Of a DNA stretch of 64,000 nucleotides, positions 1 through 64,000 are shown one piece after another. The DNA comes from Limnohabitans sp. Rim8 (GTDB lineage Bacteria; Pseudomonadota; Gammaproteobacteria; Burkholderiales; Burkholderiaceae_C): positions 62,001 through 126,000 of the forward strand of contig NZ_CAMDLM010000002.1 of NCBI RefSeq assembly GCF_945901735.1. The letters run 5' to 3'. A program made the position numbers and the translations under genes. Every line of letters starts with the position of its first letter. Position 1 is the stretch's first letter. The notes below the pieces were generated by a model. It was not told where the DNA came from, made no database searches, and was given only the letters and a program-made list of their open reading frames with translations.

Positions 1-647
1 CCCGCCTCCTGCACTTTGCGGCGTTCTTGCCGGATTTTTTTGCGCTTTTCTTGCGTCAGGCTGGCCAAAAAGTCATCGAAGTCGCGCCAATTTTGATTTT
101 GCCAGTGAAATTGCACCTGATCGCGCAGCAGCAGGCCGGCTTGTTCGCAGGCCTGCAGGTCTTGCGGGCTGCCAAACAGGAGGTGCAGGGACGGGATGTG
201 GTTGGTTTGGCAAAGCTCGAGCAAAGCGGCCAGCAGCGCCTGCCGGGCGGCGTCAGATTCGGCCAGCAAGCGGCTGCCGGGCACCGGCGTAAAGGGCGAT
301 GCCACCAGGGCTTTGGGGTAATAGTCCAGTCCGTGGCGCTGGTAGGCGTCGGCCCAGGCGTGGTCGAACACGTATTCGCCGCGTGAATGGGTCTTGATGT
401 ACAGCGGGCAGGCGGCGGCCAACACAGCGCCTTGCGGGGTGTCCCGCCACAGGCTGATGACTTGCAGCGTCCAGCCGGTTTCGTGCGAGGCCGATTGGCT
501 GGTTTGCATGGCCGACAAATAGGCATGCTGCATGAAGGGGGATGGGGCGTCTTGCCGGGCGAGCAGGCCGTCCCAGGCTTCAGGCGCGATGACACCCAGG
601 TCATCCTGCACCCGGGTGACATAATTCAAGCTCACATTTTCCAGCAC
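1..647 (-). CDS. FemAB-like / GNAT-fold peptidogalycan family protein (C-terminus outside window)
   Basis: The reverse strand is open from about 647 to the left edge and reads as a protein with segments such as SPFMQHAYLSAMQTS, CPLYIKTHSRGEYVFDHAWAD and FLASLTQEKRKKIRQERRKV. These are typical of the PF04339 family (FemAB-like, N-acyltransferase fold, often called peptidogalycan biosynthesis/recognition protein). The substrate is unknown. No ATG precedes the conserved region; GTG at 647 or GTG at 635 is the likely start, so the start is uncertain. Its start lies only 4 bases from the ATG of the divergent nadE. The family usually has about 370-400 residues, so roughly half is visible (215 codons). 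Confidence 0.75.
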   Translation of the reverse strand, partial: MLENVSLNYVTRVQDDLGVIAPEAWDGLLARQDAPSPFMQHAYLSAMQTSQSASHETGWTLQVISLWRDTPQGAVLAAACPLYIKTHSRGEYVFDHAWADAYQRHGLDYYPKALVASPFTPVPGSRLLAESDAARQALLAALLELCQTNHIPSLHLLFGSPQDLQACEQAGLLLRDQVQFHWQNQNWRDFDDFLASLTQEKRKKIRQERRKVQEA

Positions 648-651
648 CTGT

Positions 652-2699
<2,048 letters not shown>

Positions 2700-2747
2700 T
2701 GGGCTGGGCTGCAGGCGGGGCACCCCCCCCCACGCCTTCAAGCCCGA

Positions 2748-3359
2748 TCAGAGCAATTCAACTTTGGCCCGGGGTGAAAACCCTGCCTTTTGCACCAGGC
2801 TTTGCAGCAGCGCTTCGGGCTCGGTGCCTAAAGTCACCAGTTCGGTTTGCCAATTCCCCATGAAGCCTTGCGCAACCACCTGCCCAATGAAGGTCATCAG
2901 GCCATCGTAATAACCCAGGCTGTTCAAGATGCCCACAGGTTTGTCGTGGAAGCCCAGTTGACGCCAAGTCCAGACTTCAAACAATTCTTCAAATGTGCCG
3001 ATGCCGCCGGGCAGGGCCAAAAAAGCGTCGGCCTTGTCGGCCATGAGGCGCTTGCGCTCGTGCATGGTGTCCACCACATGGAGCTCGGTGCATCCGTGGT
3101 GTGCCCATTCCTTTTCGACGAGTGCGGTGGGAATGATGCCAACCACCGTGCCGCCTGCGGCCAGCGTGGCTTCGGCCACCAAGCCCATCAGGCCGTTGCG
3201 CCCGCCGCCATAGACCAGTTGACCGCCGTGCGCGCCGATCCAGGTGCCCACTTGAACCGCGATTTGCGCAAATTCAGGCTGGTTGCCGGGCTTGGAGCCG
3301 CAGTAAACGCAAACGGAGAAGGCAGGTTGTGCGGCTGGGAGAGGGTGGGGTATGTTCAT
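2748..3359 (-). CDS. LOG family protein (TIGR00730, cytokinin-riboside-monophosphate phosphoribohydrolase type)
   Basis: A 203-residue Rossmann-fold protein. It has the start region VCVYCGSKPGNQPEF, the glycine-rich YGGGRNGLMG and the catalytic/nucleotide motif LPGGIGTFEELFEVWTW (PGGxGTxxE). Members hydrolyse nucleoside 5'-monophosphates to base and ribose 5-phosphate; in bacteria the physiological substrate is often unclear. It lies 7 bases downstream of the RDD gene on the same strand, so the two are probably cotranscribed. It converges with glnB, with 48 bases between stop codons. Confidence 0.9.
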   Translation of the reverse strand: MNIPHPLPAAQPAFSVCVYCGSKPGNQPEFAQIAVQVGTWIGAHGGQLVYGGGRNGLMGLVAEATLAAGGTVVGIIPTALVEKEWAHHGCTELHVVDTMHERKRLMADKADAFLALPGGIGTFEELFEVWTWRQLGFHDKPVGILNSLGYYDGLMTFIGQVVAQGFMGNWQTELVTLGTEPEALLQSLVQKAGFSPRAKVELL

Positions 3360-3366
3360 GGTTGGT

Positions 3367-3894
3367 TCATTTGGCAGAAACCAGCCGGGTGCCGGCCCAG
3401 ACGTCGTGCCAGAACTGGCGCTGGGGGTGAAAGCGGCTGAGCAAGGCCCAGATCAGTACCCAGACCAAACTGAGCAGACCAATCGAGCCGGATGGCAGAC
3501 CTAAGGGAATGGTCAGCAGCAGCGGCGGCAAAAACCACATCCAGCTCAGCAAGTAGCGCAGCAGGGCGCGGCTTTGGCTCAGGGGCAGGCCTTGCGCGCT
3601 GACGACTTTGACATGCCAGGTTTTCATGGCCAGAGTTTGGCCCCGGTGCCAAAACCAAGTGAAGTAAATCCCCACTATCAAAAACACAAAGGCCTGCAAG
3701 CCCGGACGGTTGTCCAGGGCGTGGCGGGTCTGGCTCAGGGTGCCAAACAAGTAGCCTGCGATGAACACGACACCGAAGAGCAGCATGCCTTCGTAAAGCC
3801 AGCAGGCCATGCGGCGTTTGAGCGATGGGGCGGCCAGCGGGTCGGCGGCAGGCGGTACGGGGTGTGTCGGTGAGGCGGGCACGTGCTGGGTCAT
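3367..3894 (-). CDS. RDD family membrane protein
   Basis: A 175-residue protein with an N-terminal proline-rich tail of about 25 residues, then the RDD-domain start SLKRRMACWLYEGMLLFGVVF. It has three to four hydrophobic segments (about residues 38-55, 68-82, 115-150) and the conserved QTLAMKTWHVKVV motif. RDD proteins are small membrane proteins of mostly unknown role; some are proposed ion exchangers. In Burkholderiales it commonly follows the sigma/DUF3619/DUF3106 cassette, as here. Confidence 0.85.
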   Translation of the reverse strand: MTQHVPASPTHPVPPAADPLAAPSLKRRMACWLYEGMLLFGVVFIAGYLFGTLSQTRHALDNRPGLQAFVFLIVGIYFTWFWHRGQTLAMKTWHVKVVSAQGLPLSQSRALLRYLLSWMWFLPPLLLTIPLGLPSGSIGLLSLVWVLIWALLSRFHPQRQFWHDVWAGTRLVSAK

Positions 3895-4051
3895 GGCAGC
3901 AATGGATGATTGAAGATCGGACGGCGAAGGGGCTCAGCGCTGCCAGCAGGCGCAGGCCGGATGGATTGTGCGTCACAGCGTGAGGGACTTAGCGCTCAGG
4001 TGTAGCACCCGATTGTGGCTCAAATGCGCGGATGAACCGCACTGCATGAAT

Positions 4052-4855
4052 TCAAGATGGCTGTGGCAACAAGGTTTTGGGGTGGATCGGTTTTGAAGGC
4101 GCCACACGCTGAATCGCCCGTGTGGCGTTGATGGGCAGCAGTGGGGGACTGACCAAGCGGGTGCTGGGTGCCGCGAAACTGCGCGCGGCACTTTTTACAG
4201 GCGGTTTGGGGCCGGAAGACAGCTTGTATTTTTCCTGATCGGACAGCGCCAGGTAGGCCTCCCACTGGGCCCGCTTGTCTTGGGCAGACAGGGATTGGGT
4301 GGTGTTGAAGTGAAAGCGCGCCTGGCTGCGTTGGCGAGGACTGAGCGCCGCCCATTCCCGCATGCGGCTGTGCAGGGTCATCTGTTCCTCGTCACTGAGC
4401 TGCAGAAAATTTCTGGACAGAGTCAGCCATTTTTGTCGCTGCTGTGCCGTCAGTTCATGCCATTCCTCGCTCAATGGGCCCAGAGCTTGTTTTTGACGTT
4501 TGCTCAAGGACTTCCAAGAACTGGAGTCGGAGGGGTGTGAGCTTTTGGAGGCGCTGGATGTCAAGGGAACTTGCACACTGTGTCCCAATGCCGGTGTGGC
4601 CGGCAAAGACGGGTCGGTGACCGCATTCATGCTGGCTGGCACGTTCGAGTTGGGCATAGACGCTTGTTGTTCAGCCGGGGCTGGTGCATTTCCCATTGGG
4701 ATCTGTGTTTGTGCCCAGACTTGCATGCCCAAGCTCAGTGCCAAGGTGCCCAGGCAGCTGATGCCCCATCCTGGCCTGAGCCAGCTCAGACCAAGTTGAC
4801 ACACAGGCTGCTCGGCCGTGTGCTGAAGGCCAAACTTGAAACCCGTTTCAGTCAT
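4052..4855 (-). CDS. DUF3106 domain-containing exported protein
   Basis: The protein has 267 residues when started at the ATG that overlaps the stop of the upstream gene by 8 bases. An N-terminal hydrophobic stretch (LRPGWGISCLGTLALSLGMQVWAQ, about residues 26-48) looks like a signal peptide or anchor, followed by a Ser/Pro-rich linker. The DUF3106 core is a run of helical repeats with SWKSLSKRQKQALGPLSEEWHELTAQQRQKWL-like spacing, reminiscent of periplasmic LTXXQ/CpxP-type helices. Function is unknown. Tight coupling to the DUF3619 and sigma factor genes suggests a shared envelope-related response. Confidence 0.8.
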   Translation of the reverse strand: MTETGFKFGLQHTAEQPVCQLGLSWLRPGWGISCLGTLALSLGMQVWAQTQIPMGNAPAPAEQQASMPNSNVPASMNAVTDPSLPATPALGHSVQVPLTSSASKSSHPSDSSSWKSLSKRQKQALGPLSEEWHELTAQQRQKWLTLSRNFLQLSDEEQMTLHSRMREWAALSPRQRSQARFHFNTTQSLSAQDKRAQWEAYLALSDQEKYKLSSGPKPPVKSAARSFAAPSTRLVSPPLLPINATRAIQRVAPSKPIHPKTLLPQPS

Positions 4856-5285
4856 GCCGTGCGTTTTGCTGAAGCTTGAGGAACTGGGCAAAGCCTGGGT
4901 CGGTGTAGGCGTCCGGTGGTAATTCGTCGAGCAGCAGGGCCGAGTCAAGGGAGGCGATGTCGGACTCGGCCAAATCTTGTTGCAGGGCCTGAATGAACAT
5001 CAGGCCTGACACCAGGGCCAACAAAGGGAGGGCCGAGGCCAGGATGCGCCAAAGGTTCAGGCCCTCATCGGGTTGCCCGCTGAGCGTGCCATTGGCTTGC
5101 AAGGCCAGGCTGTGACGCAGCAGGCGTTGCGGCATGGGGCGGGTCTTCAGGGCCATTTGGCGGGCCACGCGCAGCCGCTCGCCGATGTCATGCCCCAAAT
5201 CCTGCGAGGCCACGTCCAATTGCGCGGCCAAAGTCCTGCCCCAAAGGTCCATGTCGGCGGTGGTGGATGTCTGGGAATTTTTCAT
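4848..5285 (-). CDS. DUF3619 family membrane protein, candidate anti-sigma factor
   Basis: A 145-residue protein with a soluble N-terminus containing a helix like LDVASQDLGHDIGERLRVARQMAL, one membrane segment near residues 83-102 (WRILASALPLLALVSGLMFIQ) and a short acidic C-terminus (LLDELPPDAYTDPGFAQFL). This architecture and the ATGA overlap (5282-5285) with the upstream ECF sigma factor fit a membrane-bound anti-sigma factor, but that role is my inference; the DUF3619 family has no established function known to me. Confidence 0.82.
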   Translation of the reverse strand: MKNSQTSTTADMDLWGRTLAAQLDVASQDLGHDIGERLRVARQMALKTRPMPQRLLRHSLALQANGTLSGQPDEGLNLWRILASALPLLALVSGLMFIQALQQDLAESDIASLDSALLLDELPPDAYTDPGFAQFLKLQQNARHD

Positions 5286-5848
5286 GGTTTCATGCCTTGG
5301 AGGGCCAAGGTTTTACTCAAGGACTGGATAGCGCGGGAGCAATGGGTCTTAACGCTGCCTTCAGAGCAGCCCATCACGGCGGCGGTTTCAGCCACGTCCA
5401 GCTCCTCCCAATAACGCAGGAGGAAGGCTTCTCGTTGACGTGCCGGCAGGCTCATGATGGCTTTTTCAATATGTTCCAGGGTTTGCACCCGCCCCAACCA
5501 TTGCTCAGCGCTTTGACTGGCGGGGGCGTCGGCCGCACCTGTGGTGACTTCGAGCAGGTCAAAGTCGCCCAGGTCGTCTCGGTGGTCAAAATCGTCCAGG
5601 TTGGAAAACAAGGCATTGCGCGTCTTGCGACGGCGAAACCAATCGAGCACGGTATTTGACAATATCCGTTGGAACAGCAAAGGCAGCTCTGGTGCCGGTT
5701 TGTCTGAGTAGTGGCTGCACAACTTGATCATGCTGTCTTGCACGATGTCCAAGGCCCCTTCTTCATCGCCCACGTGGTAATAGGCCCGTTTGAAGGCTTT
5801 TTTCTCCACGCTTTTGAGAAAGTCAGAAATGTCGGTATCCGAGGCCAA
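5282..5848 (-). CDS. ECF-type RNA polymerase sigma factor
   Basis: A 188-residue sigma-70 family protein. Region 2 is DFLKSVEKKAFKRAYYHVGDEEGALDIVQDSMIKL with the following LPLLFQRILSNTVLDWFRRRKTR. Region 4 is IEKAIMSLPARQREAFLLRYWEELDVAETAAVMGCSEGSVKTHCSRAIQSL, a clear HTH. The start codon is TTG at 5848, chosen because the protein then begins like its relatives; there is no nearby in-frame ATG. It heads a four- to five-gene leftward operon (DUF3619, DUF3106, RDD, LOG) with overlapping or closely spaced genes. It diverges from ilvB. Confidence 0.88.
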   Translation of the reverse strand: MASDTDISDFLKSVEKKAFKRAYYHVGDEEGALDIVQDSMIKLCSHYSDKPAPELPLLFQRILSNTVLDWFRRRKTRNALFSNLDDFDHRDDLGDFDLLEVTTGAADAPASQSAEQWLGRVQTLEHIEKAIMSLPARQREAFLLRYWEELDVAETAAVMGCSEGSVKTHCSRAIQSLSKTLALQGMKP

Positions 5849-6155
5849 GTTGCTTGCAGCGGCGGGCTGTGTCCTGTGTAGGCGAGATTTGAGTGCGGGT
5901 GGCGAGACTTGCGATGGTGCGATGCAATTATGTCACTCACCCAGATGTGGGTGGTCTGTTTTAAAGGCCCGCTGTCAACGGTGCGATAATAGCGGGTTGC
6001 AATTGAAAAAAAGCAAACGGATCACCGTCCGGCACTTTTACAGTTTGGTGCCCATGTCTGTGGTCTCAAGTCCCAAAGCCACTTCACAAGAGTCGAGCCA
6101 AGGGGCACCCAAGGTTTTTCGTTAGAGAAATTCACAAAGGTTCAAAAGGTTGAAT
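5849..6155. other. Intergenic region between the sigma factor gene and ilvB
   Basis: 307 bases without a convincing gene. A GATAAT element at 5985-5990 could be the -10 of the rightward ilvB promoter, but no good -35 lies 17 bases upstream. A 23-codon frame 6054-6125 begins ATG TCT GTG GTC, but it is not rich in Ile/Leu/Val codons and has no terminator after it, so I do not call it an ilv leader. Confidence 0.4.
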
Positions 6156-7928
6156 ATGGAAATCAATAAAGCCGAAATGGCATCCGCTGCGTCCGTCGCT
6201 TCTTCAGGTCAAGAGTTGCGTGGGGCCGAAATTCTGGTCAAAGCGTTGCAGGCCGAAAACGTTCAATTCGTTTGGGGCTATCCCGGTGGGGCTGTGCTTC
6301 ACATCTACGACGCTTTTTACAAACAAGAAACCATCCAGCACGTGCTGGTCCGCCACGAGCAAGCGGCGGTGCACGCTGCCGATGGCTACGCTCGCGCAAC
6401 TGGCGAAGTGGGTGTGGCGCTTGTCACGTCGGGCCCCGGTCTGACCAACGCTGTGACCGGCATCGCCACCGCTTACATGGACAGCATTCCCATGGTCATC
6501 ATCAGTGGGCAAGTGCCCACTGCGGCCATTGGCCTAGATGCCTTCCAGGAATGCGACACCGTGGGCATCACCCGCCCCATCGTCAAGCACAACTTCCTGG
6601 TCAAAGACGCCAAGGACATGGCCGAGGTCATGAAAAAAGCCTTCCACATTGCGCGCACCGGTCGCCCTGGCCCGGTGGTGGTCGATGTACCCAAGGACGT
6701 GTCTTTCAACAAAACACTGTTCACAGGCTACCCCGACAAGGTCGAGATGCGCTCGTATAACCCGGTGCGCAAGGGCCATGGTGGCCAGATCCGCAAGGCC
6801 ATGCAGCTGTTGATGTCGGCCAAGCGCCCTTACATCTACACCGGCGGCGGCGTGTTGCTGAGCAACGCCAGCACCGAGTTGCGCGCGCTGGTGGACATGC
6901 TGAACTTCCCGGTCACCAACACCTTGATGGGTTTGGGCGCTTTCCCGGCCAATGACCGCCGATTCTTGGGCATGTTGGGCATGCACGGCACGCTGGAGGC
7001 CAACAACGCCATGCAAAACTGCGACGTCTTGCTGGCCGTGGGCGCCCGCTTTGACGACCGCGTCATTGGCAACCCCAAGCATTTCGCGCAAAACGAACGC
7101 AAAATCATCCACATCGACATCGATCCTTCGAGCATCTCCAAGCGCGTCAAGGTGGATGTGCCGATCGTGGGCGACGTCAAAGACGTGCTGGTCGAATTGA
7201 TGGGCATGATCCGCGAATCTGGTCTCAAGCCCGACAGCCAATCGCTGGCGCAGTGGTGGCAGACGGTCGAAGGTTGGCGCAGCCGCGATTGCATGAAGTA
7301 CGACAGCACCAACAGCATGGTCATCAAGCCGCAAAAGGTCATCGAGACCTTGTGGGACATGACCAAGGACGCCGACGCCTACATCACCTCGGACGTGGGC
7401 CAGCACCAGATGTGGGCTGCCCAGTACTATAAGTTCAACGAGCCGCGTCGCTGGATCAACTCCGGTGGCTTGGGCACCATGGGCGTGGGCATTCCTTACG
7501 CCATGGGCATCAAACTGGCCAAGCCCGACAGCGAGGTGTATTGCGTGACGGGTGAAGGCTCGGTGCAAATGTGCATCCAAGAGCTTTCGACCTGCCTGCA
7601 ATACAACACGCCCATCAAAGTCGTGGCCCTGAACAACGGTTACTTGGGCATGGTGCGCCAGTGGCAGGAGATTGATTACTCCGGTCGTTACAGCCACAGC
7701 TACATGGATGCTTTGCCCAACTTCGTGAAGTTGGCTGAGGCCTATGGCCACGTCGGCATCTTGGTGGAAAAGCCTGAGGATGTGGAGCCTGCTTTGCGCG
7801 AAGCACGCAGGCTCAAGGACCGCACGGTTTTCCTGGACATCCGTACGGACCCCACTGAAAACGTGTTCCCCATGGTCAAGGCTGGCAAAGGCATCACCGA
7901 GATGCTGATGGGCGCTGAAGATCTTTAA
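6156..7928 (+). CDS. ilvB: Acetolactate synthase large (catalytic) subunit
   Basis: A 590-residue ThDP enzyme, first common step of Ile/Val/Leu synthesis (pyruvate to 2-acetolactate, or with 2-oxobutyrate to acetohydroxybutyrate). Visible are the catalytic Glu68 in RHEQAAVHAADGYAR, the FAD/central region with GARFDDRVIGNP and the ThDP/Mg site GEGSVQM...NNGYLGMVRQWQ. The ATG at 6156 follows AAAAGG with 6-base spacing; an in-frame TTG at 6150 is less likely. It is followed at 83 bases by ilvN. Called ilvB/ilvI type; the two names are not separable here. Confidence 0.95.
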   Translation: MEINKAEMASAASVASSGQELRGAEILVKALQAENVQFVWGYPGGAVLHIYDAFYKQETIQHVLVRHEQAAVHAADGYARATGEVGVALVTSGPGLTNAVTGIATAYMDSIPMVIISGQVPTAAIGLDAFQECDTVGITRPIVKHNFLVKDAKDMAEVMKKAFHIARTGRPGPVVVDVPKDVSFNKTLFTGYPDKVEMRSYNPVRKGHGGQIRKAMQLLMSAKRPYIYTGGGVLLSNASTELRALVDMLNFPVTNTLMGLGAFPANDRRFLGMLGMHGTLEANNAMQNCDVLLAVGARFDDRVIGNPKHFAQNERKIIHIDIDPSSISKRVKVDVPIVGDVKDVLVELMGMIRESGLKPDSQSLAQWWQTVEGWRSRDCMKYDSTNSMVIKPQKVIETLWDMTKDADAYITSDVGQHQMWAAQYYKFNEPRRWINSGGLGTMGVGIPYAMGIKLAKPDSEVYCVTGEGSVQMCIQELSTCLQYNTPIKVVALNNGYLGMVRQWQEIDYSGRYSHSYMDALPNFVKLAEAYGHVGILVEKPEDVEPALREARRLKDRTVFLDIRTDPTENVFPMVKAGKGITEMLMGAEDL

Positions 7929-8011
7929 TTAATTCCACTGGACGAATCTATTGCCCGCCAAGCCTGCGCATTACCGTGCGCAGGGGAGGGCGGCGAGAAG
8001 AGGAATCACAC

Positions 8012-9558
<1,547 letters not shown>

Positions 9559-9581
9559 TCCAGGCCCTTGGGCAAGAATGG

Positions 9582-9607
9582 AAAAGGCCACTGTGGTGGC
9601 CTTTTTC
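9582..9607 (+). terminator. Rho-independent terminator after ilvC
   Basis: A perfect 10-bp stem AAAAGGCCAC / GTGGCCTTTT with a 4-base loop TGTG, ending in a T run (TTTTT), starts 23 bases after the ilvC stop codon. Confidence 0.9.
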
Positions 9608-9677
9608 TTGGGCGCTGGGTCTGCCTTAAACTCGGCTCCTACGTTATGAATCCGAAAAACCGCAACAGGAATGGACG

Positions 9678-10493
9678 ATGAACAAAACCACCGACACCGC
9701 TGAAGACAAAGAAGGCCCTGTGCCGGTGCGTAAACCCTCCAAGGGCATTTACATGCTGCCCAACATGATCACTTTGGCGGCTCTGTTTGCTGGTTTTTAT
9801 GCCATCGTCATGGCCATCAATGGCCGGTTTGACCTGGCCACCGTGGGCATTTTCAGCGCTATGGTGCTCGACAGCCTGGACGGTCGCGTGGCCCGCATGA
9901 CCAACACCCAAAGTGCCTTTGGCGAGCAAATGGATTCGCTGTCGGACATGGTGTCCTTTGGCGCGGCACCCGCTTTGATCGCTTATGTCTGGACGCTCAA
10001 GGAGTTGGGCCGTTGGGGCTGGATTGCGGCCTTTGTTTACTGTGCTTGCGCGGCGTTGCGCTTGGCGCGCTTCAACGTCAACACGGGCGTGGTCGACAAG
10101 CGTTATTTTCAGGGCCTGCCCTCGCCTGCGGCTGCGGCCTTGGTCATGGGTTTTGTCTGGATCATGTTTGAAAACGCCGTGCCCGCCAAGGCCGTGTCCT
10201 GGGGCATGTTTGCCGTGTGCCTGTTTGCTGGCTTGACCATGGTGACCAATGTACCGTTTTACAGTTTCAAGGACATGCACATGAAAAAGAGCGTGCCTTT
10301 TGCCACGCTGGTGCTGGTGGCTTTGGGGATTGCGGCCGTGAACATCGATCCGCCAACTGTCTTGTTTGGGTCGTTTGTGGCTTACGGCTTGAGTGGCTAT
10401 GTGATTTATATCTGGCGCAAGGCCAAAGGACAGCCCACCAGCATGATCAGCACCTCCACCGACGAACCCGACGAACGCGGTTTGCACCAATGA
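9678..10493 (+). CDS. pssA: CDP-diacylglycerol--serine O-phosphatidyltransferase
   Basis: A 271-residue integral membrane enzyme that makes phosphatidylserine, the precursor of phosphatidylethanolamine. The CDP-alcohol phosphotransferase signature D-G-x2-A-R-x8-G-x3-D-x3-D is complete in DSLDGRVARMTNTQSAFGEQMDSLSD, in two parts around residue 70. Several membrane segments follow. The N-terminus is charged and soluble (about 25 residues). It stands alone between the ilvC terminator and the leuA leader. Confidence 0.93.
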   Translation: MNKTTDTAEDKEGPVPVRKPSKGIYMLPNMITLAALFAGFYAIVMAINGRFDLATVGIFSAMVLDSLDGRVARMTNTQSAFGEQMDSLSDMVSFGAAPALIAYVWTLKELGRWGWIAAFVYCACAALRLARFNVNTGVVDKRYFQGLPSPAAAALVMGFVWIMFENAVPAKAVSWGMFAVCLFAGLTMVTNVPFYSFKDMHMKKSVPFATLVLVALGIAAVNIDPPTVLFGSFVAYGLSGYVIYIWRKAKGQPTSMISTSTDEPDERGLHQ

Positions 10494-10541
10494 TGTCAAC
10501 TGCACGACAGTTCGGGTTTTGAACTGTGCTACAGTATTGAT

Positions 10542-10595
10542 ATGAATTTTTCTTTGTTTGCACTACTGCTAGCGCCTCACGGGCGGGATGTGTAG
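10542..10595 (+). CDS. leuL: Leucine leader peptide (leuA attenuator peptide)
   Basis: A 17-codon frame reading MNFSLFALLLAPHGRDV sits 96 bases upstream of leuA and 20 bases before a terminator hairpin. Four of its 17 codons are leucine and three are consecutive (CTA CTG CTA); CTA is a rare leucine codon in this high-GC genome. This is the expected layout of a ribosome-mediated attenuator responding to charged leucyl-tRNA. The ATG lacks a strong Shine-Dalgarno sequence (TATTGAT precedes it), so the assignment rests on codon content and position. Confidence 0.72.
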   Translation: MNFSLFALLLAPHGRDV

Positions 10596-10614
10596 CGCAC
10601 GCAAACATTTTCCC

Positions 10615-10655
10615 AAAAGGCCCGTATGCCATCCGCAACGGGCCTTTTGCATTTT
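10615..10655 (+). terminator. leuA attenuator terminator
   Basis: An 11-bp stem AAAAGGCCCGT / ACGGGCCTTTT (10615-10625 with 10638-10648) is followed by GCATTTTT. It lies between the leucine-rich leader and leuA, so it would abort transcription when leucyl-tRNA is plentiful. The competing antiterminator pairing was not resolved by eye. Confidence 0.75.
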
Positions 10656-10690
10656 TGCTTGGACTTGCGGGTTTTTGACCAGGAGTGAAC

Positions 10691-12229
10691 ATGGCTGACA
10701 AACTGATTATTTTCGACACCACCTTGCGCGACGGCGAGCAATCGCCCGGTGCCTCCATGACCCGCGATGAGAAGCTGCGCATTGCCCGCCAACTGGAGCG
10801 TCTGCGTGTGGACGTGATCGAAGCCGGTTTTGCGGCCAGTTCCAACGGCGACTTTGAGGCGGTGAAAGCCATTGCCGATGTGATCAAGGATTCCACCATT
10901 TGCTCTTTGTCACGTGCCAACGACCGCGACATCTCGCGCGCCGCCGAAGCCCTCAAAGGGGCCAACAGCGGACGCATTCACACCTTCATTGCCACGTCGC
11001 CCTTGCACATGGAAAAGAAGCTGCGCATGACACCTGACCAGGTGTTTGAGCAGGCCAAGCAGTCGGTGCGCTTTGCCCGTAACCTGGTGAGCGATGTGGA
11101 ATTCAGCCCGGAAGACGGCTACCGCAGTGACATGGATTTCCTGTGCCGGATCCTAGAGGCCGTGATTGCCGAGGGGGCCAGTACCATCAACGTGCCCGAC
11201 ACGGTGGGTTACGCGGTGCCCGAACTTTATGGTGAGTTCATCCGCACTTTGCGCGAGCGCATTCCCAACTCGGACAAAGCGATTTGGTCCGTGCATTGCC
11301 ACAACGACTTGGGCATGGCGGTGGCCAACTCCCTGGCCGGTGTGAAGATCGGCGGCGCACGCCAGGTGGAGTGCACCATCAACGGGCTGGGCGAGCGCGC
11401 AGGCAACTGTTCGCTGGAAGAAGTGGTCATGGCCGTGAAGACGCGGCGTGACTATTTTGGTCTGGATGTGGGCATCGATGCGAGCCACATCTTGGCCGCC
11501 AGCCGCATGGTCAGTCAAACCACCGGTTTTGTGGTCCAGCCCAACAAGGCGGTGGTGGGTGCGAACGCTTTTGCCCACGCCTCGGGCATTCACCAAGATG
11601 GCGTACTCAAGGCCCGCGATACCTACGAAATCATGCGTGCGGAAGATGTGGGTTGGTCCAACAACAAAATCGTGTTGGGCAAACTGAGCGGCCGCAACGC
11701 GTTCAAACAACGTTTGCAAGACTTGGGCGTGACCCTGGACAGTGAAACCGAAATCAACAACGCTTTTGCCAAGTTCAAGGAGTTGGCCGATCGCAAAAGT
11801 GAGATCTTTGACGAGGACATCCTGGCCTTGGTCAGTGACGAAAGCGTCAGCACCGAAAAAGAGCAGTACGGCTTTGTCTCGATGTCCCAGCACAGCGAAA
11901 CCGGCGAACGCCCGCATGCGGCCGTGGTCTTCACCGTGCAGGGCAAGGAAGTGAGCACCGAGTCGGATGGCAATGGCCCGGTGGATGCCTCCCTCAAGGC
12001 GATCGAGTCGCATGTCAAAAGTGGCGCAGAAATGGTGCTGTATTCGGTCAACGCCATTAGTGGCTCCACCGAAAGTCAGGGGGAGGTGACTGTGCGGTTG
12101 CAAAACAGTGGGCGGGTGGTCAACGGTGTCGGGTCCGATCCGGACATCGTGGTGGCTTCGGCCAAGGCTTACCTGAGTGCATTGAATAAATTACAGAGCA
12201 AAGCCGATCGCGTCGCTGCGCAGGGTTAA
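10691..12229 (+). CDS. leuA: 2-isopropylmalate synthase
   Basis: A 512-residue enzyme for the first committed step of leucine synthesis (2-oxoisovalerate plus acetyl-CoA). The HMGL-like barrel starts [19 protein letters not shown]; the metal ligands appear in [35 protein letters not shown] and the C-terminal LeuA dimer/regulatory domain complete it. The ATG at 10691 follows AGGAG with 5-base spacing (GTG at 10685 is less likely). It is preceded by a leader peptide and attenuator. Confidence 0.96.
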
Positions 12230-12285
12230 AATGCATTCAAAATAAGTAATTATTTGCTTTATAAAAGTCACGTAAGTCATTGTTC

Positions 12286-12314
12286 TTGCCTGACTTTTTT
12301 TATTTCGGTACACT
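12286..12314 (+). promoter_or_regulatory. Putative sigma-70 promoter of the D,D-endopeptidase gene
   Basis: TTGCCT (12286-12291) and TACACT (12309-12314) are separated by 17 bases and lie 35 bases upstream of the ATG at 12349. Each element matches the consensus at four of six positions. Confidence 0.5.
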
Positions 12315-12348
12315 GTCTTTCGTATTTGAAAAAACACACCATCAGGAC

Positions 12349-13500
12349 ATGCCATTGAAACCAGTTTCTATTTTTCCTTTGCCCAGATCCTGGTTTCGCA
12401 TCGCTGTATTGGCCATGGTGGTGGGTCTGCTCACCCTCGTGTCGGGCCAGTTGAGTCTGGCATATGCGCAAAATAGCCAGCAGACACCCGCGAAGGCGCA
12501 AAAGAACAAAAAAAGTGCCGAAAAGTCGGTCGGACCCCGGAAAGCTCAACCAAGTCAAATCGCCTCGGCAAAAAAAACCTCATCAGCCAAGTCTTCTGGT
12601 CATAAAAGGCAAACGTCCAAAGCGACCCTGAACGCTAAAAACGTGAAAGCCAGCCAAAACGCGCGCCCCATTCGCGCTTCTTTTGGTCAAATCGCGGGTT
12701 TGCATGCCACTTCCGACGCACTTGGCTTGCATTCCAGCGTGGCCTTGGTGGTGGACCAAGAGACGCAGGAAGTCCTCTACAGCAAGAATGACCATGTGGT
12801 TTTGCCTATCGCATCCCTGACCAAACTGATGACGGGTTTGGTCATCGCTGAGGCCAATTTACCCATGGACGAACGCATCCGCATTACCCAGGCCGATGTG
12901 GACACCGAAAAAGGGAGTTCTTCCCGCCTGGCCGTAGGCACAGTGCTCAGCCGTGGTGACTTGATGCACTTGTCCTTGATGTCCAGTGAAAACCGCGCAG
13001 CACATGCATTGGGACGCACTTTCCCGGGTGGCATGGATCTGTTCATCAGTCGAATGAATCAGCGTGCCCGTTCATTGGGCATGACAGACACACGCTATGT
13101 CGAGCCAACGGGGCTGTCCAGCCAAAACCAGTCAAGTGCCAATGATTTGGCGGTTTTAGCCGCCAAGGCCTACAACGAGCCCATGCTGAGAGAATTGTCC
13201 ACCTCGCAAGGTCGTGAGGTCGCGGTGGGCAGTAGAACACTGCAGTACAACAACACCAACGGATTGATCAAAAATCCACAATGGGACATTGGTCTGCAAA
13301 AAACCGGTTACATCTCGGAGGCCGGTCGTTGCTTGGTCATGCAAGCCCAGGTGGCAGGTCGAAAGTTGATCATGGTTTTTCTCGATTCGACGGGAAAGTT
13401 CAGCCGAATGGGTGACGCCGAGCGGGTGCGAAAGTGGCTTGAGCAAAAGTCGTCCATGGACCAGCGCTCTTTGGCGTCAGCAGTTCGGACGCCTGGTTGA
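12349..13500 (+). CDS. pbpG: D-alanyl-D-alanine endopeptidase (PbpG/PBP7-like serine hydrolase)
   Basis: A 383-residue periplasmic peptidoglycan hydrolase of the S11 family. It has a signal-like segment (FRIAVLAMVVGLLTLVSGQLSLAYAQ near residues 14-40), a Lys/Ser/Ala-rich linker of about 75 residues and the catalytic motifs ASLTKLM (SxxK), SSENRAAHAL (SxN region) and QKTGYISEAG (KTG). The ATG at 12349 follows ATCAGGAC; an earlier start at 12280 would spoil the signal peptide. The linker is long for the family. Symbol assigned by similarity to E. coli PbpG. Confidence 0.85.
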   Translation: MPLKPVSIFPLPRSWFRIAVLAMVVGLLTLVSGQLSLAYAQNSQQTPAKAQKNKKSAEKSVGPRKAQPSQIASAKKTSSAKSSGHKRQTSKATLNAKNVKASQNARPIRASFGQIAGLHATSDALGLHSSVALVVDQETQEVLYSKNDHVVLPIASLTKLMTGLVIAEANLPMDERIRITQADVDTEKGSSSRLAVGTVLSRGDLMHLSLMSSENRAAHALGRTFPGGMDLFISRMNQRARSLGMTDTRYVEPTGLSSQNQSSANDLAVLAAKAYNEPMLRELSTSQGREVAVGSRTLQYNNTNGLIKNPQWDIGLQKTGYISEAGRCLVMQAQVAGRKLIMVFLDSTGKFSRMGDAERVRKWLEQKSSMDQRSLASAVRTPG

Positions 13501-13531
13501 AAGCGGCCAAGTCAATTCACAGGACCGGCCT

Positions 13532-14311
13532 TCAGTGTGATTCGTGGTGCCCCAAAGTCTCGGATATCGATTTGGCGGTTTCTTGTAACTTGGGCAGCCA
13601 GCTTTCGTCCAGCCGATCGGCCGGGGCAGAGATAGACAAGCCTGCCAGCAGCTTACCCTGGTCATCGTAGATGCCTGCTGCGATGCAGCGCACACCCAAC
13701 TCCAGCTCTTCATTGTCACGCGCAAAGCCGGACTGGTTGACTCGGGAGAGCTCTCTTTCCAGCACTTGCAGTTGCGTGATGCTATTGCGTGTCTGGCCCG
13801 CCAAGCCGGTGCGCGTGGCATAAGCGCGCACTCGCAAAGGGTCGTCTGCGGCCAGGAAAAGCTTGCCCACCGACGTCAGGTGCAAAGGCGCGCGACCACC
13901 AATGGCGCGGACCACCTGCATGCCAGAGCGTTCGCTGTAGGCGCGTTCGATGTAGACAATTTCGTCGCCTTGGCGCATGCTCAAGTTGACGGGTTGTTGA
14001 ATGAGTTTGTGCAGGTCACGCATGGGGGCAAGGGCCGCATCGCGCACATTGAGCCTGCCCTTGACCAAGTTGCCCAATTCCAGCAAACGCATGCCCAGGC
14101 GATAGTGGCCAGCCTCTGGGCGGTCCACAAAGCGCCCGGTGGCCAGGTCGTTCAGGATTCGGTGGGCCGTAGAGGGGTGCAGCCCGGTTTTTTGGCTGAT
14201 CTCCTTGAGCGAGATGGCTTCTTCGCGGGAGGCCAGCACGTCGATCAGGCTGAACATGCGTTCAATCACCTGGATGGTGGGCACGGTCGTGAGGGCGGGG
14301 TCTTTTTTCAT
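13532..14311 (-). CDS. IclR family transcriptional regulator
   Basis: A 259-residue regulator with an N-terminal winged HTH (IQVIERMFSLIDVLASREEAISLKEISQKTGLHPSTAHRILNDL, about residues 12-56) and a C-terminal IclR effector-binding domain (RAPLHLTSVGKLFLA ... GFARDNEELELGVRCIAAGIYDDQGKLLAGLSIS). The ligand is unknown. It stands alone, converging with pbpG (31 bases between stops) and followed upstream by bpt on the same strand 102 bases away; no obvious target gene is adjacent. Confidence 0.9.
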   Translation of the reverse strand: MKKDPALTTVPTIQVIERMFSLIDVLASREEAISLKEISQKTGLHPSTAHRILNDLATGRFVDRPEAGHYRLGMRLLELGNLVKGRLNVRDAALAPMRDLHKLIQQPVNLSMRQGDEIVYIERAYSERSGMQVVRAIGGRAPLHLTSVGKLFLAADDPLRVRAYATRTGLAGQTRNSITQLQVLERELSRVNQSGFARDNEELELGVRCIAAGIYDDQGKLLAGLSISAPADRLDESWLPKLQETAKSISETLGHHESH

Positions 14312-14413
14312 TGTGTCATGCCAAGAGATTTCATTTTACACAGTGAAATGAAGGGGTTTGTTGGGTTGCGGGGTCAACGAAATTTGCCTCGACAAAAGGG
14401 CCTAACCGGCGCT

Positions 14414-15151
14414 TCAATCAAAAGCCTGCCATTGGCCCTGCACCTTGAGTTCGCAAGGCTTGAAGCGGGATTTGTAATTCATTTTGGGGCTGCCATCGAT
14501 CCAGTAACCCAGGTAGACATAGGACAGACCCAGTTGGGCCGCTTGCTGGATTTGCCAGAGTACCCCGAAGGTGCCAAAGCTGGCCGCTTCAGCGGGTTCG
14601 TAAAAGGTGTAGACCGCCGATAAACCGTGGTTGAGCACATCGACGATGCTGACCATCTTCAGTTCACCGAGTTCCTCGCCAATGCCAGGGGCTCTGAATT
14701 CCACAAGGCGCGAGTTGACGCGGCTTTGCAATAAAAACTGGGTGTACTGGTCGACGCTGTCGTGGTCCATGCCGCCGCCCGGGTGGCACGTGTTTTGGTA
14801 GCGCAAGTACAGGGCGTAATGCTCTGGGTCGTAATGCAAGTCGAGCACACGCACCCTCAATTCTCGGTGCGCTTGCCAAGCGCGACGCTGGCTGCGGTCA
14901 GGTTTGAAAGCGTCCACCCGCACCCGCAAAGGCTGACAGGCTTGGCAGCCGTCGCAGTAAGGGCGGTAGGTGAACAGGCCGCTGCGCCGAAAGCCTTGCT
15001 CCACCAGTTCGGCATAGACCTCGTTGTGGATCAGGTGGCTGGGGGTGGCGACTTGGGAGCGGGCGGAGCGCTCGGGCAGGTAGCTGCACGAGTAAGGGGC
15101 TGTGGCGTAGAACTGCAAGGCCTGCAGCGGTAGTTCTTTGAGTTGGGTCAT
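14414..15151 (-). CDS. bpt: Aspartate/glutamate leucyltransferase or arginyl-tRNA--protein transferase
   Basis: A 245-residue ATE1/Bpt-family enzyme that adds an amino acid from aminoacyl-tRNA to acidic N-termini, marking proteins for ClpAP via the N-degron pathway. Visible are the N-terminal Cys cluster [16 protein letters not shown] and the acyltransferase-fold motifs [25 protein letters not shown] and [21 protein letters not shown]. The ATG at 15151 overlaps the stop of aat by four bases (ATGA, 15148-15151), indicating translational coupling. Bacterial Bpt usually transfers leucine; this is family knowledge. Confidence 0.9.
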
Positions 15152-15930
15152 TTGGTGGGGGACGCCAATGAATCCAGAGCCGGCCAATTCAGGGACTGAC
15201 GCGCCCAGTCAATGGGGCCTTGTTCGCACCCTTCATGCACGCCGCGCACAAAGTCGCTGCGCGGTATTTCACGGGCCCCCAGCGAGCCCAGGTGCCGGGT
15301 GTTTTGCTGGCAATCAATCGATTTGACCCCGTGTTGCAAGCAGACACTGACCAAGCAGGCCAGTGCCATCTTGGAGCCATCGCTGACGGTGGTGAACATG
15401 GACTCGCCAAACACAGCACGGCCCAAGGCCACGAAGTACAGGCCAGCCACGAGTTCGCCATCGATGCGCAATTCACAACTGTGGGCCAGGCCCATGCGGT
15501 GCAGTTCTTCGTAAGCAGCCACCATCTGAGGCACGATCCAGGTGCCTTTTTGACCCGTGCGTGGCGATGAGGCGCAGCGGCGAATCACCTGGTCAAAGTC
15601 CCGATCAAAGCACAGCTCAAAGTCAGGGTTCAGGCTCCAACGTTTGAAGCTTTGCTGCAGCGATCTGTGCAAGCGGAAATCACATGTTTTCAGCACCATG
15701 CGGGGGTCGGGGCTCCACCAAAGGACAGGTTGGCCCACGTTGAACCAGGGAAAAACGCCTTCGGCATAAGCACCCACCAAACGCTGGGCCGACACATCGT
15801 TGCTGGCGGCCAGCAGTCCTGGCGCGGGCGATGAGGCCCCCCAAGCCCGGCTGACCGGGGGGAGGGCCTGGCCCTCCACAACCCAGGGCAGTTCAGGGGC
15901 ATGGGCGTTTGCTTCGGCTTCGCTGGTCAT
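15148..15930 (-). CDS. aat: Leucyl/phenylalanyl-tRNA--protein transferase
   Basis: A 260-residue enzyme that transfers Leu or Phe to N-terminal Lys/Arg in the N-degron pathway. Characteristic segments are [51 protein letters not shown] and [21 protein letters not shown], and [19 protein letters not shown]. The ATG at 15930 was preferred over TTG at 15945. It forms a two-gene operon with bpt and diverges from pgeF, with about 40 bases between start codons. Confidence 0.93.
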
Positions 15931-15971
15931 GGCGTCATTACACAATAAAAGCCGCAGTGCGGCGTGGCGCT

Positions 15972-16790
15972 ATGATTTTGCCGATGCAAAACCTGCCCGC
16001 TCACTGGATACAACCCGATTGGCCGATCGACGCACGCGTGCATGCGCTCATGACCAGCCGCCAGGGCGGGGTTTCGGCCGCCCCTTGGGACAGCATGAAC
16101 TTGGGTGATCATGTGGGTGACCGGTCGGCCGATGTGCAGACCAACCGCGAGCGCCTGGCGGCGCAGATCGGGCAGAGGCCGGTGTTTTTGCAACAAGTTC
16201 ACGGGGTGGCCAGCCTGCAACTGGGCGCGGCCACGCCCCAGGGGCTGGTGGCCGATGCCTGCTGGAGCCGCGATCCGGGTGTGGTCTGCACCATCATGGT
16301 GGCCGATTGTTTGCCGGTTTTGCTTGGCGACGCAGCAGGGCGCTGGGTGGCTGCAGCCCATGCGGGTTGGCGTGGGCTGGCCGGGCCGGGTGTGGCCACC
16401 CCGTCAAAAGGGCTTGGTGTTCTGGAAAGCTTGTGGGCCGACTTGCAGCGTGCCGGGGTCGATGTGTCAGACGTGATGGCTTGGCTGGGGCCATGCATTG
16501 GACCGCAAGCCTTTGAAGTGGGGCCCGAAGTGCGGGCCGCTTTCGACGATGGCTCGCCCGAGGTACGGGCCATGTTCACGCCGACAGCCCAAGGAAAGTA
16601 CATGGCCAATTTGGCCGGTTTGGCCCGCGGACGGTTGCAAGGTTTGGGTATTTCGCGCATAAATGGCAATGACAGTACCCCGCCTTGGTGCACAGTCACA
16701 GGGTCAGAGTTCTTTTTTTCCCACCGCAGGGACAGCCGCAGCCTCGGGCAAAGCGGGCGCATGGCCGCCTGTATCTGGCTGGACCTCTGA
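15972..16790 (+). CDS. pgeF: PgeF/YfiH family peptidoglycan editing factor (multicopper polyphenol oxidase domain, DUF152)
   Basis: A 272-residue protein of the YfiH/LACC1 family. Conserved features are MTSRQGGVSAAPWDSMNLGDHVGD, QQVHGV, the Cys/His active-site region VADCLPVLLGDAAGRWVAAAHAGWRGLAGPGV and GPCIGPQAFEVGPEV. Members have been reported as purine nucleoside-active enzymes and, in E. coli, as a factor removing mis-incorporated amino acids from cell-wall precursors. Start at ATG 15972 (or 15984). Its last 87 bases overlap the convergent small membrane protein gene. Confidence 0.88.
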   Translation: MILPMQNLPAHWIQPDWPIDARVHALMTSRQGGVSAAPWDSMNLGDHVGDRSADVQTNRERLAAQIGQRPVFLQQVHGVASLQLGAATPQGLVADACWSRDPGVVCTIMVADCLPVLLGDAAGRWVAAAHAGWRGLAGPGVATPSKGLGVLESLWADLQRAGVDVSDVMAWLGPCIGPQAFEVGPEVRAAFDDGSPEVRAMFTPTAQGKYMANLAGLARGRLQGLGISRINGNDSTPPWCTVTGSEFFFSHRRDSRSLGQSGRMAACIWLDL

Positions 16791-17015
16791 GTCGGGCTGG
16801 ATGACCGCCGCCGCTTGCCTGGCCTGCTGTTCCTGTTGGTGAATGGCCTTGCGGCGCAGGGGCGTGCCCATCAGGTAAACCACCAAGGCCATGGGCAGCA
16901 AACCATAGAACACAAAAGTGATGATGGCCCCCAGCACACTGCCTTGTGAGCTAAAGGCTTCAGCCAAGGCCATGAGCAGGGTCACGTAAAGCCAGCCGAT
17001 CACGATCAAATACAT
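16704..17015 (-). CDS. Small two-helix membrane protein of unknown function
   Basis: A 103-residue product with two hydrophobic segments (residues 2-20 and 27-48: MYLIVIGWLYVTLLMALAEA and GAIITFVFYGLLPMALVVYL) and a hydrophilic Gln/Ala/Pro-rich tail. Its 3' end overlaps the end of pgeF tail-to-tail by 87 bases. The membrane pattern and the frame extending well beyond pgeF support it as real; I do not recognise a domain. Confidence 0.7.
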   Translation of the reverse strand: MYLIVIGWLYVTLLMALAEAFSSQGSVLGAIITFVFYGLLPMALVVYLMGTPLRRKAIHQQEQQARQAAAVIQPDSEVQPDTGGHAPALPEAAAVPAVGKKEL

Positions 17016-17104
17016 AAATATTTAGCCCTTGTAATTTAGGTGACAACAAACTGAAAGATACTCGGATGTTGAGATTTCAGAAAAACGACCGATTCAGGAG
17101 ACAA

Positions 17105-18826
17105 ATGATGAGCACTTCCACGCCGGATTTTTGGTCCCAAATGAGCGCAGGCCTCCAGCAAGAGCTGAGCAAAAGCTGGGGTCAGGCGATGCAGCATTTT
17201 CAGACCATGGATCTCGGTGGCTTGAAGTCTTCAGCGGATTCAACTGTGCCTCAACTCAAATTCTCGCCTGAAAAGCTGCAGACCCTGCAAGGCCAGTACT
17301 TCAAAGACGCCTCTGAAATGTGGAATCAGAGCTTGCACAACAGTTTGCAGGTCAAAGACCGACGTTTTTCGGGCGAAGCCTGGGCCGCTAACCCCATGGC
17401 CGCCTTCAATGCCGCTTCTTATTTGCTCAATGCCCGAACCCTGATGGGGCTGGCCGACGCGGTGCAAGCCGACGAGAAAACACGCACCCGCATCCGGTTT
17501 GCCATCGAGCAGTGGGTGGCCGCCGCTGCGCCCAGCAATTTTTTGGCCTTCAATGCCGAGGCGCAAAAGAAAGCCATCGACACACAAGGCGAGAGCATCG
17601 CCAAGGGTGTGCAAAACCTGGTGCATGACCTGCAGCAAGGGCACGTTTCGATGACCGACGAAAGCCTGTTTGAAGTGGGCAAGAACGTGGCCACCACCGA
17701 GGGTGCTGTGGTTTTTGAAAACGATTTTTTCCAGCTCATCGAATACAAGCCGCTCACCGCCAAGGTCTACGAGAAGCCGTTTTTGCTGGTGCCCCCTTGC
17801 ATCAACAAGTTCTACATCCTCGATTTGCAGCCCGAAAACTCGTTGATTCGCTATGCGGTCAGCCAAGGCCACCGCACTTTTGTGGTCAGCTGGCGCAACC
17901 CTGACGAGTCGATGGCTCAAAAGACCTGGGACGACTACATTGAGCACGCGGCCATTGAGGCCATCCACACCGTGCAGGCCATCACCGGCGCACCCAAGAT
18001 CAACGCTTTGGGTTTTTGTGTGGGCGGCACCATCTTGTCCACCGCGCTGGCTGTGCTGGCAGCGCGGGGTGACAAACCCGTGGCCAGCGCCACCTTCCTC
18101 ACCACCCTGATCAACTTCACCGACACCGGCATTCTGGACGTGTTCATTGACGAGAACTTCGTCAAATTCCGTGAGCAGCAGTTGGGCAAGGGCGGATTGC
18201 TCAAGGGACAGGACCTCGCGTCCACCTTCAGTTTTTTGCGTCCCAACGACCTGGTTTGGAACTATGTCGTTGGCAACTACCTCAAGGGCGAGACACCTCC
18301 CCCGTTTGACTTGCTTTATTGGAACAGCGACTCGACCAACTTGCCGGGCCCTTTCTACGCTTGGTACTTGCGCAACACCTACCTGGAAAATAACATCGTC
18401 AAACCCCGCAAAGTCAAGGTGTGCGGCGAAGCGATTGACCTGGGCAAGGTTGACATGCCCGTGTACATCTACGGTTCACGCGAAGACCACATCGTGCCCA
18501 TCGGGGGGGCGTATGCCAGCACCCAGGTGTTGCCAGGTAAAAAGCGCTTTGTCATGGGGGCTTCTGGCCACATCGCCGGCGTCATCAATCCGCCCGCGGC
18601 CAAAAAGCGCAGCCACTGGTTGAGCGATGGCAGCACATTCCCCGCCGATGTGAACGACTGGATCGCCAGCGCCAAAGAGGTGCCTGGCAGCTGGTGGACC
18701 GATTGGTCGAATTGGCTCAAGGGCCATGCGGGCAAGCAAATGACCGCACCCAAAACCTATGGCAAAGCGGCCAAATACAAAGCCATCGAAGCGGCCCCTG
18801 GTCGTTACGTCAAAGCCAAAGCCTGA
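17105..18826 (+). CDS. phaC: Class I poly(3-hydroxyalkanoate) synthase
   Basis: A 573-residue polymerase that links (R)-3-hydroxyacyl-CoA into PHA granules. The N-terminal helical domain is followed by an alpha/beta-hydrolase core. The lipase-box-like GFCVGG carries the catalytic Cys; the Asp appears in GSREDHIVPIGG and the His in GASGHIAGVINPP. Length suits class I enzymes. The ATG at 17105 follows AGGAGACAA; the next codon is also ATG. It begins the phaC-phaA-phaB operon. Confidence 0.95.
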   Translation: MMSTSTPDFWSQMSAGLQQELSKSWGQAMQHFQTMDLGGLKSSADSTVPQLKFSPEKLQTLQGQYFKDASEMWNQSLHNSLQVKDRRFSGEAWAANPMAAFNAASYLLNARTLMGLADAVQADEKTRTRIRFAIEQWVAAAAPSNFLAFNAEAQKKAIDTQGESIAKGVQNLVHDLQQGHVSMTDESLFEVGKNVATTEGAVVFENDFFQLIEYKPLTAKVYEKPFLLVPPCINKFYILDLQPENSLIRYAVSQGHRTFVVSWRNPDESMAQKTWDDYIEHAAIEAIHTVQAITGAPKINALGFCVGGTILSTALAVLAARGDKPVASATFLTTLINFTDTGILDVFIDENFVKFREQQLGKGGLLKGQDLASTFSFLRPNDLVWNYVVGNYLKGETPPPFDLLYWNSDSTNLPGPFYAWYLRNTYLENNIVKPRKVKVCGEAIDLGKVDMPVYIYGSREDHIVPIGGAYASTQVLPGKKRFVMGASGHIAGVINPPAAKKRSHWLSDGSTFPADVNDWIASAKEVPGSWWTDWSNWLKGHAGKQMTAPKTYGKAAKYKAIEAAPGRYVKAKA

Positions 18827-18849
18827 TTGATTTTTACTGGAGAAAGAAA

Positions 18850-20031
18850 ATGGAAGACATCGTCATCGTTGCAGCTGCACGCACCCCCGTGGGCAAGTTT
18901 GGTGGTTCGCTGGCCAAGACGCCCGCCACCGAGCTGGGCAGCATCGTCATCAAGGGTTTGCTGGAGCGCAGCGGTTTGCCGGTGGATGCCATTGGTGAAG
19001 TCATCATGGGCCAAGTGCTGGCCGCTGGCGTGGGCCAAAATCCTGCCCGCCAGGCCATGATGAAAGCCGGTGTGGCCAAGGAAACCCCGGCCCTGACCAT
19101 CAACGCCGTGTGCGGCTCGGGCCTGAAGGCCGTGATGCTGGCCGCGCAAGCCGTGGCTTGGGGCGACAGCGAAATCGTCATCGCCGGTGGCCAAGAAAAC
19201 ATGAGCGCCAGCCCGCATGTGCTGAACGGCAGCCGCGATGGCCAGCGCATGGGCGACTGGAAAATGACCGACACCATGATCGTCGACGGCCTGTGGGACG
19301 TGTACAACCAATACCACATGGGCATCACTGCCGAGAACGTGGCCAAAGCCCACGGCATCACCCGCGACATGCAAGACGCCTTGGCGGCAGGCAGCCAGCG
19401 CAAGGCCGCGGCCGCGCAAGAAGCGGGCAAGTTCAAAGACGAAATCGTGGACGTGCTGATCCCTCAGCGCAAGGGAGATGCACTGGTGTTCAACACCGAC
19501 GAGTTCATCAACAAGAAAACCACCGTGGAAGTATTGGCAGGGTTGCGCCCGGCGTTTGACAAGGCGGGCAGCGTGACGGCGGGCAACGCCTCTGGCATCA
19601 ACGATGGCGCTGCCGCTGTGATGGTCATGTCCGCCAAGAAGGCCGCAGCTTTGGGCCTCAAGCCTCTGGCCCGCATTGTCGCCTTTGGCACCAGTGGCCT
19701 GGACCCGGCCACCATGGGCATGGGCCCCGTGCCGGCGTCTCAAAAGGCGCTGGCCCGCGCCGGCTGGAAAGCTCAAGACGTGGACCTGTTCGAACTGAAC
19801 GAAGCCTTTGCCGCGCAAGCTTGCGCCGTCAACCAGGCGCTGGACATCGATCCGGCCAAGGTCAACGTCAACGGCGGTGCCATCGCCATCGGTCACCCCA
19901 TCGGCGCATCCGGTTGCCGCATTTTGGTGACCTTGCTGCACGAAATGCAGCGAACACAGGCCCAAAAAGGTCTGGCCGCTTTGTGCATTGGTGGCGGCAT
20001 GGGCGTGTCCCTGGCCATCGAGCGCGTTTAA
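18850..20031 (+). CDS. phaA: Acetyl-CoA C-acetyltransferase (beta-ketothiolase)
   Basis: A 393-residue thiolase that condenses two acetyl-CoA to acetoacetyl-CoA for PHB. The acyl-binding Cys lies in NAVCGSGLKAVMLAAQ, the His in GHPIGASGCRIL and the second Cys in CIGGGMGVSLAIER. The ATG at 18850 follows GGAGAAAGAA, 23 bases after phaC. Several thiolases exist in such genomes, but the position assigns this one to PHB synthesis. Confidence 0.95.
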   Translation: MEDIVIVAAARTPVGKFGGSLAKTPATELGSIVIKGLLERSGLPVDAIGEVIMGQVLAAGVGQNPARQAMMKAGVAKETPALTINAVCGSGLKAVMLAAQAVAWGDSEIVIAGGQENMSASPHVLNGSRDGQRMGDWKMTDTMIVDGLWDVYNQYHMGITAENVAKAHGITRDMQDALAAGSQRKAAAAQEAGKFKDEIVDVLIPQRKGDALVFNTDEFINKKTTVEVLAGLRPAFDKAGSVTAGNASGINDGAAAVMVMSAKKAAALGLKPLARIVAFGTSGLDPATMGMGPVPASQKALARAGWKAQDVDLFELNEAFAAQACAVNQALDIDPAKVNVNGGAIAIGHPIGASGCRILVTLLHEMQRTQAQKGLAALCIGGGMGVSLAIERV

Positions 20032-20148
20032 AAACCAGGCACGCTACCGCCTTGGATTGGCACACTGCCCAGCTGTATAAGGGCAGCCCTTCCGAAGGAT
20101 GTGAGTGCCCATACTTCATTTCAGTTCACTCATAACAAGGAGACAATC

Positions 20149-20886
20149 ATGAGTCAAAAAGTAGCGTACGTCACGGGCGGCATGGGCGGTATCGGGACCG
20201 CCATCTGCCAACGACTGCACCAAGATGGTTTCAAGGTCATTGCCGGTTGCGGCCCGACCCGGGACTTCACCAAATGGATCGACGAGCAAAAAGCGCTGGG
20301 ATTCACGTTTTACACCTCGGTGGGCAACGTGGGCGATTGGGACTCCACCGTGGCTGCCTTCACCAAAGCCAAAGAAGCGCATGGCGTCATTGATGTGCTG
20401 GTGAACAACGCCGGCATCACCCGGGACCGCGTGTTTTTGAAGATGACGCGTGACGACTGGGATGCAGTGATCGATACCAACCTGAACTCCATGTTCAACG
20501 TGACCAAGCAGGTCGTGCCAGACATGGTGGAAAAAGGCTGGGGCCGCATCATTCAAATCTCGTCGGTCAACGGCAATAAGGGTCAGGCTGGCCAGACCAA
20601 TTACTCCGCCGCCAAAGCGGGCATGCACGGTTTCTCGATGGCCTTGGCTCAAGAGATGGCCACCAAAGGGGTGACCGTGAACACCGTCAGCCCCGGCTAC
20701 ATTGGCACCGACATGGTCAACGCCATCCGCCCTGATGTGTTGGAGAAAATTGTGGCCACCGTGCCCGTCAAGCGTTTGGGTAAGCCCAGCGAAATCGCCT
20801 CCATCGTGGCTTGGTTGGCCAGCGAAGAGGGCGGTTACGCCACCGGTGCGGACTTCTCGGTCAACGGAGGTCTGCACATGGGCTGA
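20149..20886 (+). CDS. phaB: Acetoacetyl-CoA reductase (NADPH)
   Basis: A 245-residue short-chain dehydrogenase that reduces acetoacetyl-CoA to (R)-3-hydroxybutyryl-CoA. The cofactor motif is VTGGMGGIG, and the catalytic Ser-Tyr-Lys is in ISSVNGNKGQAGQTNYSAAKAG. It ends SVNGGLHMG as PhaB proteins do. The ATG at 20149 has a good AAGGAG site 8 bases upstream. It completes phaCAB and is followed by a strong terminator. Confidence 0.95.
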   Translation: MSQKVAYVTGGMGGIGTAICQRLHQDGFKVIAGCGPTRDFTKWIDEQKALGFTFYTSVGNVGDWDSTVAAFTKAKEAHGVIDVLVNNAGITRDRVFLKMTRDDWDAVIDTNLNSMFNVTKQVVPDMVEKGWGRIIQISSVNGNKGQAGQTNYSAAKAGMHGFSMALAQEMATKGVTVNTVSPGYIGTDMVNAIRPDVLEKIVATVPVKRLGKPSEIASIVAWLASEEGGYATGADFSVNGGLHMG

Positions 20887-20912
20887 AGCCCTGTCCATGG
20901 GGTGTTCGCCAC

Positions 20913-20940
20913 AAAAAAACCCGCCTTGGCGGGTTTTTTT
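20913..20940. terminator. Bidirectional terminator between phaB and the SPFH gene
   Basis: A 13-bp perfect inverted repeat (seven A, then CCCGCC; 2-base spacer; GGCGGG, then seven T) lies between two convergent genes. With an A run on one side and a T run on the other it can end transcription in both directions. Confidence 0.92.
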
Positions 20941-20961
20941 GCGTCCGCGTGTGCCGTGCGT

Positions 20962-21882
20962 TCAATTGCCCACTTGTTTCCCTGTGCCCACCATTTGCAT
21001 GGCCGAGGCGATCAACCCAGACACTTCCGTCATGTTGCCCGGCACGATGAGGGTGGTCTTGGCGTCTTGCGCCACCTTGCTGTAGGCCTGCACGGCTTGC
21101 TCGGCCACTTTCAACTGCACCGCCATTTCACCGCCGGGTTGGCGAATGGCGCTGGCAATGCGCTCAATGGCTTGCGCGGTGGCATTGGCCATTTCGGTGA
21201 TGGCGGCGGCATCGCCTTGGGCCTTGTTGATGGCGGCTTGCTTTTCGCCTTCAGAGCGCGCAATGAAGGCCTCGCGTTCGCCGGTCGCGATGTTGATCTG
21301 CTCCTGGCGCCGCCCTTCGGATGCCGCGATCAGCGCGCGCTTTTCGCGCTCGGCGGTGATCTGGGACTGCATGGCCAGCAAAATTTCTTTGGGCGGTGTC
21401 AGGTCTTTGATTTCGTAGCGCAAGACCTTCACGCCCCAGTTCAAAGCGGCTTCGTCGATGGCTTGGACCACCTGTGCGTTGATGATGCTGCGCTCTTCAA
21501 AGGTTTTGTCCAGCTCCAGTTTGCCGATCACGCTGCGCAAGCTGGTTTGCGCCAGCTGGGTCACCGCCATGATGTAGTCCGACGCGCCATAGCTGGCCAG
21601 TTTGGGGTCGGTCACTTGGAAATACAAAATGCCATCCACCTGCAGTTGCGTGTTGTCACGCGTGATGCAGATCTGGCTGGGCACGTCCAGGGGGACTTCT
21701 TTGAGGCTGTGTTTTTGAATCACCTTGTCGACAAAGGGCACGACAAAGTTCAGCCCCGGGGTCAGGCTGGCGTGGAACTTGCCCAAACGCTCGACCACCC
21801 AAGCCTGCTGCTGGGGCACGACCTTGACGGTTTTGACGATGAACAGGATCGCGATGATCACGAGAATGGCAGCGATTTCCAT
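20962..21882 (-). CDS. SPFH/stomatin-like membrane protein (QmcA family)
   Basis: A 306-residue band-7 protein with an N-terminal membrane anchor (IAAILVIIAILFIVKTVKVV), the SPFH domain beginning VPQQQAWVVERLGKFHASLTPGLNFVVPFVDKV, and a coiled-coil region rich in Glu/Lys/Ala (TAEREKRALIAASEGRRQEQINIATGERE in part). Such proteins scaffold membrane microdomains and associate with proteases. The next gene upstream encodes an NfeD-type partner, the usual pairing. Confidence 0.9.
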   Translation of the reverse strand: MEIAAILVIIAILFIVKTVKVVPQQQAWVVERLGKFHASLTPGLNFVVPFVDKVIQKHSLKEVPLDVPSQICITRDNTQLQVDGILYFQVTDPKLASYGASDYIMAVTQLAQTSLRSVIGKLELDKTFEERSIINAQVVQAIDEAALNWGVKVLRYEIKDLTPPKEILLAMQSQITAEREKRALIAASEGRRQEQINIATGEREAFIARSEGEKQAAINKAQGDAAAITEMANATAQAIERIASAIRQPGGEMAVQLKVAEQAVQAYSKVAQDAKTTLIVPGNMTEVSGLIASAMQMVGTGKQVGN

Positions 21883-21918
21883 GGAGGGATTCCCTTTGCA
21901 GTGGTTAGAGCGACGTGC

Positions 21919-22338
21919 TCATGTTTTCTCAAGCACCAAGCGGTTACCCGCCATGGCCTGAATTCGGTAAACGCCTGGGGTCGCGGTCTGGCCTGGTGCC
22001 AGCACCGCTGTCCAAGCCGCACCACGGTGCTTGACTTGCGCCGTGCCCATGGCATCCCATGCCTCGACTTCTACGGTGGCACCCAGGTCCAGATGTTGGT
22101 CATGGGCTTGCGTGCCGGTGGTCACCTGGCGTTGACGCCATTGGCCCAGCAGCAACGCGCCTGCGCCACCGACGAGGGCGGCCGCCGCCAGCTGCGTGCT
22201 GATGTTGTAACCCGCCATGGCGGCCAGTGCTCCCGCCACAGCACCCAAGCCCAGCATCAGTAGGTAAAACGTACCGGTCGCCAGCTCCAATGCCACCAAG
22301 GCGCCCGCCAGAACCCACCACATCGTTGTGTCGTTCAT
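21919..22338 (-). CDS. NfeD family protein
   Basis: A 139-residue protein with N-terminal membrane helices (WWVLAGALVALELATGTFYLLMLGLGAVAG and further) and a C-terminal OB-fold-like NfeD domain (LGATVEVEAWDAMGTAQVKHRGAAWTAVL). The ATG at 22338 is preceded by AAAGGACAGGC, which decides the start. It lies 36 bases upstream of the SPFH gene on the same strand; the pair probably acts together in membrane quality control. Confidence 0.88.
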   Translation of the reverse strand: MNDTTMWWVLAGALVALELATGTFYLLMLGLGAVAGALAAMAGYNISTQLAAAALVGGAGALLLGQWRQRQVTTGTQAHDQHLDLGATVEVEAWDAMGTAQVKHRGAAWTAVLAPGQTATPGVYRIQAMAGNRLVLEKT

Positions 22339-22736
22339 GCCTGTCCTTTCTGTTTTGATGCACGCATTGTCGTGGCTTTGTGCATGGGTCTTTATAGACC
22401 AGCCTGTGGGCAGGTCCGCCCTGGGCGGCCCAAGCCCTGCACATGGTAAGGACAATCACGGCCCCTGCATTTGCCTGAACCTCGACGTGGGGGCCTGTCG
22501 CTCGCGGCCATGCTCCATTTGGGCCGGGCTGCAACGAGGGATCGATGGGCACAGTTTGGTCATAATGGTTTGAATTTTTTTGAGCTGGCGTGTTGGCCCG
22601 ACCAAGCGCAACGGCAAGATTCAAAGACAATCACTTTTTGACCCTGTTGGGAGTTCACGGCGTGACCATAGATGTAACTTCGGGCCCTGAATGGCGTTCC
22701 AACACCCATGCGCCATGGCCCGTTCACGACCCTTTG
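22339..22736. other. Intergenic region nfeD to bciA
   Basis: 398 bases between divergent genes. I see no TGT-N12-ACA palindrome, no terminator and no convincing small gene. The bciA frame is open upstream to a GTG at 22590, so part of this may be bciA coding sequence. A CATAAT at 22561-22566 is a possible -10 element without a clear -35. Confidence 0.4.
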
Positions 22737-23744
22737 ATGGTTGAGGAAGTCCATTCCCCGAAGCGCGTGCTTTTGTTGGGGGCGACGGGCACGATCGGCA
22801 TGGCCACCGCGCGGGCACTGGTTCAACGGGGTCACCCAGTGGTGTGCCTTCTCAGGCCGCGCCGAAGTGATCAACATCTGAAAGCCAACGCAGCGCCGCC
22901 AGAAAGCTTGGCCGGGGTCACGGTTGTGTGGGGGGATGCGTCTGATCCAGAAGTTTGGAGCCAGCCGTCTTTTAAGGAGGCCCCTTTTGATGTGGTGGTC
23001 TCTTGCATGGCCTCGCGCACGGGTTCTCCTCAAGACGCGTGGCGGGTTGATCACCAAGCCCATGTGAGGGCGCTGAAAGCGGCACAAACGATAGGTGTGA
23101 GGCATTTTGTGCAACTGTCGGCCATCTGTGTGCAAAAGCCCTTGCTGGCGTTTCAGCATGCCAAATTGGCTTTTGAAAAAACCTTGATCGAATCAGGCAT
23201 GACCTATTCCATCGTGCGCCCGACTGCTTTTTTCAAATCGCTTTCGGGACAGCTCGATCGTGTCAAAAAAGGCAAGCCGTTTTTGATTTTTGGCGACGGA
23301 CAGTTGACCGCCTGCAAGCCCATCAGCGACGACGATTTGGCGGATTTTTTGGTGGGCTGCATAGACGATGTGTCGCGGCACAACCAAATATTGCCCATCG
23401 GTGGGCCGGGGCCGGCCATCACGCCGCTGGCGCAGGGCGAGCATTTGTTTGCTGTGTTGGGAATGCCGCCGCGTTTCAAGCGTGTTCCGGTGGGTCTGAT
23501 GGACGCCATCGTGGGCGTGTTGAGCGTGTTGGGGAAGCTCATTCCCGCTGCTGCGGACAAGGCCGAGTTGGCCCGCATTGGGCGGTATTACGCCACCGAG
23601 TCCATGCTGGTGTGGGACGCTCAGGCTCAGCGCTACGATGCGCAGGCCACACCCTCACACGGTTCGCAAACGCTGTTGGATGCTTATGCCCGTTGGGTCA
23701 AAGGGGAGGGCGCGCCCGACCGCGGGGAACACGCCGTTTTTTAA
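22737..23744 (+). CDS. bciA: Divinyl (proto)chlorophyllide a 8-vinyl-reductase
   Basis: A 335-residue NmrA-like, NAD(P)-binding protein that reduces the C8 vinyl group in (bacterio)chlorophyll synthesis. Visible are the Rossmann start RVLLLGATGTIGMATARALVQRGHPVVCLLRP and the family's VRHFVQLSAICVQKPLLAFQHAKLAFEKTLIESGMTYSIVRPTAFFKS in its conserved parts. It sits at the left border of the photosynthesis cluster. The ATG at 22737 was chosen because homology begins there; a GTG at 22590 would add 49 residues. No PpsR box lies upstream. Confidence 0.85.
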   Translation: MVEEVHSPKRVLLLGATGTIGMATARALVQRGHPVVCLLRPRRSDQHLKANAAPPESLAGVTVVWGDASDPEVWSQPSFKEAPFDVVVSCMASRTGSPQDAWRVDHQAHVRALKAAQTIGVRHFVQLSAICVQKPLLAFQHAKLAFEKTLIESGMTYSIVRPTAFFKSLSGQLDRVKKGKPFLIFGDGQLTACKPISDDDLADFLVGCIDDVSRHNQILPIGGPGPAITPLAQGEHLFAVLGMPPRFKRVPVGLMDAIVGVLSVLGKLIPAAADKAELARIGRYYATESMLVWDAQAQRYDAQATPSHGSQTLLDAYARWVKGEGAPDRGEHAVF

Positions 23745-23864
23745 GCGGCGTTCTTCGGCAAATCATGCAATGGCGAGTCAAGTCACGACGATGCGCCATT
23801 GAAGCTCTCAAGAGGGCTGAGGGGCTTTTTCACTGGCTTTGTGGTGAAGGTGCAAGGCCGATGT

Positions 23865-24812
23865 TTATCGCCAGTCGATCACCATTTTCAAGCACGCAGG
23901 GTCGCCAAAGGCCACCTCATAAGCGCGTTGAGCATGCTCAGCGGTTTCGGTGTGGGTCAGCAAGCCGTCCAGGGGCAAGGAGCCATTGTGGAACATGGCG
24001 ACCACCGCGTCGAGGTCGTGTTTTTTCCATTGCGCGGCGACACGCACCGTGGCTTCGCGCATGAAGGCGGGGGCGTAGGCAAAAGACAAATCTTGTGTGT
24101 AAAAACCGGCCAACACCACTTCGCCGCCCGGGGCCATTTTGGCAATCACCTTGTTCAAAATATTGGCGTCACCGCTGACATCACAAATGCAGCGGTAGTC
24201 CTTGCGCACATCCTGGTCGGGGTGGATGACGTCGTAGCCCAGCGCGCCTTTTTGCCTGACTGTTTGGGTTTCCCAGACCACCGGCGCAGGCCGGCCTGCG
24301 GCCACCACCATGCGCGCCAAAAGTCGGCCCATGATGCCGTGGCCAATGATGAGGTCGGGATAGGCCAAAGGCATGGCTTCGCGGCCCACGCTGAACACAT
24401 GATGCGCTGTGGCGGCCAAGGCCAGCAGCACGCCCTTGGCACCCAATGCCGGGTCCAACTTGACGGCCCGTTGATGCGGCACCACCAAACGCTCACCCGA
24501 TCCGCCAAAGATGTTTTGCACCCCTTGGAATGCGTAAGAGCCGGGTAAAAAGACCACGTCACCGACGGCCAAGCCCGTGACCCCATCGCCTATTTTTTCG
24601 ATGGTGCCCACGGTTTCGTAGCCCGGCACCAAGGGGTAGGACAAGCCCGGGAAGGGTGGCATGGTGCCCTCCCACAGCAACCGTTCGGTGCCGGTGCTGA
24701 TGCCGCTGAACGACACTGCCACCTCCAGGTCTTGGGGCCCCATGGGGGCGAGTTCCAATTCACGAACACTCAAGGATTGGGGCGCTTCAAAAACAATGGC
24801 TTTGGCTTTCAT
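23865..24812 (-). CDS. Second BchC-like dehydrogenase (bacteriochlorophyllide a dehydrogenase paralogue)
   Basis: A 315-residue zinc-free MDR-type dehydrogenase closely resembling BchC: GISTGTERLLWEGTMPPFPGLSYPLVPGYETVG, LPDLIIGHGIMGRLLARMV-like core and ending DPACLKMVIDWR. BchC oxidises the C3 hydroxyethyl group of bacteriochlorophyllide to acetyl. A canonical bchC lies in the main operon at 28545, so this is a diverged duplicate. It has no PpsR box upstream and points leftward, convergent with bciA. It may be redundant, act on a different substrate, or be xenologous. Confidence 0.85.
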   Translation of the reverse strand: MKAKAIVFEAPQSLSVRELELAPMGPQDLEVAVSFSGISTGTERLLWEGTMPPFPGLSYPLVPGYETVGTIEKIGDGVTGLAVGDVVFLPGSYAFQGVQNIFGGSGERLVVPHQRAVKLDPALGAKGVLLALAATAHHVFSVGREAMPLAYPDLIIGHGIMGRLLARMVVAAGRPAPVVWETQTVRQKGALGYDVIHPDQDVRKDYRCICDVSGDANILNKVIAKMAPGGEVVLAGFYTQDLSFAYAPAFMREATVRVAAQWKKHDLDAVVAMFHNGSLPLDGLLTHTETAEHAQRAYEVAFGDPACLKMVIDWR

Positions 24813-24993
24813 GGGGGATATTTTGACGTACTTGAAAATTTGTCCCGTGCAAGAGCATCCTTGCCTGCATGTATGACACAAGGGCGCGAAGTTCACCTCA
24901 CATTGGCATCGTTGCGCTGGCTACGGTCCCGTGTGCGCCCCATGGTTTAGCTCACATAATGGGGCGTGAAAAGCAGATGGACAGGTTGACAGC

Positions 24994-25929
24994 ATGACGA
25001 TGAAGTGGGTGTCTATGGGTGTTTTTATTTTGGCCGCCGTGGTGTTCGCATTTTGGACACCAGACATGTCCGCATCCGATCTTGACAAACGGTACGCCAA
25101 GCCCTCGCTGGCGGTGCTCGAAGTCGATGGTTTGAACATCCATTACAAAGACACAGGCCCCAAGAGTGCACCGGTCCTGTTGTTGTTGCATGGCTTTGGC
25201 TCCAGTTTGCAAACTTGGGACGATTGGGCCGCCCAGCTGGACAAGCATTACCGTGTGATCAGGCTCGATCTGCCCGGCTTCGGCTTGACGGGCCCCAGCC
25301 CAGTGAACGATTACTCAGAAGAAAAAGATTTGGCCACCTTGACCCATTTCGTGGACAAGCTGGGGGTCGCCGAGCTGTCGGTCATTGGGCACTCCATGGG
25401 CGGCAAAATGGCCTGGACTTTCGCGGCCGCCCAAGGGCCACGCGTCAAAGCCTTGGTCTTGATGGCGCCTGACGGGTACCCCCAAGCGCAAGACATTGGC
25501 TCCAAACCCTACGCCATGCCAGGGGTCATGGGTTTGATGAAGTTTTTCCTGCCCAAGTACTTGGTTCGAAAATCTTTGGAGCCTGCCTTTTTTGATGCCT
25601 CGGCCTTGGATGAGCGCTTGGTCGAACGCTACCACGACATGCTCAGAGCGCCGGGTGTTCGAGGGGCCATTTTGGAGCGCGGCCAACAGACGGTTTACAC
25701 CGACCCCGTGCCCCGTTTGAAAAAAATCACCGCCCCGACATTGCTCCTTTGGGGGCAAGCGGATCTCATGATTCCCAGCAGCAACGCCCAAAACTATGCG
25801 GGTGTTTTGGCGGACGCCCAAACCGTGTTACTGCCCAATTTGGGGCATTTGCTGCAAGAAGAGCAGTCGCACCTTGGATTGGCCCAAGTCACCCAATTTC
25901 TCAACAAAAACCTGCAAGCGGTGAAATAA
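24994..25929 (+). CDS. Membrane-anchored alpha/beta hydrolase
   Basis: A 311-residue protein with an N-terminal hydrophobic anchor or signal (WVSMGVFILAAVVFAFW) and an alpha/beta-hydrolase fold: oxyanion HGFGSS, nucleophile GHSMGG, Asp in WGQADLMIP and His in LGHLLQEEQ. The substrate is unknown. Position between the second bchC and crtE suggests a PGC link; BchO is also an alpha/beta hydrolase, but I cannot equate the two. The ATG at 24994 follows GACAGGTTGACAGC; ATG 25000 is an alternative. Confidence 0.82.
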   Translation: MTMKWVSMGVFILAAVVFAFWTPDMSASDLDKRYAKPSLAVLEVDGLNIHYKDTGPKSAPVLLLLHGFGSSLQTWDDWAAQLDKHYRVIRLDLPGFGLTGPSPVNDYSEEKDLATLTHFVDKLGVAELSVIGHSMGGKMAWTFAAAQGPRVKALVLMAPDGYPQAQDIGSKPYAMPGVMGLMKFFLPKYLVRKSLEPAFFDASALDERLVERYHDMLRAPGVRGAILERGQQTVYTDPVPRLKKITAPTLLLWGQADLMIPSSNAQNYAGVLADAQTVLLPNLGHLLQEEQSHLGLAQVTQFLNKNLQAVK

Positions 25930-26254
25930 ACGGCTTTTTAGCCCGATGCTTCAGCCCCGTCACAAGGCTTGAGAAACCCTGATTTCGCGCCATGCCCCAG
26001 CCTAGAGGGGGCGGTAGCGCAAGGCCAGCAACTGGCCCGCGTTGATCCAAGATGGGGTCACTCAGTCCCGTTTTTTTGCAGACGTCGCTGACGTGGTGTG
26101 TGGCGCAACGCATCAGTTGGGATGCGTTTTTACCGCCCACCCGCCTGAAAAAACATCCCGTAGCCCTGCGCACCGTGCGCGTGCGGGTCCAAGCGGCTTG
26201 TGCAGTTGGGCCGTTTCCACAGTCCAGGCCAGTCAAGTTCGGCGCAAAGCCGAA
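25930..26254. other. Non-coding stretch upstream of crtE
   Basis: 325 bases with no frame that looks like protein on either strand and no clear hairpin terminator for the hydrolase gene. Its right end runs into the crtE control region (promoter and two PpsR boxes). Confidence 0.5.
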
Positions 26255-26272
26255 TGTCAACATGTATTGACA
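26255..26272. promoter_or_regulatory. PpsR/CrtJ box 1 upstream of crtE
   Basis: TGTCAACATGTATTGACA matches TGT-N12-ACA exactly and even the longer consensus TGTCA-N8-TGACA. Its right half is also the -35 element of the crtE promoter. Confidence 0.88.
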
Positions 26273-26294
26273 ACCCGTTCAGTCTTGCTATATT
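26267..26294 (+). promoter_or_regulatory. Sigma-70 promoter of the crtE-crtF-bchCXYZ-puf superoperon
   Basis: A perfect TTGACA (26267-26272) and TATATT (26289-26294) with a 16-base spacer, overlapped by one PpsR box and followed by another, 54 bases before the crtE start. Confidence 0.8.
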
Positions 26295-26306
26295 GACACC
26301 TGGGTA

Positions 26307-26324
26307 TGTCATGTTTCATTGACA
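26307..26324. promoter_or_regulatory. PpsR/CrtJ box 2 upstream of crtE
   Basis: TGTCATGTTTCATTGACA is a second exact TGT-N12-ACA palindrome, 34 bases after the first. It lies just downstream of the predicted transcription start, fitting cooperative repression. Confidence 0.85.
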
Positions 26325-26347
26325 GACGCCTGAAACAAGGGGGATGT

Positions 26348-27277
26348 ATGGGTCTGATGACGCGAGCAGAAGAGGCGCTGAAGTTTCACTTCAACGCTGC
26401 GGCCGGGGTGGGGGCGCCGCCCAGGTTACAGGCCGCCATGGCACATGCCGTTTTTTCCGGCGGTGCACGGATTCGGCCGCAACTGTGTTTGGCCGTGGCC
26501 ACCGCTTGTGGGGATGATGCCCCGGAATTGACCAATGCCGCCGCCGTGGCCTTGGAATTCATGCACTGCGCTTCGCTGGTGCACGACGACATGCCGATCT
26601 TTGACAATGCCGATTTTCGGCGCGGCCTACCCACGGTGCACAAGGCCTTCAACGAACCGTTGGCCTTGTTGGCTGGCGACGGCTTGATCGTGATGGCTTA
26701 CCAAGTCTTGTTGCGGGCGGGGCGCCAGCACCCTGAGCGCTTGTTGGACTTGATGGACAACCTCTCGCGCGGCGTGGGTTTGCCTCAAGGTATTGTGGCG
26801 GGACAGGCTTGGGAGTGCGAAACCACCGCTGATTTAGCCCAATACCAACGTGCAAAAACAGGGTCTCTGTTTGTCTCTGCAACCTGTGCTGGCGCGATTG
26901 CCAGTGGACAGTCGCCCGAGCCTTGGGCCCCTTTGGGGGCCTTCTTGGGGGAGGCCTATCAGGTGGCCGATGACATTCGCGATGTGTTGGGTGATGTGGC
27001 CAGTTTGGGCAAACCCGTAGGGCAAGACACGCTCAACGAGCGCCCCAGTTCTGCCCAGGCCTTGGGTTTGGACGGCGCCATCCTGCACTTTGATGGGCTG
27101 ATCACGCAAGCTGCCCAAGCCATTCCAGATTGCTCTTGCCGCGACATGCTCCGTCAATTGGTGATGCTGGAGTCTGAGCGCTTGGTGCCCAAGTCCATGT
27201 GCGAGAGCTATCGGAAAAAAGCTTTGAACTTGCAGCGTCCCAAAGCCAAAAAATCATCCTCTGCCTTGACTCGTTAA
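26348..27277 (+). CDS. crtE: Geranylgeranyl diphosphate synthase
   Basis: A 309-residue polyprenyl synthetase that supplies GGPP to carotenoids and to the phytyl tail of BChl. The first Asp-rich motif is HDDMPIFDNADFRRG; the second is ADDIRDVLGD. The ATG at 26348 has AAGGGGGA upstream; an in-frame ATG at 26306 falls inside a PpsR box and is rejected as the start. First gene of the rightward superoperon; crtF follows after 18 bases. Confidence 0.94.
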   Translation: MGLMTRAEEALKFHFNAAAGVGAPPRLQAAMAHAVFSGGARIRPQLCLAVATACGDDAPELTNAAAVALEFMHCASLVHDDMPIFDNADFRRGLPTVHKAFNEPLALLAGDGLIVMAYQVLLRAGRQHPERLLDLMDNLSRGVGLPQGIVAGQAWECETTADLAQYQRAKTGSLFVSATCAGAIASGQSPEPWAPLGAFLGEAYQVADDIRDVLGDVASLGKPVGQDTLNERPSSAQALGLDGAILHFDGLITQAAQAIPDCSCRDMLRQLVMLESERLVPKSMCESYRKKALNLQRPKAKKSSSALTR

Positions 27278-27295
27278 CCCTCACTCAAGACTGCC

Positions 27296-28483
27296 ATGAC
27301 TCTGCCTGCGGACATCACCCATAAGCCTTACTCCTTGCCTGACGTGACGACTTGGCATGACCGATTTCTCCAATGGCTTGAACGCTTGTATACCAGCCCC
27401 AAGCTTTACCAATGGTCGATGAGCAACCCCTTGACGCGTTGGATCCCGCGGCGTCGCACACAAAAGTTGTTTGATTTGATGTCGGGCTTTGTTTATTCGC
27501 AGGTTTTGTTGGGCTGTGTGCGCTTGGATTTGTTCAAAATGCTCCAGCAAGCACCCGCTGATTTGAAGCAAATCTCGCATCGCGTTGGCGTTCCCGAAGC
27601 CGTGTTGCAGCGCCTGTTGCTGTCGGCAGTGTCTTTGGGTTTGTTGGAGTTCAGAAGCCAAGCCCGTTACGGACTGGGCCCGCTGGGCGTGCCTTTGGCG
27701 ATCCACCCTGGTATTGGCGCCATGATTGAACACAACCACCTGCTCTATGGCGACATGCAAGACCCCTTGGGTTTCTTGAAGAACGCTTGGCGGGGCGGCA
27801 TGGCCGAGTATTGGCCTTATGCGCACGACGACCAGGCCGCTGACCGCGCCGCGCAAGACAAGTTCAGTCGGTATTCCGACTTGATGGCCGCATCGCAAGG
27901 TTTTGTGGTGCAAGAAATTTTGTCGTCTTATGCTTTTGACGAACACCGGTGTGTGCTGGATGTGGGTGCAGGCAAGGGGCGGTTTGCCAGTGAGTTGGCC
28001 AACCACGCGCCTCACTTGTCTCTTCAGTTGTTTGATTTGCCCCCTGTCTTGGCCTTGGCCAAAGACCATGTCAGCGCACAGGGCTTGCTCGAGCGGATGC
28101 GCTTGTGTCCAGGCAGTTTTCTGCACGACCCCTTGCCCCAAGGCGCTGACCTGGTGACCTTGGTTCGGGTGGCCCATGACCATCCCGATGTGGTGGTCAA
28201 ACTCTTGCTCAAAAAAATCCACACCGCACTGCCTGTGGGAGGTGTCTTGCTCTTGGCAGAGCCCATGGCCCAAGCGCAGTCAGGCGCACAGGACGGCTAC
28301 ACGCAGTCGGATGCCTATTTCCACTTTTACCTGTTGGCCATGGGGGCGGGTCGCCTGCGCACCCCAGAAGAGCTGATGCGCTTGATGCAAGAGGCTGGAT
28401 TCGCACAAATCGAGCGCGTGCCCAACACCATGCCCATCCATGCTCAGATTTTGGTGGGGCGCAAGCATCAGTGTTTACCCTAA
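27296..28483 (+). CDS. crtF: Demethylspheroidene O-methyltransferase
   Basis: A 395-residue SAM-dependent methyltransferase that methylates the C1 hydroxyl of demethylspheroidene. It has the dimerisation/winged-helix N-terminus typical of O-methyltransferases, the SAM loop CVLDVGAGKGRFASELA, and the AHDHPD and LLAEPMAQAQ segments. Its place between crtE and bchC agrees with other purple bacteria. Confidence 0.93.
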   Translation: MTLPADITHKPYSLPDVTTWHDRFLQWLERLYTSPKLYQWSMSNPLTRWIPRRRTQKLFDLMSGFVYSQVLLGCVRLDLFKMLQQAPADLKQISHRVGVPEAVLQRLLLSAVSLGLLEFRSQARYGLGPLGVPLAIHPGIGAMIEHNHLLYGDMQDPLGFLKNAWRGGMAEYWPYAHDDQAADRAAQDKFSRYSDLMAASQGFVVQEILSSYAFDEHRCVLDVGAGKGRFASELANHAPHLSLQLFDLPPVLALAKDHVSAQGLLERMRLCPGSFLHDPLPQGADLVTLVRVAHDHPDVVVKLLLKKIHTALPVGGVLLLAEPMAQAQSGAQDGYTQSDAYFHFYLLAMGAGRLRTPEELMRLMQEAGFAQIERVPNTMPIHAQILVGRKHQCLP

Positions 28484-28497
28484 AATATGCCCATTTA

Positions 28498-28515
28498 TGT
28501 AAATCTAATTTGACA
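28498..28515. promoter_or_regulatory. PpsR/CrtJ box 1 upstream of bchC
   Basis: TGTAAATCTAATTTGACA is an exact TGT-N12-ACA palindrome; its right half TTGACA (28510-28515) can serve as a -35 element. Confidence 0.87.
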
Positions 28516-28523
28516 CAACTTAG

Positions 28524-28541
28524 TGTAAGTTTAACAATACA
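28524..28541. promoter_or_regulatory. PpsR/CrtJ box 2 upstream of bchC
   Basis: TGTAAGTTTAACAATACA is a second exact palindrome, exactly 8 bases after the first and covering the likely -10 region (TAACAA near 28532). The 8-base spacing is the arrangement described for the bchC promoter of Rhodobacter. Confidence 0.87.
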
Positions 28542-28544
28542 ACC

Positions 28545-29498
28545 ATGAAATCAACCGCAGTCGTTTTTGACCAACCCAGACAGTTGTCCTTGCAGGCCTT
28601 GGCCCTGCCACAGCTGCAAGCGGGTGAAGTGGAAGTCGCCGTTCTGTACAGCGGCATCAGCACCGGGACTGAACGGATGTTGTGGGACGGCAGCATGCCC
28701 GCATTCATGGGCAGCACCTATCCGCTGGTGCCCGGCTATGAGACCGTGGGTCAAGTGGTCAAGGCGCCACTCGGCGCGAAACTCAAAGAAGGTCAAACGG
28801 TTTTCGTTCCTGGTGCCAATTGCTTCACGGGCGTGAAAAGCCTGTTTGGAGGAGCGGCCTCTCGTTTGGTCGTGTCGGATCAGAAGATTTTCCCCATCGC
28901 TGACCAACGGGGGCCAGATGCTGTTTTGTTGGCACTGGCTGCAACGGCTTACCACGCCGTCTCGGGGGGGGGTGGGCAAGAGCCTTTTAACCCGCCCGAT
29001 TTGATTGTGGGGCATGGTGTGATGGGTCGTTTGCTGGCACGCCTGACTGTGGCTGCTGGTTTTGCCCCCCCCACGGTTTGGGAAACGCAGCCTGAGCGCG
29101 CGCACGGTGCTGAAGGCTACAACGTCGTTCGGCCAGAAGACGATGACCACAGGGCTTACCAAGCCATTTATGACGTGAGTGGGGACACCCTTCTCTTGGA
29201 CACGCTGATCCAAAGAATTCGCCCGGGTGGTGAGTTGGTGTTGGCAGGTTTGTTCAATCAAAACTTGCACTTCTCGTCAGCTCAAGCCGTTTTGCGTGAA
29301 GCCCGAATTCGCTTGTCCGGTGAATGGAAACGTCCTGATTTGTTGGCGGTTAACCAGTTGGTCGACACAGGCCAGCTGTCTCTCAAAGGTTTGATCACGC
29401 ATGTTCAAACTGCTGAATCTGCCACCGCTGCTTACGAAACAGCTTTCGGTGATGTTGCTTGTCTAAAAATGGTCCTGGACTGGAGTGCCCACGCATGA
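28545..29498 (+). CDS. bchC: 2-desacetyl-2-hydroxyethyl bacteriochlorophyllide a dehydrogenase
   Basis: A 317-residue MDR dehydrogenase that makes the 3-acetyl group of BChl a. Core segments are YSGISTGTERMLWDGSMPAF, YPLVPGYETVGQVV, VFVPGANCFTGVKSLFGGAASRLV and IVGHGVMGRLLARLTVAAG. It is the canonical copy: first of the bchCXYZ genes, behind a double PpsR box, and its stop overlaps the bchX start (ATGA, 29495-29498). Confidence 0.95.
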   Translation: MKSTAVVFDQPRQLSLQALALPQLQAGEVEVAVLYSGISTGTERMLWDGSMPAFMGSTYPLVPGYETVGQVVKAPLGAKLKEGQTVFVPGANCFTGVKSLFGGAASRLVVSDQKIFPIADQRGPDAVLLALAATAYHAVSGGGGQEPFNPPDLIVGHGVMGRLLARLTVAAGFAPPTVWETQPERAHGAEGYNVVRPEDDDHRAYQAIYDVSGDTLLLDTLIQRIRPGGELVLAGLFNQNLHFSSAQAVLREARIRLSGEWKRPDLLAVNQLVDTGQLSLKGLITHVQTAESATAAYETAFGDVACLKMVLDWSAHA

Positions 29499-30505
29499 AT
29501 ACACACACCAAGCCCGCCGAGCAAACGATCCAATTTGTCGATCGGCTTCGCCATGAGGCTGCTCAGAACCCAGAGCCCGTCAGCACCCAGGCGCCCACCA
29601 AAGAAACGCAAATTATTGCTATCTATGGCAAGGGCGGTATCGGCAAAAGCTTTACGTTGGCCAACCTCAGTTACATGATGGCGCAGCAAGGCAAAAAGGT
29701 TTTGCTGATCGGTTGCGACCCAAAAAGCGACACCACCAGTTTGTTGTTTGGTGGCCGCGCATGCCCCACCATCATTGAGACATCTTCCAAGAAAAAATTG
29801 GCGGGTGAAGCCGTGGCCATTGGCGATGTCTGCTTCAAGCGCGATGGCGTGTACGCCATGGAATTGGGCGGGCCCGAGGTGGGTCGTGGCTGCGGTGGTC
29901 GCGGCATCATCCACGGCTTTGAGTTGTTAGAAAAGCTGGGCTTTCACGAGTGGGGCTTTGACTATGTGCTGCTTGACTTCTTGGGCGACGTGGTCTGCGG
30001 CGGATTTGGTTTGCCCATTGCTCGCGACATGTGCCAAAAAGTGATTGTGGTGGCCAGCAACGATTTGCAGTCCCTGTATGTCGCCAACAACGTGTGCTCT
30101 GCGGTTGAATATTTCCGCAAGCTCGGTGGCAATGTGGGCGTGGCTGGCATGGTGATCAACCGCGACGACGGCACGGGCGAAGCCGCCAACTTTGCCACCA
30201 AGGTCGGAATTCCGGTGTTGTCCACCATCCCGGCCAATGAAGACATTCGCAGAAAGAGCGCCAGCTACGAAATCATTGGCCGACCCGAATCCGTGTGGGG
30301 TCCGATGTTTGCCGAACTGGCTGCCAACGTGGCCACGTCGGTGCCGATCCGTCCGAACCCCATGACCCAAGACCAGCTGTTAGGCTTGTTTGCGGCATCA
30401 GCCGTCGGTCGCGATGTGATCCTCGAGCCAGCTACCCAATTTGACATGTGCGGCAAGACCGACACCAGCAAGCCCACGCTCGAAGTTGTGTACGACGAAG
30501 TCTGA
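29495..30505 (+). CDS. bchX: Chlorophyllide a reductase iron protein subunit X
   Basis: A 336-residue nitrogenase-iron-protein homologue that delivers electrons with ATP hydrolysis to BchYZ for reduction of ring B. The P-loop is [10 protein letters not shown] (residues 43-52); the [4Fe-4S]-ligand cysteines are in GPEVGRGCGGRG and DVVCGGFGLP. It overlaps bchC by four bases and is followed by bchY after 4 bases. Confidence 0.96.
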   Translation: MNTHTKPAEQTIQFVDRLRHEAAQNPEPVSTQAPTKETQIIAIYGKGGIGKSFTLANLSYMMAQQGKKVLLIGCDPKSDTTSLLFGGRACPTIIETSSKKKLAGEAVAIGDVCFKRDGVYAMELGGPEVGRGCGGRGIIHGFELLEKLGFHEWGFDYVLLDFLGDVVCGGFGLPIARDMCQKVIVVASNDLQSLYVANNVCSAVEYFRKLGGNVGVAGMVINRDDGTGEAANFATKVGIPVLSTIPANEDIRRKSASYEIIGRPESVWGPMFAELAANVATSVPIRPNPMTQDQLLGLFAASAVGRDVILEPATQFDMCGKTDTSKPTLEVVYDEV

Positions 30506-30509
30506 CACC

Positions 30510-32075
30510 ATGAGTAAAACGATTCCCATCATCCCAGCCTCTCAAGCCCCCGCGGGCATGAGCACCACCATCGAGGGTGATGGCATGGGTTGCCACTCTG
30601 GCGGTGAAAAAATGCTGGCAGCAGCCAAAGCCTCTGGAAAATCTGAAGTGCTGGCGCAATATGCCAAGGACTATCCGGTGGACCCCAAAGCGGGTCCGCA
30701 CGATCAGCCGCAAAGCATGTGTCCTGCCTTTGGGTCTTTGCGGGTAGGCCTTCGCATGCGCCGGACCGCCACCATTTTGTCGGGTTCTGCTTGCTGCGTG
30801 TATGGCCTGACATTCACTTCGCATTTCTACGGCGCACGGCGCAGTGTCGGCTACGTTCCCTTCAACTCAGAGTCCTTGGTGACGGGCAAGTTGTTTGAGG
30901 ACATTCGTGAGTCGGTGTACGACCAGGCCGATCCCGAGAAATACGACGCCATCGTGATCATCAATTTGTGTGTGCCCACAGCCAGTGGCGTGCCACTGCA
31001 GTTGCTGCCCAAAGAGATCAATGGCGTTCGCATCATTGGCATCGATGTGCCAGGCTTTGGGGTGCCCACGCACGCAGAAGCCAAAGATGTGTTGGCTGGC
31101 GCCATGTTGAAATATGCGCGCGAAGAAATCTTGGCAGGTCCCGTTCAAGCGCCGCGCACTGGCCGATCCGACAAGCCCACCATCACCATGGTTGGTGAAA
31201 TGTTTCCAGCCGATCCCATGATCATTGGGCGCATGCTGGAACCCATGGGCCTTGCTGCTGGCCCCGTGGTGCCCACACGCGAATGGCGCGAACTGTATGC
31301 GGCACTCGATTGCGCAGCGGTTGCAGCCATCCACCCTTTCTACACCGCCAGCATCCGCGAATTTGAAGCGGCAGGACGCCCCATTGTGGGCTCAGCCCCG
31401 GTGGGACATGACGGCACAGAGGCTTGGTTGCAAGCCATTGGCAATGCGGCCAATGTGCCTCAAGCCCAAATTGACATGGTGAAAAACACCATGTTGGGTG
31501 CCATCAAAGGCGCCCTGGCCAAGTCTCCCATCAAGGGTCGCATCACGCTCAGCGGCTATGAAGGCTCCGAGTTGTTGGTGGCGCGTTTGCTGGTGGAGAG
31601 CGGTGCCGATCTGCGCTATGTCGGTACAGCCTGTCCAAAAACGCCTTGGAGCGCAGCGGATTGCGACTGGCTGCAAGCGCGCGGTGTGCATGTGCAATAC
31701 CGTGCATCGCTTGAACAAGACTTGGCCGCTATACACGAGTGGAAGCCCGATTTGGCGATTGGCACCACACCGGTGGTGCAGGCGGCCAAAGAACTCAGCA
31801 TTCCAAGCCTGTATTTCACCAACCTCATTTCTGCTCGCCCCTTGATGGGTCCAGCGGGTGCGGGTTCTTTAGCGCAAGTGATCAATGGCGCCATTGCCAA
31901 CAAGTCGCGCTTTGATGAGATGAAGGCTTTCTTTGGCGACACCGGTACTGGCCATGCAGCTGGCGTTTGGGAGGCCTCTCATGGTGTGCCGCAAAACCGC
32001 CCTGAGTTTGAAGCCGAAACGCGCAGACAGCTTGAAAAGCTGGCTAAAAAACGCAAAGCGGAGGCCATGATCTGA
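30510..32075 (+). CDS. bchY: Chlorophyllide a reductase subunit Y
   Basis: A 521-residue NifD/K-like catalytic subunit that forms the heterotetramer with BchZ. Candidate cluster-ligand cysteines are seen in [25 protein letters not shown] and GSACCVYG. The stop codon overlaps the bchZ start by one base. A long open frame on the opposite strand is an antisense shadow. Confidence 0.96.
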
Positions 32076-33541
32076 TGCTAGTTCTTGACCACGATCGCGC
32101 AGGCGGCTATTGGGGAGCGGTGTATGTGTTCACCGCCATCAAAGGCTTGCAAGTTGTCATTGACGGCCCCGTGGGCTGCGAGAACTTGCCTGTCACATCG
32201 GTACTGCATTACACCGATGCCCTGCCACCCCATGAGCTGCCGATTGTGGTGACGGGTTTGGCAGAAGAACAATTGGGTCGGGAAGGCACCGAAGGCGCCA
32301 TGCGCCGTGCGCACGCCACATTGAACCCCGATCTGCCCTCCGTGGTGGTCACGGGCTCGATTGCAGAAATGATCGGTGGCGGTGTCACGCCCGAGGGCAC
32401 CAATCTGCAACGCTTCTTGCCGCGCACCATCGACGAAGACCAATGGCAATGCGCCAACCGCGCCATGTACTGGCTGTGGCAGCAGTACGGCATCAAGCAT
32501 GTGCCCAAGCGTGAGCGCAAAGAGGGCGAACGCCCTCGGGTCAACATCATTGGGCCCAGCTACGGCACCTTCAACTGCCCCAGCGATTTGGCTGAAATTC
32601 GCCGGTTGGTGCAAGGCATTGGCGCAGACGTCAACATGGTTTTTCCATTGGGTTCGCACCTTGCAGATGTTTCGCGTTTGGTCGAAGCTGATGTGAACAT
32701 TTGCATGTACCGAGAATTCGGCCGCATGCTGTGCGAAGCCTTAGAGCGCCCTTATTTGCAAGCGCCAATTGGCTTGCACAGCACCACCAAATTTTTACGG
32801 TCCCTGGGTGAATTGCTTGGCCTGGATCCAGAGCCTTTCATCGAAAGAGAAAAGCACAGCACCATCAAACCCATTTGGGATTTGTGGCGGTCTGTGACTC
32901 AAGACTTTTTTGGCACTGCCAACTTTGGCGTGGTGGCCAACGAAACCTACACACGCGGCATTCGTCACTTCTTGGAAGACGAGATGGGTCTTCCTTGCAA
33001 CTTTGCCATCTCACGCATTGCGGGCGCCAAAACTGACAACGCCGAAGTGCGCAAACTGGTCGCCGAAAAAACACCACTTATCTTGTATGGCAGCTACAAC
33101 GAGCGCATTTATTTGGCCGAGTGTGGCGGCGGCGGGATGATGAAAACCAGTTTCATACCAGCCAGTTTTCCTTTGCCCATCATTCGTCGCCATACCGGGA
33201 CACCGTTCATGGGTTATGCCGGCGCGACTTACATCATCCAAGAGTTTTGCAACGGCCTCTTTGATGCGTTGTTTCACATCCTGCCTTTGGGCACAGAGAT
33301 GGACAAGATCGAAGGCACCTTGGGTCGCTCTGCGCCCAACACCACCGTGCCTTGGGAGCCAGAGGCGCAAGACAGGTTAGATGCTTTGCTGGAACAGCAA
33401 CCGGTGTTGGTTCGGATTTCAGCAGCCAAACGCATGCGCGATCAAGCGGAGCGAGATGCGCGGGAAACCGGCCGCTCTCATGTCGAAGCAGAAAGATTCA
33501 CAGAATTGTTCGGAAAAGCAAATGAAGGGGCACATGCATGA
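32075..33541 (+). CDS. bchZ: Chlorophyllide a reductase subunit Z
   Basis: A 488-residue partner of BchY, with the N-terminal [20 protein letters not shown], the Cys in [14 protein letters not shown] and the late segment [25 protein letters not shown]. It ends the bchCXYZ block and is followed after 147 bases by pufB. No pufQ gene lies in that gap. Confidence 0.96.
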
Positions 33542-33630
33542 AAGATGCGCACCTGAATTCGCCAATCCGACCAATCCTTCGGCCTGGCCGAGGGTCCACC
33601 TGTTGCGGTGTCAAAGCCACAACAGTTCAT

Positions 33631-33652
33631 CCTGAATTCGCAAGGGTTCAGG
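33631..33652 (+). other. Small hairpin in the pufB leader
   Basis: CCTGAA (33631-33636) can pair with TTCAGG (33647-33652), about 37 bases before the pufB start. In the 147-base bchZ-pufB gap I see no further gene. A role in stabilising the 5' end of puf mRNA is only a guess. Confidence 0.35.
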
Positions 33653-33688
33653 CAGTTGCCGCAAGGCATTTTGAAAGAGGCACAAACT

Positions 33689-33832
33689 ATGACTGATGCA
33701 GCTAACCCAACAGGGCTGACAGACCAAGAAGCCCAAGAGTTCCACACGTACTTCACACAGGGTTACCTGTTGTGGGCCGCTGGAGCGTTCTTCGCCCACA
33801 GCTTGGTGTGGATCTGGCGTCCCTGGTTCTAA
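33689..33832 (+). CDS. pufB: Light-harvesting 1 beta polypeptide
   Basis: A 47-residue antenna protein of the LH1 ring. It has the acidic N-terminus LTDQEAQEFHTYF, a single membrane helix and the BChl-ligand His in FFAHSLVWIWRPWF, with the second conserved His 18 residues before it. Length is normal. Its stop codon lies in a hairpin (33824-33840). It is too short for most gene callers but unmistakable. Confidence 0.95.
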   Translation: MTDAANPTGLTDQEAQEFHTYFTQGYLLWAAGAFFAHSLVWIWRPWF

Positions 33833-33840
33833 AAGAACCA
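33824..33840 (+). other. Hairpin spanning the pufB stop codon
   Basis: TGGTTCT-AAA-AGAACCA is a perfect 7-bp stem with a 3-base loop; the stop TAA (33830-33832) begins at the top of the stem. There is no T run, so it is not a classic terminator; it may protect or separate the pufB message. Confidence 0.6.
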
Positions 33841-33856
33841 TAACAAGGAGGTATGT

Positions 33857-34081
33857 ATGACGAACCCCAACGCTGTCAAAACAAACAATGACCCAATAGA
33901 CCATTACGAAGGTTATTGGATGATTTTTGTTTTGCTTTTCACGATGTTCACTGTGATCGCTTTAGTCGGCCAAATGTTCTTTATTAATTGGCGCATTTGG
34001 CTTCCTGGCGCGGAAAAATCCATGACCATGTATGAAGGCGTGAGTGCTTCCGTGCATACCGTCATTTCTCAAATAATCTGA
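33857..34081 (+). CDS. LH1-beta-like small membrane protein without His ligand, between pufB and pufA (orf74)
   Basis: A 74-residue protein with a strong AAGGAGG site 5 bases before its ATG. It has a polar N-terminus (about 20 residues, DPIDHYEGYW), one membrane helix (MIFVLLFTMFTVIALVGQMF) and a 30-residue C-terminal tail. Aligning its NWRIWLPG with the beta-type WRPW signature puts Gln at the exact position of the BChl-ligating His (six residues before the Trp), and Trp at the place of the second His. It is thus beta-like but lacks both His ligands. It is neither PufX nor PufQ by position or sequence that I can recognise. Possible roles: a ring-gap or RC-contact subunit, an assembly factor, or an antenna with a Gln-liganded pigment. 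The gene is AT-richer than its neighbours. Confidence 0.85.
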   Translation: MTNPNAVKTNNDPIDHYEGYWMIFVLLFTMFTVIALVGQMFFINWRIWLPGAEKSMTMYEGVSASVHTVISQII

Positions 34082-34096
34082 AAAAAGGAAATTATT

Positions 34097-34291
34097 ATGT
34101 GGCGCATTTGGCGAATGATAGATCCCCGAGTCGCGGTTGTCTGTGTAGGACTCCTGATCGCTTTTGTATCAACAACGATTCATCTGATTCAAATCAGTGG
34201 CGATCGTTACAGCATCAACAGCTGGCATCCCGATACGGCCAAGATGGCGGCGAAAGCTCAGCCTCAGAACGCGGCTTTGCCGCAAAAGTAA
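34097..34291 (+). CDS. pufA: Light-harvesting 1 alpha polypeptide
   Basis: A 64-residue antenna protein with the typical start MWRIWRMIDPRVAVV, one membrane helix and the BChl-ligand His29 in STTIHLIQISGDRYSINSW. The C-terminal tail (DTAKMAAKAQPQNAALPQK) is rather long and Ala/Gln-rich. An AAAAAAGGAAA site precedes the ATG, 15 bases after orf74. It is followed by a stable hairpin before pufL. Confidence 0.94.
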   Translation: MWRIWRMIDPRVAVVCVGLLIAFVSTTIHLIQISGDRYSINSWHPDTAKMAAKAQPQNAALPQK

Positions 34292-34311
34292 GGACCCTTG
34301 GTCTTTATTCA

Positions 34312-34350
34312 GACAGACGTACATCGCTCACATTGAACGGTACGTCTGTC
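34312..34350 (+). other. pufA-pufL intercistronic stem-loop
   Basis: A perfect 11-bp stem GACAGACGTAC / GTACGTCTGTC with a 17-base loop lies 20 bases after pufA, followed by CTTTTGTT. In purple bacteria hairpins at this place stabilise the LH1 message over the reaction-centre message and raise the LH1:RC ratio. Confidence 0.82.
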
Positions 34351-34414
34351 CTTTTGTTAAAAAATTGAAGCCTACAAGACCTCACAAACAGTCACCCGGT
34401 CGGAGGATGCAACC

Positions 34415-35242
34415 ATGTCCATGTTAAGTTTTGAACGCAAATACCGTGTGCGCGGCGGTACCCTTTTTGGGGGCGACCTGTTTGATTTCTGGGTCGGTCC
34501 TTTTTATGTTGGATTCTTTGGAATCACAACCTTGTTTTTTGTCCTTTCGGGCACCGCGTTGATTTTGTTTGGCGCGGCCATGGGGCCCACCTGGAACGTT
34601 TGGCAAATCAACATCGCACCACCAGACCTTTCCTATGGGTTGCGATTCGCACCCATGATGGAAGGGGGCTTGTGGCAACTCATCACGGTGTGTGCCCTGG
34701 GCTCATTTGTCTCTTGGGCGTTGCGCGAAGTTGAGATTTGCCGCAAATTGGGCATGGGCTTGCATGTGCCTGTGGCCTTTTCCATGGCCATCTTGGCGTA
34801 TTTCAGTTTGCAAGTGGTGCGTCCCGTGTTGATGGGGGCCTGGGGACATGCTTTCCCTTACGGCATTTACAGCCACTTGGATTGGGTCAGCAACACCGCG
34901 TACCAATACCTGCATTTTCACTACAACCCATGGCACATGATTGCCGTGACTTTTTTCTTTGCAACGGTGCTTGCGCTGTCCATGCACGGTGGCTTGGTGC
35001 TCTCAGCCACCAACCCTGGAAAAGGCCAGACCGTGAAGTCGCCAGAACATGAAGACACGTTCTTTCGAGACCTGATCGGCTACTCGGTGGGCACCCTCGG
35101 CATTCACCGTTTGGGCTTGTTTTTGGCGCTCGCAGGTGTTTGGTTTGGCATCGTCTGCATTGTGGTCAGCGGCCCATTTTGGACCGGAGCTTGGCCTGAG
35201 TGGTGGAGCTGGTGGCTGAACATGCCCATCTGGCGCACTTGA
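34415..35242 (+). CDS. pufL: Photosynthetic reaction centre L subunit
   Basis: A 275-residue, five-helix membrane protein that binds BChl, bacteriopheophytin and quinones. The start [29 protein letters not shown], the segment [34 protein letters not shown] with the special-pair and iron-ligand His residues, and the normal length identify it. A CGGAGGA site lies 8 bases before the ATG. Confidence 0.97.
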
Positions 35243-35263
35243 TTAAAAAGAGAGGAAATTGAA

Positions 35264-36238
35264 ATGGCTCAGTATCAGAATCTTTTCACCTCAGTGCAGC
35301 CGGTAGGGCCCTTGCACGATGGCGTTGAATTGCCCCGCGGAGACGCCAAGCGATTGGGCAAACCGTTTTTGGTGCACCTGTTAGGTCGCATTGGCAATGC
35401 TCAGATCGGCCCTGTCTATTTGGGAACGCTTGGACTGGCGTCCTTGATTTTCGGCATCGCCGCTTTCAACATCATTGGTTTCAACATGTTGGCCTCTGTG
35501 GACTGGAACCCTATTCAGTTCATCCGACAATTATTTTGGCTTGCATTAGAACCACCAGCGCCTGCTTACGGTCTGAGTTTTCCGCCCCTGCAACAAGGGG
35601 GTTGGTGGCTCATTACGGGCTTCATGTTGACCATTTCCATCCTGCTGTGGTGGGCGCGCACGTACCGTCGTGCCCGTCAACTGGGTCTGGGAACACATGT
35701 GGCTTGGGCTTATGCGGCAGCCATTTGGTTGTTTTTGGTGTGTGGTTTCTTCCGCCCTGTGATGATGGGCAGTTGGTCCGAGGCGGTGCCATTTGGCATC
35801 TTCCCTCACCTGGACTGGGTGTCTGCCTTGTCGCTGCGTCATGGCAATTTGTTTTATAACCCATTCCACGCGCTGTCGATCGTTTTCTTGTATGGATCGA
35901 CGCTGCTGTTTGCCATGCACGGCGCCACCATTTTGGCGGTGACGCGTTATGGTGGAGAACGCGAGATCGAACAAATTGTGGACCGCGGAACTGCTTCTGA
36001 GCGTGCCGGCTTGTTCTGGCGCTGGACCATGGGCTTCAATGCCACGATGGAGTCCATCCACCGCTGGGCCTGGTGGTTTGCCGTGCTGTGTCCTTTGGTC
36101 GGCGGCGTGGGTATCTTGTTGACTGGCCCCGTGGTGGACAACTGGTACCTGTGGTCCGTCAAACACCATGTTGTGCCCGCGTATCCCTTGGTCAGCCCAG
36201 TCGTCCTCGATCCTGCATTGATGGGAGTGAAGCCATGA
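35264..36238 (+). CDS. pufM: Photosynthetic reaction centre M subunit
   Basis: A 324-residue partner of PufL: start [13 protein letters not shown], five membrane helices, and [32 protein letters not shown] with the special-pair and Fe/quinone His residues. The C-terminus has the length found in species with a bound tetraheme cytochrome. Its stop overlaps the pufC start (ATGA, 36235-36238). Confidence 0.97.
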
Positions 36239-37254
36239 AATTTTTGTCTAAATTAGCGCTTTGCTTAAGTGCCGCTGTGCTGCTGTCGGGCTGTGAACGG
36301 CCGCCGATTGAAACGGTCCAAACAGGCTACCGTGGAACGGGCATGGAGCAAATCTACAACCCCAGAACCTTGGCCAAGGAAGCCGCTTTGAACCAAGCGC
36401 CTGTTGCGGCTGAGGCCGCTTCGGCGGAGGGTCCCAAAGCCAGTGAGGTCTATCAGAACGTCAAGGTTCTGGGAGATTTGAGTGTGGGTCAATTCAACCG
36501 TCAAATGGCGGCCATCACGCAATGGGTCGCACCCGATCAGGGTTGCGCCTACTGTCATAACGTTCAAAACTTTGCAGATGACAGCATGTACACCAAGGTG
36601 GTGGCCAGGCGAATGATTGAAATGACCCAAAAAGTCAATCAGGACTGGAAGACCCACGTGGCCGATACGGGTGTGACGTGTTACACCTGCCACCGTGGCA
36701 ACAACGTACCCACCCAAGTTTGGAATGCGCCCAAAGACCGCAAGTATGCGAACAGCTTGTTGGGCGATTTGGCAGGCCAAAACATTGCGACCAAAGCAGC
36801 TGGGCTGTCGTCACTGCCGTTTGATCCCTTCACGCCTTACCTCAAAGACGCTGCGCCTATCCGGGTCAATGGCAATGAAGCCATGGCAGGTGTGGGCTCC
36901 AACGCCAACCGCGCATCGACCAAGCAAGCGGAGTACACCTACTCCTTGATGGTGCACATGTCCGAGTCCTTGGGTGTGAACTGCACTTACTGCCACAACA
37001 CACGCAACTTCCAATCTTGGGAGGAATCCAGGCCGCAACGGGTGACTTCTTGGTACGGCATTCGGATGGCGCGTGAATTGAACAATGAGTACATCACGCC
37101 CCTCACAGATGTCTTCCCAGCGCACCGCTTAGGCCCCAAGGGCGATATTGCCAAAGTCAACTGCACCACTTGCCACCAAGGCGCTTTCAAGCCGCTTTAC
37201 GGTGCCCAGATGGCCAAAGACTACCCTGAGCTCCAAGTTTTAGCCAAGCCTTAA
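36235..37254 (+). CDS. pufC: Reaction-centre tetraheme cytochrome c subunit
   Basis: A 339-residue lipoprotein cytochrome that re-reduces the special pair from the periplasm. It has a signal peptide ending in the lipobox LLSGC and four heme motifs: CAYCH, CYTCH, CTYCH and CTTCH. Met ligands are plausible in the helices before each heme. It is translationally coupled to pufM and followed by a terminator. Confidence 0.97.
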
Positions 37255-37268
37255 ACTCTGGATTTCAC

Positions 37269-37302
37269 AAGGCCTGCACCTGTTGTGGTGCAGGCCTTTT
37301 TT
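37269..37302 (+). terminator. Terminator after pufC
   Basis: A 12-bp stem AAGGCCTGCACC / GGTGCAGGCCTT with a 6-base loop and six T follows the pufC stop by 14 bases. crtA begins only 16 bases later, so crtADC need read-through or a promoter not seen here. Confidence 0.9.
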
Positions 37303-37317
37303 ACGGAAATTGGGCAC

Positions 37318-38028
37318 ATGCATTTGGGACTAACAGAACCTGTCAATGGCCAAGTGGTCGTTGTCTTGCTGGCTGACATCGTTCAGTCTTCAAGGTGGTG
37401 GGGTTGGTTGCGCATAGTCCAGGGTTCCGCCGCTTTGCGCAGCGTCCCAGGCTTGCTGTTTGCCAAACTGCTGGGCAGTGGCCACGAAGGCGGCTTTGGT
37501 TTGAAGCCCAGTGCTTCGCGACAAGGCTTGTTTGCCTTGTTTGAATCCGCACAAACAGCCGATGATTTCGTGGCGCATGCCCAATGGGTTCAAAATTACC
37601 AGCAAAGATCAGCCGATTTTTGCTGCGCCAAACTCCAAACATGGTCGTGTCGCGGCACTTGGGATGGCTTTTCGCTGGGTGAAGTTGCATCGGAACCGAT
37701 CCATGGGCCGGTGGCGGCCCTCACACGTGCTTCGATCAAGCTTGGCAAAGCTCCAGCTTTTTGGCGACATGCGCCCCCTTCTGAGCGTGCCTTGGAGGGG
37801 GTCCAAGGCTGTCAATTGGCCGTCGGCCTTGGCGAGGCGCCTTTGCTCCGGCAAGCGACTTTCACCATCTGGGACAGCGTGGCCGACATGAACGCCTATG
37901 CGCGCTCAGGCGCCCATTTGCAAGCCATTCAGGCGGCCGCACAACATGGTTATTTTGCCGAATCCATGTTTGCCCGGTTTATGCCTTTGCAGGTGAAGGG
38001 CCAGTGGCAAGGCAAGTCTTATGCTTAA
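37318..38028 (+). CDS. crtA: Spheroidene monooxygenase
   Basis: A 236-residue CrtA-type oxygenase that adds the 2-keto group to spheroidene (and related carotenoids) under oxygen. Typical parts are VVVLLADIVQSSRWWGWLRIVQG, GSGHEGGFGLKPSASRQGLFALF and the late FTIWDSVADMNAYARSGAHLQAIQAA. Start at ATG 37318, right after the pufC terminator; its ribosome-binding site is poor. It overlaps crtD by 8 bases. Confidence 0.88.
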   Translation: MHLGLTEPVNGQVVVVLLADIVQSSRWWGWLRIVQGSAALRSVPGLLFAKLLGSGHEGGFGLKPSASRQGLFALFESAQTADDFVAHAQWVQNYQQRSADFCCAKLQTWSCRGTWDGFSLGEVASEPIHGPVAALTRASIKLGKAPAFWRHAPPSERALEGVQGCQLAVGLGEAPLLRQATFTIWDSVADMNAYARSGAHLQAIQAAAQHGYFAESMFARFMPLQVKGQWQGKSYA

Positions 38029-39574
38029 AACCGTTCAAACCCCGCGTGTGGTGGTGGTGGGCGCCGGTATTGGGGGGCTGGTGAGTGCACTGGTTTTAGC
38101 CCACCACGGGCTGGATGTCACTTTGCTGGAAAGTGCCAGCACCCCCGGCGGGAAAATTCGTCAAGTGCAGGTCGACGGTGTCGGCGTTGATTCCGGCCCC
38201 ACGGTGTTCACCATGCGTTGGGTGTTAGACCAAATGCTGCAAGAGTTGGGCACTTCACTGGAAGATATTTTGCAACTCGAGCCCATTGGTGTTTTGGCGC
38301 GCCATGCTTGGGATGGCAGCTCGCCCACACTCGATCTGTATGCCGACACGTCCCGCACGGCCGATGCCATCGCCCGGTTCAGCAGCCCCCAAGAGGCGAA
38401 ACGCTTTTTGGGCTTTTGCGAACAAGCTCGAAATTTGTACAACACCCTGGAAAAACCCTACATCCGAAGTGAACGCCCCGATCTGCTCAGCATGGTGGGC
38501 GATTTGGGTTTGAAGGGCATGGCCACACTGACGGGCTTGGGCCCATTTGCCAGTTTGTGGCGCAGCTTGGGGCGGCACTTTCACGACCCGCGTTTGCAGC
38601 AGCTGTTTGGCCGCTACGCCACTTATTGTGGTTCTTCACCCTGGTCCGCACCCGCTACTTTGATGCTGGTGGCGCAAGTGGAGCTCGACGGCGTTTGGTC
38701 GGTCTCAGGCGGCATGCACCGGGTAGCGCAGGCGCTGGCTCAATTGGCTGAAAACCGGGGTGTGAAGCTGCGCTACAACAGCCACTGCGAGCGCATTGAG
38801 ACGGACAGCGGCCGAGTGACTGGCGTGCAGCTGGCATCGGGTGAGCGGTTACCCGCCGATCAGGTGGTTTTCAATGGCGATGTTGCGGCGCTGTCCCAGG
38901 GTCTATTGGGTCAAGACTTGCGTGAGCGCTTTGCACCTGTGTCGCCAGCGCAGCGTTCTTTGTCGGCTTTCACCTTGTCCATGCATGCACAGACCCAAGG
39001 TTTCGACCTGGTGCGGCACAACGTGTTTTTCAATCAAGACTACCGCCGTGAATTTGACGATATTTTCAACAAACGCCATTTGCCCACGCAGGGAACAGTC
39101 TATGTCTGTGCACAAGACCGCAGTGACCAAGGTCTGGCCCAACCAGGCTTGGAAAGGCTGTTGTGCTTGGTCAATGCGCCAGCGGATGGTGATGCGCGCA
39201 CATTCAATTCTTCGGAGGTTCAAGCATGCGAATCGAACAGTTTGGCGCTGATGCGCCGCTGTGGCTTGGAAATAACAGCCTCGCCCCAGCAGGTGGTGCG
39301 CACCTTGCCACAGGACTTTGCCCGCCTGTTTCCAGGCAGTGGGGGCGCGCTTTATGGCCAAGCGACACACGGTTGGATGTCGGCCTTCTCGCGCCCCAGT
39401 GCGCGCAGCAAAATACCGGGCTTGTATACAGCGGGGGGCAGCGTGCACCCGGGGCCGGGCGTACCCATGGCGGCCATGTCGGGGCGTTTGGCGGCCGCGA
39501 CGCTGATGGCGGACCTCGGTTTGACCAAACCGTCGCGCCGGGTGGTTATCTCTGGTGGTACGTCGATGCGCTGA
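38021..39574 (+). CDS. crtD: 1-hydroxycarotenoid 3,4-desaturase (methoxyneurosporene dehydrogenase)
   Basis: A 517-residue FAD oxidoreductase of the phytoene desaturase family. The dinucleotide motif is VVVVGAGIGGLVSALVL and the C-terminal FAD motif is GLYTAGGSVHPGPGVPMAAMSGRLAAATLM. It is assigned as crtD rather than crtI by its neighbours crtA/crtC and by the closer CrtI match of the gene at 43113. Its last 349 bases overlap the long form of crtC in another frame. Confidence 0.9.
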   Translation: MLKTVQTPRVVVVGAGIGGLVSALVLAHHGLDVTLLESASTPGGKIRQVQVDGVGVDSGPTVFTMRWVLDQMLQELGTSLEDILQLEPIGVLARHAWDGSSPTLDLYADTSRTADAIARFSSPQEAKRFLGFCEQARNLYNTLEKPYIRSERPDLLSMVGDLGLKGMATLTGLGPFASLWRSLGRHFHDPRLQQLFGRYATYCGSSPWSAPATLMLVAQVELDGVWSVSGGMHRVAQALAQLAENRGVKLRYNSHCERIETDSGRVTGVQLASGERLPADQVVFNGDVAALSQGLLGQDLRERFAPVSPAQRSLSAFTLSMHAQTQGFDLVRHNVFFNQDYRREFDDIFNKRHLPTQGTVYVCAQDRSDQGLAQPGLERLLCLVNAPADGDARTFNSSEVQACESNSLALMRRCGLEITASPQQVVRTLPQDFARLFPGSGGALYGQATHGWMSAFSRPSARSKIPGLYTAGGSVHPGPGVPMAAMSGRLAAATLMADLGLTKPSRRVVISGGTSMR

Positions 39575-40446
39575 GCGATGATGGCCAACACGGCCTGACC
39601 ATCATCGCTTTTGTGGGCAGTGTGTTTTCGCCTTACTACGCCTGGGCGCGCCGCCAAGGCGGAGGTGTGGCCGATCCCGAAAATTTCTGCGCCTTGAACG
39701 TTGCGCTGTACGGCAAAGGTGGCAAGCGCTGGACCATGACCGAGCGGGGGCGTCAACACGCATCGCGCAGTGCGCAGCAATTCAACATTGGGCCCAGCAT
39801 CTTGCATTGGGATGGCCAAGCCCTGACGATAGACATTGACGAAATCAATGTCCCATGGCCCATGCGTGTGCGCGGTCGCGTGACGGTGCGCCCTGAGGGG
39901 CTTTGTCGTTTTGTCACGCCTTTGGACAACGCGGGTCGCCACCGTTGGGGCCCGATTGCCCCCTGTTCGCGCATCGAGGTGGACATGAGCAGCCCGGGCC
40001 TGAGTTGGCGAGGTCACGCCTACATGGACTCGAATGAAGGCGAAGAGCCGGTAGAAAATGGTTTCAAAGACTGGGATTGGGCGCGTGCAGAGATGGCCAA
40101 TGGCGATACCAATGTCGTCTACGACGTCAGGCCTTTGACGGGGCCTGGGCGGGTGGTGGCTCAACGATTTTCACCGGATGGCAGCCACGTGGCCTTCGAC
40201 GCGCCGCCGCGGCATGCTTTACCGTCCTCGGGCTGGCGCATTGCCCGCCACATGTCCGGCGAAGCGGGCCATCCACCAGAAATCATCAGCACCTTGGAAG
40301 ACACGCCTTTTTATGTGCGCTCATTGCTGCGCACCCAATGGCAGTCTGAGCCAGTGACTGCAGTGCACGAGTCTTTGGACATTCCCCGGCTGGTTTCATG
40401 GCCGGTGCGGTTCATGTTGCCTTGGCGCATGCCCAGAAGGGCCTGA
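39226..40446 (+). CDS. crtC: Hydroxyneurosporene synthase (carotenoid 1,2-hydratase)
   Basis: CrtC adds water to the terminal double bond of acyclic carotenoids. The conserved part starts at about 39520 with GPRFDQTVAPGGYLWWYVDALSDDGQHGLTIIAFVGSVFSPYY in its two halves and runs to the end. No ATG or GTG in frame lies near that point. The ATG at 39226 has a good CGGAGG site 7 bases upstream and would give 406 residues with an unusual N-terminal extension encoded in a shifted frame over crtD. TTG at 39373 or a -1 frameshift from crtD are alternatives, so the product is firm but the start is not. Confidence 0.8.
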   Translation: MRIEQFGADAPLWLGNNSLAPAGGAHLATGLCPPVSRQWGRALWPSDTRLDVGLLAPQCAQQNTGLVYSGGQRAPGAGRTHGGHVGAFGGRDADGGPRFDQTVAPGGYLWWYVDALSDDGQHGLTIIAFVGSVFSPYYAWARRQGGGVADPENFCALNVALYGKGGKRWTMTERGRQHASRSAQQFNIGPSILHWDGQALTIDIDEINVPWPMRVRGRVTVRPEGLCRFVTPLDNAGRHRWGPIAPCSRIEVDMSSPGLSWRGHAYMDSNEGEEPVENGFKDWDWARAEMANGDTNVVYDVRPLTGPGRVVAQRFSPDGSHVAFDAPPRHALPSSGWRIARHMSGEAGHPPEIISTLEDTPFYVRSLLRTQWQSEPVTAVHESLDIPRLVSWPVRFMLPWRMPRRA

Positions 40447-40451
40447 ACGCC

Positions 40452-41381
40452 TCAGCTTTTTTGCAGGGCCCGCTGCAAAGTCCGCTCTCGCTCTCGTGGG
40501 CCAAAGCTGGAGGCCAAAGCCCCTTCAGCGGCCAGACCTTGCAAGTAAAGAGCCTCAATTTCAGGGGCTGCACGCAGCAATTGGCGCTCTGCAAAAGGCA
40601 TGTGCAAGAGGGCCCGCAAGGCAAACAAAATGCGCATCCACCCGGGCAGCCACACCCTTCGCTCTCGCTTGGTCATGGCACGCACAATGACACGCGCTGC
40701 ATCGGGTGCTGATGATTCGCTGTTCAACGGGCCTGGCATGGTGGCGCGCAAGCGAACAAAACCCGGGTGCAAGGCACCTTCTTTGACCAAGGGGGTGCTC
40801 ACCCACCCGGCGTGCAAGACGCCCACACCGACGCGGTGCGCAGCCAGCTCAATGCGCCATGAATTGCCCATGGCTTCCACGGCCGATTTGCTGGCCGCAT
40901 AGGCCGACATCACCGGTGGGTGGGCAAACGAAGACACGGAGGCATTGATCAACACATAGCCTTGCTGTTGCATCAGGGCCGGCAAGGCCGCTCGCACGGT
41001 GTTGAAAACACCAAAAACATTCACTTCAATACAGCGACGCCAAGCACTCGGGTCGACATGGGCCAAGGGCCCAAAAGCGGCCACGCCCGCGTTGGCAAAG
41101 ACCACGTCGATTTGGCCATGCACCGACAGTGTTTGGGCCACCACCTCGTGCATGGCGTCAAGCCGTGTCACATCGGCCACGCAATACAAGGTGTTGGGAC
41201 CACAGCGCAGCGCCATGTCGGCCAAGGGCTCTGCATCGCAATCCACCAAAACCGGTGTACCCCCTTGTGCCACCACCTCCAAGGCCGTGGCCGCACCAAT
41301 GCCAGAGGCGGCGCCTGTGATCAACACCACGTGTTTGCTTTTGGCCCAAAAGGGCTGGAATGTGGGTTCCGTCGCGGTCAT
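40452..41381 (-). CDS. Short-chain dehydrogenase/reductase of unknown substrate
   Basis: A 309-residue classical SDR: cofactor motif VLITGAASGIGAATAL, NAG motif DVVFANAGVAAFG, and catalytic residues in INASVSSFAHPPVMSAYAASKSAVEAM. The C-terminal 60 residues (MTKRERRVWLPGWMRILFALRALL) look membrane-associated. It is the last gene of the leftward superoperon and abuts crtC tail-to-tail. A role in carotenoid or BChl metabolism is inferred from place only. Confidence 0.85.
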   Translation of the reverse strand: MTATEPTFQPFWAKSKHVVLITGAASGIGAATALEVVAQGGTPVLVDCDAEPLADMALRCGPNTLYCVADVTRLDAMHEVVAQTLSVHGQIDVVFANAGVAAFGPLAHVDPSAWRRCIEVNVFGVFNTVRAALPALMQQQGYVLINASVSSFAHPPVMSAYAASKSAVEAMGNSWRIELAAHRVGVGVLHAGWVSTPLVKEGALHPGFVRLRATMPGPLNSESSAPDAARVIVRAMTKRERRVWLPGWMRILFALRALLHMPFAERQLLRAAPEIEALYLQGLAAEGALASSFGPRERERTLQRALQKS

Positions 41382-41394
41382 GCCAGGGACTGTT

Positions 41395-41847
41395 TCAAGC
41401 AGCTTTGGTGACCATCAGGTAAACAATGGGCAGCGGCAACAGGGTGGCAATGGCGCCCGAAATTTGCCAGATGCGTGACAGACGCCAATAGTCTTCGCCC
41501 AAGGTGGTGCTTTTGCGCAGCAAGGCGCGTTGTTTGAGTTGAATGGGCACCAAGACGCCGATCCAAATCAAGCCTGAAAAACTGAGCAAAGCATAGGACC
41601 ATTGAATCCAAAGTTGATCGGCCTCACCGCCAAAAGAGTGGGCCATCAGATGACCTGTCCACACCACGCCCACGGCACCTGTGAAGGTGAACAAAGCGTC
41701 GGTGATGAGCACCAATCGGTTGCTGAAGCTGATGATGGTGTGGTTGCGCGTGCGTTCGGCCAACAAGGCCCAGATACCGCTGATGATCACATTGCCTAAA
41801 AACAAGCAGGCACACACCAGATGTAAAATTTTCAGATTAACCCCCAT
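41395..41847 (-). CDS. DUF2269 family integral membrane protein
   Basis: A 150-residue protein with four hydrophobic helices (MGVNLKILHLVCACLFLGNVIISGIW, ALFTFTGAVGVVWTGHLM, SYALLSFSGLIWIGVLVPIQL and ISGAIATLLPLPIVYLMV in order). The family is of unknown function. The ATG at 41847 follows AAGGGAGAG, which decides the start over ATG 41862. It overlaps orf69 upstream by 11 bases and precedes the SDR gene by 13 bases. Confidence 0.85.
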   Translation of the reverse strand: MGVNLKILHLVCACLFLGNVIISGIWALLAERTRNHTIISFSNRLVLITDALFTFTGAVGVVWTGHLMAHSFGGEADQLWIQWSYALLSFSGLIWIGVLVPIQLKQRALLRKSTTLGEDYWRLSRIWQISGAIATLLPLPIVYLMVTKAA

Positions 41848-42046
41848 CTCTCCCTTTCTCATTGCCCGGAGGTTCCGAGCCCGGTTGAGCGGACTTGTTT
41901 GTAGCGGGGGAGGGCTCTGCACGAGCCTTTTTTTCGTTTTCCAGGCGTGTGATTTCCTTGGCTTTTTTCAAATCGCGCCATTGCCAGACGAAAAACAAAA
42001 CGCCAGCGATCAGCAGCACCAGGACTTCAATGGCTTTCAGTGACAC
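41837..42046 (-). CDS. Small single-helix membrane protein (orf69)
   Basis: A 69-residue frame with a GTG start at 42046, 6 bases after crtB. It has one membrane helix (IEVLVLLIAGVLFFVWQW) and a basic then Pro/Ser-rich tail. It overlaps the DUF2269 gene by 11 bases, which supports its reality. No domain recognised. The architecture resembles CcoQ/CcoH-like small subunits, but I would not assign it. Confidence 0.65.
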   Translation of the reverse strand: MSLKAIEVLVLLIAGVLFFVWQWRDLKKAKEITRLENEKKARAEPSPATNKSAQPGSEPPGNEKGRDGG

Positions 42047-42052
42047 GGCCGT

Positions 42053-43132
42053 TCAGCGCTCCGCTTTTTCACGTTGCTCCAAGCGGGCGAACAAATCGAC
42101 CACCCAAGCCACGCGCTCATCAAAGCTTCGAGACGGCACAGTCCAAGGTTTTTGGATGTCCAGTGAGTGTCGCTCGGCGCTTACGATGTCCACCAAATAA
42201 TGAATGGCGGGAACGGGACTCAAAGGGACATCGGGCAACGCGGGTGCCTTGACCGCCACGGCGGTCGCTTTGGCGATCAGGGCCAATTTGCGTGCTGTTG
42301 AAACCACCGTGCGGTGGTTCACAGAATTGAGGCCTTCACGGTCCAATTGTTTGCCGATTTCGGCATAGACCAATCGCGCGGCCTGTATGGCTGGGCGGCA
42401 ATCCCAGGGCAATTCAGCCAAACCAAATTCACCGCGGCGGTACAGGGCGTCTGCACGCAACAACAAGCGCTGGGTGAAACCTGCAATGCGTGAATCAAAA
42501 ACTGGGTTGGCCAACCAAGCGTCTGCGTCCATGCCGATTTCGCGGAACCATGCTCGCGGAATGTACAAGCGCCCCATGCGCGCGTCGTCGCCGATGTCTC
42601 TGGCAATGTTGGTCAGTTGCATGGCCACGCCCAATTCACTGGCGCGTGCAATGGCGGTGTCTGTGCTCGCCCCCATGATGATGGACATCATGGCACCCAC
42701 GGTGCCCGCGACTCTGGCGCCATAGGCTTCCACATCGGCCAGAGTTTCGTAACGGCGGCCTTGTGAGTCCCACAAGAAACCATCCAACAAGGCCTCCAGC
42801 AAGCCACAAGGAATACCGTAGCGATGAACGACCACCGTCAAAGCGCGGTCGGCGTCTACGGTGCCAGGACGTCCTGAATAGATGGCTGCCAAGCGCGACT
42901 TCAAATCGGCCATGGCCAAAACCGGGTCATCGCCATCGTCAATCGCGTCGTCGGCCAAGCGGCAAAAAGCATAGAGCGCAATCGCGGGTGGCCGCAAACG
43001 GGCTGGCAGCAACCTGGAGGCTGCAAAGAAAGATTTAGAACCCCCGCGCATCAGTTCTGTACAAGCCTCTAAGTCATAAGGCAAAGACACAGGCGTTGAT
43101 TTCAAGCTGGGGTCAAACGAAAGATTTGACAT
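42053..43132 (-). CDS. crtB: Phytoene synthase
   Basis: A 359-residue squalene/phytoene synthase that joins two GGPP. The two Asp-rich motifs are FCRLADDAIDDGDD and LTNIARDIGDDARMGRLYIP. The ATG at 43132 lies inside the end of crtI (20-base overlap), a usual crtI-crtB arrangement. It is about 50 residues longer at the C-terminus than the E. coli-type CrtB enzymes I remember. Confidence 0.94.
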   Translation of the reverse strand: MSNLSFDPSLKSTPVSLPYDLEACTELMRGGSKSFFAASRLLPARLRPPAIALYAFCRLADDAIDDGDDPVLAMADLKSRLAAIYSGRPGTVDADRALTVVVHRYGIPCGLLEALLDGFLWDSQGRRYETLADVEAYGARVAGTVGAMMSIIMGASTDTAIARASELGVAMQLTNIARDIGDDARMGRLYIPRAWFREIGMDADAWLANPVFDSRIAGFTQRLLLRADALYRRGEFGLAELPWDCRPAIQAARLVYAEIGKQLDREGLNSVNHRTVVSTARKLALIAKATAVAVKAPALPDVPLSPVPAIHYLVDIVSAERHSLDIQKPWTVPSRSFDERVAWVVDLFARLEQREKAER

Positions 43133-44696
43133 CGGGAACCACCTGTTCAAGCATTTTTGCGGACATCAAGACACTGGGCACGCCTGCGCCGGGCTGGCTG
43201 CTGGCACCCACCATGAACAAACCTTCAACATCTTGGCATCTGTTGTGGGGCCGAAACCAGGCACTTTGAACCAAGATGGGCTCGAGACCAAAACCTGCCC
43301 CTTTGTAGGACCACAAACGGTCTTGGAAATCTTGCGGCGTGGTGACCTTGGACGACACCACGTGCTGCTTCAGATCGGGCAACACACTTTCTTGCAGTAC
43401 GGTGGCAATGGCATCGCGGTACTGCTCAGTGATGGCAGGCCAATCGGTCTTACTGCTCAAGTTGGGGACCACCGACAGCACATAAAAACTGTCGCAGCCC
43501 TCAGGCGCCAAAGAGGGGTCGGTGGCCGTTGGACGGTACAAATACAAACTGAAATCTTTGGACAGCTTGTGGTTTTTGAAAATATCTTGCAGCAAGCCTT
43601 TGTAGCGAGGGCCTAACACCATCATGTGGTGGGGCACATCTTCGTACTTTCGATCCGTGCCGAAATACCAAACGAACAAGCCCGACGAATACTTGCCTTT
43701 GGCAATCCGTTTGTCGGTCCAATGTTTGCGGTGCTTTGGTTCGATGAGGTGACGGTAAGTCCAAGAGGCATCGCCATTGCTCACCACAATGTCGGCAGGC
43801 AAATACTCACCATTGGCCAACTCAACGCCTTGGGCTCGGCCGTCCTCTACTCGGATGCGTGAGACGGGCGCGTTGTAGCGAATGGGCACTTGGCGTTCAT
43901 CGAGCAGCTTCACCAGTTCACGCACGATGGCGCCGGTGCCGCCCATGGCGGAGTGAACGCCCCAGCGGCGCTCCAAGGAATGGATGAGGGAATAGACGCA
44001 AGTGACGGAGTAAGGATTGCCGCCAATGAGCAAGGGGTGAAAGCTCATGACGATGCGCAATTTGGGGTGCTTGATGTGCTGGGCCACCAAGCTGTAAATC
44101 GAGCGCCAGGCTTGCATGCGGACCAAATTGGGCATGGCCTTGATCACATCGCCAATGGTTTCAAAGGGCACCATGCCCAGCTCGACAAAACCGAGCTGAA
44201 AACACTTCTCGGAAGCCACCATCAGGTTTTTAAACCCTTGAACATCTTCGGGGCTGAACTTGGCAATTTGCTCGAGCATCTCCTCGTCGTTGTTGCTGTA
44301 GTCAAAGTGCGTGCCATCGTCAAACCGGATGCGGTAGAACGGCGACATCAAGCGCAGATCGACGTGGTCTTTCAGCTCTCGTCCACAGAGTGTGAACAGC
44401 TCGGCAATCAGGTGCGGTAAGGTGATGATGGTGGGGCCCGCGTCAAAGGTAAAACCGTCTTGTTTGTGCACATAGGCGCGGCCACCCGGTGCATCGAGTT
44501 TTTCCAGCATTTGAACGCGGTAACCTTTGACGCTCAAACGGATGGCGGCAGCCAAGCCACCGAAACCGGTGCCGATCACGATGGCTGTCGGTGCACGATC
44601 TCCCAAATCTGACGCTGAGCCCGTGGGATGGTTTTGAAGACCACCACCGTCACCTGAGCCTGCGTTGAAATGGATGGATTTGTAGAGATTTGTCAT
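43113..44696 (-). CDS. crtI: Phytoene desaturase
   Basis: A 527-residue FAD enzyme that desaturates phytoene to neurosporene or lycopene. The N-terminal dinucleotide motif is AIVIGTGFGGLAAAIRL, with KLDAPGGRAYVHKQDGFTFDAGPTIIT next; the C-terminal FAD motif is LFMVGASSQPGAGVPSVLMSAKML. Number of desaturation steps cannot be read from the sequence; the presence of crtA suggests neurosporene/spheroidene flux. It follows puhE by 19 bases, so it is part of the long leftward operon. Confidence 0.94.
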   Translation of the reverse strand: MTNLYKSIHFNAGSGDGGGLQNHPTGSASDLGDRAPTAIVIGTGFGGLAAAIRLSVKGYRVQMLEKLDAPGGRAYVHKQDGFTFDAGPTIITLPHLIAELFTLCGRELKDHVDLRLMSPFYRIRFDDGTHFDYSNNDEEMLEQIAKFSPEDVQGFKNLMVASEKCFQLGFVELGMVPFETIGDVIKAMPNLVRMQAWRSIYSLVAQHIKHPKLRIVMSFHPLLIGGNPYSVTCVYSLIHSLERRWGVHSAMGGTGAIVRELVKLLDERQVPIRYNAPVSRIRVEDGRAQGVELANGEYLPADIVVSNGDASWTYRHLIEPKHRKHWTDKRIAKGKYSSGLFVWYFGTDRKYEDVPHHMMVLGPRYKGLLQDIFKNHKLSKDFSLYLYRPTATDPSLAPEGCDSFYVLSVVPNLSSKTDWPAITEQYRDAIATVLQESVLPDLKQHVVSSKVTTPQDFQDRLWSYKGAGFGLEPILVQSAWFRPHNRCQDVEGLFMVGASSQPGAGVPSVLMSAKMLEQVVPDVKSFV

Positions 44697-44715
44697 TAAA
44701 TTCCAAGTGGGCAGG

Positions 44716-45519
44716 CTAGACCGGTGGCACATGCGCCGCATAAGGCGCTGGAGTTTCAGTGCTCTGCTTGCGAATGGCCCAACGCCACAATGCCGTGGTG
44801 TCCATTGGCAGCACCAGCATCAGGTGTTCGAGAATGGCCAATGCCAACATGGTGCCCACCAAGACCGAGCCCACCACTTGCGCAGGTGTGGTCATGGGTT
44901 GATTTGCAAAGTCAACCAACCACCACAAGCAGGCGCTGGCTGAGACCACAGCGAAGGGAAAAAATGCGTTCATACGGCGGCGTTTAAAGAAACTTTCCAG
45001 ATACGCCAAATGCGCAGGCAAGAATTCTTCACTCAGGTTACGCACACCGAAAAACAAATTCAGCTTGGCACTGGTGCGCATGGTCCATAAAACCAAATAA
45101 GTGCCGGTTCCCACTTGGTTAGGTGCATCCCAGGTGATCACCACAATGGCCAAACCCACCATGAGAATGGCCAATTCGTGCCAAACCACCGCATTGAAGG
45201 AGGCCGCAAACCGCGGCCAACCTGTTGTACTTTTTAAGAGGGCTGTTTTTTGTGGGCCGGTGATCCAGCCCGTGAGAAAACTTAACTCGTTCCAACCCCA
45301 AGCCAGCAAGGCGCAGGTGAAAGCGCAATAGGCACCCATGATGCCGGTTTGATGAGCGGTATGGGACAAACCCACCAAGGCGCCAATGCCAAGAGCAGAA
45401 GAGATGACCAAGCTCATGGTGACTGCAGTACGCGACATGCGATTCAAAAGGATCACAATGCCCGTGCTGAACCACCAGATAAAAATCGCAAACCCCAATG
45501 CCATCAAGGTGTCGGTCAT
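44716..45519 (-). CDS. puhE: Photosynthetic complex assembly protein PuhE (DUF3623)
   Basis: A 267-residue membrane protein with about seven hydrophobic segments and the family segment TYLVLWTMRTSAKLNLFFGVRNLSEEFLPAHLAYLESFF. PuhE influences reaction-centre assembly and BChl supply in Rhodobacter. It lies after acsF in the same direction with a 31-base gap. Confidence 0.9.
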   Translation of the reverse strand: MTDTLMALGFAIFIWWFSTGIVILLNRMSRTAVTMSLVISSALGIGALVGLSHTAHQTGIMGAYCAFTCALLAWGWNELSFLTGWITGPQKTALLKSTTGWPRFAASFNAVVWHELAILMVGLAIVVITWDAPNQVGTGTYLVLWTMRTSAKLNLFFGVRNLSEEFLPAHLAYLESFFKRRRMNAFFPFAVVSASACLWWLVDFANQPMTTPAQVVGSVLVGTMLALAILEHLMLVLPMDTTALWRWAIRKQSTETPAPYAAHVPPV

Positions 45520-45550
45520 CCTTGGCTTTCAGATTCAGTGGGCTGCAAAA

Positions 45551-46627
45551 TCACCAGGCCGGTACCATGCGGATGTCTGCGGGCAGCGCATGGTGTTTGA
45601 CTGGCAAAAAGTACAAACGAAGGAAGGTGAAACCGCCCGAAATGGCCCAACGCACGCGCTGGAGGTTGCCCACCCAACCACCTCTGGCTTTGGCCGCATC
45701 CATTTGGGTTTGCGCATGGAACAACTGGGACATGCAATCCCTGAAGACTGGGTTGTCGATGTCCAAGCTGACAGGAAATACTTGCTTGGTGATTTCATTG
45801 GTGATGCGGAACACTTCGTAATCGTAGGTGTCCGACTCCAAACCCATCTCGTGGTGAAGCATGGGGCGGGTGTGATCACGAACGTACATCGTGGCATAAA
45901 CAGCCACCAAGAAAAAGCGGATCCAATACACGTTACCGCCCCGCAGCAAATGCGGGTTGGCGCGCATGATCAATGCAAACGATTCGCCATGTCGGAACTC
46001 GTCGTTGCACCAGCGCTCAAACCAACGGAAAATGGGATGAAAACGCTTGTCTGGATTTTTCTCCAATTGACGGTAAATGGTGATGTAACGGGCGTAGCCA
46101 ATTTTTTCTGACAAATAAGTGGCGTAAAAAATGTATTTGGGTTTGAAGTAGGTGTAGGCCTTGGTGCGCTTCAAATTGCCCAAGTCAATTCCCAAGCCGA
46201 AGTCTTTCAAAGACTGGTTGATGAAACTGGCATGGCGAGACTCGTCTCGGGCCATGTAGCGCATCAATTGCTTGATGTCAGGGTTCTCCACATTTTTGAA
46301 GATCTCGTTGTACAAAATGCAACCCGAAAATTCGGAGGTGAGCGATGAAATCAAAAAGTCCAGAAACTCTTGGCGCATTTCTGGGCTGACTTGAGAGAAT
46401 CTATCGGCCACTTCTTTGGCAAATTCTTCATCGCGTTGAAAGTGATCGTGGTTGTTGTCACCCTCATATTCCACCATCATTTTGTCCCACTCCGCTCGAA
46501 CGGGGGCCATGTCCAGTTTGTCCATGGCAGCAAAGTCTGTGGTGTAAAAGCGTGGGCTGAGCATCGTGCTCTCGACGGCTTTTTGGGATGCTTTTTCAGC
46601 GCTGTCAATGGTGGAGTTGGTTTGCAT
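45551..46627 (-). CDS. acsF: Mg-protoporphyrin IX monomethyl ester oxidative cyclase (aerobic)
   Basis: A 358-residue di-iron oxygenase that forms ring E using O2. The iron-binding motifs are seen in [28 protein letters not shown] and [11 protein letters not shown] (two ExxH-type sites). Presence of acsF and absence of bchE in this window fit an aerobic phototroph. It is placed within the puh genes, as in other betaproteobacterial clusters. Confidence 0.96.
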
Positions 46628-46668
46628 AAACGAAGATTCCAGTTTTTTAAAACACAGCTGTGGCGGCG

Positions 46669-47139
46669 CTATTCAGGTTGCATGGCCAAGAACCGTGCAA
46701 ATTCACCCGTATTGGTCGGGCCAAAAGACTCCAAGTCCACCCGCTGGCCTGTGCTCGGATCAAACAAAGTGACGCGGCCATCCACCCGGGCTATCAAATC
46801 AAAGGGCACTTCAGAACCAATGCCCCTGGAATACCTCTCGCGCGACAAGGCACGCAGAGTGCCTCGCACAAAGCCTTGCTCACCATGCAAAACCGCCAAG
46901 GTTTTCCCGGTTAAACCGTCTTCGACACGTACACCCCCATCATGTTGATCTTGGAAAACCAATGACCTTTGGACTGTGGGGGCTGCTGCTTTTTGGTCCG
47001 GACCGTTGCCGGTGATCCGAATCAGGCCGACAGAGATGAGCGAGAACGCGATGATGCCGGCCGCGCAATACAAAACCCACTGAGGAAAGTGATCCGGTGC
47101 GGCTTTGCGCGTCAAGGTGGATGCTTGCAATCCGCTCAT
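46669..47139 (-). CDS. puhC: Photosynthetic complex assembly protein PuhC
   Basis: A 156-residue protein with one N-terminal membrane helix ([20 protein letters not shown]) and a periplasmic domain containing [20 protein letters not shown] and the conserved [17 protein letters not shown]. PuhC helps organise the LH1-RC core. It overlaps puhB by four bases (ATGA). Confidence 0.92.
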
Positions 47140-47807
47140 GTCAAACTCACTTGAAGGTCATTTGAATTGGGTTTTCCGGTGTTGACGGAAGAAGTCGTGT
47201 TGACAGGCAGACCCGTGTTGTGTGTCCATGCCTCTCTCAATTTGACAGATACCTCTTGCACAGCGGGAACGGCGCGCAGGGTGGGCTCTGGTTTGTTCAT
47301 TTTCCAGGGCCTCACACTGGGCCATAAATGAATCCACGCAATGCGGTCTGAACCTTTCAACGCCAAAGTGATGTCCCCAAAGCCGTTCTGCAGTGTCCGA
47401 ATATCCGCTGATGCCACTTGTTTCAAAGGGATGTTGAACGAGACGGTGAACACGATGCCCAAACGCATGACCACCCGCTTGTTGGTCAAGGTGTAAACCG
47501 TCGTGCGAGAAGTCATGTAAGCCATCAGCCACACGGAACCCAAGCAGACGAGGGCCAGTGGCGCAATCCATTTGATGGACAGCAGCACGGCCATGACACC
47601 AGCGCCTTCTTCCAAAGCCGGCCATGCGCAGGCCACAATGAGCACCGCAAAATAGACGACCAGCTTTTTGATGTGAAAGGCCGAAGAGGCCAATGCTGCG
47701 ATTGCTGGCGAGCCTTGCCAAACAATGAACTCATCAGAAGGCAACCTTTCAGGCAAGCCATATTGCGGTTCAAGCTCGTATTCATGACCAAGGTTTTCGA
47801 TGGGCAT
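47136..47807 (-). CDS. puhB: Photosynthetic complex assembly protein PuhB
   Basis: A 223-residue membrane protein with a PH-like domain: N-terminal YGLPERLPSDEFIVWQGSP, three membrane segments and TVYTLTNKRVVMRLGIVFTVSFNIPLKQV. It assists reaction-centre assembly. The ATG at 47807 was chosen over an upstream frame start at 47837. Its C-terminal 30 residues (Asn/Thr/Ser-rich) look like a species-specific tail. Confidence 0.92.
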   Translation of the reverse strand: MPIENLGHEYELEPQYGLPERLPSDEFIVWQGSPAIAALASSAFHIKKLVVYFAVLIVACAWPALEEGAGVMAVLLSIKWIAPLALVCLGSVWLMAYMTSRTTVYTLTNKRVVMRLGIVFTVSFNIPLKQVASADIRTLQNGFGDITLALKGSDRIAWIHLWPSVRPWKMNKPEPTLRAVPAVQEVSVKLREAWTHNTGLPVNTTSSVNTGKPNSNDLQVSLT

Positions 47808-47853
47808 TGGATTCCTCTTCAGCTTTTCATTCAACACGCATGGCCGTGAAGCC

Positions 47854-48615
47854 TTAAATCAGTGGCTCACTGCGTTTGGCGTCGGCATAAAAAGATCCGG
47901 CACCATAGTAAGCACTGATTTTTTCTTCTTCCAATTTGGTGACCTGGTCTGGATTTTGCAGGACAGGCACATCCGCAAAATGACGAGCATATACAGCATG
48001 CACCTCAACTTGATTTCTGCGAATTAGGGAAAACGTGATGGGCAGCAAAACAGTGCGACCACCCGCGATTTCGACTTCCAAATATCGGAACATCATTTCA
48101 GCGGAATCAATCCAAATGTCTTTGACGGTGCCACCTTGTTTGCCGTCGCCAGCCATGACGGGCAAGCCGCGTGGGTCGACGTCTTGCGCTGCGACGGTGT
48201 AATCGCTGGCGATCCGCAAAGGTTGAATCAGTGGCACGCCATGGGATGTTCGCTCAGGGACATCTTCGCGCATCGTGTAAGCGCCTGGGCCGACGGATGC
48301 GATCATGGCGTTTCCGGTGGGCTCGATGGGGGCGCCTGAACTGCGACTGGTTGCTACAGCGTTGTAAGCCGGCTCTTTGCGCGTGAGGTCGGGCACTGTG
48401 ACAGTTTTGCCGCCTTCGAGTAAGAAAGTTTTGGGGGCTGGAATGGGGAACCCTTTGCCCACTGCGCGTCCGCCAGTGCTGGTCTCCAAGGGGTAACCCT
48501 CGCGGTGACCTTCTGCGACAAGATACCAAATCAGGCCAGCGAAAAATATCCAAAATACATAAAGCAGTATTTGGGCCAAATCGACATAACCAGTGATGTT
48601 GCCAACGGTTTGCAT
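47854..48615 (-). CDS. puhA: Photosynthetic reaction centre H subunit
   Basis: A 253-residue protein with one membrane helix (ILLYVFWIFFAGLIWYLV), the EGHREGYPLE motif and the cytoplasmic PRC-barrel domain ending GSFYADAKRSEPLI. It caps the quinone side of the RC. An AAAGGAGAA site 6 bases before the ATG at 48615 fixes the start; lhaA ends 21 bases upstream. Confidence 0.96.
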   Translation of the reverse strand: MQTVGNITGYVDLAQILLYVFWIFFAGLIWYLVAEGHREGYPLETSTGGRAVGKGFPIPAPKTFLLEGGKTVTVPDLTRKEPAYNAVATSRSSGAPIEPTGNAMIASVGPGAYTMREDVPERTSHGVPLIQPLRIASDYTVAAQDVDPRGLPVMAGDGKQGGTVKDIWIDSAEMMFRYLEVEIAGGRTVLLPITFSLIRRNQVEVHAVYARHFADVPVLQNPDQVTKLEEEKISAYYGAGSFYADAKRSEPLI

Positions 48616-48636
48616 AACGTTTTCTCCTTTGAACAA

Positions 48637-50073
48637 TTAAATGCGTGACTCGGTCAAACCGAGGGTTGGGGGGACAGCGATAGAAAAAGAAGTGTTGCGT
48701 TTGACCAAGGGGCCAATCGCAACCAAGGTGAGAAACAACAGAAGCATTTCAACGTGGTAAACCATGCTGTACGCCACCGAGGGGTCCGTCAAACCGTCGC
48801 CCAGAGCGCCTTGCGAGGAAAGTGTGTTCACGATGTCGCGCAATGCACCACCAAAGAACATGGCCAGGCCAGCGGCTGCGGCTTGCACAGCCCCCCAAGC
48901 TCCCAAGGCCAAGCCGATGAAATTGGATTCAATGCGCATGGCCGTGAACAAAGTGCCCACCGCAAACAAGCCACCACCAAAGCCAATCCCCATGGCACCA
49001 AACCTGAACAGCCAGCCTGCATCCAAGGGCGCTGAAAAAATCACGGCAGAAAATGCAGGTAAGCCTGCCAATGCCCCATAAGCGGCCAGACGCATCGGGT
49101 CGATGCCTTTGGCCAATTGGCGGCCAGCCACATAAAAACCGATCAACCCACCCGCAGACAGCATGGCTGTCAGTGCACTGGTGGCGCCCACACTCAATTT
49201 CAGAATTTCACCGCCATAAGGCTCCAGAACAATGTCCTGCATGTTGAATCCCATGGTGCCCAAAGCCGTAGCCCATAAAAACCGTTTGGCGTGAGGTAAA
49301 GCGATGAATTCGGCCCAAACTTCTCTGAATGGGCGGCGAATTTCGGTTTTCATGGCCTTGACACGCTCAGGATTGCGAGGCTCTTGCTTCCAAAGCGCGA
49401 GGCCGTTGAGCAGCAACACCACCAGCGCCGTGCCTTGTACGACCTGAACCAGAATTTCGGGTGTGAAGTCGGCCAGCAAGAAGCTGTAGACCAAACTGCC
49501 AAAGACGGCTCCCACCAAGAGCATCGTGTACATCATGGCCACGACGCGTGGTCGGGTCTCTTCGCTGGCTTGGTCGGTGGCCAAGGCCAGACCGGCGGTT
49601 TGGGAGGTTTGCAAGCCTGCACCCACCATCAAGAAGGCGATGGCAGCAGCGCCTTGACCTACCCAATCCGGCACAGGAACTTGCCCACCCCCGGACAAGA
49701 CCAGCAATGCAAACGGCATGACCGCAAGCCCCAAAAATTGAATCATGGTGCCGCCCCACATGTAAGGCACTCGGCGCCAGCCAAAGGCGGAGATGTGGAC
49801 ATCGGATTGGTAGCCTGTGACCGCTCTGAAAGGCGCCACCAGCAGGGGAAGGGCCAACATCAAGGACACCAACCAAGCGGGGACGAACAATTCCACAATC
49901 ATGACCCGATTCAGCGTGCCGATCATCAAGGCCGTGGTGATGCCCATGGTGAATTTGAACAGTGACAAACGCAACAAACGCGCCATCGGCAAGCCAGGGC
50001 TGGCCACATTCGCAAACGGCAGCCAATTTACCGGCATTTGCTTGGCAAACTTGGCAAACGGTTTGGCTCTCAT
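48637..50073 (-). CDS. lhaA: LH1 assembly protein LhaA (PucC/BCH-type major facilitator family)
   Basis: A 478-residue membrane protein with about 12 helices (start RLLRLSLFKFTMGITTALMIGTLNRVMIVEL) and the family segment MLSAGGLIGFYVAGRQLAKGIDP. LhaA/PucC proteins chaperone light-harvesting complexes or deliver BChl. The start ATG overlaps the bchM stop by four bases. A second family member follows bchG. Confidence 0.93.
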   Translation of the reverse strand: MRAKPFAKFAKQMPVNWLPFANVASPGLPMARLLRLSLFKFTMGITTALMIGTLNRVMIVELFVPAWLVSLMLALPLLVAPFRAVTGYQSDVHISAFGWRRVPYMWGGTMIQFLGLAVMPFALLVLSGGGQVPVPDWVGQGAAAIAFLMVGAGLQTSQTAGLALATDQASEETRPRVVAMMYTMLLVGAVFGSLVYSFLLADFTPEILVQVVQGTALVVLLLNGLALWKQEPRNPERVKAMKTEIRRPFREVWAEFIALPHAKRFLWATALGTMGFNMQDIVLEPYGGEILKLSVGATSALTAMLSAGGLIGFYVAGRQLAKGIDPMRLAAYGALAGLPAFSAVIFSAPLDAGWLFRFGAMGIGFGGGLFAVGTLFTAMRIESNFIGLALGAWGAVQAAAAGLAMFFGGALRDIVNTLSSQGALGDGLTDPSVAYSMVYHVEMLLLFLTLVAIGPLVKRNTSFSIAVPPTLGLTESRI

Positions 50074-50768
50074 GAACGGATCCACTCCATCGCTTTGGAT
50101 TTGTAAAAACCACTGGATACTCTGTGCGCGCGGGCACAATGCCAGTCATTCAATGACTCGTGTGTCTTCATGAGATCGGCAATGCGTGTCTCAGCCATCG
50201 GCTCCAGCCATGGTGCACGGTCTCCCCTGGGGAGCAAACGACCTACAGAGATCATCAAGGCCAACATGGGTGTGCGGGGTGCAAAGGTAAACACAATGGA
50301 CTGGCTGGTGCGCTCAGCCAACTGTGCCAGTGCATGGACAGCATCTTCGGTGTCATAGTGAATGATGGAATCCATCGCCACCACATGGTCAAAGTGCCCC
50401 AATCCTTTGTCGAGCATGTCGCCGCTTTGAAACTCAACCAAATGTGCGACATCCGCTGGAATTCTTTCACGCGCCAGTTCGACCAAGGTGGGGGACAAAT
50501 CAATGGCCATCACTTCAGCGCCGAGACGGGCAGCCTCTACAGCCAAAGCACCTGTGCCACAGCCTGCATCCAAGATGCGTTTGCCCTTGAGGTCTTGACC
50601 TAACCATGACACCAAAGTCGACCTCATTTGATCGCGCCCTGCACGCACTGAGGCGCGAATGCGGCCCACCGGCGCATCGGAGGTCAATTTGGCCCACGCG
50701 GCAGCGGCTGTGCGATCGAAATAGTTTTCGATTTGGCCGCGGCGTTGTTCGTATGTGATGTCGCTCAT
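50070..50768 (-). CDS. bchM: Mg-protoporphyrin IX methyltransferase
   Basis: A 232-residue SAM-dependent enzyme that methylates the ring C propionate. The SAM loop is RILDAGCGTGALAVEAARLGA, followed by EVMAIDLSPTLVELARERI and FDHVVAMDSIIHY. Coupled to lhaA by an ATGA overlap and 11 bases from bchL. Confidence 0.95.
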   Translation of the reverse strand: MSDITYEQRRGQIENYFDRTAAAAWAKLTSDAPVGRIRASVRAGRDQMRSTLVSWLGQDLKGKRILDAGCGTGALAVEAARLGAEVMAIDLSPTLVELARERIPADVAHLVEFQSGDMLDKGLGHFDHVVAMDSIIHYDTEDAVHALAQLAERTSQSIVFTFAPRTPMLALMISVGRLLPRGDRAPWLEPMAETRIADLMKTHESLNDWHCARAHRVSSGFYKSKAMEWIRS

Positions 50769-50779
50769 GGTTCAAAGCC

Positions 50780-55482
<4,703 letters not shown>

Positions 55483-57050
55483 AAAGTGTCTCCGTCGTGA
55501 TCACCGAGATGCCGCGTTCGGTGGCGTATCTCTCGGTATTCCGCCGGGCCTTGCCTCGGACGAAAAATGGTATTTTTTTGAGCTCTTTCTCTGCGCCTGC
55601 ATCCCAAACTGATACGGTGATGCTTTCTGAAGTGGTGGATGCATTGGTTTTTTGTGCCTGATCCAAGGGCATCGCTTTCGTTGTGTCTTGAAGGCTTTGC
55701 GCGTGAACGCCACCACCCAGGTGGGAGGGCGCAGCATCTTCATGGAACTCAGAGTCGCCACGAAACATCCCAATCAAGTGCTCTTCCAAGCCCATCATCA
55801 GTGGGTGGACCCAGGTGTCGAACAGCACGCTGGCGCCCTCAAAGCCCATTTGCGGTGAGTAGCGGGCAGGGTAATCTTGCACATGCACTGGCGCTGAAAT
55901 GACCGCACACGGCACACCCAAGCGCTTGGCAATGTGGCGCTCCATTTGGGTGCCCAGCACCAACTCAGGATTCAATTGCGAAATGTGTGCTTCTATTTCC
56001 AAATAGTCGTCGCTGATCAATGGCTCTACACCGTAAATCTTTGCGGCGTCACGAACTTCCCGTGCAAACTCTCGGCTGTAAGTGCCAATGCCCACCACCG
56101 TGAAGCCCATTTCTTGCGCTGCCACTTTGGCGGCGGCCACGGCATGTGTGGCATCGCCAAACACAAACACCCGTTTGCCCGTCAAGTAGTTGGAATCGAC
56201 CGAGCGGCTGTACCAGGCAGCTCGCGACACGGCCTTGGACAAGGTGACTTCTGGATCGAACCCGGCAAGTTCCGCCACTTCCCGAATAAAAGCACAGGTT
56301 GCGTTGTGCCCAATGGGAATGGTTTTGGTGAAGGGCTGTTGAAAAGTACGTTGCAGCCACTGCGCGCTCAATTGGGCAATTTCAGGGTAGAGAACCACAT
56401 TGAAATCGGCATCGGCCAGGCGCGCGATATCGTCAGGCGTGGCCGTCAAAGGGGCCACCACATTGATCTCCACGCCCATGTCGGTCAGCAGCTTGCGTAT
56501 CTCTGCCAAGTCATCGCGGTGCCTGAATCCCAAGGCGGTGGGGCCCAAGATGTTGCACCGTGGCTTGGCAGGTTCTGCCCTTTGTTCGGCGGATTTGGGA
56601 GCAGCCAGGTGACGAACCAGTTGGTAGAAAGTTTCTGAAGCGCCCCAATTTTCTTTGCGCTGATACGACGGCAACTCCAGTGCCACCACCGGTATCGGCA
56701 ATTGCAGGGCTTTGCACAAACCGCCTGGGTCGTCTTGAATCAATTCGGCCGTGCAAGAGGCACCCACCAGCATGGCTTTGGGGGCGAATCTCTCAAACGC
56801 ATCGCGCGCAGCGGTCTTGAACAATTCGGCGGTGTCGCCGCCCAAATCACGCGCTTGGAATGTGGTGTAAGTGACGGGCGGGCGTTTTTGCAAGCGCTCG
56901 ATCATGGTGAACAGCAAATCGGCGTAAGTGTCACCTTGCGGTGCGTGCAACACGTAGTGCACGTCCTCCATCGCCGTGGCCACCCGCATCGCGCCCACAT
57001 GTGGCGGTCCTTCGTAAGTCCAGAGTGTCAATTGCATGGTGTGGACTCCT

Positions 57051-58840
<1,790 letters not shown>

Positions 58841-58870
58841 TTCTGACCTTTTTGAACATCAACTGAGCTC

Positions 58871-58899
58871 ACTTTAAGGACTGAAGCAGTGAGTGTCAA
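58871..58899 (-). promoter_or_regulatory. Sigma-70 promoter of the bchF superoperon
   Basis: On the reverse strand a perfect TTGACA (58899-58894) and TAAAGT (58876-58871) are separated by exactly 17 bases, 31 bases before the bchF ATG. The -35 lies inside the PpsR box. Confidence 0.8.
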
Positions 58900-58911
58900 T
58901 AAAAATTGACA
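58894..58911. promoter_or_regulatory. PpsR/CrtJ box between bchF and ppaA
   Basis: TGTCAATAAAAATTGACA is an exact TGT-N12-ACA palindrome with the extended TGTCA/TGACA arms. It covers the -35 of bchF and contains a TTGACA on the plus strand facing ppaA, so it can control both directions. Confidence 0.88.
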
Positions 58912-59000
58912 ATAACTGTGACATTCAGGGTTTACACCTAAATGGGTTGGCGCCAATTTACTTCACACTAGAGCGTCAATTCGAAGAAGAGGTGGTTGTA

Positions 59001-59849
59001 GTGGCTCAATTTAAATTTGAGAAGGCGGCTGTTTCTCAGAACAATCGGTGGACGTTTGAAAGTCAAGTTTCAAAGGCCAACTTTCGTCTGGGCGCCAGTC
59101 CACGTCTGGTTGGTGGCTCGACGTTTGACCAAAAGTCAGCGCTCGATCACCGCCAGGTGGTCTTGCTGGCTGAGGCTGCCCTCAAAAGCATGGATGAAAC
59201 TCGTGAGACCTTGATGGGGTGGCACCGCCAGGGCCACGCATTGGTGGACATTTACCTGAGCGGCATTGGTCTTGCAGCCCAATTATTGGGGGAGCGTTGG
59301 TTATCCGACGAGGTCGACTTTGTCCACTGCACCATTGCCCATTCTCGGCTGCACCAAACTTTGCATGAATTCAGCGCTGAATTTCTATCGGAAGGCTGCG
59401 CAAAGCCGAATGGCTTGAACTTGCTGCTGATGACCGAACCCAGCTCACAGCATGGTTTGGGGGTTTTCATGTTGAGTGAATTTTTCCGTCATGCGGGCTG
59501 GAACGTGACCCTCAGTGCCCCACAGGACATGGCCGAATTCAAGCGCACCTTTCATTCAGATTGGTTTGATGCGGTGGCCCTGTCCCTGTCCACGGATCGG
59601 CATTTAGACGCCGTGGCCCAGGCGTTGTCAGACATCTTGCCCTTGGTGGTGAATCCGAATTTGAAAGTGTTTGTCGGTGGTCCCATGGCGCAGATTGCGC
59701 CCTTGAGCCTGAGTTTCTCTGGAACCCATCTGTTGAATTGCAATGCCGCCCAAGCCGTGGCTATTGTGACGCAGTCGGTCAAAAAGACCGATCGTCAACC
59801 AAATGTGACATCGGGACTGTCCAAAAATTCCCTTATTCCTAATGTGTGA
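59001..59849 (+). CDS. ppaA: PpaA/AerR-type cobalamin-binding regulator
   Basis: A 282-residue protein with a B12-binding domain of the SCHIC type: LLGERWLSDEVDFVHCTIAHSRLHQTLHEF in the helical part, then the Rossmann part LLLMTEPSSQHGLGVFMLSEFFRHAGWNV and KVFVGGPMA. AerR/PpaA proteins modulate PpsR/CrtJ in response to light and B12. The start is GTG at 59001 behind GAAGAAGAGG; the frame is open up to a GTG at 58893 within the PpsR box, which could yield a longer form. It lies directly before ppsR. Confidence 0.85.
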   Translation: MAQFKFEKAAVSQNNRWTFESQVSKANFRLGASPRLVGGSTFDQKSALDHRQVVLLAEAALKSMDETRETLMGWHRQGHALVDIYLSGIGLAAQLLGERWLSDEVDFVHCTIAHSRLHQTLHEFSAEFLSEGCAKPNGLNLLLMTEPSSQHGLGVFMLSEFFRHAGWNVTLSAPQDMAEFKRTFHSDWFDAVALSLSTDRHLDAVAQALSDILPLVVNPNLKVFVGGPMAQIAPLSLSFSGTHLLNCNAAQAVAIVTQSVKKTDRQPNVTSGLSKNSLIPNV

Positions 59850-59871
59850 TCTCAGCACATACCACAGTGAG

Positions 59872-59877
59872 TATAAT
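59872..59877 (+). promoter_or_regulatory. -10 element upstream of ppsR
   Basis: A perfect TATAAT lies 50 bases before the ppsR ATG. No convincing -35 is 16-18 bases upstream and no exact PpsR box is present, so ppsR may have a weak, non-autoregulated promoter. Confidence 0.45.
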
Positions 59878-59927
59878 CACCCTTATATGTAAAGGGTTTT
59901 TCTGCCCAACATCACTCAAAGTCATCC

Positions 59928-61322
59928 ATGAACATTGATCAGCTCGAGCCACACACTTTTTCCAAGTTATTGGGAGTGGTGTCGGATTTGAGCCTGATCA
60001 TCAATGGCCAAGGTGTGGTCGAGGATGTGTCAACAGGACAAGACACAATGGCTTCCCTGGGCTGCCAAGCTTGGATTGGCAGGCGCTGGACAGACACGGT
60101 CACGGTGGAAAGCAAACAAAAGATACAAGACTTGCTCCGAGTGCAAGCCGATACCCCGTCCCTCCTTTGGCGGCATGTGAACCATCCCACCCCCTCGGGT
60201 GGGGAGGCCGCCATCCAGTACATCACGGTCAATATCAAAGGGCAGAAGCTGCTGGCCGTGGGGCGCAACATGGAGCGTTTAGCCGAACTGCAACGCCGTT
60301 TGGTGGAGACGCAACAGTCGGTGGAGCGTGATTATTTGAGACTGCGGCACATTGAGGCGCGTTATCGGGTTTTGTTCGAAACCTCCCCTGAAGCCGTGAT
60401 GATGGTCGATGCCCATTCTTACCGCTTGTTGGAAGTCAATGTCGGTGCGCAAGCGCTTTTCAAAGACGCTGGCAAGCGCTTGGTTGGGCGTGATTTTCGT
60501 GAATGTTTCTTGGTGGGGAACCAGGGTGAGGTTCAGGCCTTGCTCAGGACCGCGCTGGCTACCGGTCGGATTGAAATGTGCTCAGCGAGCATCTTCGGTT
60601 CATCGTTGGTCATGACGGTCTCTGCCACGGTCTTCAGGCAAGAAGGAGGTGCTCAGTTTTTGGTGCGATTGACCCCGCAAGAAGGCTCGGCGGCTTTGGG
60701 CCTGGAATCAGACACGTCGGCCGTTTTGAGCCAGGCCATGGCGCATTTCCCAGATGGCTGGCTGCTCACGGACACTTCAGGCACGGTCAAAAGTGTCAAT
60801 GAAGAGGGTATGGCCCTCCTGGGGTTGACGGCCGCATCCCAAGTGATCGGACAACCTCTTGAGCGCTGGTTGGTCAGGGGCGCAGTCGATTGGGGTGTTC
60901 TCAGTACTTCGTTGAAGCAACAATTGACGGTGCGCAATTTCGCCACCGAAGTGACCACGTTGTCGGGCATGACCTTGCCCGTAGAAATTTCGGCGGTGTA
61001 TTTGGCCAAGCCTGAGCCTTTGTACGCTGTGTTTGTTCGCGACATGGACCGCCGCATGCAGGGGACTTCCCTTGCTGCCCAGGCGCTTCCCAACCCCTTT
61101 TTGGAGCTGTCGCAGTTGGTGGGACGTCGCCCCATCAAGGACATTGTGGGCGATACGGTGGACACCATTGAGCGCATGTGCATTGAGGCGGCCTTGGAGC
61201 TCACGCACAACAACCGCGCCTCTGCCGCTGAAATGTTGGGGCTATCGCGGCAAAGCCTGTATGTCAAGTTGCGTCGCTTTGGCATTTTGTCGGACAACGA
61301 CCCTGATTCATCAGCCCTTTGA
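59928..61322 (+). CDS. ppsR: Transcriptional repressor PpsR/CrtJ
   Basis: A 464-residue regulator with an N-terminal domain, two PAS domains (RYRVLFETSPEAVMMVDAHSYRLLEVN near residue 145 and DGWLLTDTSGTVKSVNEEGMALLGL near 275) and a C-terminal FIS-type HTH (ALELTHNNRASAAEMLGLSRQSLYVKLRRFGI). Cys418 in the HTH matches the redox-active cysteine of CrtJ/PpsR. It binds TGT-N12-ACA sites as a redox/light-responsive repressor; seven such sites lie in this window. Confidence 0.95.
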   Translation: MNIDQLEPHTFSKLLGVVSDLSLIINGQGVVEDVSTGQDTMASLGCQAWIGRRWTDTVTVESKQKIQDLLRVQADTPSLLWRHVNHPTPSGGEAAIQYITVNIKGQKLLAVGRNMERLAELQRRLVETQQSVERDYLRLRHIEARYRVLFETSPEAVMMVDAHSYRLLEVNVGAQALFKDAGKRLVGRDFRECFLVGNQGEVQALLRTALATGRIEMCSASIFGSSLVMTVSATVFRQEGGAQFLVRLTPQEGSAALGLESDTSAVLSQAMAHFPDGWLLTDTSGTVKSVNEEGMALLGLTAASQVIGQPLERWLVRGAVDWGVLSTSLKQQLTVRNFATEVTTLSGMTLPVEISAVYLAKPEPLYAVFVRDMDRRMQGTSLAAQALPNPFLELSQLVGRRPIKDIVGDTVDTIERMCIEAALELTHNNRASAAEMLGLSRQSLYVKLRRFGILSDNDPDSSAL

Positions 61323-61330
61323 TGACTGAG

Positions 61331-61348
61331 TGTCTCAATTTTTTTACA
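61331..61348. promoter_or_regulatory. PpsR/CrtJ box 1 upstream of bchG
   Basis: TGTCTCAATTTTTTTACA is an exact TGT-N12-ACA palindrome directly after ppsR. Confidence 0.8.
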
Positions 61349-61353
61349 CATCG

Positions 61354-61371
61354 TGTAAACATTGATTGACA
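61354..61371. promoter_or_regulatory. PpsR/CrtJ box 2 upstream of bchG
   Basis: TGTAAACATTGATTGACA is a second exact palindrome 5 bases after the first; its right arm is the -35 of the bchG promoter. Confidence 0.85.
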
Positions 61372-61393
61372 ACACCGGAAGTCTTCTCATAAT
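61366..61393 (+). promoter_or_regulatory. Promoter of bchG
   Basis: TTGACA (61366-61371) and CATAAT (61388-61393) with a 16-base spacer. The expected transcription start falls at about 61400, the bchG ATG itself, so the message could be leaderless. Confidence 0.65.
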
Positions 61394-61399
61394 GGGCGC

Positions 61400-62323
61400 A
61401 TGGACACCCAGAGCCTTGAACTGACAAAACCACTGATCCGGCCGCGTTTGCGCACCGTGGCGGAGTTGCTCAAACCGATCACTTGGTTTCCACCGGTATG
61501 GGCTTTTGCATGTGGTGCCGTCGCTTCGGGCCAAAGCCTGTCAGACCATTGGTTGTTGATTTGTTTGGGGCTGATTTTGACCGGACCCTTGGTTTGCGCC
61601 AGTAGCCAAGCGGTGAATGACTGGTTTGATCGCCATGTGGACGCCATCAATGAACCGCAAAGGCCCATCCCTTCAGGCCGCATGCCTGGCCAATGGGGCT
61701 TGGGCATCGCTGTCTTGTGGACGGTTCTGTCTTTGCTGTGGGCCACCTTAATGGGCACCTGGGGCTTTGTGGCTTGCGCACTGGCCATTGCCCTGTCTTG
61801 GGCCTACAGCGCGCCACCAATGCGGCTGAAAAACAACGGTTGGTATGGCAATGCGGCATGTGCACTCAGTTACGAAGGCTTGGCATGGCTGACCGGCACG
61901 GCCGTCCTGTTGGGTGGTGCGTGGCCGGGTGAGAAGGCGATTTACTTGGCCATGCTGTACAGCTTGGGTGCCCACGGCATCATGACCTTGAACGACTTCA
62001 AGGCCATCGAGGGAGACCGGAAAATGGGCGTGGCCTCTTTGCCCGTTCAGCTGGGGGCCTCGGGCGCGGCGCGCGTGGCCTGTGTGCTGATGTGGCTGCC
62101 CCAAGTGGCGGTGGCTGCGCTCCTGGTGCATTGGCAATTGCCTGGGCATGCCTTGGCTGTGCTGGTCTTGAGTTTCTTGCAGTGGCCCTTGATGTGGAAA
62201 TTTCTGAAGCAACCGATTGAGCGGGCTCTGCATGTGAGTGCTTTTGGGGTGCCCTTGTTTGTCAGCGGCATGATGGTCAGTGCCTGGGGCTTGCGTCAGA
62301 TCAATGCGCTGGGGGTCTCATGA
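61400..62323 (+). CDS. bchG: Bacteriochlorophyll a synthase
   Basis: A 307-residue UbiA-type prenyltransferase that esterifies bacteriochlorophyllide with geranylgeranyl or phytyl diphosphate. The first motif is SQAVNDWFDRHVDAINEPQRPIPSGR and the second is LNDFKAIEGDRKMGVASLPVQLG; it has about eight hydrophobic helices. No ribosome-binding site precedes the ATG. Its stop overlaps the next start by four bases. Confidence 0.95.
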   Translation: MDTQSLELTKPLIRPRLRTVAELLKPITWFPPVWAFACGAVASGQSLSDHWLLICLGLILTGPLVCASSQAVNDWFDRHVDAINEPQRPIPSGRMPGQWGLGIAVLWTVLSLLWATLMGTWGFVACALAIALSWAYSAPPMRLKNNGWYGNAACALSYEGLAWLTGTAVLLGGAWPGEKAIYLAMLYSLGAHGIMTLNDFKAIEGDRKMGVASLPVQLGASGAARVACVLMWLPQVAVAALLVHWQLPGHALAVLVLSFLQWPLMWKFLKQPIERALHVSAFGVPLFVSGMMVSAWGLRQINALGVS

Positions 62324-63666
62324 ACGCTCAAACCTTTGGTTGGTTGGACATCATCCGTTTGGGCCTGATCCAAGCCTGTTTGGGGGCTGTGGTGGTGGTG
62401 ACGACCTCTACCCTCAATCGCATCATGGTGGTTGAGTTGGCGCTGCCCGCGTTGTTGCCGGGGTTTTTGGTGGCTTGGCATTACGCGGTGCAAATGGTGC
62501 GTCCACGCATGGGCTTTGGCGCAGACCAGGGTCGGCGCAGTACGCCTTGGATGATGGGGGGCATGGTCGTCTTGGGGGTGGGCGGTGTGCTGGCGGCCTT
62601 GGCCACCTTGTGGATGGCGACTTCGCTGTGGCAAGGCATGGCCTTGGCCATGCTGGCTTTCAGTCTGATCGGCTTGGGTGTGAGCGCCTGTGGCACGTCA
62701 CTGTTGACGCTGATGGCCAAGCGCGTACCGGCTGAGCGTCGGGCGCAGGCGGCCACCACCGTGTGGCTGATGATGATCATGGGTTTTGCCATCACCGCTG
62801 GCGTCGTTGGCAAGCTGATTGACCCCTACACACCCGATATATTGTGGCGGGTGTCGGCAGGCTTGAGCATTTTGACCACGGCGCTGACGGCCCTGTGTCT
62901 TTGGGGTTTGGAGAAACCCGATGCACAGGGGGTGTCCGCGAAACCCAGTATCCCTGTCAATTTCAAGCGCACCTTGCAGGGCATTTGGGCCGAGCCGCAG
63001 GCGAAAACCTTCACGATTTTTATCTTCCTGTCGATGCTGGCCTACAGCGCGCAAGATTTGATTTTGGAGCCGTTTGCAGGGGCTGTTCACGGCATGTCGC
63101 CTGGCCAGACCACGCAGCTTTCTGGGTGGCACCACATGGGGGTCTTGGTGGGCATGCTGTCTATGGCAGCGGCCAGTTCGCGCTGGGTTGCTGGGCGCCT
63201 GGGTTCTGTGCAGGTCTGGATGTGGGGCGGTTGCTTGCTGTCTGCCTTGGCCACGGTGGGCTTGTCCCTCTCGGCGACAGCCACCTTGGCGATGCCCTGG
63301 CCCATCAAAGCCAATGTGATTTTCTTGGGCGTGGCCAATGGCGCGTTCTCCATTGCCGCCATTGCCACCATGATGCGTCTGGCGGGTGAAGGCGGTTCTG
63401 GCACCGAGGGCACGCGCATGGGCTTGTGGGGCGCTGCACAAGCCATGGCGTTTGCCATGGGGGGATTGGTCGGCACCGGTGCGAGTGATTTGGCGCACTG
63501 GGTGTTGGGTGAGTCTGAGTCCGCTTATCAGGCGGTATTTGCATTTCAAGCACTGATGTTTTTGGCTTCAGCATGGGTGGCTTTGCGCGTTCGCACAGCG
63601 TACGCCACGGCCCAGCACAAAGCACAAGATCATCAAGTCTTATGGAAAGATGGGGCAACCACATGA
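62320..63666 (+). CDS. PucC/BCH-type major facilitator family protein following bchG
   Basis: A 448-residue, about 12-helix membrane protein of the LhaA/PucC family: start IIRLGLIQACLGAVVVVTTSTLNRIMVVELALPALLPG, and HYAVQMVRPRMGFGADQGRR. In Rhodobacter an orf428-type gene occupies this place between bchG and bchP. The role is probably delivery of BChl or assembly of antenna complexes. It overlaps both neighbours by four bases. Confidence 0.92.
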   Translation: MNAQTFGWLDIIRLGLIQACLGAVVVVTTSTLNRIMVVELALPALLPGFLVAWHYAVQMVRPRMGFGADQGRRSTPWMMGGMVVLGVGGVLAALATLWMATSLWQGMALAMLAFSLIGLGVSACGTSLLTLMAKRVPAERRAQAATTVWLMMIMGFAITAGVVGKLIDPYTPDILWRVSAGLSILTTALTALCLWGLEKPDAQGVSAKPSIPVNFKRTLQGIWAEPQAKTFTIFIFLSMLAYSAQDLILEPFAGAVHGMSPGQTTQLSGWHHMGVLVGMLSMAAASSRWVAGRLGSVQVWMWGGCLLSALATVGLSLSATATLAMPWPIKANVIFLGVANGAFSIAAIATMMRLAGEGGSGTEGTRMGLWGAAQAMAFAMGGLVGTGASDLAHWVLGESESAYQAVFAFQALMFLASAWVALRVRTAYATAQHKAQDHQVLWKDGATT

Positions 63667-64000
63667 CAGCAACTGATTTTGATTTCGTCGTCGTTGGGGG
63701 CGGCCCGTCTGGCGCCACCGCTGCACATGATTTGTCGAGCGAGGGTTGGCGCGTCTTGTTGCTGGACAGGCAAGGGCGCCCCAAGCCGTGTGGGGGTGCC
63801 ATCCCCCCTCGCTTGATCAAGGACTTTGATATTCCAGACCATTTGCTGGTGGCCAAAATCAAATGTGCCCGCATGATCTCGCCGGCGGACAAGCAAGTCG
63901 ACATGCACATTGACAACGGTTATGTGGGCATGGTGGACAGGCAAGATTTTGATGAATTTTTGCGCGTGCGTGCGGCGCAATCGGGCGCGATTCGCCAGCA
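63663..64000 (+). CDS. bchP: Geranylgeranyl diphosphate/BChl reductase, N-terminal part (cut by window edge)
   Basis: The first 112 codons are visible: FAD motif FVVVGGGPSGATAAHDL, then LLLDRQGRPKPCGGAIPPRLIKDF and MVDRQDFDEFLRVRAAQSG, all typical of BchP/ChlP. It reduces the geranylgeranyl tail to phytyl. The ATG at 63663 overlaps the preceding stop by four bases. Confidence 0.93.
   Translation, partial: MTATDFDFVVVGGGPSGATAAHDLSSEGWRVLLLDRQGRPKPCGGAIPPRLIKDFDIPDHLLVAKIKCARMISPADKQVDMHIDNGYVGMVDRQDFDEFLRVRAAQSGAIRQ

Follow-up and report, generated by a model that had tools for sequence, protein, structure and literature searches.

The small gene orf74, which lies between pufB and pufA in the 64,000-nucleotide stretch of Limnohabitans DNA analysed here (the window), belongs to a family, ORF74, that profile comparison shows to be homologous to the tailed LH1 beta polypeptides. 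We infer its descent from a tailed beta by duplication. The gene itself was already known; new here are its beta ancestry, its distribution, its near-strict exchange with the C-terminal tail of beta and the decay of its bacteriochlorophyll (BChl) ligand site. We propose, at a probability that we would put at roughly 45%, that ORF74 may be a pigment-free, beta-like accessory of the reaction-centre (RC)-LH1 core, taking a beta-type place and limiting or sealing the ring.

The gene and its place in the puf operon

The puf operon of the window reads pufB, orf74, pufA, pufL and pufM, preceded by a gene that we take, by position and size, to be bchZ (Table 1). The observations of the initial annotation concerning orf74 itself were borne out: 74 codons and a stop, an AAGGAGG site, and gaps of 24 bases after pufB and 15 bases before pufA. 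When the bases of the pufB-pufA gap were shuffled 5000 times, an ATG frame of this length appeared in 3 of the shuffles, and relatives of similar length occupy the same position in other genomes. Counted over 115 relatives including the window's own gene, all seven ribosome-binding-site bases are kept in 11, six in 9, five in 20, four in 72 and three in 3. The protein matched no Pfam or NCBIfam model at E ≤ 10. The GC content of orf74 is 42%, against 51-56% in its neighbours.

Table 1. Features of the puf region of the window, followed by PufQ-like ORFs numbered within the named loci
Feature	Position	Strand	Basis or remark
pufB, tailless 47-aa LH1 beta with His	33689..33832	+	PF00556, NF040862 above cut-off
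AAGGAGG ribosome-binding site of orf74	33845..33851	+	five bases 5' of ATG
orf74, 74-aa single-helix LH1-beta-like protein	33857..34081	+	translation, PDB search, hhalign
Trp21 codon, site of beta's second (-18) His	33917..33919	+	variable in family
Gln39 codon, site of BChl-ligating His (0)	33971..33973	+	alignment of 113 distinct sequences
WRIW-LPGAE block of orf74 (W+6, R+7, W+9)	33989..34015	+	among most conserved parts
orf74 C-terminal tail, counterpart of tailed-beta C-terminal extension	34016..34078	+	predicted helix 52-73, low confidence
pufA, 64-aa LH1 alpha	34097..34291	+	position, sequence; PF00556 and NF040861 both below cut-off
pufL	34415..35242	+	PF00124
pufM	35264..36238	+	
PufQ-like ORF, L125	1012-1329		
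PufQ-like ORF, L126	1351-1731	reverse	
PufQ-like ORF, L138	916-1341	reverse	
PufQ-like ORF, L159	312-578		
PufQ-like ORF, L160	346-609		

The gene had been taken for an undescribed one, which it is not. It is very likely the same gene as ORF74 of Roseateles depolymerans (PMC10037100) and ORF2 of Rubrivivax gelatinosus (PMC12817894), with which it was matched by place, size and locus order: both occupy the same place in puf, and the name 'ORF74' fits the size. In the parts of these papers available to us, the former stands as a bare ORF name and the latter as one of two puf-operon ORFs of unknown function, located 5' of pufA, without the central His and set against PufA proteins. The Roseateles paper, as far as its accessible text goes, describes pufA, pufB and ORF74 as sharing one major transcript of 1 kb and as the top three loci, with the largest changes under carbon starvation; in a sigma-factor mutant ORF74 fell to 2.34%. 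The earlier suggestion that its position gives the gene expression near LH1 stoichiometry finds some support in this co-transcription. Within the accessible portions of the open-licence literature, we found no paper calling ORF74 a relative of beta.

Homology to tailed LH1 beta and decay of the ligand site

Searched against the PDB with phmmer, orf74 matched six beta chains, followed by noise from E 1.4; below E 0.01 the matches were beta chains exclusively, the best being 8z81_B (2.2e-6) and 7xxf_B (3.3e-6), the latter from the Rhodopila core (PMC9640540, consulted in part). All three top targets are C-terminally extended betas, and the alignment continues into the extension. The ORF74 profile reached a best E of 1.6e-11 in the same database. 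In hhalign comparisons of sequence sets drawn from the puf loci, ORF74 (67 sequences) matched tailed beta (24) at 99.5% and 111 bits over columns 2-74, which is the full length, compared with 97.6% and 56 bits for tailless beta (51) and 11% for the alpha control (78). In a PufQ-rooted tree (126 rows, 75 columns), with tailless betas gapped in the tail columns, ORF74 forms one clade (97/94) outside and adjoining all betas, and ORF74 plus beta separate (98/95) from the PufQ-like ORFs discussed below, which do not form one clade; we use only those ORF74/beta branches because the columns are few. Given the position of the clade and the better match to tailed than to tailless betas, we reject an origin by recent copying of the neighbouring pufB; the duplicated beta that the initial annotation had offered as one of two readings is not supported in that form.

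The broader claim of that annotation, a relation to LH1 beta with loss of His ligation, is upheld by the PDB search, the profiles and the residue tally alike. With Gln39 as zero, W+6, R+7 and W+9 of orf74 align with the beta register AHSLVWIWRPWF; as had been noted, Gln then takes the position of the BChl-ligating His, and Trp21 that of the His at -18. ORF74 and LH1 beta (PufB, PF00556; tailed forms in PDB 7xxf, 8z81 and 9m8m) thus agree in full-length match, single helix and WR.W register, and in ORF74 as in tailed betas the tail starts with LPG or IPG. Unlike LH1 beta, however, ORF74 has no BChl-ligating His save in 1 of 113 sequences, rarely has the -18 His, falls below the Pfam cut-off and coexists with a separate true beta. 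The curated antenna cut-offs were missed by the best of the few relatives scanned, at 13.5 against 23 bits (Pfam) and 18.6 against 61 (NCBIfam).

The residue tally covers 118 rows (L082 omitted, one genome present twice) with 113 distinct sequences, in which the ligand site is Q in 78, K in 12, T in 8, N, S, L and A in 3 each, and H, G and C in 1 each. Any residue may stand at the -18 site, where His occurs twice. The block downstream is far more constant (W+6 in 112/113, R+7 in 110/113, W+9 in 94/113; G51 constant, P50 99%, A52 and E53 96%), and in the tail V62 and S71 reach 99% and V66 97%. Because eight non-His residues other than Gln fill the ligand site in 34 of the 113 sequences, we reject Gln as a conserved BChl ligand and family trait, and the Gln-liganded pigment binder that had been offered as the family's function is, on this tally, unlikely. 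The sole tallied ORF74 with a ligand-site His (L040, 1501-1725, genome G180) possibly represents a BChl site that was kept or won back.

In three Limnohabitans-type clades, of 6, 9 and 10 loci, the median of the pairwise dN/dS values was 0.168, 0.181 and 0.093 for ORF74, 0.168, 0.144 and 0.022 for pufB, and 0.194, 0.181 and 0.012 for pufA. On these coding-sequence comparisons, purifying selection on ORF74 is real, and in the third clade it is weaker than on pufA and pufB. Homologues in related puf operons and median dN/dS of 0.09-0.18, not near 1, were the outcomes of two of the checks proposed earlier.

AlphaFold models of six ORF74 sequences place helices at residues 13-43, 45-48 and 52-73. 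Confidence is low except in the membrane helix, the ORF74 model is weak overall (mean pLDDT 67), and Foldseek gave no match to it in the PDB. The tail is amphipathic, with a mean moment of 0.36 against 0.19 when shuffled (0.24 for the window protein), and the ORF74 flanks are near neutral on average in charge-based topology.

Distribution and exchange with the beta tail

Within the genus, 53 of 90 genomes gave a match to orf74 at E ≤ 6.6e-8. All 53 are among the 61 genomes with reaction-centre genes, and none of the 29 genomes lacking these genes has orf74. Eight genomes have RC genes and no strong match; in seven the contig stops short of the spot (in one, G032, the C-terminus of ORF74 is still visible), and in the eighth, G088, the RC match begins at contig base 64. 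Seven Limnohabitans-type drafts (L192-L198) have a contig break within a few hundred bases 5' of pufL or pufM, perhaps reflecting strain variation at pufBA. The neighbourhood was read in 30 of the 53 genomes with a strong match, and all 30 carry ORF74. In L001-L015 and L016-L030, two clearly distinct pufB/pufA types occur in one genus, both with ORF74 between them, and therefore exchange of the puf operon is suggested.

At the level of the taxonomic family, 63 of 399 genomes (40 of 141 genera) matched, and among the 62 loci read, 54 in 33 genera have ORF74, seven have a tailed beta without it and one a tailless beta without it. The order, taken as Burkholderiales from the names of relatives, gave 51 matching genomes out of 399, of which 42 were read after removal of four already counted and five taken as noise; 35 have ORF74, adding 10 genera and 8 families, five have a tailed beta and two a tailless beta without ORF74. 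Matches in class and phylum numbered 5/369 and 17/398, and none of the 16 loci from outside the order carries ORF74 between pufB and pufA. In all, ORF74 was found in 118 of the 149 genomes whose puf locus was read, in 43 genera of one order and in 118 of 133 loci of that order: a conserved gene inside the puf operon with its function printed as unknown in the available parts of the sources above. A search for plasmid copies with the window protein gave no match.

Matches in long unrelated frames were excluded, in the genus (G002, G053, G063, G073, G089, best E 0.0197-0.0774, and likewise weak extra matches in other genomes), the taxonomic family (G105, 0.0037) and the order (G486, G596, G674, G691, G834, 2.8e-4 to 0.0091). 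The 149 loci were found via ORF74 queries that also catch betas, so that puf loci with a beta invisible to such queries, three PufQ-bearing ones for example, are missing from the tally.

Gene arrangement is steady throughout. ORF74 starts 17-99 bases 3' of pufB, and pufA follows 10-22 bases 3' of it in 112 of 118 loci by script pattern; in the remaining six, inspected by eye, five pufA begin MWRYWR and in L158 the contig stops 39 bases after ORF74. Length was counted in 116 with a fixed start (L082 and L088, of ambiguous start, excluded): 88 have 74 residues, 113 have 72-79, and three were called at 62 via an inner start codon.

The presence of ORF74 goes with the shape of beta. Defining betas as tailless with 1-3 residues after RPW and tailed with 22-28, and counting each genome once (L024 and L036 are one genome), the 149 loci divide into 118 with tailless beta plus ORF74, 27 with tailed beta without ORF74 and four with tailless beta without ORF74 (L096, L126, L159, L160), all four with a PufQ-like ORF upstream. 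In this order the two properties of a tailed beta appear divided: PufB retains the His for the pigment and stops at RPW or shortly beyond it, and ORF74 keeps the WR/LPGAE block and the tail, with the His lost. Two genera are mixed, g100 (G288 tailed, G480 with ORF74) and g170 (G511, G730 and G759 tailed; G556, G598, G636, G815 and G840 with ORF74), which implies an exchange, or a transfer of the operon, young enough to divide genera; the poorly resolved pufL tree does not demonstrate repeated exchange. At twelve loci of the order (L153-L157, L089-L095) a tailed beta is the only beta, and both ORF74 and the PufQ-like ORF are absent from the locus. Combining the tail exchange with the PufQ-like pattern, each of the sampled loci contains one or more tailed proteins of the beta-like superfamily, in a sample that, drawn with ORF74 queries, is biased towards that pattern.

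A possible core accessory or PufQ counterpart

Beta polypeptides have a cytoplasmic N-terminus and a periplasmic C-terminal side. In the scenario that we favour, ORF74 would be made together with PufB and PufA and would insert like beta, N-terminus cytoplasmic and tail periplasmic. It would then occupy a beta-type place beside an alpha, in the LH1 array or at its edge, without BChl ligation there. In this way ORF74 might limit or seal the LH1 ring, anchoring it by the amphipathic tail, thus acting like PufX, protein W or gamma while being none of these. The beta homology, the single clade, the tail exchange, the purifying selection, the near-constant W+6 and R+7, the co-transcription in Roseateles and the RC genes alongside argue for a core accessory. 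Against it stand the weak AlphaFold model, the lack of a Foldseek match and of a Pfam or NCBIfam antenna call, the resemblance to PufQ-like ORFs, the weaker constraint in the third clade, the pufL tree that does not show more than one exchange, and the tailed-beta genomes of the order that manage without ORF74 at the locus. A new LH1-RC component, as the initial annotation had it, is possible on this sequence-level evidence.

The resemblance just mentioned leads to a serious rival, which we rate somewhat less probable than the core accessory: ORF74 might be the betaproteobacterial counterpart of PufQ, a small membrane factor, made with LH1, that would steer the synthesis of BChl or the delivery of pigment together with the assembly of LH1. 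It would then act in assembly or in the pigment pathway and would not stay on as a subunit. According to the portion of PMC5725709 available, PufQ of Rba. sphaeroides is needed for a normal BChl level and binds ferrochelatase, and its deletion leaves 6% of BChl. ORF74 and PufQ (PF05398, a Pfam model of 74 positions), like the PufQ-like ORFs, agree in length, in having one helix, in a conserved C-terminus and in lying in the puf operon; ORF74 and PufQ also share the plan of a variable N-terminus with conserved helix and C-terminus (pattern of PufQ from the same partial source). A PufQ-like ORF lies upstream of pufB in 15 loci, namely 12 of the 16 outside the order (including L126) and L096, L159 and L160 inside it. 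It is absent from all ORF74 loci, seven of which have less than 350 bases upstream, and the four tailless loci without ORF74 all have it. Its profile, built with 9 of the 15 loci, shows remote similarity to ORF74 in hhalign (98.4%, 73.8 bits). A similar profile has ORF74 as its best hit in the window genome (E 0.0017), with pufB next (0.6), and in the tailed-beta genome G730 it hits the beta (1.7e-14). On the other side, Pfam PufQ had no match in four ORF74 proteins scanned and none over cut-off at puf loci in 33 genomes including the window's, which rules out PufQ proper, and hhalign against three true PufQ sequences gave 27.5%. Moreover, ORF74 lies between pufB and pufA, not directly upstream of pufB, is nearer to beta in profile score and tree, and both genes are missing from the locus in all 12 tailed-beta cases of the order. 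Profile and tree therefore favour the beta side, and the presence pattern is compatible with both a subunit and a PufQ-type factor.

The PufQ-like ORF itself looks like a divergent PufQ, with an hhalign score of 80% against the three PufQ sequences, although five scanned with Pfam gave no PufQ match; since it also matches tailed beta at 98.3%, PufQ may be a relative of LH beta. This invites a more encompassing reading, doubtful as it stands, in which a duplicated beta ancestor divided its functions between a tailless pigment-binding PufB and a pigment-free tailed ORF74, a constant part of betaproteobacterial RC-LH1, with the PufQ-like ORF in the same beta superfamily. If true, an antenna subunit, a core accessory and a pigment-pathway regulator would be of one origin. 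Should ORF74 instead be of PufQ type, it may provide control at the branch point; the accessible part of PMC5725709 asks about the lack of such control in PufQ-less bacteria.

We think it improbable that ORF74 serves as a structural helper in many copies, with one in each alpha-beta unit or, gamma-like, in gaps between betas, or that in some lineages it binds pigment by way of Gln or a different residue. The major pufB-ORF74-pufA transcript in Roseateles (PMC10037100, in part) and the prevalence of Gln (78/113, with His in 1/113) would suit it, but in other lineages residues such as K, L, A and G occupy the ligand site, the Rhodopila gamma-like polypeptide is only 22 residues long according to the consulted part of PMC9640540, and the PDB profile search had no gamma match. 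That the gene is a functionless decayed beta copy or chance ORF is hardly credible, the missing curated family and low GC content notwithstanding: as far as sequence can tell, the shuffles, the low dN/dS, the near-invariant block and the steady length and place in 43 genera rule it out.

Were ORF74 a core subunit, the cores of betaproteobacteria would include a component that our profile search did not find among solved PDB chains. The best PDB chain for a betaproteobacterial beta, 9m8m_B (7.4e-17), is visibly different in sequence, and for this reason we count no solved betaproteobacterial core as found there. PDB searches at E ≤ 10 returned only antenna betas and noise, no PufX, protein W, protein-U or gamma; these, with protein-Y, are likewise extra small membrane polypeptides of RC-LH1 cores, without a sequence match to ORF74. 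As far as the available parts of PMC7806223, PMC8564508 and PMC9640540 describe them, protein W has three helices and protein-U two, compared with one in ORF74, and the genes of protein-U and the Rhodopila gamma-like polypeptide lie outside puf, unlike ORF74.
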